Source: Candidatus Hecatella orcuttiae
GTDB taxonomy: Archaea > Thermoproteota > Bathyarchaeia > Hecatellales > Hecatellaceae
Direction of reading: 5' to 3'
Assembly (NCBI GenBank): GCA_002011035.2
Contig: MTLY02000001.1
Location: 1-63,341 of the forward strand
DNA length: 63,341 nucleotides
The notes under the pieces were generated by a model. The model was given only the letters and a program-made list of their open reading frames with translations. It did not search any database and was not told the DNA's origin. Each line of letters starts with the position of its first letter. The stretch's first letter is position 1. Shown here piece by piece: positions 1 to 63,341 of the stretch. The translations under genes were made by a program, and so were the position numbers.

Positions 1-1
1 C

Positions 2-1426
2 CCCGCCATCCTCCAACTCAAACTCGGCACAGACCCCAACGGCCACTTCACAGCCTTCGACGCAAAAATAACCATGAGCACAGGAGGCTACGCCATTGAG
101 GGAGGAGCTGTGATAGGAGTCTGCTGCACGATGCTCACCTGCCTTTACAAGTTTCCAGCCTTCCGGGTTACAGGAGACTCTGTTTACACCAACTGCCCCC
201 CAAGCCTTGGCTTCCGGGGCTTTGGCAACCCTCAAGGCCAGTGGGCTTTGGAGCAGCTTGTGGACATGGCTGCGGAGGAACTGGGCCTAGACCCCCTGGA
301 GATACGGAGGAGAAACCAGGTGAGAGTAGGAGACACGGTCCCTTCAAGCAAGAATCCTCTTAAAACCTGCGGCTTGGAGGAGTGTATGGACCGGGGGGCT
401 GAGCTCATCGGCTGGAAGCGGAGAGAGGACCCCGCCTACCGGGGAAAAGGCGCCAAAAGAAAAGGCATAGGCATGGCCGCTGTAACTCAAGTGTCAGGGT
501 TGGGGGGAACCTTCACACCCTATCCGGAAGTTTCGAATGCTGTAATTAAGATGAACGATGACGGCACATTCAATTTGATGATGGCTCTCCACGAGATGGG
601 TGAGGGAATAAAGACCGTTATCCTTCAAATAGCAGCTGAAGAACTAGGAGTGCGAATAGACGACATTAAACTGAGTTCGGAAATAGACACGGACGTATGC
701 CCCTTCGACCACGGCTCTTTCGCAACCAGAACCACTTACGTATGCGGCTCCGCTGCTAAGCTCGCAGCGGCTGACGCGCGCAAGCAAATCTTGAAGAAAG
801 TAGCGGAAAAACTGGACACCAAGGTTGAAAACCTTGAAATGGTTGAAGGGAAAATCTACGTTCGCGGAGACCCTGAAACAGCAATTTCTCTCCGAGAACT
901 CGCGGAGCACATCCGCTTCCATGACATGGAAGACGCTGGGACCATCGTCGGCCGCGGGTCCTTCACAGCTCAAGCCAACTCCCCACCCTTCGGAGCTCAG
1001 TTTGCCGAGGTGGAGGTGGACATGGAAACGGGGGAGGTGCAACTCCTCCGCTTCGCAGCAGTTCACGACGTAGGCACAGCCATCAACCCCCAAGCGGTGG
1101 AGGGTCAGATTGAAGGCGGCGTAGCTCAAGGCATAGGCTACGCCCTCACCGAAGACACCGTGATTGACCCTCGGACAGGGGAAATTCTCACCGCCAGTTT
1201 CCTCGACTACAAAATCCCCTCCTCTCTGGATATGCCTCCCCTCTACGTCGCCCTCGTTGAGCCTTCCGATCCCTATGGACCCTACGGAGCCAAGGGCGCC
1301 GGCGAACCTCCCATCGTCCCCACGGCTCCGGCCATCGCTAACGCCATTGCTAACGCCATAGGTGTTCGCATCAAAAGCTTGCCTATGACCCCTGAGAAGA
1401 TACTGAAGGCGTTGAAAAAACTCTGA
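2..1426 (+). CDS. xanthine dehydrogenase-type molybdenum hydroxylase, Mo-binding subunit (5' partial)
   Basis: The frame is already open at base 2, so the first ATG (74) is internal and the N-terminal part lies outside the window. The visible ~474 residues are the C-terminal half of a xanthine dehydrogenase/aldehyde oxidase molybdopterin subunit. A GFRGFGNPQ stretch matches the family's cofactor-contacting RGFGxPQ, and GAKGAGEPP near the C-terminus carries the conserved catalytic Glu about 40 residues from the end. Enzymes of this family hydroxylate purines or other N-heterocycles in the cytoplasm, with an FeS subunit and usually an FAD subunit; neither partner is visible, so they may be upstream. 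It faces the nucleoside-type ABC transporter genes convergently, which fits a purine substrate. The exact substrate cannot be read from this fragment. Confidence 0.88.
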   Translation, partial: PAILQLKLGTDPNGHFTAFDAKITMSTGGYAIEGGAVIGVCCTMLTCLYKFPAFRVTGDSVYTNCPPSLGFRGFGNPQGQWALEQLVDMAAEELGLDPLEIRRRNQVRVGDTVPSSKNPLKTCGLEECMDRGAELIGWKRREDPAYRGKGAKRKGIGMAAVTQVSGLGGTFTPYPEVSNAVIKMNDDGTFNLMMALHEMGEGIKTVILQIAAEELGVRIDDIKLSSEIDTDVCPFDHGSFATRTTYVCGSAAKLAAADARKQILKKVAEKLDTKVENLEMVEGKIYVRGDPETAISLRELAEHIRFHDMEDAGTIVGRGSFTAQANSPPFGAQFAEVEVDMETGEVQLLRFAAVHDVGTAINPQAVEGQIEGGVAQGIGYALTEDTVIDPRTGEILTASFLDYKIPSSLDMPPLYVALVEPSDPYGPYGAKGAGEPPIVPTAPAIANAIANAIGVRIKSLPMTPEKILKALKKL

Positions 1427-1499
1427 AAAACCAAGATTAAACTACAGCTGTCTCTGGAGTGCTCCCGGACAGCCGGGCTAGAAGTTTACATGCAGCCTC

Positions 1500-2468
1500 C
1501 TATGTTTTTTCGCCTCTCACATACGGAGTTAAGAGCGCGGTGGGTGCGCCTATCTTTTTCGCCAAAGCCGTCGTAGAAATGGAGCTTAAAGCGAGAATGG
1601 TGAGAACGTAGGGCATCATCATGAGCAGGTTGTAGGGGATACCTATTCCTACAGCCTGAAGCCTCAGCTGAAAGGAGTCAATGACTCCGAAAAACAGCGA
1701 GCCGGCGAAGCTCCATACAGGATTCCACATTCCAAAGATCACCAAGGCTATGGCTATCCACCCACGCCCGGCGGTCATGAGTTCCACCCACTGGCGGGTG
1801 TAGGCCAGTGACAGGTAGGCTCCTGCGATGCCGGCCATGATGCCTCCGAAGAACACGCAGAGATACCTCGTCAAATAGACGTTCACGCCTAGAATGTCCG
1901 CGGCTTCAGGGTTTTCACCCACCGCCCTGATTATCAGGCCGATCCGTGTTTTGAAGAGAATCCATGAAGACACAGCGACGATGAAGAAGGCGAGATAAAC
2001 TAAAACGTTTTGGCTGAACAGAATAGGCCCTACTATCGGAAGGTCGCTCAAGCCGCGGATGTAGATGGGATAGAAACCCGCCTCCGCCGCCATGCCGATC
2101 CACTTTTTCCCAATGTAGCTGGTTACCCCTATGCCGAAAATGGATAGAGCAAACCCTGAAATCACTTGGTCTGATCTGGTTGTGATGGACAGGAAGGCAT
2201 GAATAAGACTCATGGCTCCGCCGCATAAGGCTGCCAAAAGGATCCCCATCCAAGGATTTCCTGTGATGTTCACCCCGATGAAGCCGACTAAAGCCCCTAC
2301 GATCATCATTCCCTCTACGCCCAGATTTAGCACCCCTGAGCGTTGAGCGTAGATTTCCCCAACCGTAGCCAAAATGAGAGGAGTACCCAGCCTCAACGCC
2401 GAAGCCACCAGTGCTGTTGAGAAAATTTCTGTCAGAATTTCCTGCACGGCTTCATCCACCTCTTTCAA
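1500..2468 (-). CDS. BMP-family ABC transporter permease 2 (nucleoside type), set A
   Basis: A 322-residue, strongly hydrophobic inner-membrane permease of the branched-chain/nucleoside (BPD_transp_2) family. The near-N-terminal stretch GEIYAQRSGVLNLGVEG and the later ENPEAADILGV are typical of the second permease in BmpA/NupOPQ-type transporters. It overlaps the upstream permease gene by 17 bases, which indicates translational coupling in the order BMP protein, ATPase, permease 1, permease 2. It is paralogous to the permease at 14643-15557. The importer as a whole probably takes up nucleosides or related bases; family members also include other small-molecule importers, so the substrate is inferred from the surrounding purine/pyrimidine genes. 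Confidence 0.88.
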   Translation of the reverse strand: MKEVDEAVQEILTEIFSTALVASALRLGTPLILATVGEIYAQRSGVLNLGVEGMMIVGALVGFIGVNITGNPWMGILLAALCGGAMSLIHAFLSITTRSDQVISGFALSIFGIGVTSYIGKKWIGMAAEAGFYPIYIRGLSDLPIVGPILFSQNVLVYLAFFIVAVSSWILFKTRIGLIIRAVGENPEAADILGVNVYLTRYLCVFFGGIMAGIAGAYLSLAYTRQWVELMTAGRGWIAIALVIFGMWNPVWSFAGSLFFGVIDSFQLRLQAVGIGIPYNLLMMMPYVLTILALSSISTTALAKKIGAPTALLTPYVRGEKT

Positions 2469-3513
2469 AGCTGACCCTATAACGGATTAGAAACTCTCCT
2501 GCAACAATTAGAAGAAGCACCAGCGATTCGATGATGTTCACCAAAGCCACAGGTATGCCGACTGCCCGCTGCATCATGTCAGCTCCCACCAGTAAGCCTC
2601 CGAAGAAAATGGATGAAGCAATTACGCCGATGGGGTGTAATTTCCCCAATAACGCCACCACCACGGCTGTGTATCCGTATCCGGGGGATAAGCCAGGCAT
2701 GATTCTGTAATGAATGGCGGACACCTGAACCATGCCGGCGATACCCGCGAGGCCTCCGCTTATTATCACAGCTGGGATGATGGTTTTGAAGATGCTGATG
2801 CCTGCATAGCGGGCGGCTTTTATGTTGGCGCCAACGACTCGGATTTCATACCCTAACCTAGTTTTCATCAGCATCAAGTAGATGAGAACGGCGGCTATCA
2901 AGGCGAAGAAAATGCCCACATGCAGCCGAGAACCAGCTAGGTTGGGCAGTCTGGCGGCTTCGGTGATGATGGGGGACCACGGAAAGCCTTCGTACATCCA
3001 CGGCCCTACTAACATGTGGGTTACCCACAATATCGCTATGTAGTTCATCATCAGAGTGGTGATTATTTCATTTACTCTCAGCTTTACCTTCAAAACTCCC
3101 GGTATCATCCCCCAAAATCCTCCGCCCAAAAACCCTAGAAGCAACATGAAAGGAAGAAGAAAGGCAGCGTCAAGTTCGGAAAAAGCATAAGCAGCCCATG
3201 TGGCTGCGAAGGCTCCCATGTACAGCTGTCCTTCCGCTCCGATGTTGAAAAAGCTGCATCTAAAAGCCAAAGCGACACCCAAACCAGCCAGCATGAGAGG
3301 CGTTGCCTTGACAACTGTTTCGATTAAACCGAACCTGCTGCCGAAGGCTCCTAAAAATAGTTTCCCATAAGCCATCAGAGGGTTAACTCCGGAGGTGACC
3401 AAGAAAACGGCTCCTAACAGCAAAGCTAACAGGACACTGGACGCTGAAATAAGCAACTTCAAATAAAGGGAGGGAGAAGGCCGTTCAACTAACCTCAGCC
3501 GCAGTCGCTGCAT
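2452..3513 (-). CDS. BMP-family ABC transporter permease 1 (nucleoside type), set A
   Basis: A 353-residue permease with about eight to ten hydrophobic segments, the first near residues 20-45. Family-typical stretches are FRCSFFNIGAEGQLYMGA and KLRVNEIITTLMMN, followed by ANIKAARYAGI and SPGYGYTAVVVALLG. It is the first permease of the set-A transporter and sits 7 bases downstream of the ATPase gene, overlapping the second permease gene at its 3' end. The paralogue in set B is 13555-14622. The role is membrane passage for the substrate delivered by the binding protein at 5086-6144. Confidence 0.88.
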   Translation of the reverse strand: MQRLRLRLVERPSPSLYLKLLISASSVLLALLLGAVFLVTSGVNPLMAYGKLFLGAFGSRFGLIETVVKATPLMLAGLGVALAFRCSFFNIGAEGQLYMGAFAATWAAYAFSELDAAFLLPFMLLLGFLGGGFWGMIPGVLKVKLRVNEIITTLMMNYIAILWVTHMLVGPWMYEGFPWSPIITEAARLPNLAGSRLHVGIFFALIAAVLIYLMLMKTRLGYEIRVVGANIKAARYAGISIFKTIIPAVIISGGLAGIAGMVQVSAIHYRIMPGLSPGYGYTAVVVALLGKLHPIGVIASSIFFGGLLVGADMMQRAVGIPVALVNIIESLVLLLIVAGEFLIRYRVSFERGG

Positions 3514-3520
3514 GGAAGAT

Positions 3521-5044
3521 TCACTTTCCCCCAGCCATCATTAAGCCAACCTCTTCTCTCTGCGCAGCCTTAGCCTCCACCGTGCCCACGATTTTCCCTT
3601 GATACATCACCGCTATTCGGTCGCTTAGAGCCATGATTTCGTCAAGGTCTTCTGAGATGAGCAGTATGGCGACACCTCTCCGCCTCTGCTCCAGCAGCAT
3701 CCTTTGAATATATTCTGTGGCGCCCACATCTAGGCCTGAAGTAGGGTGAACGGCCACCAAAACCTCCGGGCTGGCGGAGATTTCCCGCGCCAATAGAAGT
3801 CTCTGCTGATTCCCCCCCGAAAGCAATTTAACTGGGGTGTCTCTGGCTGGGGTCATAATGTTAAAACTTGAAATCAGACGGTCGCAGAAATGCTCCACAG
3901 CCTGACGGTCGATGAATAATCCTCGGTTGAAATCGCTACTTCTGTAATTCTTAAGAATCAGGTTCTCTAAAACACTCATGCTTGTGACAAGTCCTATGTT
4001 CACACGGTCTTCAGGTATGTGAGCTAACCCTAAGTCAATTCTCTCCCTCGGTGAACAGCCGGTGATGTCTTGGCCTTTAAGGAAAACTTTTCCTCCCGAA
4101 GCCTTCCTGAGGCCTGTGATAACCTCCGCTAATTCGCTCTGGCCGTTGCCCGCTACTCCGGCAATCCCAAGGATCTCTCCCTGTCTTACATACAGTGAAA
4201 CTCCGCGAAGAGCTTCCAGCCCTTTGTCGTTGAGTGCGTGAAGATCTTTCACTTCTAAAATAACCTTGCCTTTCCCAAGTTCTTCTCTTTCAGGTCTGAA
4301 AATGACCTCCCGGCCTACCATCATGCGAGCCAGTTCAGCCTTGTTTGTTTCGTCCTTATTGCAGGTGAAGACAACTTTTCCTGCGCGCAGCACCGTGATC
4401 CTGTCTGCAACGGACATAACTTCCTCCAGTTTATGGGTGATGAACACGATGGAGAAACCTTGCTTCACCATCAGCCTAAGGGTCTCGAAAAGTTTCACGG
4501 TTTCCTGAGGTGTAAGCACTGAGGTGGGTTCGTCTAAAATTAACGCCCGAGTTCCCATGCACAAGGCTTTGATGATCTCCACCCGCTGCTGCTCACCTAC
4601 TGAAAGTTGCCAGATCTTTGTCTGAGAATCAACTTTCAACCCGTATTTTTCAGAAAGCTCAGCTATCTTGGATCTGACCTCTTCCACATTCTGAGAAAAT
4701 AAACCTGCAGACTTCAGCCCTATCATCACGTTTTCCACAGCGTCGAAGGAGGGCACCAGCGAGAAATGCTGCTGCACAAACCCTATCCCGTTTCTTATGG
4801 CCTCCTTGGGTGAGTTAGACGTGAAACGTTTCCCGCGAAGCAGTATATACCCCTCATCCGGCTGGTAGAGTCCGTACAGTATCTTCATCAAAGTAGTCTT
4901 CCCAGCGCCGTTTTCCCCCAGCAGCCCGTGGATTTCACCTTCTCTGAGGTCGAAGTCTACGTGGTCATTAGCCACCAAACTACCGAACCTTTTAGTTATA
5001 CCCCGCATTGAAACAACATTCGCCTTTTCCAAAGCTACCGTCAC
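3521..5044 (-). CDS. BMP-family ABC transporter ATPase (double ABC domain), set A
   Basis: A 507-residue ATPase with two fused ABC domains, the usual form for sugar and nucleoside importers. Domain 1 has Walker A GENGAGKT (43-50), signature LSVGEQQ (147-153) and Walker B ending LDEP (about 170-172). Domain 2 has the degenerate P-loop GNGQSE (299-304), signature LSGGNQQ (408-414) and HPTSGLD (433-439), where the catalytic Glu is replaced. A weakened second site is normal in this family. It lies between the binding-protein gene and the permease genes on the same strand. A 54-base stretch covering Walker A (4872-4925) is identical to the set-B ATPase gene at 16968-17021, far more than the rest of the two genes. 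Confidence 0.92.
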   Translation of the reverse strand: MTVALEKANVVSMRGITKRFGSLVANDHVDFDLREGEIHGLLGENGAGKTTLMKILYGLYQPDEGYILLRGKRFTSNSPKEAIRNGIGFVQQHFSLVPSFDAVENVMIGLKSAGLFSQNVEEVRSKIAELSEKYGLKVDSQTKIWQLSVGEQQRVEIIKALCMGTRALILDEPTSVLTPQETVKLFETLRLMVKQGFSIVFITHKLEEVMSVADRITVLRAGKVVFTCNKDETNKAELARMMVGREVIFRPEREELGKGKVILEVKDLHALNDKGLEALRGVSLYVRQGEILGIAGVAGNGQSELAEVITGLRKASGGKVFLKGQDITGCSPRERIDLGLAHIPEDRVNIGLVTSMSVLENLILKNYRSSDFNRGLFIDRQAVEHFCDRLISSFNIMTPARDTPVKLLSGGNQQRLLLAREISASPEVLVAVHPTSGLDVGATEYIQRMLLEQRRRGVAILLISEDLDEIMALSDRIAVMYQGKIVGTVEAKAAQREEVGLMMAGGK

Positions 5045-5085
5045 TGATAATTAGGGTGAAGAAAAAATAAAGGAGAGGTTAAAGG

Positions 5086-6144
5086 CTACTCCCAAGTATA
5101 CTCGCTGATGGTGGGAACTACAAACTCGCCTGCAACTATCTGGCTTCGTCTTTCAGCTATCTTTTCCTTCACGTCGTCAGGAACCATAGGCCCGAAGAGA
5201 GTTAGGTCCGTGGCACCTTCTGCTATGCCTCGATAATAGAACTGGTTCAAATCCTCCCTCGTCAAAGTTCCCGCTCTCCAGCCTTCTATGATCTCCCCGA
5301 AGAACGGCGCCCAATTCCATATGATGATCGCCACCACAGCTTCTGGGGCGATGAAGCGGCTGTCGGTGTACATTCCGAAGGCATAAACACCTCGCTCCGC
5401 GGCTGCCTCCAGAACCGCAGCGGAGTCTTGGTAGTGGCTGAGAAAGTCTGCTCCAGCGTCAATAAGAGCGAAGGCTGTCTCTTTCTCTTTCGGCGGGTCA
5501 TACCATGTACCTGTAAAGGCCACTCGAACCTCGATGTCGGGGTTAATCTCTTTGGCTCCCAAGATGTAGGCGTTGATACCGTACACCAGCGTTTCGATGG
5601 GGTAAGCCCCGACGAAGCCTATTACTCCCGTCTTGGTCATCATTCCGGAAAGCATCCCTGCCAAATACTGGCTTTCGTAGTCGCGAGCGTAGTACGTGGC
5701 TACTCCCGGGGCAGTGGGTCCGCCACCAGGGTACAGGAAAGCAACCTCCGGGTGTTCCTCCGCTAGCTTGAAGCAGGCGTCTTGGTAACCCCAACTATGA
5801 GCGAAGATCACCTTATGGCCTAATCTAATCCAATCGCGCAAGTACGGCTCAGCATCAGCCTCGGGGATGTTGTCGGCGTAAGACATTTCCACAGCAGGTA
5901 ATGTCTCAGATACCTCCTTCATCGCCGTGTAAGCAGCATAGTTCCACCCGAAATCCCCTATGGGGGACGGTAGCAGCAAAGCTACCTTAATGGGCTCAAC
6001 TTCAACTGGTGCGGGTGTAGGCGTTGGGGTTGGGGCGGGTCTTGTGGCTTGCCAGGCGGCGTAGCCGCCCACACCAGCCACCACCGCCGCAGCAATGGCG
6101 GCAATGCCGTATTTCATCGCACTTCTACGAGATTTATCTGCCAA
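5086..6144 (-). CDS. BMP-family substrate-binding lipoprotein-like protein, set A
   Basis: Extracytoplasmic binding protein of the Bmp/Med family that captures substrate for the downstream importer. The start is placed at TTG 6144 because a perfect GGAGGT (plus-strand 6152-6157) lies 7 bases before it; a GTG at 6159 is also in frame. The N-terminus has paired Arg (SRRSAMKYG) followed by one hydrophobic helix ending GGYAAW, then a short Pro-Thr linker, so it is membrane-anchored or exported with a flexible tether. The mature part contains family-like SPIGDFGWNYA and GYQDACFKLA. The leader is nearly identical in DNA to that of the second binding protein (12283-13461) while the mature domains have diverged. 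Confidence 0.9.
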   Translation of the reverse strand: MADKSRRSAMKYGIAAIAAAVVAGVGGYAAWQATRPAPTPTPTPAPVEVEPIKVALLLPSPIGDFGWNYAAYTAMKEVSETLPAVEMSYADNIPEADAEPYLRDWIRLGHKVIFAHSWGYQDACFKLAEEHPEVAFLYPGGGPTAPGVATYYARDYESQYLAGMLSGMMTKTGVIGFVGAYPIETLVYGINAYILGAKEINPDIEVRVAFTGTWYDPPKEKETAFALIDAGADFLSHYQDSAAVLEAAAERGVYAFGMYTDSRFIAPEAVVAIIIWNWAPFFGEIIEGWRAGTLTREDLNQFYYRGIAEGATDLTLFGPMVPDDVKEKIAERRSQIVAGEFVVPTISEYTWE

Positions 6145-6151
6145 AACAGTT

Positions 6152-6192
6152 ACCTCCACTTCCCGTTTTTATCCCCTATTGGAAATATAAGC
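6152..6192 (-). promoter_or_regulatory. promoter and ribosome-binding site of the set-A binding protein
   Basis: Read on the minus strand, a TATA-like TTATATTT element (6184-6192) lies about 40 bases before TTG 6144, giving a likely transcript start near 6160-6166. A perfect GGAGGT follows at 6152-6157. The SD spacing of 7 bases decides the TTG start rather than the upstream GTG. A second TATA-like element is near 6205-6214. Confidence 0.5.
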
Positions 6193-6291
6193 TTTTGGGT
6201 TCAGAGTATAAAAAATTGTTTTTCCAAGGAAGGACGCCGAAAGAATTAAAATTACGTCCATATCTAATTGATGATCCTAACTAGCTAGAAG

Positions 6292-6969
6292 GTGAAGGTG
6301 TTGTCAGAAGATCAGGAATCGATTCTCAGGGTAGATTGGGATATCCCGAGGAAGATCTATCCGCCGAAGGTGGTAACTTTGGCCAGCGGTGAGAAACTGG
6401 TAATTCGGGAGATAGAGAGAGGAGAGGTGCCTCCTATTCTTGAGGCCATTAGACCGCTACTGACGGTTGAGAAGGATTACTATGACATTGTAAGTGCCAG
6501 AGTATATGCAGAGCTCTTGGGATGGTACAGATATAGAGTGAAAAACGAGTACTGCCTCATTGGAGTGGTAAATGGTGAATTGGCAGGACTGGTCAACAAT
6601 AGGCTGGTTAATGAAAAGGTTTGCATGAGCCTTCATACCCTTGCTTTGAAAAGAGGTGGACGGATAGGGGCCCATCTGTTTGCAGCCAAACAGGAGCATG
6701 CTATTGAGAACTACAGCGTGGACGAGGTTTGGGTTACCGCGGAAAGTCCTATAGGGTTTAGGCGGTGGATGGTGGAATGGAGCTTGCAGCCTAGGCCTGA
6801 CCTGCAACATGAATTGGGAGGTGTAACGGTTTACGTCTTGACGAAGGAAAACTACTACAAACTGAAGCCGCAGAAAGTCTTTGGAGAAAGACCGGTTCCT
6901 GAAGAATTATATAAGGAGTCGCTTAATCCCAAGATAATAATACCAGACATAATACGCCAACAAGAGTAA
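6292..6969 (+). CDS. GNAT-like acyltransferase domain protein (tentative)
   Basis: A 225-residue soluble protein starting at GTG 6292, with another in-frame GTG at 6298 that would suit the weak SD slightly better. I see a loose GNAT-like pattern: a charged LVIREIERGE opening (about 40-50), a beta-strand GVVNGELAGLV (about 105-115) followed by a core strand and helix, and a C-terminal strand GVTVYVLTKE. The acetyl-CoA loop (Q/RxxGxG/A) is not clear; RGGRIGAH is the nearest candidate. It is 8 bases upstream of the thiolase gene on the same strand, so it probably belongs to that transcription unit. Function is not established and the GNAT reading is only a suggestion. Confidence 0.45.
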   Translation: MKVLSEDQESILRVDWDIPRKIYPPKVVTLASGEKLVIREIERGEVPPILEAIRPLLTVEKDYYDIVSARVYAELLGWYRYRVKNEYCLIGVVNGELAGLVNNRLVNEKVCMSLHTLALKRGGRIGAHLFAAKQEHAIENYSVDEVWVTAESPIGFRRWMVEWSLQPRPDLQHELGGVTVYVLTKENYYKLKPQKVFGERPVPEELYKESLNPKIIIPDIIRQQE

Positions 6970-6977
6970 GATGAACT

Positions 6978-8165
6978 ATGCTCAGACAAGTTGCAGTCAT
7001 AGGCTGCGGAATGACAAAATTCGGCCGACATGACGGGAAAACCTTATTGGAAATCATGGTCGAAGCATCGCTTCGCGCCATCGATGACGCGAAAATTGGA
7101 GAACGTGATGTTGATGCTGTCTACGTCTCCACCATGCTATCTGGGGAATTATCCAATCAGACTGCTCTTGGCAGCGCCCTTGTCGACCAACTTGGGCTAA
7201 TGCCCGCTGCAGCTCATCGCTTGGAGAACGGTCCAGCGTCCGGGGGTTCAGCGGTTAAAAATGCATGTATGGCGGTGGCTTCTGGATTTTGCGACTTGGT
7301 CTTGGTGACTGGAGGTGAGAAGATGCGGCATATATCCGGCGACAGAATAACAGACCTCATCAGTACGATGGTTCACCCCACTGCCGAATACGTGCATGGC
7401 GTCACTCTCCCCGCTCTTGCCGCCATGTTCACTAGGCTTTATATGCACCGTTATGGGCTGAAGCGTGAACATTTAGCAAAAGTAGCCATAAAAAACCATG
7501 CCAACGCCTTGAAGAATCCCTACGCTCACATCCACCAGCCCATAACCATCGAGGGTATTCTTTATGCCAAAGAGGCTGAAGTCAACAATCCTTTGGTTGC
7601 GGATCCTCTTCGGCTGTTTGACTGCTGCCCGGTTACGGATGGCGCCGCGTCGGTTGTTTTATGTGCGGCTGAAATCGCTAAGGAGTTCTGCGATACACCT
7701 GTCATCGTAGCTGGGCTAGGTCAAGCTACAGACACCTTAGCGGTTCATGAAAGAGAGGACCCAACTCTGTTGAAGGCAGTACAGGTAGCCTCTCAGAAGG
7801 CCTTTAAGATGGCTAAACTAACCCCTGCCGACATGGATTTGGCGGAACTGCATGATGCCTTCACCATCTTGGAGATCGCTGAGAGTGAAGACTCCGGATT
7901 CTTCGCTAAAGGAACCGGGCATAAGGCCTTGGAGGAGGATGTTACCTCTCTAGGCGGCAAATTGCCCATCAACCCCTCCGGCGGTCTGAAAGCTCGAGGG
8001 CATCCTGTAGGCGCCACGGGGGTGGCCCAGATTGTCGAGTTAACATGGCAGTTACGCGGTGAAGCAGGGGGAAGGCAGGTTCAAGGAGCAGAGAAAGCTT
8101 ACTGCTGCAATTTCGGGGGGTTTGGTAACAACGTTATCTCATTCGTATTAACGAGGAGGAATTGA
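6978..8165 (+). CDS. thiolase-fold protein (SCP2/acetyl-CoA acetyltransferase-like) lacking the nucleophilic Cys
   Basis: A 395-residue member of the archaeal thiolase family usually paired with a DUF35 protein. The C-terminal GHPVGATG (catalytic His) is intact, and a CCNFGGFGNN segment follows near the end. At the usual acyl-accepting site, archaeal homologues read ACASGG; here residues 82-90 read LENGPASGG, putting Pro86 in the nucleophile's place. The enzyme may therefore be non-condensing, use another residue, or belong to a subfamily with this signature. It overlaps the DUF35 gene at its stop codon, the arrangement seen in archaeal thiolase complexes. No HMG-CoA synthase gene lies next to it, so this is not the standard mevalonate cluster. 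The substrate is unknown; a link to CoA intermediates of the catabolic island is inference. Confidence 0.8.
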   Translation: MLRQVAVIGCGMTKFGRHDGKTLLEIMVEASLRAIDDAKIGERDVDAVYVSTMLSGELSNQTALGSALVDQLGLMPAAAHRLENGPASGGSAVKNACMAVASGFCDLVLVTGGEKMRHISGDRITDLISTMVHPTAEYVHGVTLPALAAMFTRLYMHRYGLKREHLAKVAIKNHANALKNPYAHIHQPITIEGILYAKEAEVNNPLVADPLRLFDCCPVTDGAASVVLCAAEIAKEFCDTPVIVAGLGQATDTLAVHEREDPTLLKAVQVASQKAFKMAKLTPADMDLAELHDAFTILEIAESEDSGFFAKGTGHKALEEDVTSLGGKLPINPSGGLKARGHPVGATGVAQIVELTWQLRGEAGGRQVQGAEKAYCCNFGGFGNNVISFVLTRRN

Positions 8166-8167
8166 TT

Positions 8168-8518
8168 GTGCAAAAAATGACCGGGTTCAAGTGTGAAAAA
8201 TGTGGAAAGATGTTTTATCCAAAACATGCTCGCTGCCCAAGGTGTGGAAGCTTGGAGTTGAAGGAGATAGATCTGGGAAACGAGTGCACGTTGATGACTT
8301 ATACGAAGCTCTTCGCTGTACCGGAAGGTGTGGAGCAAATTCCCCTCTTACTGGGCATAGTGGAATTCAAAAACGGAGTTAGGGCGCTGGGTCAGATAGT
8401 GGCTGAAGAGGTAGAAATAGGCGCCACTTTACAGCCGGTATGGGGTCCCCTAAGAAAGGTCCACGGCAAAACGGTCAGCGGCTTCAAGTTCGAGCCAGTC
8501 AAGCGAAAACTTAGTTGA
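8168..8518 (+). CDS. DUF35 OB-fold/zinc-ribbon protein (thiolase partner)
   Basis: Small protein of about 116 residues with an N-terminal rubredoxin-like zinc ribbon (CEKCGKMFYP followed by CPRCGS) and a C-terminal OB-fold region (TYTKLFAVPEG, LGIVEFKNGVRALGQI). This is the archaeal DUF35 protein that bridges thiolase and HMG-CoA synthase in characterised complexes, where it helps channel CoA esters. GTG 8168 is chosen as the start because GAGGAGGA at 8153-8160 lies 7 bases upstream; an in-frame TTG at 8162 overlaps the thiolase stop. Its partner here is certainly the preceding thiolase-like protein. Confidence 0.85.
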   Translation: MQKMTGFKCEKCGKMFYPKHARCPRCGSLELKEIDLGNECTLMTYTKLFAVPEGVEQIPLLLGIVEFKNGVRALGQIVAEEVEIGATLQPVWGPLRKVHGKTVSGFKFEPVKRKLS

Positions 8519-8525
8519 AGAAAAT

Positions 8526-9887
8526 CTATCTTCGCCCCATAAGCTCTTGGGCGAACTTTTCTCCTATAGGCCGGGCTTTTTCCATTATCTTCTTCTCGTT
8601 CAGCACTTCGATTTTCCGGTCCCGCATCAATATTTTTCCGTCGACTATCACCGTCCTCACATGGCCGGCGTGGGCGAAGTAGACAATGTGGGAGAGAATG
8701 TTATCCTTGGTGAGGGGGAAGAACCGCGGATCGGCTAGGTCCAGCAGAACCACGTCAGCCTTCTTTCCTTTCTCCAAGCTGCCTACTTCTTTTTCTAGCC
8801 CCAGAGCTTTAGCCCCGTCCCTCGTCGCCATCCTGAAAATATCCCTAGCAGGCAGTAGGGAGGGGTCCAAATGGTTAACTTTGTGCACGCAGCCTGTGAA
8901 TTTCATCACTTCGAACATATCTAAGGGAACAACCTGAGGGCCGTCTGTGCCTAAGCCTACGGTGATCCCTTCCTTCACCATTTCAGGGACTCTGGCGATT
9001 CCGAAGGCATATTTCATGTTGCTCATGGGATTGTGGGCGACTTTTGTGTCGGTTAGCTTGAAGAGTTTTATCTCTTCGTTGCTGAGCCAAATGCAGTGGA
9101 AGCCTATGGTCTTCGGCCCCAGCAGCCCTATGTCGTACATGAACTCGACGGGTCTCCGCCCGAACTTCTTCTTGATCACCTCCACCTCGTCCAACGCCTC
9201 CGCCATGTGGATGCCTATGCCGACTCCGTATTTGTCAGCGATCTCTAAGCACTTTTTGAAGTAGTCTATTTCACAGGAGTAGGTGGCATGAGGGTGAACC
9301 CGCACGTTAATTCTGCCGTTTTCAACCCTATGCCATCTTCGTATGGTTCTCTCCGTCATTTTCAAATATTCTTCAGGACTGTCCGCGTCTGGAAGTTTTC
9401 GACTGTCTAGGACTTGGGGGCATAAGACTGTCCGTAGGCCTGAGTCTCTGGCAGCCTTAGCCATGGACTCCGGGAAAATATGGCAGTCAAGGTGGGTTGT
9501 TGTACCGTTTTTGATCATCTCTAGAAGCCCTACTGTTTCGGTGATGCGCACGGTTTCTGCGGTGTGGTATTCGTAGCCGAACCAGATCAACTTGGCCAGC
9601 GTGTCGATGATGCCTTTCGCCGGCAGGTCTTCGATTAACCCTCGAACATAGGTCTGCCCCACGTGGGCATGAGTGTCCACCAATCCGGGGATAACTGCCA
9701 TTCTCGCCGCGTCGATGACAACCTCTGGCTTATACTGCTTTTTCTTTAGCTCCCCGCTTCCCCCTAGGTCGACAATTTTGCCATCTTCAATGTAGACATC
9801 GCCATACTCGATGATCCGTCTCTCATTGCAGACGAGAAATCGAGCGTTTCTTATCATGATGGATTTAGCTCTTTTCAAACCGGGCAT
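8526..9887 (-). CDS. amidohydrolase-family deaminase (cytosine/SAH/MTA deaminase type) 1
   Basis: A 453-residue metal-dependent hydrolase with all hallmarks of the deaminase branch: HxH at residues 73 and 75, HMAE (His227, Glu230), His264 and the metal-binding Asp315 in GLGTDGP. The SNMKYAFG segment after HNP is typical of S-adenosylhomocysteine/5'-methylthioadenosine-type and triazine-type deaminases. It most likely deaminates a purine, pyrimidine or nucleoside in the cytoplasm. It lies 185 bases downstream of the methyltransferase gene on the same strand and may be read from the same promoter. Three paralogous amidohydrolases occur in the first 21 kb, so each probably has its own substrate. 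Confidence 0.85.
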   Translation of the reverse strand: MPGLKRAKSIMIRNARFLVCNERRIIEYGDVYIEDGKIVDLGGSGELKKKQYKPEVVIDAARMAVIPGLVDTHAHVGQTYVRGLIEDLPAKGIIDTLAKLIWFGYEYHTAETVRITETVGLLEMIKNGTTTHLDCHIFPESMAKAARDSGLRTVLCPQVLDSRKLPDADSPEEYLKMTERTIRRWHRVENGRINVRVHPHATYSCEIDYFKKCLEIADKYGVGIGIHMAEALDEVEVIKKKFGRRPVEFMYDIGLLGPKTIGFHCIWLSNEEIKLFKLTDTKVAHNPMSNMKYAFGIARVPEMVKEGITVGLGTDGPQVVPLDMFEVMKFTGCVHKVNHLDPSLLPARDIFRMATRDGAKALGLEKEVGSLEKGKKADVVLLDLADPRFFPLTKDNILSHIVYFAHAGHVRTVIVDGKILMRDRKIEVLNEKKIMEKARPIGEKFAQELMGRR

Positions 9888-10072
9888 GGTCTAACTAATA
9901 AAAATACCCAATAAAAAATTTGCCCTAATTCTAAAAAACAGTGGAAAACGCTGGAAACATCCCGCCAACCCAGCGTAGGCGAGACGCCTCACTCGAAAAA
10001 ACCAGTGCTCATATATGCCACTTTTTCACACTCACTCCTCAGCTGGGATTATAGGCATACTTACTGCTGCGT

Positions 10073-11473
10073 CTATTTCCATGGTTTTTGGAGGCCTAGG
10101 TTTTCGAGTTCTTTCCACACCTTCTCGTAGATGGCCTGCCACTCCGGGGTGGGTTGGAGGGTTTTGAGGTCGGTGCACTGGGGGAAGCTGAGCCCTTTTG
10201 GGGGGCGGCGGAGGCGGTCCTCGTAGCGGGGCAGCAGCGCCTTCACCAGCTCGCAGGCCTCCCCCCGCCTGAGGCCCGCCGAGGCCTTGACCACCTCCGC
10301 GCAGAACCTGTTCTCCAACCCGCTGGCATAATCAGGAAACCTACAACCCGTAGGACGAGTGCCCATCACCATGCATATGCCCGAAGACACTTCGGCGACG
10401 GAGATGCAGGCTGTTTCGTAGAGAAGCATGTCCGTGCAGGGGCCGCTTACCTGGCTGGTGACTCCGAAAGGCAGCGTGTTCGTTTTCATGCTTCTAGCCT
10501 GCACGGTGATGCTATTCGCCCAGATGGCTTCCCTTCCGCAGTTTCCGAAATACCTCACGTCAAGAATGTCGCTCTGGATAACCGTAGGCTGCATGACGGC
10601 GCACTGCAATACGTGAGCGGCTAGGGCTCCTACAGCTGCCCCTTCCGGGGGGCCTTCGTAGCCTCCGATCATCGTCCAATGCCCTGACTCGATGGGGGCG
10701 CCCCAGTTGATGGCGTGGGCAACCTTGTGCAGCAGCGAGTAATCTGTTTTCAAAGGTGAGGGAAGAAGGGCGATGGCTATCGCCCACGAGGGGTCAAAAC
10801 TACCCGGAGCCCCGTAGCCGCCTAGGTACCCATATTCGGTGGGGCTGCTTTCCACGCCCCAAGCAGGCATTCCAGGTCTTCCCGCCCTCCTGGTGGCTTC
10901 TCTCACCAGAAGCCCTTCGTATTTTCCCCAAAGTGTCTCGTAGGGGGTTCCTCCCCTGCAGATTCTGCCGTGGAACGTCAGAAGGCAAGGGGATATCACT
11001 ATGTCCACCACCCGGTATTGCGCAATAGCTTGGCAGACAGGGATGATGAGGTCTTCCGAAAACGTTATCCCTAGGGGAGTCATGGTGGTGATCGGGGGCT
11101 TTTTATCCTCCGGCTTCCTCGGCTCGATGACAACCCTGTCTGAACCCGATCCTAGGGTTAATCTGCTCGGCCTGTTCCTGAGAGCCTCTTTGAGCTCTTC
11201 TTCGGTAAACTTTATTATTCTTTCCGTAGCTAGGCACAGCATTCCCGTGCTGAGGGCAAGCTCGAAGCCGGCTTCCCAGAAATCGTCCACCAACCCGTCG
11301 TCTGTGTTCACAGGATTTTCAGGAGCGCACACACCGGTGAGTCCGTGTTCTTTCAGGATTCTCTTTATTTCTAAGGGTACGATCCTCGCTTCCCAGTCTT
11401 TCACCTTACAAACAGGGCCTGTGTGAGCTTTATCCAAAACCTCCAAAAATTTAGTCTCACTCACCGGGTGCAC
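10073..11473 (-). CDS. MtmB-family corrinoid methyltransferase without pyrrolysine
   Basis: A 466-residue homologue of monomethylamine:corrinoid methyltransferase (MtmB, usual length ~458). Its length and colinear motifs support this: an early KFTEEELKEAL, FSEDLIIPV near 138, AGRPGM at 197-202, SGPCTDMLLYETA and a final PTPEWQAIYEKVW. In methanogen MtmB the AGRPGM motif is followed two residues later by pyrrolysine 202, encoded by in-frame UAG. Here the aligned residue is Trp205, read from TGG (plus-strand 10859-10861), and the gene has no internal UAG. It is therefore a non-pyrrolysine member. It overlaps the corrinoid protein gene upstream by 17 bases, so the two are coupled. The reaction is inferred as methyl transfer from an unknown substrate to the partner's cobamide; neighbouring transporter and deaminases suggest an N-methylated nitrogen compound. 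Confidence 0.87.
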   Translation of the reverse strand: MHPVSETKFLEVLDKAHTGPVCKVKDWEARIVPLEIKRILKEHGLTGVCAPENPVNTDDGLVDDFWEAGFELALSTGMLCLATERIIKFTEEELKEALRNRPSRLTLGSGSDRVVIEPRKPEDKKPPITTMTPLGITFSEDLIIPVCQAIAQYRVVDIVISPCLLTFHGRICRGGTPYETLWGKYEGLLVREATRRAGRPGMPAWGVESSPTEYGYLGGYGAPGSFDPSWAIAIALLPSPLKTDYSLLHKVAHAINWGAPIESGHWTMIGGYEGPPEGAAVGALAAHVLQCAVMQPTVIQSDILDVRYFGNCGREAIWANSITVQARSMKTNTLPFGVTSQVSGPCTDMLLYETACISVAEVSSGICMVMGTRPTGCRFPDYASGLENRFCAEVVKASAGLRRGEACELVKALLPRYEDRLRRPPKGLSFPQCTDLKTLQPTPEWQAIYEKVWKELENLGLQKPWK

Positions 11474-12143
11474 CTCTGGCGACGAGTCCGCTTACTTCCC
11501 TGCTGCCTTCCATCAGTATTTTAGCGACTTCAACAGCGTCTTCCGCGTATTTCCCCCAACCGTCCGCAGAGATTCTCTCAGCCCACTGTGGTGTGACAGG
11601 GGCTCCTCCCACCATGATTCTATACCTGCTTCTGACTCCCATGTCTTGAAGCTGGTCTATTACATCCTTCTGGTAGATCATGCTGGGGGTTATCAGAGAA
11701 GACATGGCGATAATGTCGGCTTTAACTTTCTCCGCTTCATCCACAAATCTACCAGACGGAACGTCGGCGCCTAGGTCGACGACCTCAAACCCAGCCACTT
11801 GGAGCATGGTGGCTACGAGATTCTTCCCTATGTCGTGAATATCTCCGAAGACGGTTCCGATGACAACTTTTCCTCTCCGTATCTCCCGCTTCTTTTCTTC
11901 AGGGATTTTAGCTGTTAAAACTGCTAACGCCTCTTTCACAGCGTCGGCTGCAAGGATTACCTCGGGTAGAAATATTTCAAATCTACTAAACTTATCTCCT
12001 ATTTCCTGCATGAGCACTGTTACTTCCGAGATCGCGGCTAGCGGGTCTCCTCCTTGCTCTACGAATTTCTCCGCCATTTCCCTAGCGTCTTTTTCAGAGC
12101 CTATCCGAATGGCTTCTTTCAGCTTCTCAGTTACACTGCTCAA
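11457..12143 (-). CDS. corrinoid (methyl-carrier) protein, MtmC/MtbC/MttC type
   Basis: A 228-residue cobalamin-binding protein with the normal two-domain layout: an N-terminal helical cap (about 1-85, DKFSRFEIFLPEVILAAD near 50-67) and a B12-binding Rossmann domain. The signature GDIHDIGKN (100-108) supplies the lower axial ligand His103, followed by MSSLITPSM and the GGAPVT loop. It receives a methyl group from the methyltransferase encoded directly downstream and passes it on to a second methyltransferase that is not in this window. It is the first gene of a minus-strand unit divergent from the set-B binding protein, separated by about 140 bases, so regulation may be shared. Confidence 0.9.
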   Translation of the reverse strand: MSSVTEKLKEAIRIGSEKDAREMAEKFVEQGGDPLAAISEVTVLMQEIGDKFSRFEIFLPEVILAADAVKEALAVLTAKIPEEKKREIRRGKVVIGTVFGDIHDIGKNLVATMLQVAGFEVVDLGADVPSGRFVDEAEKVKADIIAMSSLITPSMIYQKDVIDQLQDMGVRSRYRIMVGGAPVTPQWAERISADGWGKYAEDAVEVAKILMEGSREVSGLVARGAPGE

Positions 12144-12239
12144 ACAATGCAGCCTCCTATCCTGCTAACTCGCAATACCAATTAATCACGTGAACTTAAA
12201 AGTTTACTCCTGACTCTCTCAGCTAAATTTACCAAAAGT

Positions 12240-12276
12240 CTTATATACAGTTCCAAGAAAAACTAGGTACTAGGTG
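12240..12276 (+). promoter_or_regulatory. promoter of the set-B binding protein
   Basis: A clear archaeal TATA box (TTATATAC, around 12240-12248) follows an A-rich BRE-like stretch. A transcript start near 12268-12272 would leave a short leader containing AGGTG (12272-12276), 6 bases before ATG 12283. This supports ATG 12283 over the in-frame GTG at 12274. The intergenic span is shared with the divergent corrinoid-protein gene. Confidence 0.6.
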
Positions 12277-12282
12277 TATTCT

Positions 12283-13461
12283 ATGTCTTCGGAAAATGTT
12301 AGTCAGCCTCGTAGAAGTGCGTTGAAATATGGTGTTGCTGCGGTTGTGGCTGTGGTGGTGGCCGGTGTGGGCGGCTACGCCGCCTGGCAGGCCACAAGAC
12401 CCGCCCCAACCCCAACGCCTACACCCGCGCCGACGCCTACGCCCACTCCCACCCCAACACCAGCACCTACGCCAACCCCAACACCAACACCCACGCCAAC
12501 ACCCGCGCCTGCTCCTAAGAAGTTGAGGCTAGGTATTATAACTCCGACTCCCATAGAGGAACCGTGGAACTTGGCTCTGTTCCAAGCTTTAACACGGACG
12601 AAAGACGAATTGAACATAGAGTTTGACATATCAGAGTCTGTTAGTGTCGCTGACGCCTACACGGTGTTAAGCGGCTACGCGGAGGAAGGCTACGACATTC
12701 TACTCGCCCACAGCTGGTATCCCGACGCCATCAAAGACATAGCGGAGCAGTATCCGGATGTCTACATTCTGGGCGCTGGAGGGGGAACAGAGCTTAAAGT
12801 TCTCTATCCGCCTCCGGAGGAAGTCCCTCCGAATGTGGGCCATTATGACACGTGGATGCATGAAACCGGATACTTGGCGGGCATGATCGCTGGCTACATG
12901 ACCAAAACCAATAAACTGGGCATTGTAGCCGGCTACCCGGTAGAAAACGCCAACAGGTACATGAACGGTTTCATCATGGGGGCCAAAGATGTCAACGCTG
13001 AAGTCCGCGTTCTCCTCACATGGATAGAATCATGGTTCGACCCGGCGAAGGCGAAAGAAGCCGCCATCGCCCAGATTGAAGCAGGAGCAGACATCATATA
13101 CAGTGAAAGGCCCGGAGGCGAAGTAGCAGCGGAAGAGAGAGGCCTTTTCTGCATCGGCCAAGATGTTGACAACTGGGAGCTAGCACCCGAGGCCACGTTG
13201 ACAAGTATCATGTGGATCATCGACCCGATATTGAGAGACGTCGTCAATGGTGTGAGAGCAGGGAAATTTGAGAACAGAGAATATGCCTACGGTCTAGCTG
13301 AAGGTGGAACTGATATTGCACCATACCATGGAACAGCCGACGTGGTGCCTGAGTGGGTTAAGGAAAGCGTCGCGGCAATGAAGCAGGACATCATCGAAGG
13401 GCGGGTAGTCATACCCCACATCGAAACAAAGCCGGAGGAATACTGGGGAGAAGCGCTTTAA
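12283..13461 (+). CDS. BMP-family substrate-binding protein with long Pro-Thr linker, set B
   Basis: Second BMP-type binding protein (about 392 residues). It has the same leader as set A (RRSALKYG, a hydrophobic helix ending [11 protein letters not shown]), then a much longer Pro-Thr/Ala linker of roughly 40 residues made of PT repeats, then the ligand-binding domain. The linker resembles the glycosylated tethers of archaeal surface proteins and would hold the binding domain away from the membrane across an S-layer (inference). The mature domain has family-like [10 protein letters not shown] and an acidic substrate-contact region. It heads an operon with two permeases; the ATPase gene of the set is downstream but inverted. 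Substrate preference probably differs from set A because the binding domains have diverged. Confidence 0.9.
12355..12428 (+). repeat. near-identical leader segment shared by the two BMP genes (copy 2)
   Basis: These 74 bases match the minus strand of 6011-6084 at 72 positions. They encode the end of the hydrophobic anchor and the start of the Pro-Thr linker in both binding proteins. The genes on either side of this segment are much less alike, so the identity is local. Confidence 0.85.
12401..12515 (+). repeat. Pro-Thr codon repeat (linker of the set-B binding protein)
   Basis: Tandem CCN-ACN codons with occasional GCN give a low-complexity DNA tract that encodes the (PT)n tether. It is longer than the matching linker in the set-A gene, consistent with repeat expansion. 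The antisense Gly-Val ORF over the same span is a shadow of this tract. Confidence 0.8.
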
Positions 13462-13554
13462 ACTCCCCTTCTCTTCTTTATTTTTTGCTCAGTGGAAATC
13501 CCTTGACATATTTTAGTAGCCAGCTTTTATAAGGCAAAACGGGAATTGAGGAGC

Positions 13555-14622
13555 ATGGTCCATCTCCTCAAAATTGAAATAAAAAAGCGGGAAACCCCCT
13601 CAAAAGTCGCGGAGTTCATAACAGTAATCATAGCGGCCGTAGTGGCCCTTCTCATCGGGGCGGTTTTAATCTATTTAGAAGGAGCAGACCCTATCCTCGG
13701 CTATAAAGCTCTTCTCATAGGTTCTTTGGGGAATCGCGCCGTCTTTCTCGAAACCTTAGTGAAGATGGCACCTCTCCTTCTTGCAGGTTTAGGCATGGTA
13801 GTCGCCTACCAGTGTAAATTTTGGAACATAGGTGGAGAAGGCCAGATTTTCGCAGGAGCCTTGGTTACTACTTGGGTTGGGATAACTTTCACAAAGGAAA
13901 ATCCCGGCATTTTACCCTTGGTTATACTGTTGAGTTTTCTAGGCGGCATGGCTTGGGCTTTGATCCCCGCCGTGCTAAAAGTGAAGCTTCAGATAAACGA
14001 GATCATAACCACTCTGCTGATGAACTTCATCATCATCTATTACATAGATTACTTGGTGCTGGGTCCGTGGATGGACCCCATATCGGTGATGCCTCAATCC
14101 GTGAGAATAAACCCTTCAGCTAGGTTGATGGAAATAGTTCCGGGAAGCCGGCTTCACGCAGGCTTCCTCATCGCCATGGTCTGCGCACCGTTGGTATACA
14201 TACTTCTCCAAAAAACAGTTTTAGGATACCGGATAATGGCGGTGGGCAACAACCCTGAAGCAGCGCGCGCCGGAGGCATAGACATCGCCAAAACCATCCT
14301 CATCGCCGCTGCAATAAGCGGAGGCCTCGCCGGCCTCGCGGGTATGGGGGAAGTCAGCGGGCTTCATTACCGTCTCCGAACAGACATAAGTCCAGGCTAC
14401 GGTTACACCGCCATCCTAGTAGCTTTACTGGCTAGGTTGCACCCCTTCCTTGTGGTGGTGACATCCTTCTTCTTCGCTGTTCTGTTTAAAGGAGGAGATG
14501 CCCTAAAGAGGGTGACGGGGGTGCCGACGGCTCTCATCCCCGTAATCCAAAGCATCGTTTTCATCAGCATTCTAGCCAGCGAAGTTATCACGCGGTATGA
14601 GATACGAATAAAGAGGCGGTAA
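13555..14622 (+). CDS. BMP-family ABC transporter permease 1, set B
   Basis: A permease of about 355 residues, paralogous to 2452-3513. Shared landmarks are YQCKFWNIGGEGQ, KLQINEIITTLLMN, NNPEAARAGGI and SPGYGYTAILVALLA, in the same order as in set A. ATG 13555 is preferred because a TATA-like CTTTTATAAG (about 13523-13532) lies about 27 bases upstream, which would give a leaderless or very short-leader transcript; an in-frame TTG is at 13546. The presence of its own promoter suggests that permease levels are set partly independently of the binding protein. Confidence 0.87.
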   Translation: MVHLLKIEIKKRETPSKVAEFITVIIAAVVALLIGAVLIYLEGADPILGYKALLIGSLGNRAVFLETLVKMAPLLLAGLGMVVAYQCKFWNIGGEGQIFAGALVTTWVGITFTKENPGILPLVILLSFLGGMAWALIPAVLKVKLQINEIITTLLMNFIIIYYIDYLVLGPWMDPISVMPQSVRINPSARLMEIVPGSRLHAGFLIAMVCAPLVYILLQKTVLGYRIMAVGNNPEAARAGGIDIAKTILIAAAISGGLAGLAGMGEVSGLHYRLRTDISPGYGYTAILVALLARLHPFLVVVTSFFFAVLFKGGDALKRVTGVPTALIPVIQSIVFISILASEVITRYEIRIKRR

Positions 14623-14642
14623 CACTGGTCTTCGAGGAAGTT

Positions 14643-15557
14643 GTGGTAGCAGGGCTTCTGGTCGCCACCCTGAGAATGACCACCCCTATTCTGTTTGCGG
14701 CTGTAGGTGAAACTATCACCGAACGCTCCGGTGTGCTAAACCTTGGAATGGAAGGCATAATGTTGATGGGCGCCATCGCAGGCTTCATCGCCACATTCAC
14801 CACCGGGAACCCTTGGATGGGTGTTTTGGCGGCGATGCTCGTAGGCGGCTTAATCGGTTTAATTCACGCAATTTTATCCATAAGTTTGGGAGTAAACCAA
14901 GTGGTTTCAGGTGTTTCCCTAACCATTTTCGGAATGGGTATGTCAACCTACATCTACCGGGCGTACTTCGGAGCGCTTCCGGTTCCCCCATCTATAGAGC
15001 CTTTCAAGGTTCTGACCGTTCCCGTGCTGAGCGGGATACCGTTCATCGGGCCTTTTCTATTCCAAGCTTACCTTCTCACCTACATTTCCCTGTTTCTCGT
15101 GGTGTTTTTCCAATTTTTCCTCTTCAAAACCCGCTGGGGGTTGAGGATCAGGGCTGTGGGAGAAAACCCTGAGGCAAGCGACACAGCCGGAATAAAGGTG
15201 TTGCTTCTACGCTATGTGTGCGTGATTTTAGGGTCGATGCTGGCGGGGATAGGTGGCGCATTTCTGCCGTTGGCTATTGTTAAATTTTTCATGCCCATGA
15301 TGACCGCGGGCCGCGGCTGGATTGCTGTGGCTGTAGTCATATTCGGCAGATGGATTCCCGTCAGGGTTTTGGGAGGCGCCTTACTCTACGGCTTCGTCGA
15401 CGCTCTTCAACTTCGCCTTCAAGCTGTAGGGATAGGGATCCCCTACCAGTTTTTCCTCATGGCCCCCTATCTTGTGGTCGTCTTGGCTTTAACCGTAGTA
15501 GGAAGAAAAATGAAGCCTCCCAAGGGCTTGGCCATACCGTATAAGAGAGGCGAATAA
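14643..15557 (+). CDS. BMP-family ABC transporter permease 2, set B
   Basis: A 304-residue permease matching 1500-2468 along its length (GETITERSGVLNLGMEG, ENPEASDTAGI, and ALQLRLQAVGIGIPY near the C-terminus, which is nearly shared with the set-A protein). The GTG start at 14643 follows GAGGA with only 4 bases spacing and is 20 bases after the stop of permease 1. The gene ends 44 bases from the convergent ATPase gene. It forms the second half of the set-B transmembrane pore. Confidence 0.87.
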   Translation: MVAGLLVATLRMTTPILFAAVGETITERSGVLNLGMEGIMLMGAIAGFIATFTTGNPWMGVLAAMLVGGLIGLIHAILSISLGVNQVVSGVSLTIFGMGMSTYIYRAYFGALPVPPSIEPFKVLTVPVLSGIPFIGPFLFQAYLLTYISLFLVVFFQFFLFKTRWGLRIRAVGENPEASDTAGIKVLLLRYVCVILGSMLAGIGGAFLPLAIVKFFMPMMTAGRGWIAVAVVIFGRWIPVRVLGGALLYGFVDALQLRLQAVGIGIPYQFFLMAPYLVVVLALTVVGRKMKPPKGLAIPYKRGE

Positions 15558-15601
15558 GCAGATTTTTCTCCTTCAATTAATAATGGCTTACGGAGTATCC
15601 G

Positions 15602-17230
15602 TTACTCTGCAGATTTAGGTTTCACCCCAGCCATCATCAACCCAAGTTCTTCGATGTTAACTTTCTCCGTGGGGATTATGCCCATGATCTCCCCCTCATA
15701 TATGACTGCGATCCTGTCGCTGAGGGAGAGAATTTCGTCGAGGTCCTCTGAAATGAGCAAAATGGCAGTGCCATTCTTCTTTTGCTGAACAAGCATATTT
15801 CGTATATACTCCGTAGCACCCACGTCAAGACCCCTAGTCGGCTGGGAAGCTATCAGAAGCTTGGGAGTCCCGTCCATCTCACGGGCGAGGATGAGTTTTT
15901 GAATGTTCCCTCCGGAGAGGTACCTCACATATGTTTTTATGCTCGGAGTCATGACATCGTATTTTGAAACCAGCTTCTGCGAATGCTGGTCAATTTCCTT
16001 ATCGTTCAAAAACCCTTTTCGAGAAAAGGGTTCACCATCATGCGTCTTCAAGATGACGTTTTTTGTGATGGGGAAGTCGACTATCACCCCCTTCCCCAAA
16101 CGGTCCTCTGGAATGTAGGCTACCCCTTGTTCGATCACTTCCTTCGTCGACCGGTTGCTTATTTCACGTCCGCAGAGAAGAACCTTTCCAGCCTTAGCTC
16201 TGCGCAGATTGACTAAAACTTCCTCCAACTCACTCTGACCGTTACCGCTGACTCCGGCTAATCCTAAAATCTCCCCGCGGCGTATGTTGAAGGACACTCC
16301 TTTAAGGGCCAACATTCCTCTATCATCTAGAGCTTGGAGATCTTTAACTTCAAGAATCACTTCGTCACTTTTCACCGGAACTCTCTCTATTTGGAAGATC
16401 ACCTCCCGCCCCACCATCATCCTCGCCAACTCCCTCATGCTGGTTTTAGAAGTTTCAACGGTGGCGATAACTTTGCCTTTTCGGAGTACGGTCACCCGGT
16501 TGCTGATGTCCATGACTTCCTTCAGCTTATGGGTTATGAATATGATGGCGTATCCTTCCTCAGCCATCCCGCGAAGCGCCTTGAAGAGTTCCCTTACCTC
16601 CGTGGGAGAAAGAACAGCGGTAGGCTCGTCGAGGATCAATATGTTCACATCCCGGTAGAGGGCTTTCAGGATTTCAACCCTTTGCTGCTCTCCCACCGAC
16701 AGCTCCCATATCTTAGCTTTCAAATCGACTTTGAATTCATGTCGCTTCATGATTTCAGATATTTTATTTTCTGCGCTTTTAAAGTCCAGTAAACCTCTCT
16801 TCTCAGGTTCCAGCCCGAGAACGATGTTTTCAATAACGGTCAATTCAGACACAAGCATAAAGTGCTGGTGGACCATGCCTATCCCAAGGCTGATGGCTTC
16901 TCGAGGTGATCTTATGTCTACTTTTTGACCGTGAACAAATATTTCCCCTGAATCCTTACGGTACAGCCCGTACAGTATCTTCATCAAAGTAGTCTTCCCA
17001 GCGCCGTTTTCCCCCAGCAGCGCATGAATCTCCCCCGCCTTCACGTCAAAATTAATATTGTCATTGGCGAGCACTCCGGGGAACCTTTTAGTGATCCCTC
17101 GCATCTCCACAACAGTTGACCCGATTTCCACTTTTTCGGCGAACGCCGGTTGAGAGGGTAGTTTTTCTTTAGGAGGGGGGTTGGCGGTTAGGCTGATTTT
17201 TCTGAGTCTTGATGCCACATATCTCACCAA
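15602..17230 (-). CDS. BMP-family ABC transporter ATPase (double ABC domain), set B
   Basis: A 542-residue double-ABC ATPase, paralogous to 3521-5044. Walker A GENGAGKT is at 73-80; later come LSVGEQQ, LDEPTAVL, a degenerate second P-loop GNGQSE, LSGGNIQ and QPTRGLDVG. It has about 35 extra N-terminal residues (basic, then Pro/Lys-rich) before the first ABC domain; the true start may be internal, as this stretch is not expected in the family. Unlike set A, the gene is inverted relative to its binding protein and permeases, so ATPase supply is under a separate promoter near 17231-17290. Confidence 0.9.
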   Translation of the reverse strand: MVRYVASRLRKISLTANPPPKEKLPSQPAFAEKVEIGSTVVEMRGITKRFPGVLANDNINFDVKAGEIHALLGENGAGKTTLMKILYGLYRKDSGEIFVHGQKVDIRSPREAISLGIGMVHQHFMLVSELTVIENIVLGLEPEKRGLLDFKSAENKISEIMKRHEFKVDLKAKIWELSVGEQQRVEILKALYRDVNILILDEPTAVLSPTEVRELFKALRGMAEEGYAIIFITHKLKEVMDISNRVTVLRKGKVIATVETSKTSMRELARMMVGREVIFQIERVPVKSDEVILEVKDLQALDDRGMLALKGVSFNIRRGEILGLAGVSGNGQSELEEVLVNLRRAKAGKVLLCGREISNRSTKEVIEQGVAYIPEDRLGKGVIVDFPITKNVILKTHDGEPFSRKGFLNDKEIDQHSQKLVSKYDVMTPSIKTYVRYLSGGNIQKLILAREMDGTPKLLIASQPTRGLDVGATEYIRNMLVQQKKNGTAILLISEDLDEILSLSDRIAVIYEGEIMGIIPTEKVNIEELGLMMAGVKPKSAE

Positions 17231-17365
17231 ATATTTTTTGTGGATGTCTATTTATGATGCTTCAAGTAAATTTAAGGGTTATGTGGATGAGCGTTTTAAA
17301 GTTGCATTCCTCCATAACTGATAAAAGCCTGTGGAAACAAGAATTTTAAATTCTCAAAAGGATAG

Positions 17366-18721
17366 ATGATAGCAAAGGAGAGTGAAAGGTTGAGTTTAGC
17401 GATAGAAGGTGGAACGATAATAACTTTAGATAAAAACCGCCCCATCATCAAAAACGGGCTTCTTGTCGTTCAAGATGGAGAGATCACCTTCGTGGGGGAG
17501 AAGTCTGAATTTAAGGAAAGCCTAGACGTCGAAAGACGGATCGACGCTTCGGGAAAGTTCGTCTTCCCAGGTTTCATCAACGCTCACAACCACATGTTCC
17601 AGGTTTTTATCAGAAGCGTCGCGGTGGACATGGAGCTTCTGGACTGGCTGAAATTGGCCATATGGCCGTTTACCCAGAGCCTCACCGAGAGCGATATATA
17701 TGTGGCGGCGAGGCTTGCCATCATTGAAAACATAAAGTCGGGAATAACCTGCATCGTGGACAATCAATACCCCCGATTCTACGAGCCGGTAGCTAAGGCG
17801 ATGGATGAAACCGGTATCCGCGGAGTTCTCGCCTGCGGATATTACGAACTGAACGTCTTGGATGAGATGAAGACTGAACCCTCGGAAGCGCTTAAAAAAT
17901 GTGAAGAGACCCTCAGGAAATGGGATAAAGCTGGAGGTGGACGTATCAGGGTATGCCCCGCCCCCATGCATCCCTGCTTCGCTTCCGATGAGCTCATCTT
18001 AAAATCCAAGGAACTCGCAGACAAGTATGATACCTATCTCCACATTCACACGGCGGAAAGCGAGAGAGACGTCAGAATGCTCATGGAGAGGACTGGAAAA
18101 CGAGACGTCGAGTATCTCCACGACTTAGGGGTGCTGGACAGCCGGTTTCTAGCCGTCCATTCCGTATGTGTGACGAAACGGGAGATAGACCTTCTCGTGG
18201 CATCCGGTGCCCAGATAGTTCACAACCCCATCAGCAACATGTATGTCTGCGACGGTGTAGCCCCCATTCCTGAATATATTAGAAGAGGCCTCAACGTAGC
18301 CCTAGGGACCGACGGCTCCGCGAGCAATGGGAATCAGGATTTCTTATCATCCATGAAGTTCGCTGCTTTACTCCACAAAGTCTACCACATGGACCCGTCG
18401 ATAATTAAGGCTCAGGATTCCTTGGAGATGGCCACCATCAACGGAGCGAAAGCTCTCTCCATGGGAGACCGGCTGGGCTCCCTTCAAGTGGGTAAGAGGG
18501 CTGATATCACCATAGTGGACATGTTCAAACCTCACACGGTGCATGTGCACGATCCCGTGGGTTCGCTGGTTTACTCTTGCACCCCAGAAAACGTGGACAC
18601 AGTCATCGTGGATGGGAAGATTCTGATGGAGAACAGGCGGATAACCTTCACCGACGAAGAGGAGGAACTGAGAAAAGCCGATGAAGTGGCTCAGGCCGTT
18701 AAAGAAAGAGCTCGAATATAG
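17366..18721 (+). CDS. amidohydrolase-family deaminase (cytosine/SAH/triazine type) 2
   Basis: A 451-residue metal-dependent hydrolase with intact deaminase residues: HNH (His74, His76), HTAE (His228, Glu231), His265, HNPISN (286-291) and Asp316 in GTDGSAS. It resembles S-adenosylhomocysteine/cytosine/guanine-type deaminases and likely removes an amino group from a base or nucleoside. ATG 17366 is the longest start, but AAGGAG at 17374-17380 would suit a TTG near 17390 that removes eight poorly conserved residues. It is followed by a 168-base gap with its own TATA-like tract before the PreA gene. Confidence 0.85.
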   Translation: MIAKESERLSLAIEGGTIITLDKNRPIIKNGLLVVQDGEITFVGEKSEFKESLDVERRIDASGKFVFPGFINAHNHMFQVFIRSVAVDMELLDWLKLAIWPFTQSLTESDIYVAARLAIIENIKSGITCIVDNQYPRFYEPVAKAMDETGIRGVLACGYYELNVLDEMKTEPSEALKKCEETLRKWDKAGGGRIRVCPAPMHPCFASDELILKSKELADKYDTYLHIHTAESERDVRMLMERTGKRDVEYLHDLGVLDSRFLAVHSVCVTKREIDLLVASGAQIVHNPISNMYVCDGVAPIPEYIRRGLNVALGTDGSASNGNQDFLSSMKFAALLHKVYHMDPSIIKAQDSLEMATINGAKALSMGDRLGSLQVGKRADITIVDMFKPHTVHVHDPVGSLVYSCTPENVDTVIVDGKILMENRRITFTDEEEELRKADEVAQAVKERARI

Positions 18722-18889
18722 AGTGGAGAAGCCGAAGTTATTCCGTCGAGAGTGACCCATGAACTCCCAATCGAAATGGGGCGCGGATTTTTGAAATGGT
18801 GAAACGGTATTTTTTATTAATCGAGTAAACAGTAAAATGTCGCGAGGTGAGCAGGAACGGATCTTTCCGTAGAATTAGCCGGTGTTAGG

Positions 18890-19945
18890 TTGCCTTTCCC
18901 CACCGCTCTTTCATCCGGCCCTCTGAGCCGGGACGGCGCCACCATCAGGAAAGCCGCTCAGCAGCATGGTGTGGGGGCTGTTTTCACCAAAACGATCATG
19001 GAAAAATATGAAGATACACCCCGGCCCAGCATGGCTACGGTTAAAGGCGGTTTACTGAATTATGACTGGCAAGCTCCAGGGATAAGCGAATTCTCTGAAA
19101 GAGAGCTTAGAATCGCCAAGGAAGGGGGGAAGCCAGTTATAGCGAATGCTCTGGGTTTGACGGTGGATGCAAGCGTAAAATTGGCTGCCGCCTTAGAAAA
19201 GGCGGGAGCAGACATGTTTGAGCTTCCCGTCCCAGCCGCCCCTCTGAAAGAGCTTACGGAGACGGTGAAGGCTGTCCGGGAGGCCATCAGCATACCTTTC
19301 ATCGTAAAGCTGGGCCCTGACATTCCTGACATACCCAAATACGCTCGAGCCATAGAAAGCGTTGGTGTTGATGCCATATCAGGAATAAACACCTTCGGCC
19401 CCTGTCTCTCCATCGACGTGTACACCGGGAAGCCTCTGCTGGGGGCGAAATCCGGCTACGGCTACCTCTCAGGTTCGGCGATAAAGCCGCTGGCAGTTCG
19501 CTGCGTCGCCGAGATGGCCATGGCTGTCAGGATTCCTGTGCTGGGCGGCGGGGGAATAAGCAATGGCGAGGACTCTATAGAGATGTTCATGGCCGGTGCC
19601 ACCTGCGTTCACCTTCACACGGCAGCTCTGCTACGGGGCTTGGGGGTATTCTCAAAGATCGTCAACGAACTAGAAGAGTTCATGAAGAAAATGGGCTACA
19701 GAAGCTTGGACGACATCAGAGGCATATCGCTAAAGTACCTGCGTAAAGAAGCCACCTATACTCTATTTCCAGCTAAAGTGGAAGCTGAGCTCTGCAACGG
19801 CTGCGGGGCTTGTGAAAGAGTATGCGCTTACGACGCTGTCAAGGTCGTAGAAGGTATAGCCCAAATAGATGAAGAGGCCTGTTTCGGCTGCGGACTCTGT
19901 AAAAGCATATGTCCCACCCGGGCGATCACCTTGCATAAAAGGTGA
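18890..19945 (+). CDS. dihydropyrimidine dehydrogenase (PreA)-like FMN/FeS oxidoreductase, 5' end irregular
   Basis: TIM-barrel FMN enzyme of the dihydroorotate/dihydropyrimidine dehydrogenase family with two C-terminal 4Fe-4S motifs (CNGCGACERVC and CFGCGLCKSIC), as in PreA. It would reduce a pyrimidine or oxidised purine ring, or oxidise the dihydro form, with ferredoxin or a PreT-like partner. The first in-frame start is TTG 18890. The codons just upstream (18860-18889) already encode DLSVELAGVR, a typical family N-terminus, yet they are preceded by an in-frame TGA (18848-18850) and no ATG, GTG or TTG. A GTG at 18847 reaches the same sequence if one G near 18859-18860 is removed. Either a single-base error or frameshift, or a non-standard start, is therefore likely. 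It sits 6 bases upstream of the SsnA-like gene. Confidence 0.82.
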   Translation: MPFPTALSSGPLSRDGATIRKAAQQHGVGAVFTKTIMEKYEDTPRPSMATVKGGLLNYDWQAPGISEFSERELRIAKEGGKPVIANALGLTVDASVKLAAALEKAGADMFELPVPAAPLKELTETVKAVREAISIPFIVKLGPDIPDIPKYARAIESVGVDAISGINTFGPCLSIDVYTGKPLLGAKSGYGYLSGSAIKPLAVRCVAEMAMAVRIPVLGGGGISNGEDSIEMFMAGATCVHLHTAALLRGLGVFSKIVNELEEFMKKMGYRSLDDIRGISLKYLRKEATYTLFPAKVEAELCNGCGACERVCAYDAVKVVEGIAQIDEEACFGCGLCKSICPTRAITLHKR

Positions 19946-19951
19946 GATAAC

Positions 19952-21343
19952 TTGGCTGACTATATCTTCGAAAACGGAACTGTTGTGACCATGGATGGGA
20001 AAGGGAAAATCATAGAAGACGGCGCTGTGGCTGTGGAAGGAAACAGAATTCTAGCTGTCGGAAAAACCTCCGACGTCAAGAGGAGACACAGCGCGGAAGA
20101 ACGGATTGACGCCAGAGGTAAGGTTATCTTGCCTGGTTTTGTAACCTCCCACAATCACATGTACAACTCGTTGACACGCTACATGAAATTGTCCATCTCC
20201 CCGGAAATAGGCTTAGATTTCGGACCTATTCTAACTAGGTGGTGGTGGCCGAAGATCGAAGACACCTGCAGAAAGGACGATGTCTACGCTGGAGTTTTGC
20301 TGGCGAGCACCGAAATGGTTAAAAGAGGAATCACCTGCACCGCTGACCTTCAAGAAGGCCAAAACCTCATCCCCGGGGTTCTGGACTATGCTGCGAAAGC
20401 CGTGGAAAAGGTTGGAATCAGAGCCTGCCTTTCCTTTGAAGCGACGGATAGAGAAAGCGTCAAGAAAGGACGGCTGGGCCTCAAGGAAAACGAAGCCTTC
20501 ATCAAGAAATGGAATTATAAAAAAGATTCACGCATCCGAGGGATGATGGGAGTGCACACATGCTTTTCATGCCATCCTGAGACATTAAGGAAAGCCAGAG
20601 AAATCGCTGACAAACACCGGTGCGGCATTCAAATCCACATCGCTCAAAGTGTATACGAAGTCAAAATGATCCGGGAAAAATATGGAGTGGGGGGTTCTGT
20701 TGAATTTCTAGACAAGCTAGGTTTCCTAGGGCCGGATGTGAATGCCGCCCACGGAATCTACATCTCAAAAAAAGAGCTGGAGATATGGCAAAGAAACGAT
20801 GTGGGATTGTCTTTTAACATAAAAAGCAACGCCTTCTGGGCTAACGGCCTCGCCCCCGTGGTTGATCTGCTCCGAAGAGGCTGCAAGGTTGGTCTCGGCG
20901 TCGACGGTGAGAACATCTACGACATGTTTGAGCTGATGGCTTATTCTGCGGCGATACTTCGCCTTTACCATTTGGATTTATCTCTGATACCTCCCAAGCA
21001 GGCGCTTGAAATGGCCACCATGGGCGGAGCCAGATGTTTAGGGTTGGAAAAGGAAATAGGTTCTCTTGAAGCTGGGAAGAAGGCTGATGTTTTAGTTGCA
21101 GATTTTTCCGGCCACGCTCATTTAACGCCTATTTTTGATAAGCTCGCCGCCTTGGCATTCTATGTCAGAGGCACGGATGTGGACACGGTCATGGTGAACG
21201 GGGAGATTGTGGTTCGGGGGAAGAGGATTTTGACGGTGGATGAAGAAAAGATATCAGAGCTAGCTGCCAAAAGGGCTGCAAAGTACCAAGAGCGCGCCGC
21301 GTCCGCTCCGTTAAACCCTCCGTGGAACTTGCCGAAAAAGTGA
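19952..21343 (+). CDS. SsnA-like aminohydrolase (amidohydrolase 3)
   Basis: A 463-residue amidohydrolase that resembles bacterial SsnA more than the other two paralogues. Resemblances are SHNHMYNSLTR (HxH at 67 and 69), the Trp-rich RWWWP, SFEATDRES, AAHGIYISKKELE and DGENIYDMFELM. SsnA genes in bacteria lie in clusters with a PreA/YgfK-type reductase, hydantoinase and xanthine dehydrogenase subunits. The metal ligands are kept (His229, His267, Asp318), but the usual HxxE glutamate is Gln232 and the HNPxSN motif is altered. TTG 19952 is the start, with GGTGAG 11 to 6 bases before it. The 6-base gap after PreA indicates one operon. A hydrolytic step on a reduced purine or pyrimidine ring is the likely role. 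Confidence 0.82.
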   Translation: MADYIFENGTVVTMDGKGKIIEDGAVAVEGNRILAVGKTSDVKRRHSAEERIDARGKVILPGFVTSHNHMYNSLTRYMKLSISPEIGLDFGPILTRWWWPKIEDTCRKDDVYAGVLLASTEMVKRGITCTADLQEGQNLIPGVLDYAAKAVEKVGIRACLSFEATDRESVKKGRLGLKENEAFIKKWNYKKDSRIRGMMGVHTCFSCHPETLRKAREIADKHRCGIQIHIAQSVYEVKMIREKYGVGGSVEFLDKLGFLGPDVNAAHGIYISKKELEIWQRNDVGLSFNIKSNAFWANGLAPVVDLLRRGCKVGLGVDGENIYDMFELMAYSAAILRLYHLDLSLIPPKQALEMATMGGARCLGLEKEIGSLEAGKKADVLVADFSGHAHLTPIFDKLAALAFYVRGTDVDTVMVNGEIVVRGKRILTVDEEKISELAAKRAAKYQERAASAPLNPPWNLPKK

Positions 21344-21385
21344 AAGTCAACGCTTCTTATGCCTATGTAGCTCATCTGGGCAAGA

Positions 21386-22771
21386 TTATTTTTTCAAAAT
21401 ATGGTGCCTTTGACATGGTACGAACCTACCTTTCCCAAGCTTACCCCACACTTCACCGTCCACCATCATAAGCTCTCCTTTAGACACAGTCATCACAGGT
21501 ATTCCTTTCATGCGCCATCCTTCGAAAGGTGTCCAATCGGCTTTATGGTGAAGGCGGTCTGCTGATATTTTAAATTCCTTTTTCCTGTCGATGACCACGA
21601 TGTCCGCGTCGGACCGCGGTTGGATGACGCCCTTCCTAGGGTAAAAGCCAAATATCCTCGCCGGCTTGGTGCAGCAAGCATCAACGAATCTTTCTAAGGA
21701 GATTCTCCCTTTGTTTACACCTTCGCTCATCATGAGCATAAGCCTTGTTTCAACACCAGGCACCCCGCCTTCAACCTCCCATATGTTTTCCCATCCCTTG
21801 TCCTTCTCCCTCTTTAGAGGAGCGTAGTGGTCCGTTGTGATGATGTCTAGGGAGCCGTCTGCCACTGCCCTCCACAGCGAGTCCCTATCTTCTCTGGACT
21901 TCAAGCAAGGGTTCGTCTGAAGATACGGCCCGAACTTCCTGAGGTCTTCTTGAGTGAAAAATAGAAAGTGTGGGCAGGTCTCACCGGTTAAAGGGAAACC
22001 CTCCTGCTTACATCTTCTAAGGAAATCTGCAACGTTGCCCGAGCCGACGTGAAAAATATGCAGAGGCACCCCGGCTTCCTCGGCAAACAGGATCGCTCTC
22101 ATGGCAGCTTCATCCTCACATATTCTAGGCCGTGACTCTGCATGAGCAGTAGCATCGATTCTCCCAGCTTTTTTAAGCTCCTCTTGAAGGTGTCTTCTTA
22201 TCTCTTCGCTCTCCGCATGAACTGAAACTATCCCCTTCGCCTTTCCCACTTTTCTAAACGACTCCAATAGGATTCCGTCGTTCATGACTTGTTCAAGCCC
22301 GTTGCAGTTAGCTAGGACATGTTTGAAGGATGCAACACCTTTCTCGGCCAAGCTGTGAATACAGTCCATGGATTTTTCATCCAATATGTAAACGTGCAGA
22401 GAAAAATCTATTAAGGACTCCCTCTCACCTACCATTTTCACCCTTTCAAAACTTTTTTCCACATCTTCCCCCCAGCCTGCAAAATCAATAACCATCGTGG
22501 TCCCACCTGCTAAGGCGGCCTTTGTGCCGCTTTCAAAATCTTCTCGGTAGCGAAATTTTTCCCCATTATAAATATGGACGTGGGCGTCGATGCCCCCGGG
22601 TATAATTAGGTTTCCTTTCACGTCAATAACCCTGTCTGCTCCAGGGAGATGTGCATCCTTTGCCACTGCTACGATTTTTCCGTCATCCACAACCAAACCC
22701 GCGTCCAGTAGTCCGTAGGATGTGAAAATTTTCCCGTTTTTCAAGACTAGATCGACTTTACTCACTTTCAT
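21386..22771 (-). CDS. dihydropyrimidinase/hydantoinase-family cyclic amidohydrolase
   Basis: A 461-residue cyclic amidohydrolase with the binuclear-metal set of hydantoinase, dihydropyrimidinase and allantoinase: HVH (His64, His66), Lys150 in VASFKH (the lysine carboxylated in family members), His185, His238/His241 and Asp313 in TTDHYAP. It opens cyclic ureide or amide rings, for example dihydrouracil, allantoin or hydantoin-type purine products. It is convergent with the SsnA-like gene and divergent from the ureohydrolase gene, so it has its own promoter near 22790. The next step of a reductive pyrimidine route (beta-ureidopropionase) is not recognisable nearby. Confidence 0.87.
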   Translation of the reverse strand: MKVSKVDLVLKNGKIFTSYGLLDAGLVVDDGKIVAVAKDAHLPGADRVIDVKGNLIIPGGIDAHVHIYNGEKFRYREDFESGTKAALAGGTTMVIDFAGWGEDVEKSFERVKMVGERESLIDFSLHVYILDEKSMDCIHSLAEKGVASFKHVLANCNGLEQVMNDGILLESFRKVGKAKGIVSVHAESEEIRRHLQEELKKAGRIDATAHAESRPRICEDEAAMRAILFAEEAGVPLHIFHVGSGNVADFLRRCKQEGFPLTGETCPHFLFFTQEDLRKFGPYLQTNPCLKSREDRDSLWRAVADGSLDIITTDHYAPLKREKDKGWENIWEVEGGVPGVETRLMLMMSEGVNKGRISLERFVDACCTKPARIFGFYPRKGVIQPRSDADIVVIDRKKEFKISADRLHHKADWTPFEGWRMKGIPVMTVSKGELMMVDGEVWGKLGKGRFVPCQRHHILKK

Positions 22772-22839
22772 GTGAACACCGGACTCGTTAACTTTAGATA
22801 AGATGTAAAGAAATAAACATTACCGAGATAGAGGGGTAA

Positions 22840-23850
22840 ATGGTGAAATTCAAGCATAGGAAGCCGATGGACCCTCTAGAAAAACTGTTAACACCTACGA
22901 TCTACGGCAACACGCCAACCTTCTTGGCTGTCCCTCGCGCGAGGGACAAGCGAGACCTTAAAGGAGCTGACGTGGCAATTATAGGCGGCGGCTATCAGAG
23001 TTTCGGGGAAAACCCTTGGAGGACAGATTTAGGTTTAACTTTTTACAGCCAAGGAGAAAGAACTTTTGAAATCCTCGACCCCATGCTGCTGAGAAAAGCT
23101 TCGGTGAAATACAGCGGATTTCTGCCAGAACTGAACATCGACGTGTTTGAGCATATAAGGCTTGTCGACTACGGAGATGTAACCGGCATCTCTCCGATAA
23201 TAACCCGGGAAGACTGGGTTAGAGCTGTTCAGCGAACTGTTGAAAAAATAAGCGAAGTGTTGGAGGCGGGCTGCATACCTATCACCATTGAGAGCAGCAT
23301 GTACGCTGTTGCGAAGGCCATGGCTGAACGGTCTAAGGGAAGCATAGGCATCATAACTTTGGATGCGCATGGAGATAACGCCTGTCCACCCCCGTACGTT
23401 GGCTGGGTTGATCCCGTTTCCACATTGGAAAAGGTAGACATGGAAAAATTCGTTCTGATCGGCATGCGGGGACCGCGAAACTTCAAAGAACAATTGGACT
23501 GGTATCAGAAACGAGGAAGCCATGTCTACACCTACAAGGACATCAAAGAAAGGGGCATTAACGCCGTCATCCAGGAGGCTGTCAAGATAGCCTACAAAGG
23601 AACTGAGAACGTCTTGCTGAACATAGATTTCGACGTATTAGACCTGAGTGTTGCCCCGGGATTAGATGAACCCTTGGGAATTATGATGGAGGACCTCTTA
23701 ACTGTCACTCTCCGAATCGGTGAAAAAGGCTTCGCAGCCTTCAATATAGAGTGGATACCGAAGCCCACAGCGGCCTTATACCACATAGTAACTTGGACTA
23801 CCTTATACTTGCTAGCCGGTTTAGCTATGGGCAGAAGAAAACTAAGATGA
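22840..23850 (+). CDS. divergent ureohydrolase (arginase/agmatinase fold)
   Basis: A 336-residue protein with two of the three arginase-family metal motifs: DAHGD (175-179) and NIDFDVLD with VAPG (261-274). The first motif GGDHS, which supplies a Mn-binding His, is replaced by an ESSM-type sequence near 151-154, and the HG that normally follows DAHxD is absent. It also has a long N-terminal region (1-110) not usual in agmatinase. It therefore probably hydrolyses, or acts on, a different amidine or ureido compound, or uses one metal. Its position beside the hydantoinase suggests it handles a product of ring opening. GAGGGGT just before ATG 22840 is a good SD. Confidence 0.75.
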   Translation: MVKFKHRKPMDPLEKLLTPTIYGNTPTFLAVPRARDKRDLKGADVAIIGGGYQSFGENPWRTDLGLTFYSQGERTFEILDPMLLRKASVKYSGFLPELNIDVFEHIRLVDYGDVTGISPIITREDWVRAVQRTVEKISEVLEAGCIPITIESSMYAVAKAMAERSKGSIGIITLDAHGDNACPPPYVGWVDPVSTLEKVDMEKFVLIGMRGPRNFKEQLDWYQKRGSHVYTYKDIKERGINAVIQEAVKIAYKGTENVLLNIDFDVLDLSVAPGLDEPLGIMMEDLLTVTLRIGEKGFAAFNIEWIPKPTAALYHIVTWTTLYLLAGLAMGRRKLR

Positions 23851-23909
23851 AAGGTCGCTACGGGTGCATTTAAATAAAACAGCATGCGTGAAGATGTAGA
23901 TGGTTCTAG

Positions 23910-24410
23910 GTGAAATTGGTGGTCAAAAAAATTCTCTACGCAGACCCTTTGGAATGCTGCGGATGTAGAAACTGCGAAATAGCCTGCTCCGTGGCAAAGG
24001 AAGGCATTATGAACCCACATAAATCTAGAATAAGGGTTGTCCGAGAAGGGCCTGTAATCGACATGCCGATAGCCTGCCGCCAGTGCGCAGACCCTCCCTG
24101 TGCCAAACCCTGTCCCACCAATGCCTTGGTGAAAGAGAACGACTTAGTTGTACTTTATGAAGAAAACTGCATAGGTTGTGGTTTATGCGTGGAAGAATGC
24201 CCTTTCGGAGCCATTTTCATCCACCCAGATAAAGGAACAGCCATCAAATGCGACCAATGTGGCGAATGCCTCGATTTCTGCCCCACCGGAGCGTTAAAGC
24301 TCGTATCCACCGAAGCGGTGGCGCATGAAAAACGCATAGACCTTGCGCAAACTCGAGTTAAGGTGATTGAGGAATGGCTTTTAAATTCAAAGGATATGGC
24401 GGAAAAATAA
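23910..24410 (+). CDS. polyferredoxin-type 4Fe-4S protein, AOR electron partner
   Basis: A 166-residue ferredoxin with four cysteine groups: CCGCRNCEIAC, CRQCADPPCAKPC, CIGCGLCVEEC and CDQCGECLDFC. This is the layout of HycB/CooF-like electron carriers and of the subunit encoded beside many tungsten aldehyde oxidoreductases. It passes electrons from the AOR to the ferredoxin pool. The longest start is GTG 23910; GTG 23919 has the better SD (AGGTGA at 23908-23913). Its 3' end overlaps the AOR gene by 37 bases, so translation is coupled. Confidence 0.88.
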   Translation: MKLVVKKILYADPLECCGCRNCEIACSVAKEGIMNPHKSRIRVVREGPVIDMPIACRQCADPPCAKPCPTNALVKENDLVVLYEENCIGCGLCVEECPFGAIFIHPDKGTAIKCDQCGECLDFCPTGALKLVSTEAVAHEKRIDLAQTRVKVIEEWLLNSKDMAEK

Positions 24411-26296
24411 TCCGAGTGGATCTGGGCCGGGAAAAAACCGTTTCCCAACCGCTATCCAGCGACATGGCAAAGAAGTTTCTAGGCGGAAACGGCTTCGTCA
24501 CAAAAATCTTATGGGATGAAGTTAAACCCGGATTAGACCCATTTGACCCAGAAAACCGGCTCATCTTCGCCATCGGCCCTCTTTCTGGTACAGGATGGCC
24601 TCAAGCCGGTAGGTTTGAAGTGGGAGCGAAGTCTCCTCTCACAGGCATTTATGGTGATGCCAGTTGCTGCGGCCATTGGGCGTCAGAGTTGAAGTTCGCA
24701 GGCTACGATGCCATAGTCTTCCAAGGGAGAGCCAGTAAACCTGTTTACCTTTGGGTGGATGATGACAAAGTTGAACTCAAAGACGCAAAAGATGTTTGGG
24801 GAAAAACAACCTCTGAAACCGAGAAAATACTGAGAGAGCAGCATGGCAAGGATGTTCAAGTTGCCAGCTGCGGCCCTGCTGGAGAAAATCTGGTGAGATT
24901 CGCCGGAATACTGCACCAGCGAAGGGCCGCTGCGCGAAGCGGGATAGGCGCCGTGATGGGATCTAAAAAACTGAAGGCCGTAGCCGTTCACGGTTCAAAA
25001 GATGTGGCGCTGGCTGATCCTGAGGGATTCTACAAGTTTTCAAGGGAAATCATTGAGCTGTATAAACGGGATAAATTCATCGAGTCTAGGGCTAAATATG
25101 GAACTCCGATTTTGGTAGAGCTGATGAACGAAATCGCCCGATGGCCTGTGAAAAATTTTCAAACAGGATATACTCCCCATGCTAAGGAAATAGGCGGCGA
25201 ACGGATTAGGGAAGAGTATAGGATTAAGGACAGAGCCTCCTTCGGATGCTGGGCTAGATGTGAAAAACCTTTGATGGTAAAGCAGGGACCCTACAGGAGG
25301 ATCTATGCAAAACAGCCTGAGTATGAAAGTTTATCAGCGTTAGGAGCTAGAAACTGGATTCACAATCTTGACGTCATCATCTACGCCAACGAGCTCTGCG
25401 ACGAATACGGCATGGACACCATATCTACTGGAGGAACAATTTCCTGGGCTATAGAGTGTTATGAGAAAGGAATCATCACCAAAGAAGACACAGGCGGCTT
25501 AATTCTATCTTGGGGCAACACTGAAACCCTCATCGAGCTTATCAACAAAATCGCAAAAAGGGAAGGATTTGGAAACCTCTTGGCTGAAGGAAGCTTAAGA
25601 GCCTCTAAAAAAATCGGAAAAGGCTCCGAGAAGTATGTGATGCACGTTAAAGGGATGGAGATTGCTGCTCAAGACGGCAGAGCACAAAAGTCTATGGGAT
25701 TAGCTCACGCCACCTCCAGTAGAGGCGCAGACCACCTGAAGGCTTTCCCCCTCCTCGACGAGGTTGTAATGAATGAATATATCGTAGCCCGCTATGGCCG
25801 AGAGTATCTTCCCGAAATGGCCAATAGGCTTGATATCAAACATAAACCCTTTGAGGTTAAAGACGGGGAGGAACTATGCGCCCTATGCGACAGTCTACTG
25901 CTGTGTAAAAGCGCAGGAACCAGTCTACCTCTCTTCACAGGGGCAGTTTATTATCCGGAAATGGCCAAAGCCGTTAAACTGGCGACAGGCATGAACATTG
26001 ATGCATCAGGGATGCGGACGATAGGAGAAAGAATCGTCAACCTACAAAGGGCCTTCAACATCAGAGAGGGAATCTCGCGGAAAGACGATACACTGCCTTC
26101 AAGGTTCACCGAGGAACCAGCTCCCGAAGGGCCGCCGAAGGGGCATGTCGTCGAGTTGGAGCAACTGCTAGACGAATATTATAAGCTCCGGGGTTGGGAT
26201 AAAGAAACAGGGCTCATCCCCCGAAAGAAACTAGAAGCATTAGACCTAAAAGATGTAGCCGACAGCTTAGAGGCCATGGGAAAACTTCCAAGATAA
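24374..26296 (+). CDS. tungsten-dependent aldehyde:ferredoxin oxidoreductase
   Basis: A 640-residue AOR-family enzyme (usual length 600-650) that oxidises aldehydes to acids in the cytoplasm using a tungsten bis-pterin and one 4Fe-4S cluster. The N-terminal FKGYGGKIIRVDLG and the IYGDASCCGHW region are characteristic. In Pyrococcus AOR the cluster is held by a CxxCxxxC plus a distant Cys. Here the aligned stretch is SFGCWARC with Ser289 in place of the first Cys, Cys292 and Cys296 present, and a later Cys in LCALCDSLLLC. It is encoded between its ferredoxin and a MoaD-like protein. Possible substrates include aldehydes from amino acid, purine or pyrimidine breakdown. Confidence 0.93.
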   Translation: MAFKFKGYGGKIIRVDLGREKTVSQPLSSDMAKKFLGGNGFVTKILWDEVKPGLDPFDPENRLIFAIGPLSGTGWPQAGRFEVGAKSPLTGIYGDASCCGHWASELKFAGYDAIVFQGRASKPVYLWVDDDKVELKDAKDVWGKTTSETEKILREQHGKDVQVASCGPAGENLVRFAGILHQRRAAARSGIGAVMGSKKLKAVAVHGSKDVALADPEGFYKFSREIIELYKRDKFIESRAKYGTPILVELMNEIARWPVKNFQTGYTPHAKEIGGERIREEYRIKDRASFGCWARCEKPLMVKQGPYRRIYAKQPEYESLSALGARNWIHNLDVIIYANELCDEYGMDTISTGGTISWAIECYEKGIITKEDTGGLILSWGNTETLIELINKIAKREGFGNLLAEGSLRASKKIGKGSEKYVMHVKGMEIAAQDGRAQKSMGLAHATSSRGADHLKAFPLLDEVVMNEYIVARYGREYLPEMANRLDIKHKPFEVKDGEELCALCDSLLLCKSAGTSLPLFTGAVYYPEMAKAVKLATGMNIDASGMRTIGERIVNLQRAFNIREGISRKDDTLPSRFTEEPAPEGPPKGHVVELEQLLDEYYKLRGWDKETGLIPRKKLEALDLKDVADSLEAMGKLPR

Positions 26297-26327
26297 AGTC
26301 TTTTATTTTTTCCATTCTCAGCTTAAT

Positions 26328-26633
26328 ATGGGGAACTCTGTATCTATGAAAGTCAACGTAGTCTATCTTACAACATTCAGAGAAATCGTCGGTAGGCGAA
26401 GCGAAACTGTGGAATTGCCGGATGGTTCAACGCTCATGGATTTACTTGAAACTTTAGCTGAAAGAAGCCAAAAATTCCGGAAGGAACTGTTCAACCCAGA
26501 GGGGGGAGAGATTAGAAGCTACAACAAGGTGGCGTTAAACGGCATCTACGCAGAGTATCTGAACGAAAAATTCGCTACAAAGCTTAGAGAAGGAGACAAA
26601 ATACTCATCGCTCAGGGAGTTTCCGGAGGTTAA
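26328..26633 (+). CDS. MoaD/ThiS-family sulfur carrier
   Basis: A 101-residue ubiquitin-fold sulfur carrier ending in the diagnostic Gly-Gly (QGVSGG). After adenylation and thiocarboxylation this tail donates sulfur for molybdopterin or tungstopterin synthesis. It follows the AOR gene by 31 bases, the common archaeal arrangement, and probably serves cofactor assembly for AOR, the XDH-type enzyme and the molybdopterin oxidoreductase at 53-55 kb. ATG 26328 gives six extra N-terminal residues compared with ATG 26346, which may be the real start. Confidence 0.88.
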   Translation: MGNSVSMKVNVVYLTTFREIVGRRSETVELPDGSTLMDLLETLAERSQKFRKELFNPEGGEIRSYNKVALNGIYAEYLNEKFATKLREGDKILIAQGVSGG

Positions 26634-26684
26634 AACGAACAATCCCACACCTTTAACGGGGAATAGGCTCGTTTTCCCGCCTAG

Positions 26685-26706
26685 ACTCTCCAAAAAACTG
26701 GAGAGT
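26685..26706 (+). terminator. stem-loop downstream of the MoaD-like gene
   Basis: An 8-bp perfect stem (ACTCTCCA with TGGAGAGT) around a 6-base A-rich loop, about 50 bases after the moaD-like stop and before the dCMP deaminase promoter. It could mark the 3' end of the Fd-AOR-moaD transcript, although archaeal termination depends mainly on T-tracts and the T-run here is short. Confidence 0.4.
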
Positions 26707-26823
26707 TTAACATATCCAAACTCCCTTCGATTAATTTTAAGTTTGGCTGGACTTGGAGAAAAAGTACGCTGAGCAAATGGGAAACCATATTAATGTGAGC
26801 CGGTCATTACTTTGGAATGAAAA

Positions 26824-27297
26824 ATGAGGCCTTCTAAGGAAGAATATTATCTGGCCATAGCTTCCCAGGTGGCTACGAGAAGCACATGCCTCCGGAGACA
26901 CTACGGAGCCATCATCGTGAGAGACGACCAGATAGTCAGCACAGGCTACAATGGGGCGCCCCGTGGGCTACCTAACTGCATCGACCTAGGCTACTGCATT
27001 CGAAAGGTGCGTAACATCCCCCCAGGGGAGAGATATGAGTTCTGTCGAGGTGTCCACGCTGAACAAAACGCCATCATCAACGCCGCCCGGGCGGGAGTCA
27101 GCGTCCTCAAGGGAACCATCTACATTGCAGGGCGAGATGCGGACACTGGAAGAGCGCTGACGGAAAACTATCTGGTACCATGCCGTCTCTGCGCGAGGAT
27201 GATCATCAACGCTGGCCTCCAAGCAGCGATAACACCCTACAGGGTCTTTTCGGTAGACCACTTGGCGGAGATAGGCGAATTGGAGAAGGTTGATTAA
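26824..27297 (+). CDS. deoxycytidylate (dCMP) deaminase family protein
   Basis: A 157-residue zinc deaminase: HAE (His78, Glu80) and PCRLC (Cys120, Cys123) form the catalytic zinc site, and Cys22, Cys52, Cys58 and Cys74 suit the extra zinc site of ComEB/dCMP deaminases. It converts dCMP to dUMP for thymidylate synthesis. The dCMP-type GYNGAPRG loop (41-48) supports this over cytidine or guanine deaminase. It stands alone between the AOR set and the prephenate dehydrogenase gene, with an ATTAAT-type promoter just upstream, and is probably a housekeeping gene rather than part of the catabolic island. Confidence 0.88.
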   Translation: MRPSKEEYYLAIASQVATRSTCLRRHYGAIIVRDDQIVSTGYNGAPRGLPNCIDLGYCIRKVRNIPPGERYEFCRGVHAEQNAIINAARAGVSVLKGTIYIAGRDADTGRALTENYLVPCRLCARMIINAGLQAAITPYRVFSVDHLAEIGELEKVD

Positions 27298-27316
27298 AAC
27301 ATCCGCAGCCTAGAAG

Positions 27317-28228
27317 GTGTCAGGTTTGGATCCCTTTGGAAGAAAAATTTCCATCATCGGTGGAACGGGTAGAATGGGCAGGTGGTTTGCCAAATTTTTC
27401 AAAGACAAAGGCTTCCAAGTTTTGATAGCCGGTCGAAGCCTTTCAAAAGCAAGGCGGGTGGCTGCTCAACTGGGTGTGGAGTTCGCCGAAAAGGGGAAAC
27501 CTGCCGTGGAAGACGCCGATATGGTGATGGTGGCCACAACGCTGAATTCCACAGCGGCTGTTCTCTTGGAGAACGCTCCTTTGATGAAGAGGGGAGCCGT
27601 CCTCATGGATGTTGCTTCCCTGAAAAGCGATGTCATCCCAGCTTTGCAGAAAGCCGAAGCCTACGGAGTTCACTGCCTAAGCCTCCACCCCATGTTCGGT
27701 CCAGCCGCTCAAACCATGGCTGGAAAAAACATGCTAGTCATTCCGGTGAGTAGTTTGAAAGGAGAATTGAGGAGGCTTCTGAGGATTTTCAGCGAAGCAG
27801 GAGCTCGCGTAGTAATTCTCCCCAACGCTCAAGTCCATGACAGGATGATGGCCCTCACTCTCGCTCTACCCCATTTTGTCAACATAGTATTCGGGCGGAC
27901 ACTCTCCGCGGCGGGTGAAAAAATAGGAGAGCTTCAAAAATTCGCGGGAACAACTTTTTCCATGCAGACTCTTCTGGCTGGAAGCGTCCTTCAAGAAGAC
28001 CCTCAAACCTATGGGTCCATTCAAATCGACAATAAAGCTTTTCTTAAAATCCTATCATTACACATTGAAAAGGTCAACGAATTGAAGCGGATCATTCAGG
28101 GAAAAGACAAAGCTAGTTTCATAAAATTTTTTGATGCAGCAAGGGATTACTTGGCTGAAAGCGCTGAGTTCAAGGCCTCGCCTAAAAAAGTTTACAGTGC
28201 TCTTGAATTTTTGAAGTCATCAGGGTAA
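27317..28228 (+). CDS. tyrA: prephenate dehydrogenase
   Basis: A 303-residue NAD(P)-dependent prephenate dehydrogenase for tyrosine synthesis. The N-terminal Rossmann motif GGTGRMGRWFAKFF (about 13-26) is followed by catalytic-core features including LHPMFGPAA (about 117-125), where the His is the family's catalytic residue. The C-terminal half is helical and no ACT or chorismate mutase domain is fused. GTG 27317 follows GAAGG. The gene is 19 bases after the dCMP deaminase and ends 5 bases from the convergent prephenate dehydratase gene, so the two branches of aromatic synthesis sit tail to tail. Confidence 0.87.
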   Translation: MSGLDPFGRKISIIGGTGRMGRWFAKFFKDKGFQVLIAGRSLSKARRVAAQLGVEFAEKGKPAVEDADMVMVATTLNSTAAVLLENAPLMKRGAVLMDVASLKSDVIPALQKAEAYGVHCLSLHPMFGPAAQTMAGKNMLVIPVSSLKGELRRLLRIFSEAGARVVILPNAQVHDRMMALTLALPHFVNIVFGRTLSAAGEKIGELQKFAGTTFSMQTLLAGSVLQEDPQTYGSIQIDNKAFLKILSLHIEKVNELKRIIQGKDKASFIKFFDAARDYLAESAEFKASPKKVYSALEFLKSSG

Positions 28229-28233
28229 AAATT

Positions 28234-29115
28234 TTACGACGCCCGCCTGTAGGAGCCTAAGACCTTAAGAAATTCACATAGGCTTCGCAGGTCTCCTATG
28301 GCTTCTGCGCACTTTTCATCTTTTCTATGCCCTTCAAATTCCATGAAGAAAACATACTCCCAAGGTTTTTCCTTAGAAGGTCTGGACTCGATCTTTGTCA
28401 GGTTAATGCTTCGGGAGGCAAAAGGCTCCAACGCTTTATGAAGGGCGCCGGGGACGTCTTTGGTGGAAAAGATGAGAGAGGTCTTATCCTTTCCTGTAGG
28501 CTTAGAATCACTTTGGGAGAGGACAATAAAACGGGTTAAATTTTGAGGCCAATCGCAGAGGTTTTTTTCCAGAATTTTCATACCGTAGATCTTCGCAGCC
28601 AACTCTGTTCCTATCGCTGCGGCATTTTTCATTCTTTTGAGTTTTCTGACAGCTGAAGCCGTGCTTTCCACCTCTTTTCTCTTTGCTTTGGGGAAATTCT
28701 CGTCCAGATAGGTTCTGCACTGGGACAGAGCTTGAGGGTGAGATAGAATGACTTTGATTTTCGACTTATCCGTTCCCCTATTCACTATGAGGCTGTGTTT
28801 TATCTCCTCCAGGATTTCGCCACATATTTTCAAATTAGACTTGTAAAGGAGGTCCAGAGTTAAGTTAACGGAACCTTCAACAGAATTTTCTACCGGCACA
28901 ACCCCGTAGGTAGCCTTACCCTCAGCTACGGCTTCAAAAACTTCTTGAAGAGACTCCAATTCAAGGAACTTCGCTTTCCTTTTGGAGAAGAATTTTATCG
29001 CCGCCTGCTGGGTGAAAGTACCTTTAGGTCCTAGGAAGGCTACAGTAGGATGTTTTTCCTTTGTTTTCAAAGTCGACAACGTCCCCATGGATCCGGGTTT
29101 ACTTTTATTTTTCAT
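28234..29115 (-). CDS. pheA: prephenate dehydratase with ACT domain
   Basis: A 293-residue monofunctional prephenate dehydratase making phenylpyruvate. The catalytic domain begins FLGPKGTFTQQAA and includes ENSVEGSVN, with the catalytic TRF at 194-196. The C-terminal ACT domain (about 210-290) has the ESRP motif that binds phenylalanine for feedback control. The longest start overlaps the argininosuccinate synthase gene by 11 bases, suggesting coupling; Met10 is an alternative. The first ~20 residues are basic and not family-conserved. Confidence 0.92.
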   Translation of the reverse strand: MKNKSKPGSMGTLSTLKTKEKHPTVAFLGPKGTFTQQAAIKFFSKRKAKFLELESLQEVFEAVAEGKATYGVVPVENSVEGSVNLTLDLLYKSNLKICGEILEEIKHSLIVNRGTDKSKIKVILSHPQALSQCRTYLDENFPKAKRKEVESTASAVRKLKRMKNAAAIGTELAAKIYGMKILEKNLCDWPQNLTRFIVLSQSDSKPTGKDKTSLIFSTKDVPGALHKALEPFASRSINLTKIESRPSKEKPWEYVFFMEFEGHRKDEKCAEAIGDLRSLCEFLKVLGSYRRAS

Positions 29116-30343
29116 CTTCGCTGACTTCCGATTCTTTAGTGGCAGACTTTAGTTTGGCCAGAAGCTGGCTGGAAACCTTTGTAGGAAGCCCCCAGATTTC
29201 GATGAAGCCTTCAGAAGCAGACTGGTCGAAGGTTGACTTCACGTCGTAAGTGGCTAACCTGAGGTCGTAGAGGGAGAAGGGAGAGCTTCTGGCCACCGTC
29301 TTCACGCTTCCTTTGAAAAGTTTAAGCTTAACTGATCCACTTACTCGCTGCTGGCTGGTTTTGATGAAGGCGTCTAAGTCCTTTTTGAGAGGGTCTTCCC
29401 AAAGGCCGCTGTAAACCAGCCAACTCCATTGCGAGTCTACATACTGCTTGAACATCAACTCATGGCGGGTTAAAACCAGCTTTTCCAAGTCTCTATGAGC
29501 TTCCAGCAAACATGCTGCAGCAGGGCACTCGTAGACTTCTCTTGACTTCAACCCCACGACTCTGTCTTCCACGTGGTCTATTCTTCCTATCCCGTGAGCC
29601 CCCGCGATTCGATTCAGGTTTTCGATCAGGGTCACCCCGTCAAGTTCTTCGCCGTTTAATGCGATTGGGACTCCTTCTTCAAATTTCACTGTCAAGTAAG
29701 CGGGTTTATCAGGAGCTTTCTCCGGGGATGTTGTCCAGCTAAAGGCATCTTCAGGGGGTTCAGTGTCTAAATGTTCCAGCGGACCTGACTCTATGGAGCG
29801 CCCCCACAGATTTTGGTCTATGCTGTATGAGGCTTCTTTCAAGATTACAGGTATTCCATGCTTCTGCGCGTACTCGATTTCCTTATCCCGCGTTAACCCC
29901 CATTTTCGAACCGGAGCCAACACAGTGAGTTCAGGGGCTAGGGCGCGGATGCTGACCTCAAACCTAACCTGATCGTTTCCCTTTCCAGTGCAGCCGTGAG
30001 CTACTGCTGAGGCTTTTTCCTTTCTAGCTACTTCCACCAGTTTAGCAGCTATCAAAGGTCTTGCTAGCGCGGTGCTGAGAGGGTATTTCTCTTGGTAAAG
30101 CGCATTGGCTTGGATGGCTGGGAAGACATAGTCTTCCACAAACTCCTTTGTGGCGTCTATGTTGTAATGCCTCGAGACTCCTAGCTTCAGGGCTTTATCC
30201 TCAACGGCTTTAAGGTCTTCCTGCTGGCCTACATTTACAGTTACGGTCACTATCTCTGCGTTGTATTTCTCCGCAAGCCACTTTATCATGACTGTGGTGT
30301 CAAGGCCGCCGGAGTAGGCTAGGACTATTTTCTCCAAGGACAT
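29105..30343 (-). CDS. argG: argininosuccinate synthase
   Basis: Joins citrulline and aspartate with ATP to give argininosuccinate in arginine synthesis. The PP-loop AYSGGLDTT near the N-terminus, the VAHGCTGKGNDQVRFE segment and SIDQNLWGRSIE are diagnostic. The start is taken at ATG 30343, with GGTGAGG directly upstream, giving about 412 residues with the normal SLEKIVLAYSGG opening; ATG 30361 adds six residues. The C-terminal ~20 residues are an acidic, Glu/Ser-rich tail. Arginine also feeds the pyruvoyl-dependent decarboxylase at 33.9 kb. Confidence 0.95.
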   Translation of the reverse strand: MSLEKIVLAYSGGLDTTVMIKWLAEKYNAEIVTVTVNVGQQEDLKAVEDKALKLGVSRHYNIDATKEFVEDYVFPAIQANALYQEKYPLSTALARPLIAAKLVEVARKEKASAVAHGCTGKGNDQVRFEVSIRALAPELTVLAPVRKWGLTRDKEIEYAQKHGIPVILKEASYSIDQNLWGRSIESGPLEHLDTEPPEDAFSWTTSPEKAPDKPAYLTVKFEEGVPIALNGEELDGVTLIENLNRIAGAHGIGRIDHVEDRVVGLKSREVYECPAAACLLEAHRDLEKLVLTRHELMFKQYVDSQWSWLVYSGLWEDPLKKDLDAFIKTSQQRVSGSVKLKLFKGSVKTVARSSPFSLYDLRLATYDVKSTFDQSASEGFIEIWGLPTKVSSQLLAKLKSATKESEVSEDEK

Positions 30344-30387
30344 CCTCACCAAAAAAATCATGTTAAAAGGCTTAAAGCTTTTTAGCT

Positions 30388-30900
30388 TCAGAGGACATAG
30401 GTACCCTTCTTCTTAAGATACTCAACCAGTCCGCCGCTTTGAAGAATATCCAAAAGAACGGAGGGTAGAGGTCTGAAGTTGTAGGATCTCTCAGCCTCCC
30501 TGTTCTTTATCACGCCAGCCTCCAAGTCTATCTCTAGGATATCTCCCTCCCTAGTTTCTTTGGATGCCTCCTTTGACTCAAGTACAGGTAAACCCACATT
30601 GATGGCGTTTCTAAAAAATATTCTGGCGAAAGACTCCGCCACCACAGCGCCTATGCCCAGTTCCTTCAACACCCGTGGAGCATGCTCCCGGGAGGAGCCG
30701 CATCCGAAATTTTTCCCAGCTACAATGACATCCCCCGGCTTGGCTTTTTTTGAGAAGTTCGGGTCTAAGCCTTCCATAGCATGTTCCGCCAGCTCTTTCA
30801 TGTTGAGGGTTTTAAATTTGTATTTACCTGGGATGATGACATCAGTGTTTACGTCGTCGCCGAACTTCCAAACTCGACCTTTAATGGGCTTGAAAACCAT
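30388..30900 (-). CDS. 3-isopropylmalate/homoaconitate-type dehydratase, small subunit
   Basis: A 170-residue aconitase-superfamily swivel subunit. [10 protein letters not shown] (18-27), the [11 protein letters not shown] motif and [11 protein letters not shown] are diagnostic. The substrate loop that follows reads Y-K-F-K (27-30); from memory, isopropylmalate enzymes of methanogens have YLRT and homoaconitases YLVY, so specificity cannot be assigned by that rule. It lies 3 bases after the large-subunit gene. With a dehydrogenase of the matching family at 61.2 kb it could serve leucine, lysine or 2-oxoacid elongation. Confidence 0.88.
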
Positions 30901-30903
30901 AGG

Positions 30904-32160
30904 TCAACCTCTCCAACCTTGAGGGTCAGTTATTTTCCCCGTTAAAGCGGACACAGCGGCTGTCTTAGGCGAGACGAGGTAAATGTCTGCCTCCGCGCAC
31001 CCCATCCTCCCTACAAAATTTCTGTTGGAAGTGCTTAGGACGACTTCCCCGGGAGCAGGGATCCCTTGATGAGCTCCTACACAAGGCCCGCATCCGGGAT
31101 TACACAGCGTGCATCCTGCCTCGAGAAAAGTTTTGATGAATCCTGCCTCCAAAGCTTCTAGGTACACGTTGACGGAAGCAGGGACGACGATCATCCTAAC
31201 ATGAGGGCTGATTCTTTTCCCAGCTAAGATTTCAGCGGCCTCCTTCAAGTCTTCTACGCGACCATCGGTGCATGAACCTAGGAAAACTTGGTGAATGTCA
31301 AGGCCTTCCACTTCTTTGACAGGCTTCACATTATCCACTGTGGGCGGGCATGCTATTTGAGGTTCAATCTTTGATACGTCGTATTCACGTGTCTCCACGA
31401 ACTCTGCGTCAGGGTCGTTCTTCAAAGCTTTAGAGAAGTTCCTTCTCTTCTCGAGGATATATTTCTCAGTCGTTTCATCAGGTTCTACCAAACCGTTTTT
31501 AGCTCCCATTTCCACAACCATATTGCAAAGAGTAAGCCGCCCGTCCACGCTCATATGCTTCACAGCCTCTCCAGAAAATTCCACAGCCTTGTAGGTAGCT
31601 CCGTCTGCTCCTATCTGACCGATGAGGTAGAGGATAACGTCTTTAGGAGTAACATGAGGAGGCATTTCGCCATCTAGGTTTATCTTTAAGGTTTCAGGAA
31701 CTTTAAACCAGAGTTTTCCCGTCTTGAAAACTGCCGCTACCTCTGTGGAGCCTATGCCCGTGGAAAAGGCTCCCAAGGCTCCGTAGGTGCATGTGTGAGA
31801 GTCTGCGCCTACTACAACCATGCCAGGTTCCACGTGTTTCTCCACCATCAGCTGATGGCATACTCCCACACCCACATCGTAGAAGTTTTCAATTTTCTGC
31901 TCCGCGGAAAACTGCCTCATCAGCTTGTGAAGACTGGAGGTCCCTTCTGTGGCGCTGGGAGCTACGTGATCTATGACGAGGATGACTTTTTTCGCGTTCC
32001 ATAGGAGTTCGCCGCCCATTTCCCTGAACATTTTAATGGCTAAGGGAGCGGTCCCGTCATGAGCCATGGCCAAGTCTACCTCAGCCACCACCAGCTCGCC
32101 TTGCTCTACGTTCTTCCCCGATGCCCTCGAAAGAATCTTCTCCGTTATGGTCTTTCCCAT
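30904..32160 (-). CDS. 3-isopropylmalate/homoaconitate-type dehydratase, large subunit
   Basis: A 418-residue FeS hydro-lyase subunit of the archaeal LeuC/HacA type (usual length ~420). It carries the three 4Fe-4S cysteines (GSCTDGR near 290, and NPGCGPC near the C-terminus), DSHTCTYGALGAFSTGIGST and a final NRNFVGRMG. It dehydrates and rehydrates isopropylmalate or homologous 2-alkylmalates together with the small subunit encoded 3 bases downstream. It is divergent from the nuclease-like gene at 32297 over a 136-base spacer with a TATATA motif at 32217-32223. Confidence 0.9.
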   Translation of the reverse strand: MGKTITEKILSRASGKNVEQGELVVAEVDLAMAHDGTAPLAIKMFREMGGELLWNAKKVILVIDHVAPSATEGTSSLHKLMRQFSAEQKIENFYDVGVGVCHQLMVEKHVEPGMVVVGADSHTCTYGALGAFSTGIGSTEVAAVFKTGKLWFKVPETLKINLDGEMPPHVTPKDVILYLIGQIGADGATYKAVEFSGEAVKHMSVDGRLTLCNMVVEMGAKNGLVEPDETTEKYILEKRRNFSKALKNDPDAEFVETREYDVSKIEPQIACPPTVDNVKPVKEVEGLDIHQVFLGSCTDGRVEDLKEAAEILAGKRISPHVRMIVVPASVNVYLEALEAGFIKTFLEAGCTLCNPGCGPCVGAHQGIPAPGEVVLSTSNRNFVGRMGCAEADIYLVSPKTAAVSALTGKITDPQGWRG

Positions 32161-32296
32161 AAGTGTCTTGAACTCCTCTTATGGTGTTGGAATTAAAGGA
32201 AAAATGCTGAGAAAAGATATATACCTTACTAGAAAGCCCTTTTAGATAGGCTTTAAAGCCCACGGACAAATTAAACAAGCTGGGAAAATCTCCAAT

Positions 32297-32998
32297 TTGA
32301 CCCTCGCAAAATTGAACAAAGAATTTTTACTGGAGATTTTGAAGTACACAAAGGAAAGCGATGTCCTACTTGAGGACGTGTTATTATCCAACACTTTTCT
32401 ACCTTCCCACACAGCCAGAGACCAGTTGAACCAACTCGCTGTTCAGAGGCTTATTTCCAGAGAGGGAAACCGCCTAAAAATTTCGCCAATCCAGAAAGTA
32501 GATCTGGCGGTTCAAGCCTTAAGGCTGGGTTTAACCCTCGGCTCTGTCTGCCGATATCTGACTTGGCAAGAGTTTGAAAAGGTAACAGCCTACGCTTTGG
32601 AGAAAAACAACTACCATGTTTTAGCCCACTTGAGGGTGAAAATGAACGGAGAATGGAGTGAAATAGATCTTCTCGCCGTTCAAAATTGGCTTGCGTTAAT
32701 GATAGACTGTAAACATTGGAAAACCCACCTAAACAGGTCGAAGGTTCAGAGAATAGTGGACATGCAACTGAAGAGACTGGAGGCTCTGTCATCTCCTAAG
32801 AACTTGAAGAAAATCGAGGTTGAATTAAAAATGAAGCTTCCACCTTGTTTGAAGGCAGTTCCGGTGGTTGTAACTCTGCTGGAGGTTAACTACCTTGTCT
32901 ACAGAGGAGTTCCCATTGTTCCTATATCCAAGTTCGGCGGCTTCCTCAATGAGGTGCTGGGCTGCTGGGAGCTTTTTTCATTCAAATCCCTGACCTGA
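32297..32998 (+). CDS. winged-helix plus PD-(D/E)xK-like nuclease-fold protein (tentative)
   Basis: A 233-residue protein starting at TTG 32297. Residues ~10-65 look like a winged helix-turn-helix (a helix-rich region followed by RLISREGNRLKIS). Residues ~95-190 fit a restriction-endonuclease/RecB-like core: EFEKVTAYALEKNNYHV, then EIDLLAV and LMIDCKHWK, which supplies a D...(D)xK pattern. Such proteins in archaea are usually uncharacterised DNA-binding nucleases. No methyltransferase or other restriction gene is adjacent, so it is not a simple restriction system. Between housekeeping genes it may serve repair, but nothing in the sequence shows the substrate. Confidence 0.55.
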   Translation: MTLAKLNKEFLLEILKYTKESDVLLEDVLLSNTFLPSHTARDQLNQLAVQRLISREGNRLKISPIQKVDLAVQALRLGLTLGSVCRYLTWQEFEKVTAYALEKNNYHVLAHLRVKMNGEWSEIDLLAVQNWLALMIDCKHWKTHLNRSKVQRIVDMQLKRLEALSSPKNLKKIEVELKMKLPPCLKAVPVVVTLLEVNYLVYRGVPIVPISKFGGFLNEVLGCWELFSFKSLT

Positions 32999-33076
32999 AG
33001 CACCCTCGCTTATGCGGCTTCGTAAGTTTAATATGGAAAAGGATGTTTACTGGTTCAGATGGCCGTGGGTTGAAGC

Positions 33077-33619
33077 TTGGCTGACCTAAGTTTCATCATC
33101 TCTTCAGCCATCATCATGGTGCCGGCCTATCTAGCCAACGGCATGCCTGTCCTTTTTGGGGGTGGGAGGCCCATCGACGGAGGAAAGAATTTCTTCGACG
33201 GTCGGAGGCTTCTAGGAGACGGTAAAACGGTGAGAGGAGCTGTTGCAGGGGTGATGTTTGGGGTGGTAGGCTGCCTTTTGACAGCGAGTTTCCTGAATTT
33301 GGTAACCACTCAGTCTTTCCCTCTGCCTCTTTACGCTCTTTTAGGGTTGGTCGTAGGCTCAGGTACAGTTTCAGGAGACCTTATAGGGGCTTTTATCAAA
33401 AGGAGAGCCAATCTTCCCCGAGGAGCCCCAGCGCCCGTGCTAGACCAGCTGGGATTCATTTTAGTGGCTCTGCTTTTCATCTACCTCTTTAACCTAGCTG
33501 TTCCCTTACTAACTCTGACCGTAGAGGTCTTTTTCGCCGTTTTGGTGGTAACGCCCTTTATTCACATAACTGCTAACGTGATCCTTTTTCTTTTAGGGAA
33601 AAAAAAAGAACCTTGGTAG
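33077..33619 (+). CDS. carS: CDP-archaeol synthase
   Basis: A 180-residue integral membrane CTP:2,3-di-O-geranylgeranylglycerol-1-phosphate cytidylyltransferase (DUF46), an archaea-specific lipid enzyme. Diagnostic cytoplasmic motifs are GGGRPIDGGK (about 28-37), GDGKTVRGA (47-55) and SGDLIGAFIKRR (about 99-110). About five hydrophobic segments are visible. TTG 33077 is the start. It makes CDP-archaeol, the precursor of polar archaeal lipids, and is firm evidence for an archaeal host. Confidence 0.93.
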   Translation: MADLSFIISSAIIMVPAYLANGMPVLFGGGRPIDGGKNFFDGRRLLGDGKTVRGAVAGVMFGVVGCLLTASFLNLVTTQSFPLPLYALLGLVVGSGTVSGDLIGAFIKRRANLPRGAPAPVLDQLGFILVALLFIYLFNLAVPLLTLTVEVFFAVLVVTPFIHITANVILFLLGKKKEPW

Positions 33620-33646
33620 TTTTCTGGTTTTTTAGAAAACTTTATT
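33619..33646 (+). terminator. stem-loop and T-tract after carS
   Basis: A 7-bp stem (GTTTTCT with AGAAAAC, 33619-33625 and 33634-33640) with a T-rich loop begins at the carS stop codon and is followed by TTTATTT. This suits a transcript end. The remaining spacer to 33867 is very AT-rich, with TATA-like motifs for the next gene and no ORF of note. Confidence 0.5.
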
Positions 33647-33867
33647 TGAAAGCCATCAACCTAGAAACTTTTGGGGCTTTGAAAGAGAAATTCTTTAAAT
33701 TTTTAAGGTTTGGGTCTAAATTTTTTAAACTGAAATGTATAATAATGAAGCTTCCTGAAAATATTCCTAATTTCGGCTTTATATTTTAAATTAATCGTGT
33801 CTAAAGGATTTATTCTGAGGAAAAACTTTAATAAGAAAAATTAAAAACATCTAAAAACGTAAAAACC

Positions 33868-34542
33868 TTGCATGTTAAGGAAAGGGAGGCAAATCATAGA
33901 AAGTTGGCGTATCCGATACATGGACTGTTTCTGCCTAAAAAATTCTTTCTGACCAGCGGATGCGCAACCAGTTCTACGTCTCCTCTAAACGCCTTTGACG
34001 CCGCCCTCATCAAGGCGGGAATAGGACAATGCAACCTTGTGAGCGTGTCTTCCATACTTCCCCCAGACGCGGAGAAAATGGAGAGCTTTGAAATCACACC
34101 TGGCACCATCACGTTTTGCGTTTTAGCTCGAATGGACGGAGATCCCGGGGAGACCATCGGCGCAGGTATAGGATGGGCCTGGGGCATCACAGCAGATGAA
34201 AGAAAATATGGAATCGTCGCTGAGGCTCACGGGTATAAAGATCGGGAAGCCATCGATAGGGAGTTAAAATGGAAACTTCAGGAGATGGCTAAACTCAGGC
34301 AGATGCGCTTAATTCATGTTGAAACAAAACCTGAATGTTTAGAGGTCCCTAAGGGGAAATATGGCAGTGCAACCGTCGCCCTTGTCTACGTACCATGGGA
34401 GTTGGAAGAAACTCAGCGAACCATTGCTAGGGAATCCTATATGGTCCCTGAGGAATTGTTAAAGATGGAAGCAGTTACAGCGAAGGTAAACAATAATTCG
34501 GGGTCTCTTAAACTTCAAAACAATTCCCGCCTTAAGACATAA
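33868..34542 (+). CDS. pdaD: pyruvoyl-dependent arginine decarboxylase
   Basis: Converts arginine to agmatine, the first step of archaeal polyamine synthesis. The self-cleavage site VSVSSILPP is present; cleavage between Ser61 and Ser62 (numbered from TTG 33868) generates the pyruvoyl cofactor. SPLNAFDAALIKAGIG precedes it and GAGIGWAWG follows, both typical. TTG 33868 is the longest start; the purine-rich GGGAGG at 33884-33889 points to a later TTG at 33904, which gives the normal N-terminus. The C-terminal ~35 residues are an extra, poorly ordered tail. Agmatine could in principle feed a ureohydrolase, but the divergent one at 22.8 kb is not an obvious match. Confidence 0.9.
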   Translation: MHVKEREANHRKLAYPIHGLFLPKKFFLTSGCATSSTSPLNAFDAALIKAGIGQCNLVSVSSILPPDAEKMESFEITPGTITFCVLARMDGDPGETIGAGIGWAWGITADERKYGIVAEAHGYKDREAIDRELKWKLQEMAKLRQMRLIHVETKPECLEVPKGKYGSATVALVYVPWELEETQRTIARESYMVPEELLKMEAVTAKVNNNSGSLKLQNNSRLKT

Positions 34543-34583
34543 GAAAAACTTTAATCACTGAAGACTATATTTCCTAAACTGCC

Positions 34584-36323
34584 GTGGTTCAATTTAAAGA
34601 ACTCTGCGAATTATGTGAGCGTTTAAGTCAAGTCTCCAGTAGAATTTCCAAGATAAACCTAGTAGTAGAATTTCTCAAAAGGGCAGACTTGGAGGAGATT
34701 TCTGCAGCCATTTCCCTTATCATGGGGAACCTCCCCAAAGCTTACGGGCAGCCTTTGAACCTCAGCCATTTGACTCTTTACCGCACTGTATTGAGGATGA
34801 CCAAGGTGGAGGAGGAGAAATTTTTCGGCGAATTTAGCCAAACAGGGGATGTAGGAGAAACTGTTAAGAGAATTCTCGAAAAATATCCATCTAAAACGCA
34901 AAAACTCCTCAAAGATGAGCCCATAACTTGCCGAGAAGTTGCTGAAGCCCTTCAGCAGATAGCGGAATTTACAGGAGCGGGCGCTCGGGTTAAGAAAGAA
35001 AGGCTGCTGGAAAGCCTCTTAGGCAGGGTAAGCCCGTTGGAAGCGAAATATTTGGTGAAGAATCTGCTGGGGGAAATGAGGCATGGATTCGGCGAAGGCC
35101 TCATGGAGGAAGCTTTAGCCAGAGCCTTCAATATCGGAGTTGAAAAGATCCGCATAGCCCACATGTCTATAGGGGACTTGGGGCGGCTGGGGAGACTGTT
35201 GAAATCCAAAGGACAGGCTGGTTTAGAGGCGGCGGTCATAGTTCCCTTTCATCCTGTAAAGCCTATGTTGGCCGAACATGCTGAAAGCTTAGAAGAAGTG
35301 CTTAGGCAGCACGGGGGAAAAACATGTTTAGAAGACAAGTTAGATGGGGTTAGAGTGCAGATTCATAAGGTAAACTCTGAAGTTCGCATTTACAGTCGAA
35401 GATTGACGGAGGTTACAGATTCTTTCCCAGAGGTCTCCAAGACGATAAAGGAGAAGGTGCAGGCAAAAGAAGCCATAATAGACGGGGAAATAGTAGCCGT
35501 GGATCATAGAGGCCGCTTTCAACCATTTCAAGAAATTATGAAAAGATACGGGCGAATTAAAGAGACCTATGACTTCGCTAAGCATGTCCCTGTCGCCCTC
35601 TTCTTATTCGATATTCTCCACCTAAACGGGATGCCTCTTATCGATAAACCCCTGATGGAAAGAAAAGCCATATTGGAGAAGATTGTTCCTTCGCGGATGC
35701 TTGTCCGCAGCCTAACCGCTGTAAGCCTCGACGAAGCTAGGAGATTTTTTGAAGAAGCCATAGGTAGAAGATGCGAAGGCGTTGTAGCCAAGCGTCCAGA
35801 TTCTACTTATACCCCGGGCATCCGCGGGAAAAAATGGCTGAAAATAAAGCGGCCTCCCTACACTTTAGATCTTGTAATTGTGGCGGCGGAGTACGGCTAT
35901 GGATATAGGCATAAGTGGCTTAGTGATTATTACCTGGCAGCAAGCGTTCAAGATGGTGAAAAGAAAGACTCACCCACAACCTTTCCAGAATACGTGGAAG
36001 CCTTCCATGGCGGCAAGTTTGAAATAGTTGGGAAAACTTTCAAGGGTTTGACTAACGAAGAAATCAAAACTCTCACCCAAAGGCTTCAAAACATAGCCCT
36101 CAAAACTGAAGGAAGGGCGGTCATAGTTAAGCCTGAAATAGTGGCGGAGATAGCCTTTTCGGAGATTCAGCGGAGTCCCCAGTACAGCAGCGGCTACGCC
36201 CTCAGATTCGCCAGAATCATCCGTATCAGAGACGATAAAACCGTAAGCGAGATCAGCAACCTGAAAGATGTTGAGCGAGTTTTCCTCACTCAGCATAGGG
36301 TCCAAGATTTTGGACGGGTATAG
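34584..36323 (+). CDS. lig: ATP-dependent DNA ligase (archaeal type)
   Basis: A 579-residue ligase (archaeal enzymes are ~560-600). Residues 1-220 form the helical DNA-binding domain. The nucleotidyltransferase core has motif I EDKLDGVR with the adenylated Lys252, then RIYSRR, EAIIDGEIVAVD, CEGVVAKRPDS and KWLKIKR. The OB domain follows to a C-terminus with FARIIRIRDDK. It seals nicks in replication and repair. GTG 34584 is the start; the gene is 41 bases after the arginine decarboxylase. Downstream of it the composition changes to the AT-rich integrase patch. Confidence 0.95.
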   Translation: MVQFKELCELCERLSQVSSRISKINLVVEFLKRADLEEISAAISLIMGNLPKAYGQPLNLSHLTLYRTVLRMTKVEEEKFFGEFSQTGDVGETVKRILEKYPSKTQKLLKDEPITCREVAEALQQIAEFTGAGARVKKERLLESLLGRVSPLEAKYLVKNLLGEMRHGFGEGLMEEALARAFNIGVEKIRIAHMSIGDLGRLGRLLKSKGQAGLEAAVIVPFHPVKPMLAEHAESLEEVLRQHGGKTCLEDKLDGVRVQIHKVNSEVRIYSRRLTEVTDSFPEVSKTIKEKVQAKEAIIDGEIVAVDHRGRFQPFQEIMKRYGRIKETYDFAKHVPVALFLFDILHLNGMPLIDKPLMERKAILEKIVPSRMLVRSLTAVSLDEARRFFEEAIGRRCEGVVAKRPDSTYTPGIRGKKWLKIKRPPYTLDLVIVAAEYGYGYRHKWLSDYYLAASVQDGEKKDSPTTFPEYVEAFHGGKFEIVGKTFKGLTNEEIKTLTQRLQNIALKTEGRAVIVKPEIVAEIAFSEIQRSPQYSSGYALRFARIIRIRDDKTVSEISNLKDVERVFLTQHRVQDFGRV

Positions 36324-36481
36324 TGCTCTCCAAAAAATCGAAAACTGTGAAGTAGGAAGTTTTCCATAAATTTTCCGGATCTTTTCTTGTTGGAGGTTAG
36401 GGGGTAAAATGGAAAAGTTTTTGGAAATGAAAGGGCTCTTAAAATTTTTCCGTATATATGCAGAGTGCAATACGGAAAAAT

Positions 36482-36522
36482 CCTTATATAACAAATGAAA
36501 TCACCCATAATTATTCCGGTGG
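36482..36522 (+). promoter_or_regulatory. promoter and SD of the tyrosine recombinase
   Basis: A TATATA box (around 36484-36491) sits so close to ATG 36495 that a transcript starting ~26 bases later would miss it. The next in-frame ATG (36528) has GGTGG at 36518-36522 six bases before, which makes 36528 the better start. Confidence 0.5.
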
Positions 36523-36527
36523 AAAAC

Positions 36528-37550
36528 ATGCAAGACCTCCTAGCCTACGAGTCTGTTCGATCTTGGATGAGCAATTTCCCAGACAGACCTAACACCAAAA
36601 AAGTCTATCTATTTAGGCTGTCTAAGTTCTGTCAGTGGATAGGGAAAGACCCTGACACCTTAATTCGAGAGGCTGAAAAAAATCTTTCCGCTGCACATAA
36701 TCAGCTGAAAGAATTCTACAATAAGCTGCTGGGAGAAGGTAAAAGTCTAAAGACAGCGAGCACATCTTATCAATGCTTAAGGTCTTTCTATCGCTGGAAT
36801 GACGTGATCCTGCCTCGGGCACCGCGAAGTTTCAAAGGCCGGGTAGAATTCGCCTCCCGACGAGTTCTAAGCCAGCAGGAAATCAGCATTATGGTAGGTG
36901 CATGCTCCACCATAAGAGACAAAGCTCTGATAACCTTCCTAGCTCAATCTGGCCAGCGAAGCGGGGTTTTAACGGCTTTAAAATATAAACATGTAAGAAG
37001 AGGACTTGAAAATAATGAGAACCCGCTGCTGGTGGAAGTTCCAGCTGTGCTTAGAAATGACAAAGGAATTAACATCAACAAGCTGGGTGAAGCCTACAGG
37101 TTTGCGGTAGGGAGAGACTCGATCATGTTTTTGAAGATGATGATAGAAGAACGTCGAAGGGACGGTGAACCTATCGACGGGGAAAGCTGGCTTTTTAGGA
37201 GCTACTCTAAAGGCGGTGAAAACGGAAAGTCGACGCCTACAAAAATTTCTAAAAGTGAAAGGGGTCCCCCTTTAACATCTGTTTCCATCAGAGAAATAGT
37301 TCACGAGGTCGCCCTAAGAGCTGGAATTCAAGGGAAGGCCTCGGATAAACGCTACGAGATATATCCTCATGTCTTCAGGAGATACTGGAACATGAGAATG
37401 CAGGAAGCAGGCCTCAGCGAAGATTTAAGGGAGTATATGATCGGGCATAGAGTCCCCTACGAGGGCGCCTACAGTAGATGGTATCCCGACGCCATAAGGC
37501 GGGAATGGAAAGCTAAAAATGTCGAAAAATATCTCAGCCTTCTCTTATAA
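36528..37550 (+). CDS. tyrosine recombinase/integrase (archaeal type)
   Basis: About 340 residues, with an N-terminal SAM-like core-binding domain (VRSWMSNFP onward) and a C-terminal catalytic domain. The catalytic set, numbered from the ATG 36528, is Arg144 (SGQRSG), His281-x-x-Arg284 (HVFRR), His307 (IGHR) and the likely nucleophile Tyr315 (EGAYSRW). It cuts and rejoins DNA at specific sites. It may be a chromosomal XerA-like enzyme or the integrase of a decayed element; the AT-rich neighbourhood with small unknown genes favours an element, while the lack of a nearby tRNA or att duplication does not. The second half is more like archaeal virus or plasmid integrases than like XerA. Confidence 0.85.
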   Translation: MQDLLAYESVRSWMSNFPDRPNTKKVYLFRLSKFCQWIGKDPDTLIREAEKNLSAAHNQLKEFYNKLLGEGKSLKTASTSYQCLRSFYRWNDVILPRAPRSFKGRVEFASRRVLSQQEISIMVGACSTIRDKALITFLAQSGQRSGVLTALKYKHVRRGLENNENPLLVEVPAVLRNDKGININKLGEAYRFAVGRDSIMFLKMMIEERRRDGEPIDGESWLFRSYSKGGENGKSTPTKISKSERGPPLTSVSIREIVHEVALRAGIQGKASDKRYEIYPHVFRRYWNMRMQEAGLSEDLREYMIGHRVPYEGAYSRWYPDAIRREWKAKNVEKYLSLLL

Positions 37551-37565
37551 ACGCCTCTCCAGTTA

Positions 37566-37805
37566 TTAGGGCGAAGAGGAGATGTCCCTAAATTTATTAT
37601 ACTTTAGTAGGGTTTTTTTGGATGCTCGCTGAATTATCAGTTTCCTATTTTTAATTTTAACACTAACCCATACTAGGTCTTCTTTGAAGGGGAAACTTGA
37701 GTCGTCAACCAACTTTGTTGGCAGATAGATTCTCGGCGAAGAATAGCTTCGTCCATTTTTCAGCAGTTTTTTTGCTACGGTAAATTTTGCCAGACACTCT
37801 TTCAA
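37566..37805 (-). CDS. small AbrB/DUF2080-like protein (tentative)
   Basis: A 79-residue ORF with the pattern KLLKNGRSYSSPRIYLP and a later V-hydrophobic strand (VWVSVKIKNRKLII). This is what short archaeal swapped-hairpin AbrB/transposon-associated DUF2080 proteins look like: a basic NG..S.RIYLP followed by beta-strands. The start (TTG 37805) lacks a strong SD. It lies 15 bases after the convergent recombinase gene. If real, it may be a DNA-binding regulator of the small element. Confidence 0.45.
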   Translation of the reverse strand: MKECLAKFTVAKKLLKNGRSYSSPRIYLPTKLVDDSSFPFKEDLVWVSVKIKNRKLIIQRASKKTLLKYNKFRDISSSP

Positions 37806-37856
37806 GGCTTATCACGTTTTACTTCGTAAATACTGTTTCAATATCATTAGAAAAGT

Positions 37857-38288
37857 TTATAAAATTTTCCTTCGCAAAAATCTCAGAAAATCTAGCTTAC
37901 TTAAAACTCCTTTCTGCTGAAAGTTTTCAGGTGGAACGGATTTTTTGAGCGGCCTTACTGAGTCAATGACGGAATTATGTATAAATCGTAATATTTCTTC
38001 TTCAAGCTGATTAAAATTTGGAATAAAAACGTAAATGTTGGAAGGAATATATACCATAAAAGGTAATCTGAGTGTATTAGAGTAAAGGCCCTCGGAGGTT
38101 TTTGTGTATATCTTCAAGCTGATTTCCTCCCGATCACGCGGTGACTGGTCTGGGTTATACTCTATTTCAAACGTCCATTCTTGGGGAAGCCTGCGTTGCA
38201 AATATTTCTTCAGAAGAGTGACTAGAGTTTCCCCGTATTTTAAGGCAAACTCCTTCCTTTCTCGTAGGGGTATGGGAAACTTGGGCAC
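37857..38288 (-). CDS. hypothetical protein
   Basis: A 143-residue ORF (GTG start) that I do not recognise. It looks coding: a soluble, charged protein with an amphipathic helix KYGETLVTLLKKYLQRR near the N-terminus, several beta-type stretches (FEIEYNP, ISLKIYTKT, FMVYIPSNIYVFI) and a basic C-terminus (RFLRRKIL). No metal site, signal peptide or membrane segment is seen. It shares strand and AT-rich composition with the small AbrB-like ORF next to it, so both may belong to the integrase-linked patch. Confidence 0.5.
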   Translation of the reverse strand: MPKFPIPLRERKEFALKYGETLVTLLKKYLQRRLPQEWTFEIEYNPDQSPRDREEISLKIYTKTSEGLYSNTLRLPFMVYIPSNIYVFIPNFNQLEEEILRFIHNSVIDSVRPLKKSVPPENFQQKGVLSKLDFLRFLRRKIL

Positions 38289-38526
38289 CTTTCGCCATCT
38301 CCACCTTGAACTAGGCTCACCAGTGGTAAAGTCTACGGAAGCACATAAGTTTATTTAAGCTTGAATAAGCGACTTGGAACTGCTAAGTTGCAACTTATAT
38401 TAAATAGTGTTGAAAGTTGAAGGAACAGAACCTGAGTAACGTAGGTTTGTGCCCCTTTGCAGAAGTTTTCCGTAATCTTGTTTTTTGCGCGTCTCCGCCG
38501 TTTTCGATTTTTTGGACGGTTATTAA

Positions 38527-38548
38527 ACCCTCCAAAATTTTGGAGGGT
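38527..38548. repeat. 22-bp perfect palindrome
   Basis: A fully symmetric 22-base inverted repeat (left half ACCCTCCAAAA) lies in the non-coding stretch 38289-38583, about 40 bases beyond the 3' end of the hydrogenase maturation protease gene. It could be a terminator hairpin for the mvh transcript, although no T-run follows on that strand, or a binding site for a dimeric regulator. The rest of this spacer is AT-rich without a convincing gene. Confidence 0.7.
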
Positions 38549-38583
38549 AGAAGCGTGATGCGTCCCAGCTTTGCAGATTGACC

Positions 38584-39057
38584 TCATGATTCCAGTTCTT
38601 TCAAAATAGCATCAACAACCCGAAGACCGGCTTCCCGAACTTTCGCCGTTATCCGCTTCGTGAAGACGGAGAAATCTTTTATTTCTATGGCGTAGACCAC
38701 TATTTCTTTCGGCATTCTATTGGGAGCATAGTTTTCACCAAGTCTTAAAGCGGTGGCGAAATTCAAGTCATGGGAGGAAGAAAGGTGACGGGTGCTGTCA
38801 AACTCCGAGGGGGAAAGCCTAAATATTCGGCCTACCTCAGTCTTTCCAGTTGCTATGGCGTCTACAACTATCACTTTATCGTAGTCCAGCATTTCCTCTA
38901 TGAGCCTTAATCCTCCCGCACTGGCCTCCTTGACATCGATGTCTGTGCGGCGGCGCAACCGTTTTTTTAAATCTCGAGCAACCTGTATGCCTATCCCATC
39001 GTCTCCTAAGATTTCATTGCCTACGCCCAGTATCAAAGTTTTCAACTTGATCTTCAA
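38584..39057 (-). CDS. [NiFe]-hydrogenase maturation protease (HyaD/FrcD family)
   Basis: A 157-residue endopeptidase that trims the C-terminus of the hydrogenase large subunit once nickel is in place. LILGVGNEILGDDGIG (about 8-23) carries the metal-sensing Glu and Asp, the second Asp is in VIVVDAIATG and the conserved His is in SSHDL. It is the last gene of the hdr-mvh run, 94 bases after the large-subunit gene. That subunit keeps a 26-residue tail after its DPCxxCxxH motif, which is the expected substrate. Confidence 0.9.
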   Translation of the reverse strand: MKIKLKTLILGVGNEILGDDGIGIQVARDLKKRLRRRTDIDVKEASAGGLRLIEEMLDYDKVIVVDAIATGKTEVGRIFRLSPSEFDSTRHLSSSHDLNFATALRLGENYAPNRMPKEIVVYAIEIKDFSVFTKRITAKVREAGLRVVDAILKELES

Positions 39058-39151
39058 CAGATCAGTAAGCGATGGGCAGATAAAGATTACGAAGTAAACT
39101 TCCAGCGCCTAAATATAAAATAGAGGAATAGTTAAACTTCAAAATAAAAAA

Positions 39152-40612
39152 TTAGAAGCGCGTCAACCTCTTCTTGAGCTTTCCGCGACTATCGTAAATG
39201 TCAACTTCAAGAGGCATCTGACCGGGCAGCGTGTGGGTGGCGCAAGCGAAACAGGGATCGTAGGCTCGGAAAGCCATTTCCACCATGTTTAGTATTCCCG
39301 GCGACACTTCACCGTTCTTGATTAACCCCTCTGCCGCTTTTTTAATGGACATGCATATAGCGGCATGGTTATTGGTAGTACCCACTATAAGGTTAACTTT
39401 CTGCACGATCCCCCTTTCATCAGTCTGATAATGGTGGTAAAGAGTGCCACGGGGAGCTTCAACAACGCCTACTCCCTCGCTAGGGGTCTCAGTTATTGGT
39501 CTTCTAACGTTCGGATCTGTTATTTCAGAATCTTGGCTGAGTTCCAAGAGTCTTTCCGCAGCGTAAAGCAATTCCACCAAACGGGCCCAGTGAAAGGCTA
39601 GGGTAGCATGCACGGGCTTTCCGCCTAAGGTTTCGTATAGTTTTTCATACTGCTCCTGAGCAAGAGGCGTCGCCATTCCGTCCGCGGCGTTAAGCCGTGC
39701 GAGAGTGTTGGCGCGGTAGACTCCGCTGTTTTTACCGTCTACAAAACCCTTCCATCCCACTTTTTTTAGGTACGGGAATTTCAGGTAAGACCAAGGTTCC
39801 ACTCGTTCTTCAAGATGATTTAAATAGTCGGAGGCTGGGAATTTCACGAACTCATTGCCGTCCGGGTCTACAACCCTGATTTTTCCGTCGTAAAAGTTCA
39901 CTCGGTTTTTGTCGTCCACCAGACCCATGTAGTAGGTTTTGTGCGTGTAAGTGTCTCCGGTGATGAGGTCCACGTAGGTCTTGTTTTTGAGGACTATGTC
40001 TTCAAAAAGTTTCAAGGAGAACTGCGCAAATTTGACTTCCTCTTTTGCCATTTCCTCTATTCTAGCTCTTTCCGTTTCTTTCAAGGGCTTACTTATTCCG
40101 CCGGGAACACCGAAAGTTGGATGAACTTTCCTCCCGCCGATCATGGACACGATCTCCAAGGCGTCCATTCGCTGTTTTATCACGTACTTTCCGGCTTCCA
40201 CACCTACTTTACGTATCACGCCGAAGATGTTTCGCTCCTCCGGAGGCGCCTCGGGGCCGACGACGAAGTCGGGGCCGCCTAGAATGTAAAAATGAGTGGT
40301 ATGATCGTATACGTAGAAAGCACTGTAGAGGAGTTCCCTGAGTTTTTTAGCCGCGGAACTAGGCTCCACGTTGAAAACAGCATCTAATGTTTTGGTGGAG
40401 GCCATATGGTGGGCTTCAGGACAGACACCGCAAATGCGCGCGGTTATGTCCGGCATTTCCTCTACAAATCGGCCTTCGCAGAATTTTTCGAAACCCCTTA
40501 GCTCGGGGACTTGGAAGTAGGCATTGGCCACATTGCCTCTGTCGTCTAGAAAGATACTTATTTTCCCATGACCTTCAAGCCGGGTTATAGGGTCTATGGT
40601 TACTGTTTTCAT
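39152..40612 (-). CDS. mvhA: F420-non-reducing [NiFe]-hydrogenase large subunit
   Basis: A 486-residue group 3c-type hydrogenase catalytic subunit. The nickel ligands are in [11 protein letters not shown] (about 60-70) and DPCFACATH near the C-terminus, both with Cys, not selenocysteine. The N-terminal [10 protein letters not shown] is typical. The 26 residues after the last His are removed by the protease encoded next. In the MvhADG-HdrABC complex it oxidises H2 and feeds electrons through the small subunit and MvhD to the bifurcating flavin of HdrA. It overlaps mvhG by 4 bases. Confidence 0.95.
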
Positions 40613-41565
40613 TTTCTTACCCTCCCAAGAATGGATTTGGTTAGAGTAAACTTGTAGAACTTACCTAGGGGGTCTATTACTTTGCCTAGGGCTTCCTTTA
40701 TCTCCTCTTCATCTGTGGAATCCAAGTTTGAGGCTAAGGCCGAAAGCATCTTGGCGCCTTGGTCTTCAATGTTAGGCGAAGGCCCATAGCATCCCCAACA
40801 AGGCATGTTAGCCTTGGGGCACAATGCCCCACAGCCCCCTCTCGTGGCAGGCCCCATGCAGATGACACCTTGCTCTAGAAGGCACTGCTCTTGGTCGGGG
40901 ACGATTTCGTAAGGTCGGTAGATGGTCTTGAATTTGTTCCCCAATCTTTTCCTTTCACATTCATGGCAAAGCGCCCTGTCTGAGGCTCCCACAACTGAGC
41001 CTTTCGGCGGCAGTTTCCCGCTGACGATGGCTTGGATGGCATTCCAAACTTGCTCTCCAACAGGCGGGCATCCGGGAACATAATAGTCCACATCGACAAC
41101 TTCGTCGAGGGTGGAAACATTTTCCCTCAACTCAGGTAACTCCAACTCCCCTTCAGGAATTGAGTATTTCGGCTGAGGCTCCACCTTTTCCGGATTGATT
41201 GTGCTTGGAGTTTCATGGTAGGCTCTGGTGAAGATGTCTTTGACGGTGGTGGCGTTTCCTAAGCCGGGGATACACCCATCTACGGCGCAGGAGCCGAAAG
41301 CTATCATCACCTTAGACTTAGCCCTCAGAAGCTTAGCTACATGCTCATCTTCGCGATTACGAATGGCCCCGTTGAAAAAGCAAACGTCTATGCTTTTGTC
41401 TTCCATTTTCTCCACATCGGAAAATTTGAAGTCCACAGCCGCAGGCCAGAAGACTATGTCAGCAACAGCCATGACATCCAATACTTTTTCCCCTATTTCG
41501 AGAACTGATATTTCGCAGCCTCCGCAGGAAGCAGCCCAGTAGAAGCCCAGTTTCAACTTTCCCAT
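40609..41565 (-). CDS. mvhG: F420-non-reducing [NiFe]-hydrogenase small subunit
   Basis: A 318-residue electron-transfer subunit. WAASCGGCEIS (residues ~8-18) and FGSCAVDG with CPPVGEQ give the proximal cluster ligands; the C-terminal half has CHECERKR and a Cys-rich run (GGCGALCPKANMPCWGC) for the medial and distal clusters. There is no Tat signal, so the enzyme is cytoplasmic as expected for Mvh. It lies 2 bases downstream of mvhD. Confidence 0.94.
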   Translation of the reverse strand: MGKLKLGFYWAASCGGCEISVLEIGEKVLDVMAVADIVFWPAAVDFKFSDVEKMEDKSIDVCFFNGAIRNREDEHVAKLLRAKSKVMIAFGSCAVDGCIPGLGNATTVKDIFTRAYHETPSTINPEKVEPQPKYSIPEGELELPELRENVSTLDEVVDVDYYVPGCPPVGEQVWNAIQAIVSGKLPPKGSVVGASDRALCHECERKRLGNKFKTIYRPYEIVPDQEQCLLEQGVICMGPATRGGCGALCPKANMPCWGCYGPSPNIEDQGAKMLSALASNLDSTDEEEIKEALGKVIDPLGKFYKFTLTKSILGRVRK

Positions 41566-41567
41566 TT

Positions 41568-41999
41568 TTACCGTCCCTCCTTCTTGCCAGTGTTCCAGTT
41601 TAACGGCCCTAGTTGTCTGATTTTCTCTGTCATCTCATGAACTGTTTTGGCGAATTTTTCTCCCTCGGAGGCTGAGATCCATTCTAGCCTCACTCTCTCT
41701 TTCTCTATGCCGAACTGCTCCAGAAGCCTTGAAAGGAGAGTGTACCTTTTTAACATCATATAGTTCCCTTCCATGTAGTGGCAGTCTCCCGGGTGGCATC
41801 CTGCAATGAGAACTCCGTCAGCCCCTTGGGCTAGAGATTTAATTACGAATGTTGGGTCTATTCTGCCTGTGCAGTTAACTCGGATCGTGTACACGTTAGG
41901 TGGGTATTCCATCCTGCTTGTACCAGCCAAGTCGGCTCCCGCGTAGGCACACCACCGACACAGGAAACCGATTATTTTAGGTTCAAACTTCTCTCCCAA
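41568..41999 (-). CDS. mvhD: MvhD/FlpD-type electron-transfer subunit
   Basis: A 143-residue protein with the 2Fe-2S cysteines in FLCRWCAYAGAD (about 12-23), VNCTGR and GCHPGDCHY. MvhD links hydrogenase (or formate dehydrogenase) to HdrA. As in methanogens it is encoded between the Hdr and hydrogenase genes, 15 bases after hdrA. It has no C-terminal extension. Confidence 0.93.
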   Translation of the reverse strand: MGEKFEPKIIGFLCRWCAYAGADLAGTSRMEYPPNVYTIRVNCTGRIDPTFVIKSLAQGADGVLIAGCHPGDCHYMEGNYMMLKRYTLLSRLLEQFGIEKERVRLEWISASEGEKFAKTVHEMTEKIRQLGPLNWNTGKKEGR

Positions 42000-42014
42000 T
42001 CAAAACACCCCTTT

Positions 42015-45000
42015 TTAAGTGGCCAAAATTCCCTCCACTTCCGCGTAAATCTGTTTATCTGTGAAACCTTGCTGTTTAATGGCGCTTGAAGGACATGCGG
42101 CAACGCAGACCCCGCAAGCTTTACAGAGGGTTTCTTGCACCACCGCCACTTCTTTTTCCTCGTCAAATTCTATTGCATTAAAGGGACAGGCTCGAATGCA
42201 AACCCGGCAGGCGGAGCAAAGGTTCTCATCAACTACCGCTATATCTGGCTCAACTTCCACTTTACCACGGTCGATAAGCGAGAGCGCCTCAGCTGCAGCT
42301 GCTCCTCCTTGAGCCACCGAGTCAGGTATGTCTTTAGGCCCTTGGCAGGCTCCTGCTATGTAGATGCCGTCGTTGGCCGTGGAGACTGGGGCTAACTTCG
42401 GATGTCTTTCTAGGAAGAAGCCGTCTCTGCTTCGGCTGAGAAGGAATGTTTTAGCGATCTTGTCGCTGTCTTTCCTCGGCTCCAAGGCTACGCTGAGAAT
42501 GACCATGTCCACCGGAATCCGCCGCACTACTCCGAGGAGGGTGTCCTCGCATACTACGATGAGTTTTCCCTCTTCTTCTGGGGTTTCAGCGAAATCTGTA
42601 ACCTCAGCGCCCTTACCTCTTATGAAAATCACTTCCTCGTTCATCACTCTCTTATAGAATTCTTCATACCCTTTGCCGAAGGCTCTGATGTCGATGTAGA
42701 GTTCGTAAACTTTAGCATCGGGTAGTTTCTCCCTAACTAGGTGAGCGAATTTCATGGACTGCATACAACATATCCGGGAACAATATTCGTGGTAGTTTTC
42801 ATCCCGGCTTCCGACGCAGTGGAGGATGGCTATGCTTTTAGGTGCCTCTCCGTTTTTGAGGGTTATCTTACCGCCAGTAGGCCCTGAAGCATTGCACATC
42901 CTCTCAAATTCGAGTGAGGTTACAACATTATCATAGACTCTATAACCGTACTGCCGAGCGATAGAGGGATCGAAAACGTCGAATCCTGTGGCTACAATGA
43001 CGGCTCCAACATCTATCTCCATCACTTCATCTTTCATCTCATGGTTAATTGCCTCCAGATCGCAGGCTTTAACGCATTCCAAGCATTCGGAACATATTCC
43101 GCAATCCATGCAGCGGTCAGCTTCACTTTTAGCTCGCTCGATGTCATAGCCTCGGACTACTTCGCTGAAATCTTTTATCCGCGCGCTAGGCTCTGCAACT
43201 TGAGGCTCAATCCGCTCCTGAACAGGGAAACGTTCTCTGAATTCCGCGATCTGCTCTTCGCTAGGTTCACGGGGAGCCTTCACTTCTTCCGGGGTGGGAG
43301 CTAAAGGCTCTCCTTTCAGGTATCTGTCAATGGACTGGGCGGCCTTTCTACCAGCAGCCATGGCATCGATGACGGTGGCAGGACCAGTTACCACGTCTCC
43401 TCCTGCGAATACACCTTCCAGATTGGTGGCTAGAGTGGCCTCGTCGACCTTCAGCGTCCCCGCGGGGGAAAGCTCTAAGCCTATCTCTTTGACGAATTCT
43501 AGGTCGGGTGTTTGGCCTATAGCAGCGATGAGGTTGTCTACTTCGATGGTGAATTCTGAACCTTCAATGGGAATAGGCCGCCGGCGCCCGCTGGCGTCAG
43601 GAGGGCCTAACTCCATCCGGATACATTCCACTTTTGATATTCGGCCTTTCTCCGCAATGATTCTTTTCGGAGCCACGAGGAACGTTAATTTAACGCCTTC
43701 CATTTCAGCAGCGTGAACTTCCTCCTTGCTGGCAGGCATCTCTTCGCGGGAACGCCTATAGAGAATAGTTGTAGAACTCCCCAGCCTAACTGCCACTCTA
43801 GCAGCGTCGATAGCAGTGTTTCCTCCGCCGACGACCACCACCCTGCGTCCCAGCTGAACTTTTTCACCCATGTTCACTCTGCGGAGAAAATCTAGGCCGG
43901 GGATAACGCCTTCCGAGTCTTCCCCAGGAATTCTGAGGCTCACACTCCGCTGAGCCCCTGCAGCCAAGAAGATGGCCTGGTATTTTTTCTTCAATTCCTT
44001 AAATCGAATCTGTTTTCCTACTTTAACGTTTGTCTTAATTTGCACTCCAAGCTTTTCAATGTAGCCAATGTCCTTGCTGAGGATGTCTCTGGGAAGACGG
44101 TAGGCGGGTATCCCCATCCGCAGCATTCCACCCGGTTCGCTAGCAGCTTCGAATATGGTGACATCATATCCCATGAGGGCTAGGTCATGAGCTGTGGTAA
44201 GACCTGCTGGACCTGAGCCTATGATGGCGACTTTCTTACCGTTTTTAGTTATGGACGGTATCTCTATTTCTTCAACATCAACCTGGTCAGCTGCAAATCT
44301 TTTGAGGGCGGCTATAGACAGAGGCTCGTCGACATATCTGCGGTTGCAGACGTTTTCACAGGGATGATAGCACACCCGGCCGCAGACGGCAGGGAGGGGA
44401 TTAGTTTTCCTGATGAGCTGGTAAGCTTCTTTGAATTTACCTTCAGCGATGAGGGCTAGATACCCCTGAACATCTTGATGGATGGGACAAGCTAACTTAC
44501 AGGGTGGAGTCTCCTTTTTGGAGATGAGGAAAGTATGAGGAACTGCCTGGGGAAACGGCATGTAAATGGCCTTGCGAAGGCCGAGGCCTAAGTCGAATTC
44601 GCTGGGTACTTCAACTGGGCAGACGTTGAGACATTCTCCACAAGCAGTGCATTTTTCAGGGTCTACGTATCTGGCTTTCTTTCTGATTTTGACCTTAAAG
44701 TTGCCTGCGAAACCTGAAAAGCCTTCAATCTCACTGTAAGCCAGTAGCTCAATGTTGGGGTTACTTCCAACCAAAGACATCTTGGGAGTGAGTATGCATG
44801 CAGCACAGTCTAGAGTTGGGAAAGTTTTATCAAACTGCGCCATGTGGCCGCCTATGGTGGGCTCTTTTTCTACTAGGTAGACTTTTTTACCGGAATCAGC
44901 AACTCTAAGAGCCGCCTCGATCCCGGCTATGCCTCCGCCCACAACCAATGTGTTCGGGTTCACACTGAAAGTTTTGATCTCCAAGGGCTCATGATGGGAA

Positions 45001-45389
45001 ACTCTTCTCACGGCAGCTGCTACCAGTCTTTTAGCTTTCTCCGTTGCAGCTTTACTATCCTCCGTAACCCATGAATCCTGCTCCCTGATGTTTGCCATCT
45101 GGAACAGGTACGGGTTCAAGCCTGTTTCATTCAAAACGCGCCTGAAAGTCTGCTCGTGCATCAGCGGTGAACATGAGGAAACAACGATGCGGTTTAAACC
45201 GCATTCCCTGATGTCTTTTTTGATCAAGTCTTGGCCTGGATCAGAGCACATGTATTTGTATTCTCTTGCCACCACAACTCCTTTTAGTTTAGAAGCAAAC
45301 TCTGTTACTTCTTGAACGTTCACTGTCCCTGCAATGTTCGTCCCACAATGGCATATGTAGACTCCAATTCGCTCTTCCACCAAATTCAC
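42015..45389 (-). CDS. hdrA: HdrA with an inserted NfnB/GltD-like flavoprotein domain
   Basis: A 1124-residue protein; ordinary HdrA is ~650. Residues 1-140 are the HdrA N-terminal domain, and VVGGGIAGIEAA (149-160) begins the bifurcating-FAD domain with TLDCAACILTPK (192-203). Ferredoxin motif CTACGECLNVC (247-257) follows. At about 280-735 a complete GltD/NfnB-like module is inserted: cluster cysteines 297-348, FAD motif IIGSGPAG (389-396), pyridine-nucleotide motif VVVGGGNTAIDAARVA (518-533) and GDVVTGPATVIDAMAAG. HdrA then resumes at CMDCGICSECLECVKAC (760-776) and ends with two ferredoxin motifs (1058-1068, 1089-1099). It is encoded with HdrB and HdrC upstream and MvhDGA downstream. The insert implies a second flavin site reacting with NAD(P)(H); this is inference. 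Confidence 0.93.
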   Translation of the reverse strand: MNLVEERIGVYICHCGTNIAGTVNVQEVTEFASKLKGVVVAREYKYMCSDPGQDLIKKDIRECGLNRIVVSSCSPLMHEQTFRRVLNETGLNPYLFQMANIREQDSWVTEDSKAATEKAKRLVAAAVRRVSHHEPLEIKTFSVNPNTLVVGGGIAGIEAALRVADSGKKVYLVEKEPTIGGHMAQFDKTFPTLDCAACILTPKMSLVGSNPNIELLAYSEIEGFSGFAGNFKVKIRKKARYVDPEKCTACGECLNVCPVEVPSEFDLGLGLRKAIYMPFPQAVPHTFLISKKETPPCKLACPIHQDVQGYLALIAEGKFKEAYQLIRKTNPLPAVCGRVCYHPCENVCNRRYVDEPLSIAALKRFAADQVDVEEIEIPSITKNGKKVAIIGSGPAGLTTAHDLALMGYDVTIFEAASEPGGMLRMGIPAYRLPRDILSKDIGYIEKLGVQIKTNVKVGKQIRFKELKKKYQAIFLAAGAQRSVSLRIPGEDSEGVIPGLDFLRRVNMGEKVQLGRRVVVVGGGNTAIDAARVAVRLGSSTTILYRRSREEMPASKEEVHAAEMEGVKLTFLVAPKRIIAEKGRISKVECIRMELGPPDASGRRRPIPIEGSEFTIEVDNLIAAIGQTPDLEFVKEIGLELSPAGTLKVDEATLATNLEGVFAGGDVVTGPATVIDAMAAGRKAAQSIDRYLKGEPLAPTPEEVKAPREPSEEQIAEFRERFPVQERIEPQVAEPSARIKDFSEVVRGYDIERAKSEADRCMDCGICSECLECVKACDLEAINHEMKDEVMEIDVGAVIVATGFDVFDPSIARQYGYRVYDNVVTSLEFERMCNASGPTGGKITLKNGEAPKSIAILHCVGSRDENYHEYCSRICCMQSMKFAHLVREKLPDAKVYELYIDIRAFGKGYEEFYKRVMNEEVIFIRGKGAEVTDFAETPEEEGKLIVVCEDTLLGVVRRIPVDMVILSVALEPRKDSDKIAKTFLLSRSRDGFFLERHPKLAPVSTANDGIYIAGACQGPKDIPDSVAQGGAAAAEALSLIDRGKVEVEPDIAVVDENLCSACRVCIRACPFNAIEFDEEKEVAVVQETLCKACGVCVAACPSSAIKQQGFTDKQIYAEVEGILAT

Positions 45390-46279
45390 CTCTCCCTTTT
45401 AATCACACTCACTTTGTAAGGCTCGATGATTTTATCCACCGCCACCAACTCCTGTCCCAAGGCTACTTCACTCTCTATGGGACGACCGAAAGCTAACCCC
45501 AAAAGCTGGGTGAAATATAGTGTAGGCATAGAATAATGGGTTCCGAAAATCGAATTGACCCTATCTTGGGAAGCTTCCAAGTTCATCTGACACAACGGAC
45601 AAGCAGTAGCAATACAGTCCGCCCCTGATCTGGATGCAGCTTTTAACAGTCTTTCGATCAGCTTTAAGGCAGCCTCCTCATTGGTAACCCTCTGCATGCC
45701 GCCGCAACACTTCGCTTTTAAAGGAAACTTGACTGGTTCAGCGCCGATCCATCTGAGAAGCTGTTCCATGGTTTGAGGGTTTTCTTTGTCGTCAAAGGCT
45801 CCGAAAGGGCGAACAGTTTGGCAACCGTAGTAGGGCGCCACTTTCAAACCTTTGAGCGGGGCTGTAACCTTCGATTTCACTGCTTCTTCTCCTACATCGT
45901 TAACTATGATGTCAAGCAGATGACGTACTTTTAATGAGCCATAGTATTTGAGGTTGATTTCCCCTAAAGCCGCGTTCACATTTTCTCTCAGCTCTTTGTT
46001 TTCACATATATACCGATTGGTTTTATCTAGAACAACGTAGCATGCTGGACAGATTGTCGCTATATCCCGATTATACTTTTCAGCTAGAGCTAAGTTCCGG
46101 GCGGCAAGAATGTGAGCCCGCAGTTCGTAGATCGACATGTAGGCAGTAGCTCCGCAGCAGTTCCAATCATTCAATTCTAGAAGGTTCACTCCCAAAACTT
46201 TTGAAGCAGATAATGCAGAAATTTCATAGCTTTTATTCAGCCCTTTAACCGAACATCCCGGAAAATACGTATAATCCAA
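45386..46279 (-). CDS. hdrB: heterodisulfide reductase subunit B
   Basis: A 297-residue HdrB with both CCG domains: WNCCGATAY (about 40-48) with an early Cys and CPACY, and YYGCQTVRP, KAKCCGGMQ and CPLCQMN in the second half. These hold the two non-cubane 4Fe-4S clusters that reduce a disulfide (CoM-S-S-CoB in methanogens; other disulfides are possible here). It overlaps hdrA by 4 bases and abuts hdrC. No methyl-CoM reductase gene is in the window, so the true disulfide is open. Confidence 0.94.
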   Translation of the reverse strand: MDYTYFPGCSVKGLNKSYEISALSASKVLGVNLLELNDWNCCGATAYMSIYELRAHILAARNLALAEKYNRDIATICPACYVVLDKTNRYICENKELRENVNAALGEINLKYYGSLKVRHLLDIIVNDVGEEAVKSKVTAPLKGLKVAPYYGCQTVRPFGAFDDKENPQTMEQLLRWIGAEPVKFPLKAKCCGGMQRVTNEEAALKLIERLLKAASRSGADCIATACPLCQMNLEASQDRVNSIFGTHYSMPTLYFTQLLGLAFGRPIESEVALGQELVAVDKIIEPYKVSVIKRER

Positions 46280-46843
46280 TTACTTTTCTCCCCCTTTTGA
46301 ACGTTCAACTAGATTTGGCTCCATTTTTTTACTCACTAACCATCTGTCTATTTTATGGAGGTCTTCTACACCTTTGATCGTTTCCACGCCCAGCGGCAGA
46401 CGTCCACGTCTGAAGAGCTTTAGACCTAACATTGCTTGTGACAGAAGTTTTCCAGGTTTAGTTTTAGAGGTTTTCATGCCGTAGGTGGCCATTAGTTTCA
46501 TTTCAGGGATGCGGCCATACTTGTTAACCAGTTCGACGAAAGTTTTAGCTAGAATCGCCGCGCCTTGATGTTCTCCTAGTCCATATTCGATAGCTAGCCT
46601 TTTCAACTCATACATGAAGTCGGTGATTTTAATGCCCGCTGGACATCGGACGGTGCAAAGGTAGCATGAAGTACAAAGCCACATAGTGTTGCTTTTCAAA
46701 ACTCTATCTACCATTTCCGCTCTCAAAGATGCTATGATCTCTCGAGGGGTATAGTCCATAGCCCAGCTTGTCGGACAGGATGCTCCACAACTGCCACATT
46801 GAAGACATTTTTTAATGGTACTGCCTTCAGGGGTTGCGTACAA
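46280..46843 (-). CDS. hdrC: heterodisulfide reductase subunit C
   Basis: A 187-residue protein with two 4Fe-4S motifs, CLQCGSCGASCP (about 14-25) and CTSCYLCTVRCP (about 57-68), which wire HdrA to HdrB. It is the first gene of the long minus-strand run hdrC-hdrB-hdrA-mvhD-mvhG-mvhA-protease. It is directly adjacent to hdrB and divergent from hypE across an extremely AT-rich spacer. Confidence 0.94.
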   Translation of the reverse strand: MYATPEGSTIKKCLQCGSCGASCPTSWAMDYTPREIIASLRAEMVDRVLKSNTMWLCTSCYLCTVRCPAGIKITDFMYELKRLAIEYGLGEHQGAAILAKTFVELVNKYGRIPEMKLMATYGMKTSKTKPGKLLSQAMLGLKLFRRGRLPLGVETIKGVEDLHKIDRWLVSKKMEPNLVERSKGGEK

Positions 46844-46920
46844 AGAATCTAGGAAACTTTTTGACTGGATGGAAGAAACGACCTCGGACAGTACATTTCA
46901 CCTTGGCTATAGTATTTTCG

Positions 46921-47003
46921 ATGGTATATATAAAAATTTTCTATATATAAACAATAAAAATAAATTTTTTACAAATAATAAAAAATAAAAAAGTATATAT
47001 AAA
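46921..47003. promoter_or_regulatory. divergent AT-rich promoter region between hdrC and hypE
   Basis: The 253-base spacer 46844-47096 contains three TATATATA-type boxes: around 46924-46931, 46941-46948 and 46993-47001. The first two are arranged symmetrically about an AAATTT core. They can serve the hdr-mvh run on the minus strand and hypE on the plus strand. Both leaders would be about 70-90 bases long, leaving room for regulation. No gene is seen in the spacer. Confidence 0.55.
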
Positions 47004-47096
47004 TTTTAACCCCTCATCAACCCCCTCAAAAAGGTTAATTAACCAAGAAAAGGCTGAAAGCACGTAAATGTCTTCCTCAACCAAGAGGTTACACCT

Positions 47097-48143
47097 ATGG
47101 ACTATGTAACCCTAGCCCATGGAGCCGGTGGAACCGTCATGCAAAGTTTGATCAAAAAGTACTTTTTAGACTTTTTAGGAGGTAGCAAAGCCGAAGTTCC
47201 TCTGGAGGCCTTGGATGACGCAGCTGTGGTGGATGATGTCGTTCTTAAGTCCGACTCTCATACGGTTAAGCCTCTCTTTTTCCCAGGGGGGGATATCGGA
47301 CGGTTGGCTGTGGCGGGGACGGTTAACGATATAGCGGTTATGGGCGCGGAGCCCAAGGCCTTAGCCGCTGGCTTCATCATAGAGGAAGGGTTTCCCATAG
47401 CGAATTTAGATAAGGTTTTAAGGGGAATGAGAGACGCTTGCCGGGAAGCTGGAGTCTACGTGGTAACCGGTGACACCAAAGTTGTTGAAAAAGACGCTTT
47501 AGACCAGCTTGTGATAAACACCTCGGGAATAGGCAAAAGAAGTGAAGCTTTGGATGAAAACTTAGCTGTTGTAAAGAAATATCGGCCTATAGATTCCCGT
47601 TGGCTTTTAGATTCAAATCTCCGAAAAGGAGATAAGATAATAGTCTCAGGGACCGTAGGCGACCATGGACTAGCCCTGCTAGCTTTCAGGGAAGGCTACA
47701 ACTTCGGAGGAAACATCGTCTCCGATGTAGCTCCACTGAACAAACTAGTTCAGAAACTCCTAAAAGTGGGGGGTATAGTGAGTATGAAAGACCCGACTAG
47801 AGGCGGCTTGGCCAACACCCTCAACGAATGGAGCGAAAAATCGATGGTCGGAATCACCGTTAAAGAAAGTCGAATACCCATCTCCGAGGGTGTGAAAGCT
47901 GCCTGCGAAATGCTGGGCATAGACCCTCTGGAAGTGGGAAACGAAGGTAAATTGGTCATCGCAGTGGTTCCTCAGAAAGCCGAGGAAGTTCTCGCTGCTT
48001 TGAGGGATACAAAAGAAGGAAGGGAAGCCCAAATTGTCGGAGAGGCCACCGACAAATTCGGTGAAGTGGTTCTAGAGACAAGCGTAGGTGGACGAAGACT
48101 GCTCCCTCCGCCCGCAGGAGATCCCATCCCTAGGATCTGCTAG
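47097..48143 (+). CDS. hypE: hydrogenase maturation protein HypE
   Basis: A 348-residue PurM-like ATPase that dehydrates the carbamoylated C-terminal cysteine to a thiocyanate, the cyanide donor for the hydrogenase iron. The conserved tail PRIC ends the protein with that Cys. LAHGAGGTVMQ at the N-terminus, DDAAVV and MKDPTRGGLAN are family motifs. It is transcribed away from the hdr-mvh run and towards the other hyp genes, which are on the opposite strand. Confidence 0.95.
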   Translation: MDYVTLAHGAGGTVMQSLIKKYFLDFLGGSKAEVPLEALDDAAVVDDVVLKSDSHTVKPLFFPGGDIGRLAVAGTVNDIAVMGAEPKALAAGFIIEEGFPIANLDKVLRGMRDACREAGVYVVTGDTKVVEKDALDQLVINTSGIGKRSEALDENLAVVKKYRPIDSRWLLDSNLRKGDKIIVSGTVGDHGLALLAFREGYNFGGNIVSDVAPLNKLVQKLLKVGGIVSMKDPTRGGLANTLNEWSEKSMVGITVKESRIPISEGVKAACEMLGIDPLEVGNEGKLVIAVVPQKAEEVLAALRDTKEGREAQIVGEATDKFGEVVLETSVGGRRLLPPPAGDPIPRIC

Positions 48144-48162
48144 GGAGGGCGCCGCCTAACTT

Positions 48163-49245
48163 TTACCTCGGTCCTCCACCGTATTTATATTCGATCTGGC
48201 ATGCACCTTCTATCGACACCATGCAAGGCCCTAGAGGGTGCGATGGTGTACAAGCTCGAGCGAAAAGCTGGCAGTCTTGAGGGTTCACCAATCCTCTGAG
48301 AATTTCGTTGCACCGGCATCCTTTCGGCTCAGGGAAATCCATGTTTTCCAGTTCTTTAAGTTGGTCTTCAAACCTCTTTCTGGCGTCATAATTCTGAAAC
48401 TTGTTTTTCAGCTTCATTCCTGAAGCCTTGACAACGGGGAAACCTCTCCAAGCTAGATCGACAGGCTCAAAAACTTTCTCCAACACTGCTAAAGCTTTAA
48501 CATTTCCCTCCGGCTTCACCGATCTTCTATATTCATTTTCAACCTTGGCTTCGCCTTTCTTAATTTGCTGCGCTAACATGTAAATGCCCATGAGAACATC
48601 TAAGGGTTCGAATCCCGCGATTACTTGGGGTATGTGGTATTTTTCCGAGAGCATCTGGTAAGGTCTTAGGCCGATGATGGTGCTTACGTGGCCGGGTTCT
48701 AAAAGTCCCTGGATAGCTAGGTCGCCCATCTCAAGCAGAGCGTGGAGGACCGGGGGAACGTAGCGGTGGCAGTTGAGGACTGTGAAGTTTTCCGGAGGAT
48801 CCCTAAGCAGAGTGACTGCTGTACTGGGAGCGGTGGTTTCGAAGCCTACTGCCAGAAAAATCACGTTTTTCCCGGTTTTCTTGGCCAAATTGACAGCGTC
48901 TTCGATGCTGTAGACTATTCTCACATCGCAGCCTTCAGCTCTGAGGTCTAAAAGCGAGCTTGCTCTCCCTGGAACTCGGACGGCGTCCCCGAAGGTTGCC
49001 AGCACATTCCCTTTTTTAGCCATGGTTATAGCCTCCTCGTATTCTCTAGTTGTAGTCACGCATACAGGGCATCCAGGGCCTTGTCTTACTTCGATTCCAC
49101 TTTGCTTGAAGAGGCTGTCTAGACCGAAGCGAACAATGGTATCTTGATGAGTTCCGCAGACGTGCATGATTCTAATTTTAAGATCTATCCCTTTCAGTTT
49201 TTCAACGATCTTTTTAGCGACTTCGCTGTCCCTGTATCTGAACAA
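48163..49245 (-). CDS. hypD: hydrogenase maturation protein HypD
   Basis: A 360-residue FeS scaffold on which the Fe(CN)2CO unit is built with HypC. The motifs MHVCGTHQ (about 27-34) and GPGCPVCVT (about 57-65), GFETTAP and the C-terminal cysteine pattern (CRCNEIL, CQLFARAC, GPCMVS) are all present. It lies 4 bases after hypA in the run hypF-C-B-A-D. Confidence 0.95.
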   Translation of the reverse strand: MFRYRDSEVAKKIVEKLKGIDLKIRIMHVCGTHQDTIVRFGLDSLFKQSGIEVRQGPGCPVCVTTTREYEEAITMAKKGNVLATFGDAVRVPGRASSLLDLRAEGCDVRIVYSIEDAVNLAKKTGKNVIFLAVGFETTAPSTAVTLLRDPPENFTVLNCHRYVPPVLHALLEMGDLAIQGLLEPGHVSTIIGLRPYQMLSEKYHIPQVIAGFEPLDVLMGIYMLAQQIKKGEAKVENEYRRSVKPEGNVKALAVLEKVFEPVDLAWRGFPVVKASGMKLKNKFQNYDARKRFEDQLKELENMDFPEPKGCRCNEILRGLVNPQDCQLFARACTPSHPLGPCMVSIEGACQIEYKYGGGPR

Positions 49246-49249
49246 GCTT

Positions 49250-49621
49250 TTACACCTCCATTTTCACAGATTTTATAATGCACTCTTTCCCTTCTACTAC
49301 TTGAATGTCATTTCCGCATTTCGGACACCGGAAAACCGGCAGCCTGAAATGGTAGGCTGGATTCTCCTCGTATGAGATAGGCCCTCGGTAGCCGCAGAGT
49401 TCACATTTCACCACTCCTTCCTTTTCTTGAACGTGGAGAGTCGAGCCTTCTAAGGGCGTCCCCTTCACCAAGGCTTGATAGCAGAACTTAACCTGTTCCA
49501 CGCTTAGGAAAGTAAGTTTCCCTATGGTAAGGCGGACTGCAAGAATTTTCTTTGCCCTCCGCTTGGATGCTTCGTCGAGAATTTTCTCCACGATCTGGGC
49601 GGTAAAAGAATATTCATGCAT
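49250..49621 (-). CDS. hypA: hydrogenase nickel incorporation protein HypA
   Basis: A 123-residue nickel chaperone. The N-terminus MHEYS provides the Ni-binding His2, and a zinc site is formed by CELCG and CPKCG (about 74-78 and 99-103). It works with HypB to load nickel into the large subunit. It is 22 bases after hypB and 4 bases before hypD. Confidence 0.94.
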   Translation of the reverse strand: MHEYSFTAQIVEKILDEASKRRAKKILAVRLTIGKLTFLSVEQVKFCYQALVKGTPLEGSTLHVQEKEGVVKCELCGYRGPISYEENPAYHFRLPVFRCPKCGNDIQVVEGKECIIKSVKMEV

Positions 49622-49643
49622 TTACAAGGACACCGGACTACGC

Positions 49644-50312
49644 TCAGAGTTCTAATGCTTCTAGAACGCTGTCTATTCCCTCACCACTTTTGCAGCTTAC
49701 TCTAGCTATTCGAGCTCTCGGATTAACTTTACTTATGTCCTCCTCCAGTTTATCCACATTTACATCCACGATTTCAGCTAGGTCGATCTTGTTGATGGCT
49801 ACCACATCGCTGCCGAGAAAAGACAGAGGATGTTTTACCACAATATAGGGGCCTTCGGTAACACTTACAACAGTGAGCCTCTTCTCCGACCCTAAGGGGA
49901 ACTCCACAGGGCAGATGATGTTTCCCACGTTCTCGATGAAAATGAGGCTTAGTTTTTCAAGGTCAAATTTTTTCAAGGCTTTTTGAACTAAATTCGCATC
50001 GAGATGACATTCTCTGCCTGTGTTTATCTGAACTACAGGAACTCTGTGCACTTTCAAGCGATCCGAGTCTATGGTTGTAGTTAGGTCCCCGTTGAGAACA
50101 GCGATACTGTATTTTTTCCCCAATTTTTGGATGAACCTGTCGATGAGAGAAGTTTTCCCCGAGCCCACGGAACCCATGATGTCTATAGCCTTTACACCAT
50201 GTTTTCTCAGCAGTTCCCTGTTTTCTTCCGCAAGCCGCCTGTTGGCTTGAAGAAGGTCTTCTTCAAGCTCGATGTCGTAGGTTTCGCCTTCAGCAGTTAC
50301 AACTTCTCGCAT
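49644..50312 (-). CDS. hypB: hydrogenase nickel incorporation GTPase HypB
   Basis: A 222-residue SIMIBI GTPase. The P-loop GSVGSGKTSLI is near residues 48-58, NGDLTTTIDSDRL and GRECHLDANLV hold switch/metal residues, and INKIDLAE is the guanine-specificity motif. The N-terminal CxxGC metal site and His-rich stretch of some bacterial HypB proteins are absent, as usual in archaea. It drives nickel delivery from HypA. Confidence 0.95.
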   Translation of the reverse strand: MREVVTAEGETYDIELEEDLLQANRRLAEENRELLRKHGVKAIDIMGSVGSGKTSLIDRFIQKLGKKYSIAVLNGDLTTTIDSDRLKVHRVPVVQINTGRECHLDANLVQKALKKFDLEKLSLIFIENVGNIICPVEFPLGSEKRLTVVSVTEGPYIVVKHPLSFLGSDVVAINKIDLAEIVDVNVDKLEEDISKVNPRARIARVSCKSGEGIDSVLEALEL

Positions 50313-50337
50313 CCGGCCTCCACCTCGAAAGAAAAAA

Positions 50338-50580
50338 TCAATATTTTCCTGATGGCGAAGTTTCAGCTGTGCTGAGCAGTTCCTCCCACAGCTTCAGGGT
50401 TTTTTCAGCTTCCTCCTTGTCTAGCACTTGGATGGCAAAACCGGCATGCACTATTACATATTCGCCTTCAGCCACATCAACTAGGGATATGTTTACGTCC
50501 CTTGTTACTCCGTCGCCGAAATCAACCTTGGCGATGTCGCCTTTTATCTCCTTTACTTTCGCTGGAACTGCTAGACACAA
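50338..50580 (-). CDS. hypC: hydrogenase assembly chaperone HypC
   Basis: An 80-residue OB-fold chaperone starting with the invariant MCLAVPAKV, whose Cys2 binds the iron centre with HypD, and including YVIVHAGFAI. It carries the Fe(CN)2CO unit to the hydrogenase precursor. It is 62 bases after hypF on the same strand. Confidence 0.95.
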   Translation of the reverse strand: MCLAVPAKVKEIKGDIAKVDFGDGVTRDVNISLVDVAEGEYVIVHAGFAIQVLDKEEAEKTLKLWEELLSTAETSPSGKY

Positions 50581-50642
50581 TTTCTTTTATGCCACCATTG
50601 CATACTCAATTAGTGTTATCTTATATTAACAATTCTCCTTTT

Positions 50643-52925
50643 TCAGTTCAGCCAACTGGCTACCACCGACTGTCCGAATGATATCCCCCCGTCTCCGGGG
50701 GGAATTTGAATGTGGGTGAAAAAGTTGAATCCTTCTCCCTCCACAATGTTTCTGATGACCCTGCTGATGTGCTCGTTGTAGGCTACACCTCCAGAGAAGC
50801 CAACAGCTTGAACTCCTAGCCTATCGCATTCTTTCACAGCTAATTCAGCTAGCCCCCTAGCTAGGTAGGACTCTGCAGAGTAAGCTAGGTCCGCGGGTGA
50901 ATGTTCATCTCGTCGAATGAACACTTCCTTAAGGAGATATGACGTGTCGAGAACTCCTCCGGAAATCTTAGGCGTTAAGCACAGGATGTCTCTACCTTTT
51001 ATGGCGGCAGATTCAAGCTTCACGGCAGGTTCTCCTTCATAGGTCCGTTCATAGCATAAGCCCAGCAACGCTGAGACGGCATCTAAAACTCTTCCACAGC
51101 TTGTGGTCTTGGGGGCGTGCCCGCTTTCCAACTGCCTTAAGACTACGCCTAACTCCATTTCCCCACGGGGGAAACATCTAACATTTGAATATAGCCATTC
51201 TTCGACATCCACCAACCCGTGAAGAATGCCAGCTACCATCCTCAACGGGTAACGGGTGGCAGCGTCTCCACCGACCATAGGCTGCTCTTGAAGATGGGCA
51301 AGCCGTCTGAAGCCGTCTCGGTCGCAGTATAGAATTTCTCCACCCCATGCGGATCCGTCGGAGCCGTAGCCGAAGCCGTCGCAGCAGATGCCGATCATAT
51401 GGGTGAGGTTATGCTCGGCCATGAGAGCTGCTATGTGGGCGTGGTGGTGTTGAACCTGCACCACGGGACATCCGAGCTTCTCCGCCAGCTCGTAGGCGAA
51501 TTTGGTTGTGCTAAATTTAGGGTGCAGATCGCAGGCGATTACCTCAACTTTGAGGTTTGTCAGCTTTAGCAGATGGTCTGTGGCACTTTTAAGATAGTTA
51601 AGGGTTTCAAGATTTTCCACGTCTCCAATATATTGCGAGATAAAAGCCCGCTTTCCGGAAAGCACGCAAGAAGCCACATTTTCTTCAGCCCCCAAACCTA
51701 AAGCGCAACGTTTCACTTCGGATCCCAAGTGAATCGGTGCGGGGGCGTAGCCTCTGGATCGACGGATGAGGGTGGGGGTTCCTCTATTCACGCGAAGGAC
51801 TGAGTCATCGCATCTTTGGGCTATGTCTCTATCATGCATGAGAAAGAAGTCGACAACAGGCCTCAGCCTCCTCACGGCTTCCTGATTTTCCACAATAATG
51901 GGCTCGCTGGGAGGGTTAGCGCTGGTCATCACTAGAGCTGGTTCATTTATGCTATCAAAGAGCATGTAGTGGAGGCCTGTGTAAGGCAGCATGACGCCTA
52001 CGTTGTGAAGACCCGGGGAGATCAGGTCTGAAAGATAAAAATTTTCACTCTTCTTCAGCAGAACTATGGGCTTTATGTACGATGTCAGAAGAGCAGCTTC
52101 CTCCTTTCCCACCTCCGCAAAGGATTTCACCGCCTCAAGGTCTCGGGCCATCACGGCGAAAGGCTTCTGCGCCCGGTGCTTGGCCTTCCTCAGCCTGATT
52201 ATCGGCTCAGGCTTCATCGTCGATGTAGCCACATGGAAGCCGCCGTTTCCTTTAACAGCCACTATGTAGCCTTCTTCAAGCAGCCGGCCTGCTTCTCTGA
52301 TAGGATCCTGATGGTCGAGGATCTGTCCGTCTTTTGAGGTTAAAAAAACTCTGGGGCCGCACCGAGGACAGGCCACAGTTTGGGCGTGAAACCGCCGATT
52401 TAAGGGGTCCGTGTACTCTCGACTGCAATCTTCGCACATGGGGAAGCGGTTCATCACTGTGTTGGGTCTGTCGTAGGGTAGTTTCTCTATTATAGTATAC
52501 CGAGGGCCGCAGTCGGTGCAGGTGATGAAGAAATAGCCGTATCGCCTGTCCTTTAGGTCACGAAGCTCACGAAGACAGTTGTCGCAGATGGAAATGTCCG
52601 GTGGGATTATGGACCCTGAAAGGTCGCTCTTTTCACTGCTCTTAAGGATGATGAACCTTGAAAATTCTCCCTTATCCTCTGCATAGTTCACGCTTAACTC
52701 GTAGATCCGGGCCAAAGGCGGCTTCTTCCTCTCAAGGTCATCAATGAACCTTTTGACATTTTCCTCCGACCCTTCAACAACTATCTCCACACCTGCATCT
52801 CCACGGTTTCGAACAGTACCTTTCAGCTGGTTCTCTGCCGCAATACGGTAAATGAAGGGACGGAAGCCTACGCCTTGAACAATCCCCGTGACTAAGATTT
52901 CAGCGCGCAGAGGCCCGCACACCAA
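50643..52925 (-). CDS. hypF: carbamoyltransferase HypF
   Basis: A 760-residue multidomain enzyme that turns carbamoyl phosphate into the carbamoyl group placed on HypE. In order: acylphosphatase domain (VQGVGFRPFIYRIA, about 16-29), two zinc fingers (CDNCLREL...CTDCGPR and CEDCSREY...CPRCGP, about 110-200), YrdC-like domain (KGNGGFHVA, about 224-232, to ~390), and a Kae1/TobZ-like domain with VQHHHAHIAALMAE. It is the first of the minus-strand hyp genes. All domains are complete. Confidence 0.95.
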   Translation of the reverse strand: MVCGPLRAEILVTGIVQGVGFRPFIYRIAAENQLKGTVRNRGDAGVEIVVEGSEENVKRFIDDLERKKPPLARIYELSVNYAEDKGEFSRFIILKSSEKSDLSGSIIPPDISICDNCLRELRDLKDRRYGYFFITCTDCGPRYTIIEKLPYDRPNTVMNRFPMCEDCSREYTDPLNRRFHAQTVACPRCGPRVFLTSKDGQILDHQDPIREAGRLLEEGYIVAVKGNGGFHVATSTMKPEPIIRLRKAKHRAQKPFAVMARDLEAVKSFAEVGKEEAALLTSYIKPIVLLKKSENFYLSDLISPGLHNVGVMLPYTGLHYMLFDSINEPALVMTSANPPSEPIIVENQEAVRRLRPVVDFFLMHDRDIAQRCDDSVLRVNRGTPTLIRRSRGYAPAPIHLGSEVKRCALGLGAEENVASCVLSGKRAFISQYIGDVENLETLNYLKSATDHLLKLTNLKVEVIACDLHPKFSTTKFAYELAEKLGCPVVQVQHHHAHIAALMAEHNLTHMIGICCDGFGYGSDGSAWGGEILYCDRDGFRRLAHLQEQPMVGGDAATRYPLRMVAGILHGLVDVEEWLYSNVRCFPRGEMELGVVLRQLESGHAPKTTSCGRVLDAVSALLGLCYERTYEGEPAVKLESAAIKGRDILCLTPKISGGVLDTSYLLKEVFIRRDEHSPADLAYSAESYLARGLAELAVKECDRLGVQAVGFSGGVAYNEHISRVIRNIVEGEGFNFFTHIQIPPGDGGISFGQSVVASWLN

Positions 52926-52971
52926 GTCCGCTTGAATTGCATTTTAAGGAAAGATCGCGGTACATTTATTC

Positions 52972-55140
52972 CTATTGCGGGCTACGTGAGCTTATTTTGT
53001 AAACTTTGCAGAGAGTGCCTCTAACCCGAACAGACCCGCATATTTTTTCCCTTGGCGGAGCATCAGATGTTATGACATTGATGTTTGATTCGAAACAGCC
53101 ATGCTGTGGGGATGGCTTCTCCGGGAACCACCATCCATGTCTTGCGTGGGCGACCATGGGATGAATGCCGGCTGTAAGTTTAGCTTTAAACTTAACTCTC
53201 TCACCCTTAACCTGCGGGGTCTCAACCCAAACCCAGTCGCCGTCTTTAATGCCCATCTTAGTTGCCGTTTCCGGATGAATTTCAATCTCAGGGTCGGGTG
53301 CCAGCCTACGCAAGCTTGGAATCTGGCGGCCCTCAGAATGGAAATAGTTAATATGCCTTGAACCTGTAATCAAAATGAGGGGATATTCTTCTAAAAATTC
53401 CGGTGAGCCTACAGGGCTCTCCGGTGGTTCCACGTAAGTTAGCAGCGGGTCGTATCTGTATTTTTCCAGAATTGTTGAATAAAGCTCCACCTTTCCTGTG
53501 GGTGTTTTAAAACCCTCACTTTCATATTTTTTATATTTCAGAGGCGTCATGATGTGTCCTTTTTTCTTAAACGATTCAAACGTTATTCCTAGTCCTTTAA
53601 CTCTCCAGTCATTGAATTCCCCAACACTGTTCCAAGGAAGAAACCTTCTGTTCGCCCAAGGGATTCTTTTAACCAGTTCTATAACTATTTTCATATCATG
53701 CCAACACTCAGAAGGCGGCTCTATTACTTTCTGTCTAGCGGCAATGTAATTTACGTATGAAAGATTACAGCCGTCGTCTCTTTCAAGCCACATGGCAGCT
53801 GGGAGGACATAGTCGGCTAATTCGGCAGTAGGGGTCATGAAAAAGTCAACGACAACCAAAAGTTCAAGCTTTTTCAATGTTTCCCAGACTTTCTTACTGT
53901 TCTGAATGTTAATAACAGGATTTCCTCCCCCACAGAACAACGCCTTTACAGGATAGGGTTTACTGGTTAAAATAGCATCGATCAGAAGCAGAGAATTAAC
54001 AAAGGGAAGCAACGCTTCTTCTCCTGATGTAAGAGGATAAACGTTGCTCCCTATGCGCCTCTTCTCCAAGGATGGATCTGGCCGAAGCGCCCTTGCCTCT
54101 TTTCCCACTCCCAGTAGCAGCTCATCACCTACATATCCTTCCAAGTTTACAGAAAAAAGGTTTCCTCCTTTTACGTCAAGATTTCCCGTAAGTGCTATGA
54201 GTACAGCTAAAGCCCGATTCGTCTGAGTGGAATTGAGGTTATGCTCCACCGCTACACGGTGGTGGAGAACCGCCGGCTTTGTCGTCGCATAAATTCTGGC
54301 AGCTTCCTTTATCTTTTCAGCTGAAATCCAAGTTATGTCGGCTACTCTTTCAGGAGGATACTGCTTTAAGTGTTCTTTTAGCGCATCAAATCCGTGGCAC
54401 CATTTTTCAACAAACTCCTTATCGTATAGTTCCTCCTCTAGGATCACATATATCATCCCCAAAGCTAAGGCAACATCTGTTCCAGGTCTGACCTGTAACC
54501 ACAAGTCTGCTTGAGAAGCGAGAACTGTCTTCCGTGGATCGATGACGATGAGCTTAACATTTCTTTTCTGCTTAGCCTCAATGATCTCCATTCCTCGCGG
54601 TGGATGGGAAACCACCGGGTTTCCACCCCAAACCACAATGCAGTTTGCGTTTTCGTAATCAGGTCCCACCTCCATCATAACAGACTTGCCGAAAGTGCAG
54701 TTTTCCGCTATTAAGGAAGGAGCAAAGCATATGTGCAAATCAACACTTCCAACATTCGGACTGTTCAGCGCGTAAACAAGTAGACAGGTAGAATAAAGAG
54801 TAGGTCGAGGGCCAGTGCCGTGAATTGAAGCAATTGACTCGGAGCCGTATTTTTCTTTAATTTCCGTAAGCTTTTCAGCAATCTCATTTAAGGCTTGATC
54901 CCATGATATCCTCCGCCATTTCCCTCCACCTCGTTCTCCAACCCTCTTCAGTGGATGCTTTAAACGGTCAAGATGTTCCACAAATTCTGAATATTTTTCA
55001 CCTTTAACGCAGATAAACCCGCGGTTCAATGGAAAAGCCGGGTCGCCTTCGATCTTCACTACTCTTTCATTCTCAACGTGAACGAGAACTCCGCATTCGC
55101 AATGACAAGCTTGGCATATAGTCTTGACTGTTCTTTTCAA
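52972..55140 (-). CDS. molybdopterin oxidoreductase (FdhA/thiosulfate-reductase superfamily)
   Basis: A 722-residue bis-MGD enzyme of the DMSO-reductase family. The N-terminal 4Fe-4S site is Cys9, Cys12, Cys16 and Cys44 (GFICVKG). The likely Mo/W ligand is Cys138 in LHICFAPSL. In formate dehydrogenases that Cys/Sec is followed by His; here it is Phe139, so a formate dehydrogenase is doubtful and other reactions (sulfur-compound reduction, hydratase-type chemistry) remain open. No Tat signal is present, so the enzyme should be cytoplasmic. It is 46 bases upstream of hypF on the same strand and could feed electrons to Hdr via MvhD. No FeS partner subunit is adjacent. Confidence 0.85.
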   Translation of the reverse strand: MKRTVKTICQACHCECGVLVHVENERVVKIEGDPAFPLNRGFICVKGEKYSEFVEHLDRLKHPLKRVGERGGGKWRRISWDQALNEIAEKLTEIKEKYGSESIASIHGTGPRPTLYSTCLLVYALNSPNVGSVDLHICFAPSLIAENCTFGKSVMMEVGPDYENANCIVVWGGNPVVSHPPRGMEIIEAKQKRNVKLIVIDPRKTVLASQADLWLQVRPGTDVALALGMIYVILEEELYDKEFVEKWCHGFDALKEHLKQYPPERVADITWISAEKIKEAARIYATTKPAVLHHRVAVEHNLNSTQTNRALAVLIALTGNLDVKGGNLFSVNLEGYVGDELLLGVGKEARALRPDPSLEKRRIGSNVYPLTSGEEALLPFVNSLLLIDAILTSKPYPVKALFCGGGNPVINIQNSKKVWETLKKLELLVVVDFFMTPTAELADYVLPAAMWLERDDGCNLSYVNYIAARQKVIEPPSECWHDMKIVIELVKRIPWANRRFLPWNSVGEFNDWRVKGLGITFESFKKKGHIMTPLKYKKYESEGFKTPTGKVELYSTILEKYRYDPLLTYVEPPESPVGSPEFLEEYPLILITGSRHINYFHSEGRQIPSLRRLAPDPEIEIHPETATKMGIKDGDWVWVETPQVKGERVKFKAKLTAGIHPMVAHARHGWWFPEKPSPQHGCFESNINVITSDAPPREKICGSVRVRGTLCKVYKISSRSPQ

Positions 55141-55200
55141 ACTTACCCCTGCCTAGAAATTGAATATCTCCCCGACAAACTATTTATCGTTTCAGGAGCA

Positions 55201-55278
55201 TGGCGGGCCCGGGGGGATTTGAACCCCCGACCTACAACTTAGGAGGCTGCCGCGCTGTCCTGACTGCGCCACGGGCCC
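55201..55278 (-). tRNA. tRNA-Arg (anticodon CCU)
   Basis: On the minus strand the segment folds as a standard tRNA: acceptor GGGCCCG with CGGGCCC, D stem GCGC/GCGC, anticodon stem GCAGC/GTTGT (two G-U pairs) with loop CTCCTAA, 5-bp T stem GGGGG/CCCCC around TTCAAAT. The anticodon is CCT, reading AGG (Arg). Discriminator G and a genome-encoded CCA (55201-55203) complete the 78 bases. No intron is needed. Confidence 0.95.
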
Positions 55279-55371
55279 AACTTTAGGTGAAAATAAAAGA
55301 TTTTAAACCTTTTCACGGAAGGGCGGTTAAACTAATTAAGACTGGGAGTCTCCCCTTATAGGGGAAGCTAT

Positions 55372-55508
55372 GCGGGGGTTCCCGAGCCGGGTCAAAGGGG
55401 CAGGGCCGCTCACCGCGGGGCCTAACTTAAGATCCCTCACCTCGGGTTAGCCTATGAGAAATCCTGTGGCGAAGGCTTTCGTGGGTTCAAATCCCACCCC
55501 CCGCACCA
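55372..55508 (+). tRNA. tRNA-Leu, probably anticodon UAA, with two introns
   Basis: Ends match a type II tRNA-Leu: acceptor GCGGGGG (55372-55378) with CCCCCGC (55498-55504), discriminator A, encoded CCA, T arm 55481-55497, D region with AGCCGGGTCAAAGG. The total of 137 bases exceeds a mature tRNA by about 47. My best fold uses AGGG (55402-55405) joined to A 55425 as the anticodon 5' stem, loop CTTAAGA (55426-55432), 3' stem TCCCT, and variable stem ACC/GGT around TCG (55439-55447). This leaves intervening segments of about 19 bases (55406-55424) and about 29 bases (about 55449-55477, closed by AGCCT/AGGCT). Boundaries are inferred and I could not verify splice motifs. A single-intron Leu(GAG) reading is a weaker alternative. 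Confidence 0.8.
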
Positions 55509-55819
55509 GATAAGTTCGATTCCCAAGCCCGTTTTATTGGGCGGACAAGCTAGGTAGAGATACCAGCAAAATCGGATTTTAGAGAAGAGGCGAAAGGGAA
55601 TTGGGAAGGAGGAGAAAAACTCAGCTTCCCAAGGAATGTCGTCCTGACCAGCCTGTACATCCATGCGGCTCCACCGAGTTTTGTCCAGAAGACCCTGAAA
55701 AATGCATTTTCTTCAGAGGAGGGCTGAGATAACCCTTTTCCAAAACAGCTTGAAAAGTGGCTTCGGAAACCTGGGTTCACGGAGTCTCTTTGCGGATCTT
55801 TCTCAGGTTTGCATGTAAT
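55509..55819. other. 311-base spacer with a strong hairpin, possible structured RNA
   Basis: No convincing protein gene; the minus-strand ORFs here have no protein-like pattern. A hairpin at 55601-55632 has an 8-bp outer stem (TTGGGAAG with CTTCCCAA) and an inner GAG/CTC stem capped by five A. A smaller GCCC/GGGC hairpin is near 55527-55542. Placement just after a tRNA gene and GC content higher than nearby spacers are compatible with a non-coding RNA, but no family is recognised. Confidence 0.3.
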
Positions 55820-56380
55820 TTATTTTTTTATTATTCTTCTTAGTTTCTTAAAAAACCTAGGCAACGAGCGGTGTTTTCTCGCCTTCTTTAATTCAAGTAT
55901 ATCCCCACGCCAAACGCTGTCTTCTTCAAGCTTGTGGAAGACCAAATACTTCACCGCTCCGTCTCCAGTGTCATATACTTCAATTCCCTCGGCATCATAA
56001 CCGACAACTACAAGGGCGTGCGCTTCAACTCGCTCAGGGTCGTAGAGGGTGATGATTGGAGGGATGTCTCTGTCTACGAGTCCTTTGACTTTCTTCTTCC
56101 AAATCTGAAAATTGCCATAACTTTCATCCCAGCGTTTAATGTCAATTCCATCTTTTTTGAAGACTTCTCTCAGACAAGCAACTACTTCCCGAAAGTCGGA
56201 TCCTTGAAACATCCCTCTCCGTCCCTCCGCTAACCGCCGTACTATGCCATCTTGGTCCCAGTTTTTTGAGAGGTTGGTGAAGCGGAGAACGACCTCCATG
56301 GACGCGGGGATACATTGATTTTGCCCTGTTTGGACTACTTTGCAAGTGGAGATTGTTTGAAAATCTTTTATCCTTCTCAA
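55820..56380 (-). CDS. C39-like papain-fold peptidase domain protein
   Basis: A 186-residue protein with a C39-peptidase pattern: GQNQCIPASMEVVLRF places Cys23 after Gln22 at the start of a helix, EAHALVVVGYD gives His121, and VYDTGDG gives Asp137. This Cys-His-Asp order and spacing match peptidase_C39_2 domains, often found as stand-alone proteases or pseudoenzymes in archaea. There is no signal peptide or membrane helix; the C-terminus is strongly basic (RFFKKLRRIIKK). No ABC exporter or leader-peptide gene is adjacent, so a bacteriocin-processing role is not supported. Confidence 0.65.
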   Translation of the reverse strand: MRRIKDFQTISTCKVVQTGQNQCIPASMEVVLRFTNLSKNWDQDGIVRRLAEGRRGMFQGSDFREVVACLREVFKKDGIDIKRWDESYGNFQIWKKKVKGLVDRDIPPIITLYDPERVEAHALVVVGYDAEGIEVYDTGDGAVKYLVFHKLEEDSVWRGDILELKKARKHRSLPRFFKKLRRIIKK

Positions 56381-56433
56381 AGATGCAGCCTTCTCGTTTC
56401 AAGTATTTTTCATGACAAGCGTGGCTATATGCC

Positions 56434-56589
56434 TTGTTCTATCCGACTGTAGATGATAGTGGTTTGCACCTTAACATAGTTTCTTTAGACTGCTTTACAT
56501 ACCGCGGCAATGGACATGCAACCGCAGTCGACTTTAAGGCAGAAATGCCCCCGCCCAATACCTGCAAGGTATGTCATGCGAAAATGTAG
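56434..56589 (+). CDS. possible small zinc-ribbon-like ORF (51 aa)
   Basis: Within the 348-base gap 56381-56728, a reading frame from TTG 56434 to TAG 56587-56589 encodes a short peptide ending CKVCHAKM, with an earlier Cys and GNGHATAVDFK. Cys and His spacing hints at a metal-binding knuckle. No good SD is visible and it may be a decayed fragment. The rest of the gap is AT-rich and contains TTTAAAT (56697-56703), the probable promoter of the next gene. Confidence 0.25.
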   Translation: MFYPTVDDSGLHLNIVSLDCFTYRGNGHATAVDFKAEMPPPNTCKVCHAKM

Positions 56590-56728
56590 ATCAAGCGGCT
56601 TTAAACCGGTCTAATCTAATTTAGGACGGCCCCTTTTGGAGGGTGATTGTTTGGCAGTTGAATATTGTTATTTTAGGGAGAGATTTTCGACATGTTTAAA
56701 TGTGTATGTTTAACCGAGTATTCCAGAA

Positions 56729-58399
56729 ATGGGCAGGCTGAGAGGACCATTTGTAAGGTTTCTGCTTTTGATGCTCATTTTTTCTACGTTAGCAAGCGCA
56801 CAGTTTACCCTTCGGACGGTTTCTTCCACCCCGCCGCACTTAGAGGTGGATAAGTCTGTAAATCCTTCAAAAATATGGATCAAAAGTCTAGGCTTCACCC
56901 CAGAAAAGGCTAGAATAACCCTAACCCTCAGAGGGGTCGGTGACCCTGCGGTTCAAAGTTTCCCCATCGACGTGGTGCTGATCGTGGACAGGTCTGCGAG
57001 TATGGCTGAAGGAGAAAAGTTGGAAGGCGCTAGGTACGCTGTGAGTAGTTTTCTGAAGCTTCTAAACCCGGAGATAGACCGTTCAAGTCTAGTGTCTTTT
57101 TCTTCTTCAGCAAGAATAGATAGAAAGTTGACATTTAACCACATGCAAGTTCAGGAAGCCATCATGGGCCTGAGTCCAGAAGGCGCAACTGCCCTAGGCG
57201 ACGCTATTCACCTAGCCAACTTGGAACTGTCTTCCCATGGAAGACCGCAAGCCGTTTTGGTGGAGATCCTACTGTCAGATGGGGCTGCAAACATAGGCTC
57301 GGACCCTGTGAGGCGGGCTGAGGAGGCGGCGGATATGGGCATCGTCATCTACAGCATAGGATTAGGAGTGCCCACGGAAGAAAGTCTATCCTTGCTGGAA
57401 CATGTGGCTAAGTTGACTGGTGGTAAATATTATTCTGCACCGGATCCCGCCAACCTTGAAGGCATCTACCGCGAGGTGGCGCAGCAATTAAGCAGCTTGG
57501 CTGGGAAGAACATAGTTGTAAAAGAGGTTCTGCCAGATTACCTCAACCTAGAAGGCGATTACACCCTAGAGCCTGTCGAGGTTATCCTTAACCCCGATGG
57601 GACTACAACCATCTTCTGGGATGCAGGTTTCCTTCCCATAGGTGATACGTGGACTGTGTCTTTCAACGTAAGCTCATCCCAAGGCGGCTTTCTCCCCGCG
57701 GATGTTTATGGAGAAACAAAGGTTGCCTATACAGATTATAAGGGAGAGTTCGCGAGCGTCATCTTCCCGGAAGTAAAGATATTGGTGAGAACAGTCAATC
57801 ATCCACCAGTGGCAGATGCTGGAGCCGACATGTTTGTTGAACAAACCACGTATCAGGGTGCGATGGTGACCCTCAACGGGTCCAGTTCCTTCGACCCAGA
57901 CGGGGACTCGCTAACCTACATTTGGACATGGGACGGTAACATTGTTTCAGGTGAAAGCCCAACTGTGCTGTTACCGTTAGGGGAGACGGTGGTGATGCTA
58001 ACCGTAGATGATGGAGTTTTTTCGGATACCGATACGGTGAAGGTCACTGTCCACGAAACCACACAGTTCACTGCCCCCTTAGTTTACGAACAACCTTCAA
58101 CCTCTATTAGGGAGGAGGTGAGAGGGATTGACGTAGAAAGCCTGTTTAGAGTAACGTTCGTACCTTTTTACGCTCTCTTTTTCAGGGAGATTATCCTCCT
58201 ATCCGTGTTGTTGCTTCTGGTGGTCTTGCTGGTTATGATGACAAGAAGTCAGAGAATCTACGACCGATATGGTGAGGAGTATATGAAGCTTCTTAAGCAG
58301 TTCATGGTGCATAGGATTCTGGTAAAAATTCTGTACTTGTTGTTGGTCATCCTTGCCATAACCCTGTTTATACTCCCCATTCTCTTGGCTATCTTCTGA
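56729..58399 (+). CDS. membrane-anchored VWA-PKD surface protein
   Basis: A 556-residue exported protein. Residues 5-24 are a signal or anchor helix. A von Willebrand A domain spans about 78-255 with a complete MIDAS metal site (Asp87-x-Ser89-x-Ser91, Thr154, Asp184). A PKD-type beta domain (about 353-443) follows, with SSSFDPDGDSLTYIW. Two C-terminal membrane helices (about 482-508 and 530-556) flank a short cytoplasmic loop. VWA proteins bind partners through the metal site; an adhesion or surface-assembly role is likely. A TTTAAAT box 26-32 bases upstream suggests a leaderless transcript. No partner MoxR ATPase is in view. Confidence 0.8.
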   Translation: MGRLRGPFVRFLLLMLIFSTLASAQFTLRTVSSTPPHLEVDKSVNPSKIWIKSLGFTPEKARITLTLRGVGDPAVQSFPIDVVLIVDRSASMAEGEKLEGARYAVSSFLKLLNPEIDRSSLVSFSSSARIDRKLTFNHMQVQEAIMGLSPEGATALGDAIHLANLELSSHGRPQAVLVEILLSDGAANIGSDPVRRAEEAADMGIVIYSIGLGVPTEESLSLLEHVAKLTGGKYYSAPDPANLEGIYREVAQQLSSLAGKNIVVKEVLPDYLNLEGDYTLEPVEVILNPDGTTTIFWDAGFLPIGDTWTVSFNVSSSQGGFLPADVYGETKVAYTDYKGEFASVIFPEVKILVRTVNHPPVADAGADMFVEQTTYQGAMVTLNGSSSFDPDGDSLTYIWTWDGNIVSGESPTVLLPLGETVVMLTVDDGVFSDTDTVKVTVHETTQFTAPLVYEQPSTSIREEVRGIDVESLFRVTFVPFYALFFREIILLSVLLLLVVLLVMMTRSQRIYDRYGEEYMKLLKQFMVHRILVKILYLLLVILAITLFILPILLAIF

Positions 58400-58509
58400 T
58401 TCTGAAGAGAAAAATAACTTAAAAGAGACAACCTGTTTTCGAAATAGAAGTGGAGGCTCTTAACATAGAAAGCTGAGCGAAAGACCGTATAAATAAAATA
58501 TATATCGGA

Positions 58510-58527
58510 AGCTTTTCATGAAAAGCT
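58510..58527. repeat. 18-bp perfect palindrome beside a TATA box
   Basis: A symmetric repeat with half-site AGCTTTTCA lies directly after an AT-rich TATATAT stretch (about 58493-58505). Position relative to that box suggests an operator or a hairpin at the 5' end of a plus-strand transcript. No ORF of note follows on that strand in the 569-base gap 58400-58968, whose only recognisable gene is the minus-strand microprotein. Confidence 0.55.
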
Positions 58528-58588
58528 GATTTGTTGAGGATACTCTCATAGGCGGCGGAGGTTCAGACCGTCCAGAGGAGAGAAGGCG

Positions 58589-58726
58589 TTACCATTCTTC
58601 TTCCTCAGCCCACTCTTCCTCTTCGCCCCATTCCTCCTCTTCCCCGGCCAGCTCTTCTTCTTCTCCAGGGTCTATTTCTCCACCGTTCCAATTTTCATCT
58701 TCCACGTTTAAGGCGGCAGGCATCAT
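58589..58726 (-). CDS. 45-aa acidic Glu/Trp-repeat microprotein
   Basis: A short ORF on the minus strand, ATG 58726 (a second ATG at 58723) to TAA 58589-58591. GAGGT at 58733-58737 is six bases before the start, and a TATA-like AAGTATAA lies about 45 bases upstream. The protein begins MMPAALNVEDENW and its second half is a tandem pattern of four Glu then Trp: GEEEELAGEEEEWG followed by two more EEEEW units, ending in Trp. It has no Lys, Arg, Cys or His and a very strong negative charge. The family is unknown to me. The good SD and the regular repeat argue that it is a real gene. Confidence 0.65.
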   Translation of the reverse strand: MMPAALNVEDENWNGGEIDPGEEEELAGEEEEWGEEEEWAEEEEW

Positions 58727-58968
58727 TCTTCTACCTCAGCGCATCCTTGGTTTTCTTGAACAGGGTAGTTATACTTAAATTTTATTCCCCTTCTCCGGGA
58801 ACAGCTTCCGGAGGTTCTTATTTTTCCATTCAAGTTTAAATACCACTCCCTAAATTTAGCGGATTTTAAACCTTAGAAACGAAGTTTTTATTAGCAAAGT
58901 AAAATAATGAAAATAAAAAATAAAAGCCGCTTCTAAGGCGCTGACATTCAGCAGGATGTGGAAATCAA

Positions 58969-59799
58969 TTGAATGATATAGTTTCAGCAAAAGAGTTGGC
59001 TCCCAATATCAAGCAGTTTGAAATCTTGGCCCCTCCCGTGGCTACTAAGGTTAGGCCGGGCCATTTCGTGGTTTTGCAGACGGAGGAGGAAGGAGAGCGG
59101 ATACCTTTAACCGTTGTTGACTCCAACCCTGAGAAAGGCACTGTTACCCTCGTGTTTTTGGAAATCGGAGCCTCCACCAAGAAGTTGGGAAAACTGAAGC
59201 AGGGGAACCGCATCCTCCACTTCGTCGGACCCTTGGGGAACCCCTCTGAAATAGAGAAATTCGGGCAAGTTGTCTGCGTAGGGGGAGGAATAGGCGCAGC
59301 GGCCATCTACCCCATCGTCAAGGCTTTAAAGGCTGCGGGCAATCGAGTGATATCCATCATCGGGGCGAGAAACAAGGACCTATTAATATATGAAGAAGAG
59401 CTGCGAAAGGTAAGCGACGAGCTTTATGTAACCACAGACGACGGCTCGAAAGGCCGCCACGGTTTCGTCAGCGACGTTCTGAAGGAGCTACTGGAAAAGG
59501 GCATTCCCATCGACAGGGTCATAGCCGTGGGTCCAGCTGTTATGATGAAGGTGATAAGCAACCTAACCAAGCCCTTCAGAGTTAAAACCATCGTAAGCTT
59601 AAACCCCATCATGGTGGACGCCACGGGCATGTGCGGCTGCTGCAGGGTTTACGTGAGCGGTGAAACCAAATTCGCCTGCGTCGACGGACCTGAATTTGAT
59701 GGGCATCAAGTTGACTTTGACAATCTCCTAGCCCGGCTTCGAACCTACGTGGAGGAGGAAAAGCTTTCTCACCAGATGTTGGAAAAGGGAGAGGGGTGA
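58969..59799 (+). CDS. NfnA/SudB-type ferredoxin:NADP oxidoreductase subunit
   Basis: A 276-residue flavoprotein of the ferredoxin-NADP reductase fold. An FAD-binding barrel (GHFVVLQ near 32-38) precedes the nucleotide domain (CVGGGIGAAAIYP, about 104-116), and the C-terminal 2Fe-2S site is DATGMCGCCRV with FACVDGPEFDGH. It pairs with the NfnB gene that overlaps it by 4 bases. NfnAB couples NADH and ferredoxin to NADPH by flavin bifurcation, or acts as sulfide dehydrogenase/NADPH oxidoreductase. TTG 58969 is the start, with GGATGTGG upstream. Confidence 0.9.
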   Translation: MNDIVSAKELAPNIKQFEILAPPVATKVRPGHFVVLQTEEEGERIPLTVVDSNPEKGTVTLVFLEIGASTKKLGKLKQGNRILHFVGPLGNPSEIEKFGQVVCVGGGIGAAAIYPIVKALKAAGNRVISIIGARNKDLLIYEEELRKVSDELYVTTDDGSKGRHGFVSDVLKELLEKGIPIDRVIAVGPAVMMKVISNLTKPFRVKTIVSLNPIMVDATGMCGCCRVYVSGETKFACVDGPEFDGHQVDFDNLLARLRTYVEEEKLSHQMLEKGEG

Positions 59800-61208
59800 A
59801 GAAAGTGGCGAAGCCAGATAAGCTCATTCCCAAACAAGCCATGCCCAAGTTGTCCATGGAGGAGCGGAGGAAAACACTCAAAGAAGTGGCTCTAGGCTTT
59901 TCCGAAGACCTAGCCTTGGTTGAGGCCTCTCGATGCCTTCAATGCGCCAAACCTAAATGTGTTGAGGGTTGCCCTGTGAACATCGACATCCCCGCCTTCA
60001 TCAAACTCATTCAAGAGCGAAAGTTTGAGGAAGCCATCGAAAAAATAAAGGAACGAAACGCCCTCCCCGCCATGTGCGGCAGGGTTTGCCCTCAGGAAAA
60101 CCTATGCCAAAAAAGCTGTGTGCTGGGGATAAAAGGTGAACCTGTAGCCATAGGCGCCTTGGAGAGGTTTGCAGCTGACTACGAGTTGAAAAAGGAACCC
60201 ATAACCCCCACCGGAAGCAAATGCAACCCTACAGGCGTAAAGGTGGCTGTGGTGGGCTCCGGGCCTTTCGGATTGACAGCGGCCGCCGACTTGGCTAAGC
60301 AAGGCTTCGATGTTACCATCTTCGAAGCTTTACATGAGCCGGGCGGTGTTCTCATCTACGGGATCCCGGAGTTTCGGCTTCCTAAGCGTGTGGTGAAGGC
60401 GGAGGTGGAGTATGTTAAATCGCTGGGAGTTAAAATTCAAACCGACGTCATCATCGGTAAGACCTATACCTTAGACGAACTTTTCCAGATGGGCTACAAG
60501 GCGGTGTTCATCGGAACCGGAGCTGGGGCTCCGATTTTCTTAGGCATACCTGGAGAAAATCTCAGCGGCATATACTCAGCCAACGAGTTTCTGACAAGGG
60601 TTAACCTCATGAAAGCCTACCTCTTCCCCAAGTACGCTACCCCGGTGAAAGTCGGGAGAAAAGTGGCGGTCATAGGCGGTGGAAACGTAGCCTTCGACTC
60701 CGCTAGGACAGCGTTGAGGCTGGGAGCTGAGAAGGTTGCTCTTGTCTACAGGCGGACGGAAGCGGAAATGCCCGCTAGGAGAGAGGAAGTTGAAAACGCT
60801 AAGGAAGAGGGTGTCGAATTCATGTGCTTGGTGAACCCCGTCCGATTCATCGGCGACGAAGCCGGGTGGGTTAAGGAGATGGAATGCCTCAGGATGGAGC
60901 TTGGAGAACCCGACGAGTCAGGGAGAAGGCGGCCCATACCCATCAAGGGCTCCGAGTTTCGAATTCCTGTGGACACGGTGATCGTGGCCATAGGCACTAG
61001 GGTGAATCCTCTCATCCAAAAGACAGCTCCTCTTCTCAAAACAGATAAACATGGACACTTGGTCGTTGACGACTACGGTAGGACCTCCATGAAGTTCGTG
61101 TATGCTGGAGGAGACATAACCTCAGGGACAGCGACGGTCATCGAGGCCATGAAAGCCGGGAAAAGAACGGTTCAAGCCTTCTGCGAAGATCTTCAAAAAT
61201 CTGAATAA
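59796..61208 (+). CDS. NfnB/GltD-type NADPH oxidoreductase subunit
   Basis: A 470-residue flavoprotein. N-terminal cysteine motifs (CLQCAKPKCVEGCP and CGRVCPQENLCQKSC) hold two 4Fe-4S clusters; FAD motif VVGSGPFGLTAAADLA, NADP motif VIGGGNVAFDSARTALRLG and a final GDITSGTATVIEAMKAG follow. Its domain order matches the module inserted in HdrA at 42-45 kb, including the shared ECLRMELG..D.SGRRRPIPI segment. The start GTG overlaps the nfnA stop, so the subunits are made in equal amounts. Confidence 0.92.
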   Translation: MKKVAKPDKLIPKQAMPKLSMEERRKTLKEVALGFSEDLALVEASRCLQCAKPKCVEGCPVNIDIPAFIKLIQERKFEEAIEKIKERNALPAMCGRVCPQENLCQKSCVLGIKGEPVAIGALERFAADYELKKEPITPTGSKCNPTGVKVAVVGSGPFGLTAAADLAKQGFDVTIFEALHEPGGVLIYGIPEFRLPKRVVKAEVEYVKSLGVKIQTDVIIGKTYTLDELFQMGYKAVFIGTGAGAPIFLGIPGENLSGIYSANEFLTRVNLMKAYLFPKYATPVKVGRKVAVIGGGNVAFDSARTALRLGAEKVALVYRRTEAEMPARREEVENAKEEGVEFMCLVNPVRFIGDEAGWVKEMECLRMELGEPDESGRRRPIPIKGSEFRIPVDTVIVAIGTRVNPLIQKTAPLLKTDKHGHLVVDDYGRTSMKFVYAGGDITSGTATVIEAMKAGKRTVQAFCEDLQKSE

Positions 61209-61254
61209 AAACAGCGAAACAGTCTCTTCCATCGTCTATATCCGCCGGCAACCG

Positions 61255-62289
61255 TTAGATTTCCTGTCCTAAAATCTTCGCTGCTATGGCTTCAGCCATT
61301 TCGCTGGTAGTGGCGTTGCCTCCCAGATCGTAGGTTCGCGTCTTACCCTCCGTGAGGACGGCGAGGACGGCTTTTTCCACCCTCTCAGCGGCTTCCCCCT
61401 CTCCAAGATGATCCAGCATCATTTTGGCAGCTAGGATGGTGGCAAGAGGGTTAACCTTGTTCTTTCCCGCGTATTTTGGGGCTGAGCCGTGGACAGGCTC
61501 GAACATTCCGTAGGTGTCCCCCACATTGGCTCCGGCGGCGAAGCCCAAGCCCCCTACCAGCTGAGCTGCTTCGTCGGAGAGGATGTCTCCAAACATGTTG
61601 GTAGTGACCACCACGTCGAATGTTTCCGGCCTTTTGATGAGCTGCATGGCCATGGCGTCGATACGTTGCTCCTCCACCGCTACTTCCGGATACTCCTTAG
61701 CCACGTCTAGTACAGCTTGTTTGAAAATTCCGTCGGTGAGCTTTAGGATGTTTCCTTTATGGACGTAGGTTACCAGTTTCTTTCTTTTGGAGGCTAGGTT
61801 GAAAGCGCAGCGGGCTATTCTTTCACAGGCTTTTCTTGTTATAAGCCTTAAAGCTACAGCGACTCCGGGGACTATTTCGACTTCTTTGGCGAAGTAAAAG
61901 CCTTCAGTGTTCTCCCTTAGGATGATCAAGTCGATGTCGGGTTTAAGGGCGGCCACTCCCGGCAAGGTTTTACACGGCCGAATGTTGGCGTAGAGGTCGT
62001 AAAGTTTCCTGATGGTCACGGCTACACTCACCGGGGAACCGGGTTCTTCAGGGGTGGTCATGGGGCCTTTGAGGCAGACGCTGGTTTCTTTCAACATTTC
62101 CAAAGTTTCCGCGGGGAGGTTGGTTCCGTATTTAGCGATACAATGGTATCCCGCTTCCCCGCGGAGGTATTCGAGCCTTAACCCCTTCACCGCGTCTTGC
62201 ACCGCATCCAGAACGGTGAGGGCGGCCTCTACAACTTCAGGGCCTATGCCGTCGCCGGGAAGCACCGCTATTTTATAGACATTGGTCAT
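61255..62289 (-). CDS. isocitrate/3-isopropylmalate-family dehydrogenase
   Basis: A 344-residue beta-decarboxylating dehydrogenase. LPGDGIGPEVV (about 9-19), the substrate loop TIRKLYDLYANIRP, the metal-binding DILSDEAAQLVGG and the NAD region EPVHGSAPKYAGKN are typical. The loop is intermediate between isopropylmalate, isocitrate and homoisocitrate enzymes. Gly-Ser-Ala-Pro with later hydrophobic or acidic residues points to NAD rather than NADP. It could complete a leucine or lysine-type pathway with the dehydratase at 30-32 kb. It stands alone, convergent with nfnB. Confidence 0.85.
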   Translation of the reverse strand: MTNVYKIAVLPGDGIGPEVVEAALTVLDAVQDAVKGLRLEYLRGEAGYHCIAKYGTNLPAETLEMLKETSVCLKGPMTTPEEPGSPVSVAVTIRKLYDLYANIRPCKTLPGVAALKPDIDLIILRENTEGFYFAKEVEIVPGVAVALRLITRKACERIARCAFNLASKRKKLVTYVHKGNILKLTDGIFKQAVLDVAKEYPEVAVEEQRIDAMAMQLIKRPETFDVVVTTNMFGDILSDEAAQLVGGLGFAAGANVGDTYGMFEPVHGSAPKYAGKNKVNPLATILAAKMMLDHLGEGEAAERVEKAVLAVLTEGKTRTYDLGGNATTSEMAEAIAAKILGQEI

Positions 62290-62405
62290 GGTGGATCCCC
62301 AAGTCGGAAAGACCGTTCAAAGCCTGTTCTATGATGGGTGGTGTTCCTTAAAAAGTTGGCTTACCAAGAAGCTAAACTTTAAGGCATGGGCTGCCAAAGT
62401 AGAAG

Positions 62406-62924
62406 ATGAACTCAATGTCTTTAAAAATACGCTTCCTCGCCGACGGAATGCTGGGAAAGCTAACCCGATGGCTGAGGATGCTGGGCTACGACGTAGAATA
62501 CATCCGAGACTCCCCAGACGAGAAACTAGTGGAGAGGGCTGAGAAAGAGAGAAGAGTTCTGCTGACCAGCGACCTCCACCTTTACAGGAGAGCCCTAAGA
62601 CGAGGTATCCGAGCTCATCTAGTGGAGGGAAGAAAAGAGGCTGAAAAAATAGCCGGAATGGCTGGAAGGTTCAAACTGAAGTTGAAAATCAACCCCGAGA
62701 GCTCCCTGTGTCCCCGCTGCAATTCACCTCTTAGAGAGGCGGAAGCCTCCGTCTTGAGAAGCCTAATACCTGCCTCCGTCTTGAGGAAGCACCAGAAGTT
62801 CTGGGTCTGCACCAACTCTGAATGTGGGAAGGTTTACTGGAAAGGAAGCCACTGGAATGAAATAGATAAAATACTGGAAGAAGCTAGATCGTATCTGAGG
62901 AAGAATCTGAGGGTTAAACCTTGA
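62406..62924 (+). CDS. Mut7-C RNase-domain/zinc-ribbon protein
   Basis: A 172-residue protein with an N-terminal Mut7-C (PIN-fold) domain: FLADGMLGKLTRWLRMLGYD and LLTSDLHLYRRA supply the conserved acidic residues of the putative RNase site. A C-terminal zinc ribbon follows (CPRCNSPL, then CTNSECGKVYWKGSHW). Such proteins are common in archaea and are thought to cut RNA, with no defined substrate. The start could be Met4 (62415). Its stop codon overlaps the start of the AMMECR1 gene. Confidence 0.85.
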   Translation: MNSMSLKIRFLADGMLGKLTRWLRMLGYDVEYIRDSPDEKLVERAEKERRVLLTSDLHLYRRALRRGIRAHLVEGRKEAEKIAGMAGRFKLKLKINPESSLCPRCNSPLREAEASVLRSLIPASVLRKHQKFWVCTNSECGKVYWKGSHWNEIDKILEEARSYLRKNLRVKP

Positions 62925-63341
62925 CCTTCCAGCTTACAGACGAAGAAGGAAGCTTCCTAGTTCACCTTGCAAGGGAAGCCATAATCCTCCATCTCCGCTC
63001 AGGAGAAAAGATGAAGCCTCCCCTAGGCACACCGCCAGCCCTGAAAACCAGATGCGGCGTGTTTGTAACTCTCAACAAAGTTAAAGGCGGGGAAAAAGAG
63101 TTGAGAGGTTGCATAGGCTACCCTGAACCCACAGCACCCTTGGTAGAGGCAACCATCGACTCAGCCCTCAACGCAGCGTTTTCAGACCCCCGATTCCCAC
63201 CTCTCAGAGAAAAAGAGCTGGCGGAAGTCGTGGTGGAGGTAAGCGTCCTAACGCCTCTCCAGCCCGTTCGAGTAAAAGACCCACGCGAACACCTAAACCA
63301 CATTAAGGTGGGCGTAGACGGATTGGTGGTGGAGAGAGGTT
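62921..63341 (+). CDS. AMMECR1-domain protein (3' partial)
   Basis: Starts at TTG 62921, overlapping the preceding stop by 4 bases, and runs off the window after 140 codons. ELRGCIGY is the AMMECR1 signature, and a run of LVEATIDSALNAAFSDPRFPP follows as in archaeal homologues (~190 residues). The domain is universal and of uncertain function. The missing part is about the last 50 residues. Confidence 0.9.
   Translation, partial: MTFQLTDEEGSFLVHLAREAIILHLRSGEKMKPPLGTPPALKTRCGVFVTLNKVKGGEKELRGCIGYPEPTAPLVEATIDSALNAAFSDPRFPPLREKELAEVVVEVSVLTPLQPVRVKDPREHLNHIKVGVDGLVVERG

Follow-up and report, generated by a model that had tools for sequence, protein, structure and literature searches.

ABCE1, the recycling factor by which ribosomes are split once translation is over, is an essential protein of both archaea and eukaryotes, and archaeal recycling accessory factors are few. 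Among small acidic docking elements, DSS1/Sem1 (Rpn15) is a small, hyperacidic, aromatic-studded and disordered adaptor with a C-terminal helix and a mixed sequence, linked to the proteasome, BRCA2 and TREX-2, and the C-terminal tip of bacterial SSB, an acidic run with a terminal aromatic residue, serves as a docking tag. eIF3j/Hcr1 functions in termination, recycling and initiation (PMC2824034, PMC3836723). In human eIF3j, Trp52 is flanked by D50, D53 and D57, and in the yeast protein W37 is accompanied by EEEE40-43 (PMC2824034, PMC3836723); the human Trp52 and its flanking acids occupy a hydrophobic pocket of eIF3b-RRM with a Kd of 20 uM, and binding is lost on W52A or D50K-D53K-D57K (PMC2824034). 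Hcr1 also binds Rli1/ABCE1 by way of the ABC2 domain, and the hcr1 deletion is rescued by extra RLI1 (PMC3836723). Archaea possess a simpler factor set (PMC5105147).

An acidic-tryptophan gene in the window

The window analysed here is a 63,341-nt stretch of DNA from Candidatus Hecatella orcuttiae (phylum Thermoproteota, class Bathyarchaeia), in which a minus-strand ORF (Table 1) encodes MMPAALNVEDENWNGGEIDPGEEEELAGEEEEWGEEEEWAEEEEW, a 45-aa protein with 19 Glu and 2 Asp (21 acidic residues), four Trp and no Lys, Arg or His. The first-pass annotation had read it as a hidden microprotein, possibly missed in most annotations, with a Shine-Dalgarno sequence, a TATA-like motif and three near-tandem EEEEW units devoid of basic residues, and each of these points holds: GAGGT precedes the ATG, the TTTAAGTATA box lies ~45 nt further upstream on the ORF's strand (one match in the window vs 0.10 expected by chance), the three units are present, and the ORF is a real unannotated gene that has a promoter and a ribosome-binding site to itself. 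It is intergenic, with a VWA/PKD membrane protein on one side and an FNR-like/NfnB-type subunit on the other; Rfam gave no RNA family over it, its sole match in the window being a tRNA, and AlphaFold2 predicted a low-confidence helix (mean pLDDT 65, pTM 0.36).

Table 1. Positions of the EW microprotein gene, its signals and neighbouring features in the window
Feature	Position	Strand	Basis or remark
EW microprotein coding sequence, 45 aa + stop	58589..58726	-	Translation; orthologs in same-family genomes G001, G003, G006, G007; nonsynonymous change far below synonymous
EEEEW unit 1, residues 29-33	58628..58642	-	Translation; E29-W33 identical in closest ortholog
EEEEW unit 2, residues 35-39	58610..58624	-	Translation; comparison with closest ortholog
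C-terminal EEEEW unit 3, residues 41-45, last residue Trp	58592..58606	-	Translation; the family is marked by a C-terminal acidic run with Trp at its end
Shine-Dalgarno-like GAGGT, 6 nt before ATG	58733..58737	-	Read from sequence; GAGGT/GGAGG precedes many homologs too
Archaeal TATA-like promoter box TTTAAGTATA	58770..58779	-	Single exact match in window; similar TTTAAGTAGTA upstream of G006/G007 orthologs
VWA + PKD-domain membrane protein	56729..58399	+	C-terminal transmembrane segments; tail-to-tail with EW gene
FNR-like/NfnB-type subunit	58969..59799	+	
HypF (hydrogenase maturation) beside molybdopterin oxidoreductase	50643..55140	-	
tRNA	55204..55278		Rfam

ORFs of this acidic-aromatic kind (two or more W/F and an acidic share of 45% or above in the last 20 aa) numbered one in the 63-kb window, namely the ORF at issue, none in 583 kb of bacterial loci and one in 2.5 Mb of simulated first-order Markov sequence. 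The bacterial background DNA came from the 80 relatives of the flanking FNR-like gene, which are mostly bacterial and were uninformative on the ORF. Under a stricter definition, none occurred either in the 583 kb or in the 2.5 Mb. Acidic-aromatic ORFs are thus not a chance product of the window's DNA.

Selection on the protein sequence

Across eight genomes of family f36 (two of them DNA-identical), the last 26 residues are identical and synonymous sites are saturated (summed pS 0.99, pN 0.003). The genes of the two same-family relatives G006 and G007 differ with pS 0.38 and pN 0.03, and those of the window and G006 with pS 0.90 and pN 0.10 over the last 21 codons. A window-G003 comparison was ungapped and out of register and is to be ignored; the other rates are rough, given the short length and the codon bias, with their direction not in doubt. 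By this substitution pattern, the amino-acid sequence is evidently what is kept, under purifying selection that is extreme. Being short and very simple in sequence, the ORF could be taken for a low-complexity purine-rich tract that is open by chance, a reading we regard as wildly improbable, since amino-acid identity with synonymous saturation refutes it, orthologs occur in about half of the sampled families with a reversed-pattern control of zero, and an ORF of this kind arises once per 2.5 Mb of Markov-simulated DNA. The first-pass annotation had itself named absence from close relatives, and nonsynonymous change equal to synonymous, as counting against the ORF; with orthologs present in relatives and nonsynonymous change far below synonymous, the ORF survives on both counts.

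A previously unannotated archaeal family

It is virtually certain, coding and family membership being judged jointly, that the window ORF is a true gene belonging to an archaeal family that had escaped annotation, whose members we call EW microproteins. A protein-vs-genome search of 61 relatives returned one clear ortholog, MAPAALRFEEEEWSEEGEELEEGWEEEEWEEEEEWAEEEEW in the same-family genome G006, and missed the others, probably through low-complexity filtering; a two-sequence profile run over 257 genomes added only G004. DNA-pattern searches were the most effective way to find members. The pattern EEWxEEEEW-stop matched in 8 of the 257 genomes of the class and WxEEEEW-stop in 26 of the 398 genomes of the phylum, with zero matches of the reversed-pattern control in every genome of either set, so that the Glu4-Trp period for which the first-pass annotation had advised a search does recur in related genomes. 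A more flexible pattern matched in 36 of 80 family representatives, a minority of these matches being chance according to the reversed control and the translations. Beyond this, relaxing the pattern in 37 genomes brought no more than the noise of the control apart from one EW-like tail (G464), 116 genomes of a second archaeal phylum (that of a Methanomassiliicoccaceae genome) gave chance matches only, and the 21 pattern matches among IMG/VR viral contigs included no convincing family member. Counted from the pattern searches together with the ABCE1 loci described below, members occur in ~38 of the 77 GTDB families sampled in the phylum, about half.

We defined a member as a short ORF with at least 45% D/E and at least three W/F in its last 20 aa and a terminal W or F; the window ORF satisfies this definition and is listed with 19 other members. 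The 67 distinct members are mostly 20-50 aa long and consist of 59% Glu, 14% Trp and 4% Asp, with a last residue that is Trp, rarely Phe, and a Trp-Trp spacing of mostly 4-7 without fixed register. Examples from four families, MPIWYYREEEEWEEEEELWEEFEEEWEEEEEW (f36), MVVYFEEEWWEEEEEEWEEEEEWWEEEEEW (f28), MLFEEEWEEEEEEEWWEEEEEWEEEEW (f57) and MVFEEDWEEEFEEFEEEEDWEEEEDWEEEW (f42), are strikingly alike in kind, and the member of the G441 lineage, MAEEEELEEFEEFEEFEELEEFEEF, carries Phe throughout. Many of the genes have a TATA-like box and/or a Shine-Dalgarno sequence within 60 nt upstream (judged by eye, unscored). Pfam gave no match for the window protein (E<=0.001) or for five other members (E<=1), NCBIfam none for the family, and PDB chains none, whether one member or a profile of 20 members was used. 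The open literature covered contained no mention of EEEEW with archaea and no description of a Trp/Glu-rich crenarchaeal small protein; most subscription journals lie outside it, and mention elsewhere is possible.

Several copies depart from the common form. Genome G279 encodes two paralogs of ~102-106 aa (L155:3450-3755, -; L156:3613-3930, +) in which an EW tail is attached to a Cys-containing domain (..VSCEEYCK..) that has no Pfam or NCBIfam match; the same clusters flank both loci, which might point to duplication or mobility, and the genome additionally carries an ordinary free-standing EW gene. Longer EW proteins with N-terminal extensions occur in G262 (51 aa, L136:1800-1952, +), near an HTH protein and a PhoU/MazE-domain protein, and in G211 (41 aa, L132:6902-7024, -), near an Ogg-type glycosylase, neither being near ABCE1. 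G012 has two EW genes, one of 18 aa beside ABCE1 (L277:3779-3832, +) and one of 22 aa elsewhere (L194:5399-5464, +), possibly by duplication. The copy in G004 (G004:C114:77-199, -, L086), situated at a contig end, has kept MAPAALRFEEEEW and lost several internal Trp, which may reflect decay or an assembly error.

Linkage to ABCE1

Clustering of neighbours revealed one protein that recurs beside EW genes of different families, namely ABCE1 (Pfam: Fer4_RLI and two ABC domains). We repeated the comparison with ABCE1 as the centre; 80 representative genomes were searched for it through the Fer4_RLI domain, which avoids ascertainment by the EW pattern. An EW-like ORF was found within 1300 nt upstream of ABCE1 in 34 of 76 loci, from 28 families, a count that is slightly generous: the representatives were picked mainly on completeness, but after the phylum-wide pattern search, and a few were already known to hold EW. 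Among these 34 ORFs, 32 were co-directional with ABCE1 and 22 lay within 150 nt of it, and the remaining 551 kb of ABCE1 loci contained two EW-like matches, both EW genes 1.5-2.4 kb from ABCE1. Several families have ABCE1 without a detectable EW gene (scan of the ABCE1 loci and relaxed pattern in 37 genomes); EW is therefore not universally required.

ABCE1 itself sits in an old, ancestral and conserved gene cluster with Cgi121, THUMP, TPI, FBP aldolase and TFS, and the adjacency of EW may partly be inherited gene order. By frequency as a neighbour of ABCE1, EW ranks first (34), followed by Cgi121 (29), TPI (25) and the THUMP protein (22), and EW is the most persistent member of the cluster. 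Near EW genes, Cgi121, THUMP, Sua5, S17e and TFS also recur. Instead of ABCE1, the docking partner might be another translation, tRNA-modification or transcription component of the cluster (TFS/RNA polymerase, KEOPS Cgi121, the THUMP protein or the thermosome), which we consider unlikely but worth keeping in view: such genes recur both near EW genes and upstream of ABCE1, and several lineages (L201, L204, L205) have a TFS-like Zn-ribbon gene that separates EW from ABCE1. In the class of the window genome, however, EW and ABCE1 are commonly direct neighbours, and each candidate is rarer than EW as an ABCE1 neighbour.

The window gene as a detached ortholog

In G003, G001, G006 and G007, of the same family as the window genome, a gap of 55-121 nt separates the end of the ortholog from ABCE1 downstream, whereas in the window genome ABCE1 is 300 kb off (C1:358063) and has no EW ORF as a neighbour. 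The window gene is hence an ortholog that has become separated from ABCE1 and is served by a promoter of its own. It was because this link is broken in the window genome that the first-pass annotation missed the phylum-wide family and the connection to ABCE1. The EW gene is likewise not adjacent to ABCE1 in f36, G017, G234 and G436. In f36 the two genes are unlinked and the protein is almost invariant, and in f28 a highly similar EW ORF lies on the strand opposite ABCE1. The protein is conserved independently of its cis context.

These exceptions bear on a cis-acting leader, in which translation of the poly-Glu/Trp stretch would destabilise or pause the ribosome, sense splitting capacity and thereby regulate ABCE1 in the same transcript. 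Acidic runs near the start of a protein are known to make ribosomes unstable, an effect that the E. coli mgtL leader exploits for sensing (PMC11282234, PMC9718836); in addition, the ORF is directly upstream and co-directional in 32 of the 34 linked cases, often within 150 nt. The same-strand, upstream arrangement of a leader is indeed seen in many lineages, but it is lacking in f28 (opposite strand) and in f36 and the window genome (unlinked, with its own TATA box). The opposite-strand copy of f28 and the unlinked copies of f36 and the window argue for a trans-acting product and against a leader peptide; amino-acid identity across f36 despite the unlinked location implies the same, and neither the Trp spacing nor the C-terminal Trp is needed for acid-driven destabilisation. 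We therefore regard a leader as improbable.

Proposed function

Docking of the peptide on a partner, one of the roles suggested by the first-pass annotation, is the reading we favour. The EW protein could be a trans-acting acidic-Trp docking peptide that acts with ABCE1 or the 30S subunit, a proposal that we hold with somewhat less than even confidence. Largely disordered or transiently helical, the peptide would carry several acidic-Trp docking motifs, each of low affinity, and these would engage a basic surface of the ABCE1/30S post-splitting machinery that contains a hydrophobic pocket; docking might tune recycling or the hand-over to initiation, in a mode of action like that of the acidic-Trp N-terminal motif of eIF3j/Hcr1, an ABCE1/Rli1 partner. 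Likeness of chemistry and gene context are what suggest the partner, the binding mode and the step affected. The other roles in that annotation fared less well: the conserved neighbourhood (ABCE1, Cgi121, THUMP, Sua5, S17e, TFS) is translational and not DNA-related, and so lends no support to a DNA mimic, and a metal- or calcium-binding tail is likewise unsupported, as conserved Asp-based calcium loops are absent.

The peptide might also be a multi-client acidic-aromatic adaptor or charge mimic, either DSS1/Sem1-like or a nucleic-acid mimic on RNA/DNA-binding surfaces, with the ABCE1 linkage mainly inherited order. A net charge of about -20 in ~45 residues, with Trp every 4-7 residues in no fixed register, fits a fuzzy multivalent binder better than a domain that folds, and the unlinked f36 copies are fully conserved. 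We nevertheless judge such an adaptor rather unlikely, as genes for DNA binding, repair or the proteasome did not emerge as linked to EW in the neighbourhoods and the ABCE1 linkage is repeated over 28 families.

A conserved protein made of almost only two amino acids and missed by annotation challenges the notion of a gene, and its linkage to ABCE1 points to a testable role in ribosome recycling. Should EW prove to be a ligand of ABCE1 or of the 30S subunit, density left unmodelled in maps of crenarchaeal 30S/ABCE1 and in cell extracts would become interpretable. We tentatively suggest that the family may be an unrecognised archaeal ABCE1/30S accessory factor, bringing the acidic-Trp docking chemistry of eIF3j to archaea as a free-standing peptide.

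Comparison with known systems

We know of no equivalent free-standing, nearly two-letter microprotein that is conserved across a phylum. A DNA mimic would have a folded acidic surface imitating DNA phosphates, or linkage to restriction, repair or chromatin targets; AlphaFold2 predicts only the low-confidence helix here, and the neighbourhoods hold no such linkage. MgtL-type leader peptides, which act by intrinsic ribosome destabilisation, are tiny acidic ORFs upstream of a gene, as EW is (PMC11282234), but some EW genes lie on the other strand or at a distance from ABCE1 and still have a conserved protein sequence. The SSB tip shares with EW an acidic run that ends in a C-terminal aromatic residue; it is a single motif at the tail of a DNA-binding protein, whereas EW is free-standing, multi-Trp and away from DNA-replication genes. 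DSS1/Sem1 resembles EW as a small, hyperacidic, aromatic-studded, disordered adaptor and differs in its C-terminal helix, its mixed sequence and its proteasome/BRCA2/TREX-2 link, for which EW has no counterpart; Pfam scans and PDB searches returned no match to PF05160 or to a DSS1 chain.

For eIF3j/Hcr1, Pfam, NCBIfam and PDB searches detected no homology in EW members, and the resemblance is one of composition only: the N-terminal acidic (NTA) motif is an acidic-flanked Trp, and in most EW proteins such a motif appears 3-6 times. The solved contact of the NTA is with eIF3b, not ABCE1, and to our knowledge eIF3b has no archaeal counterpart, so the eIF3j precedent concerns the chemistry and not the partner. 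Whereas eIF3j is a protein of ~30 kDa with further domains, EW corresponds to its acidic-Trp part alone, repeated and ending in Trp.
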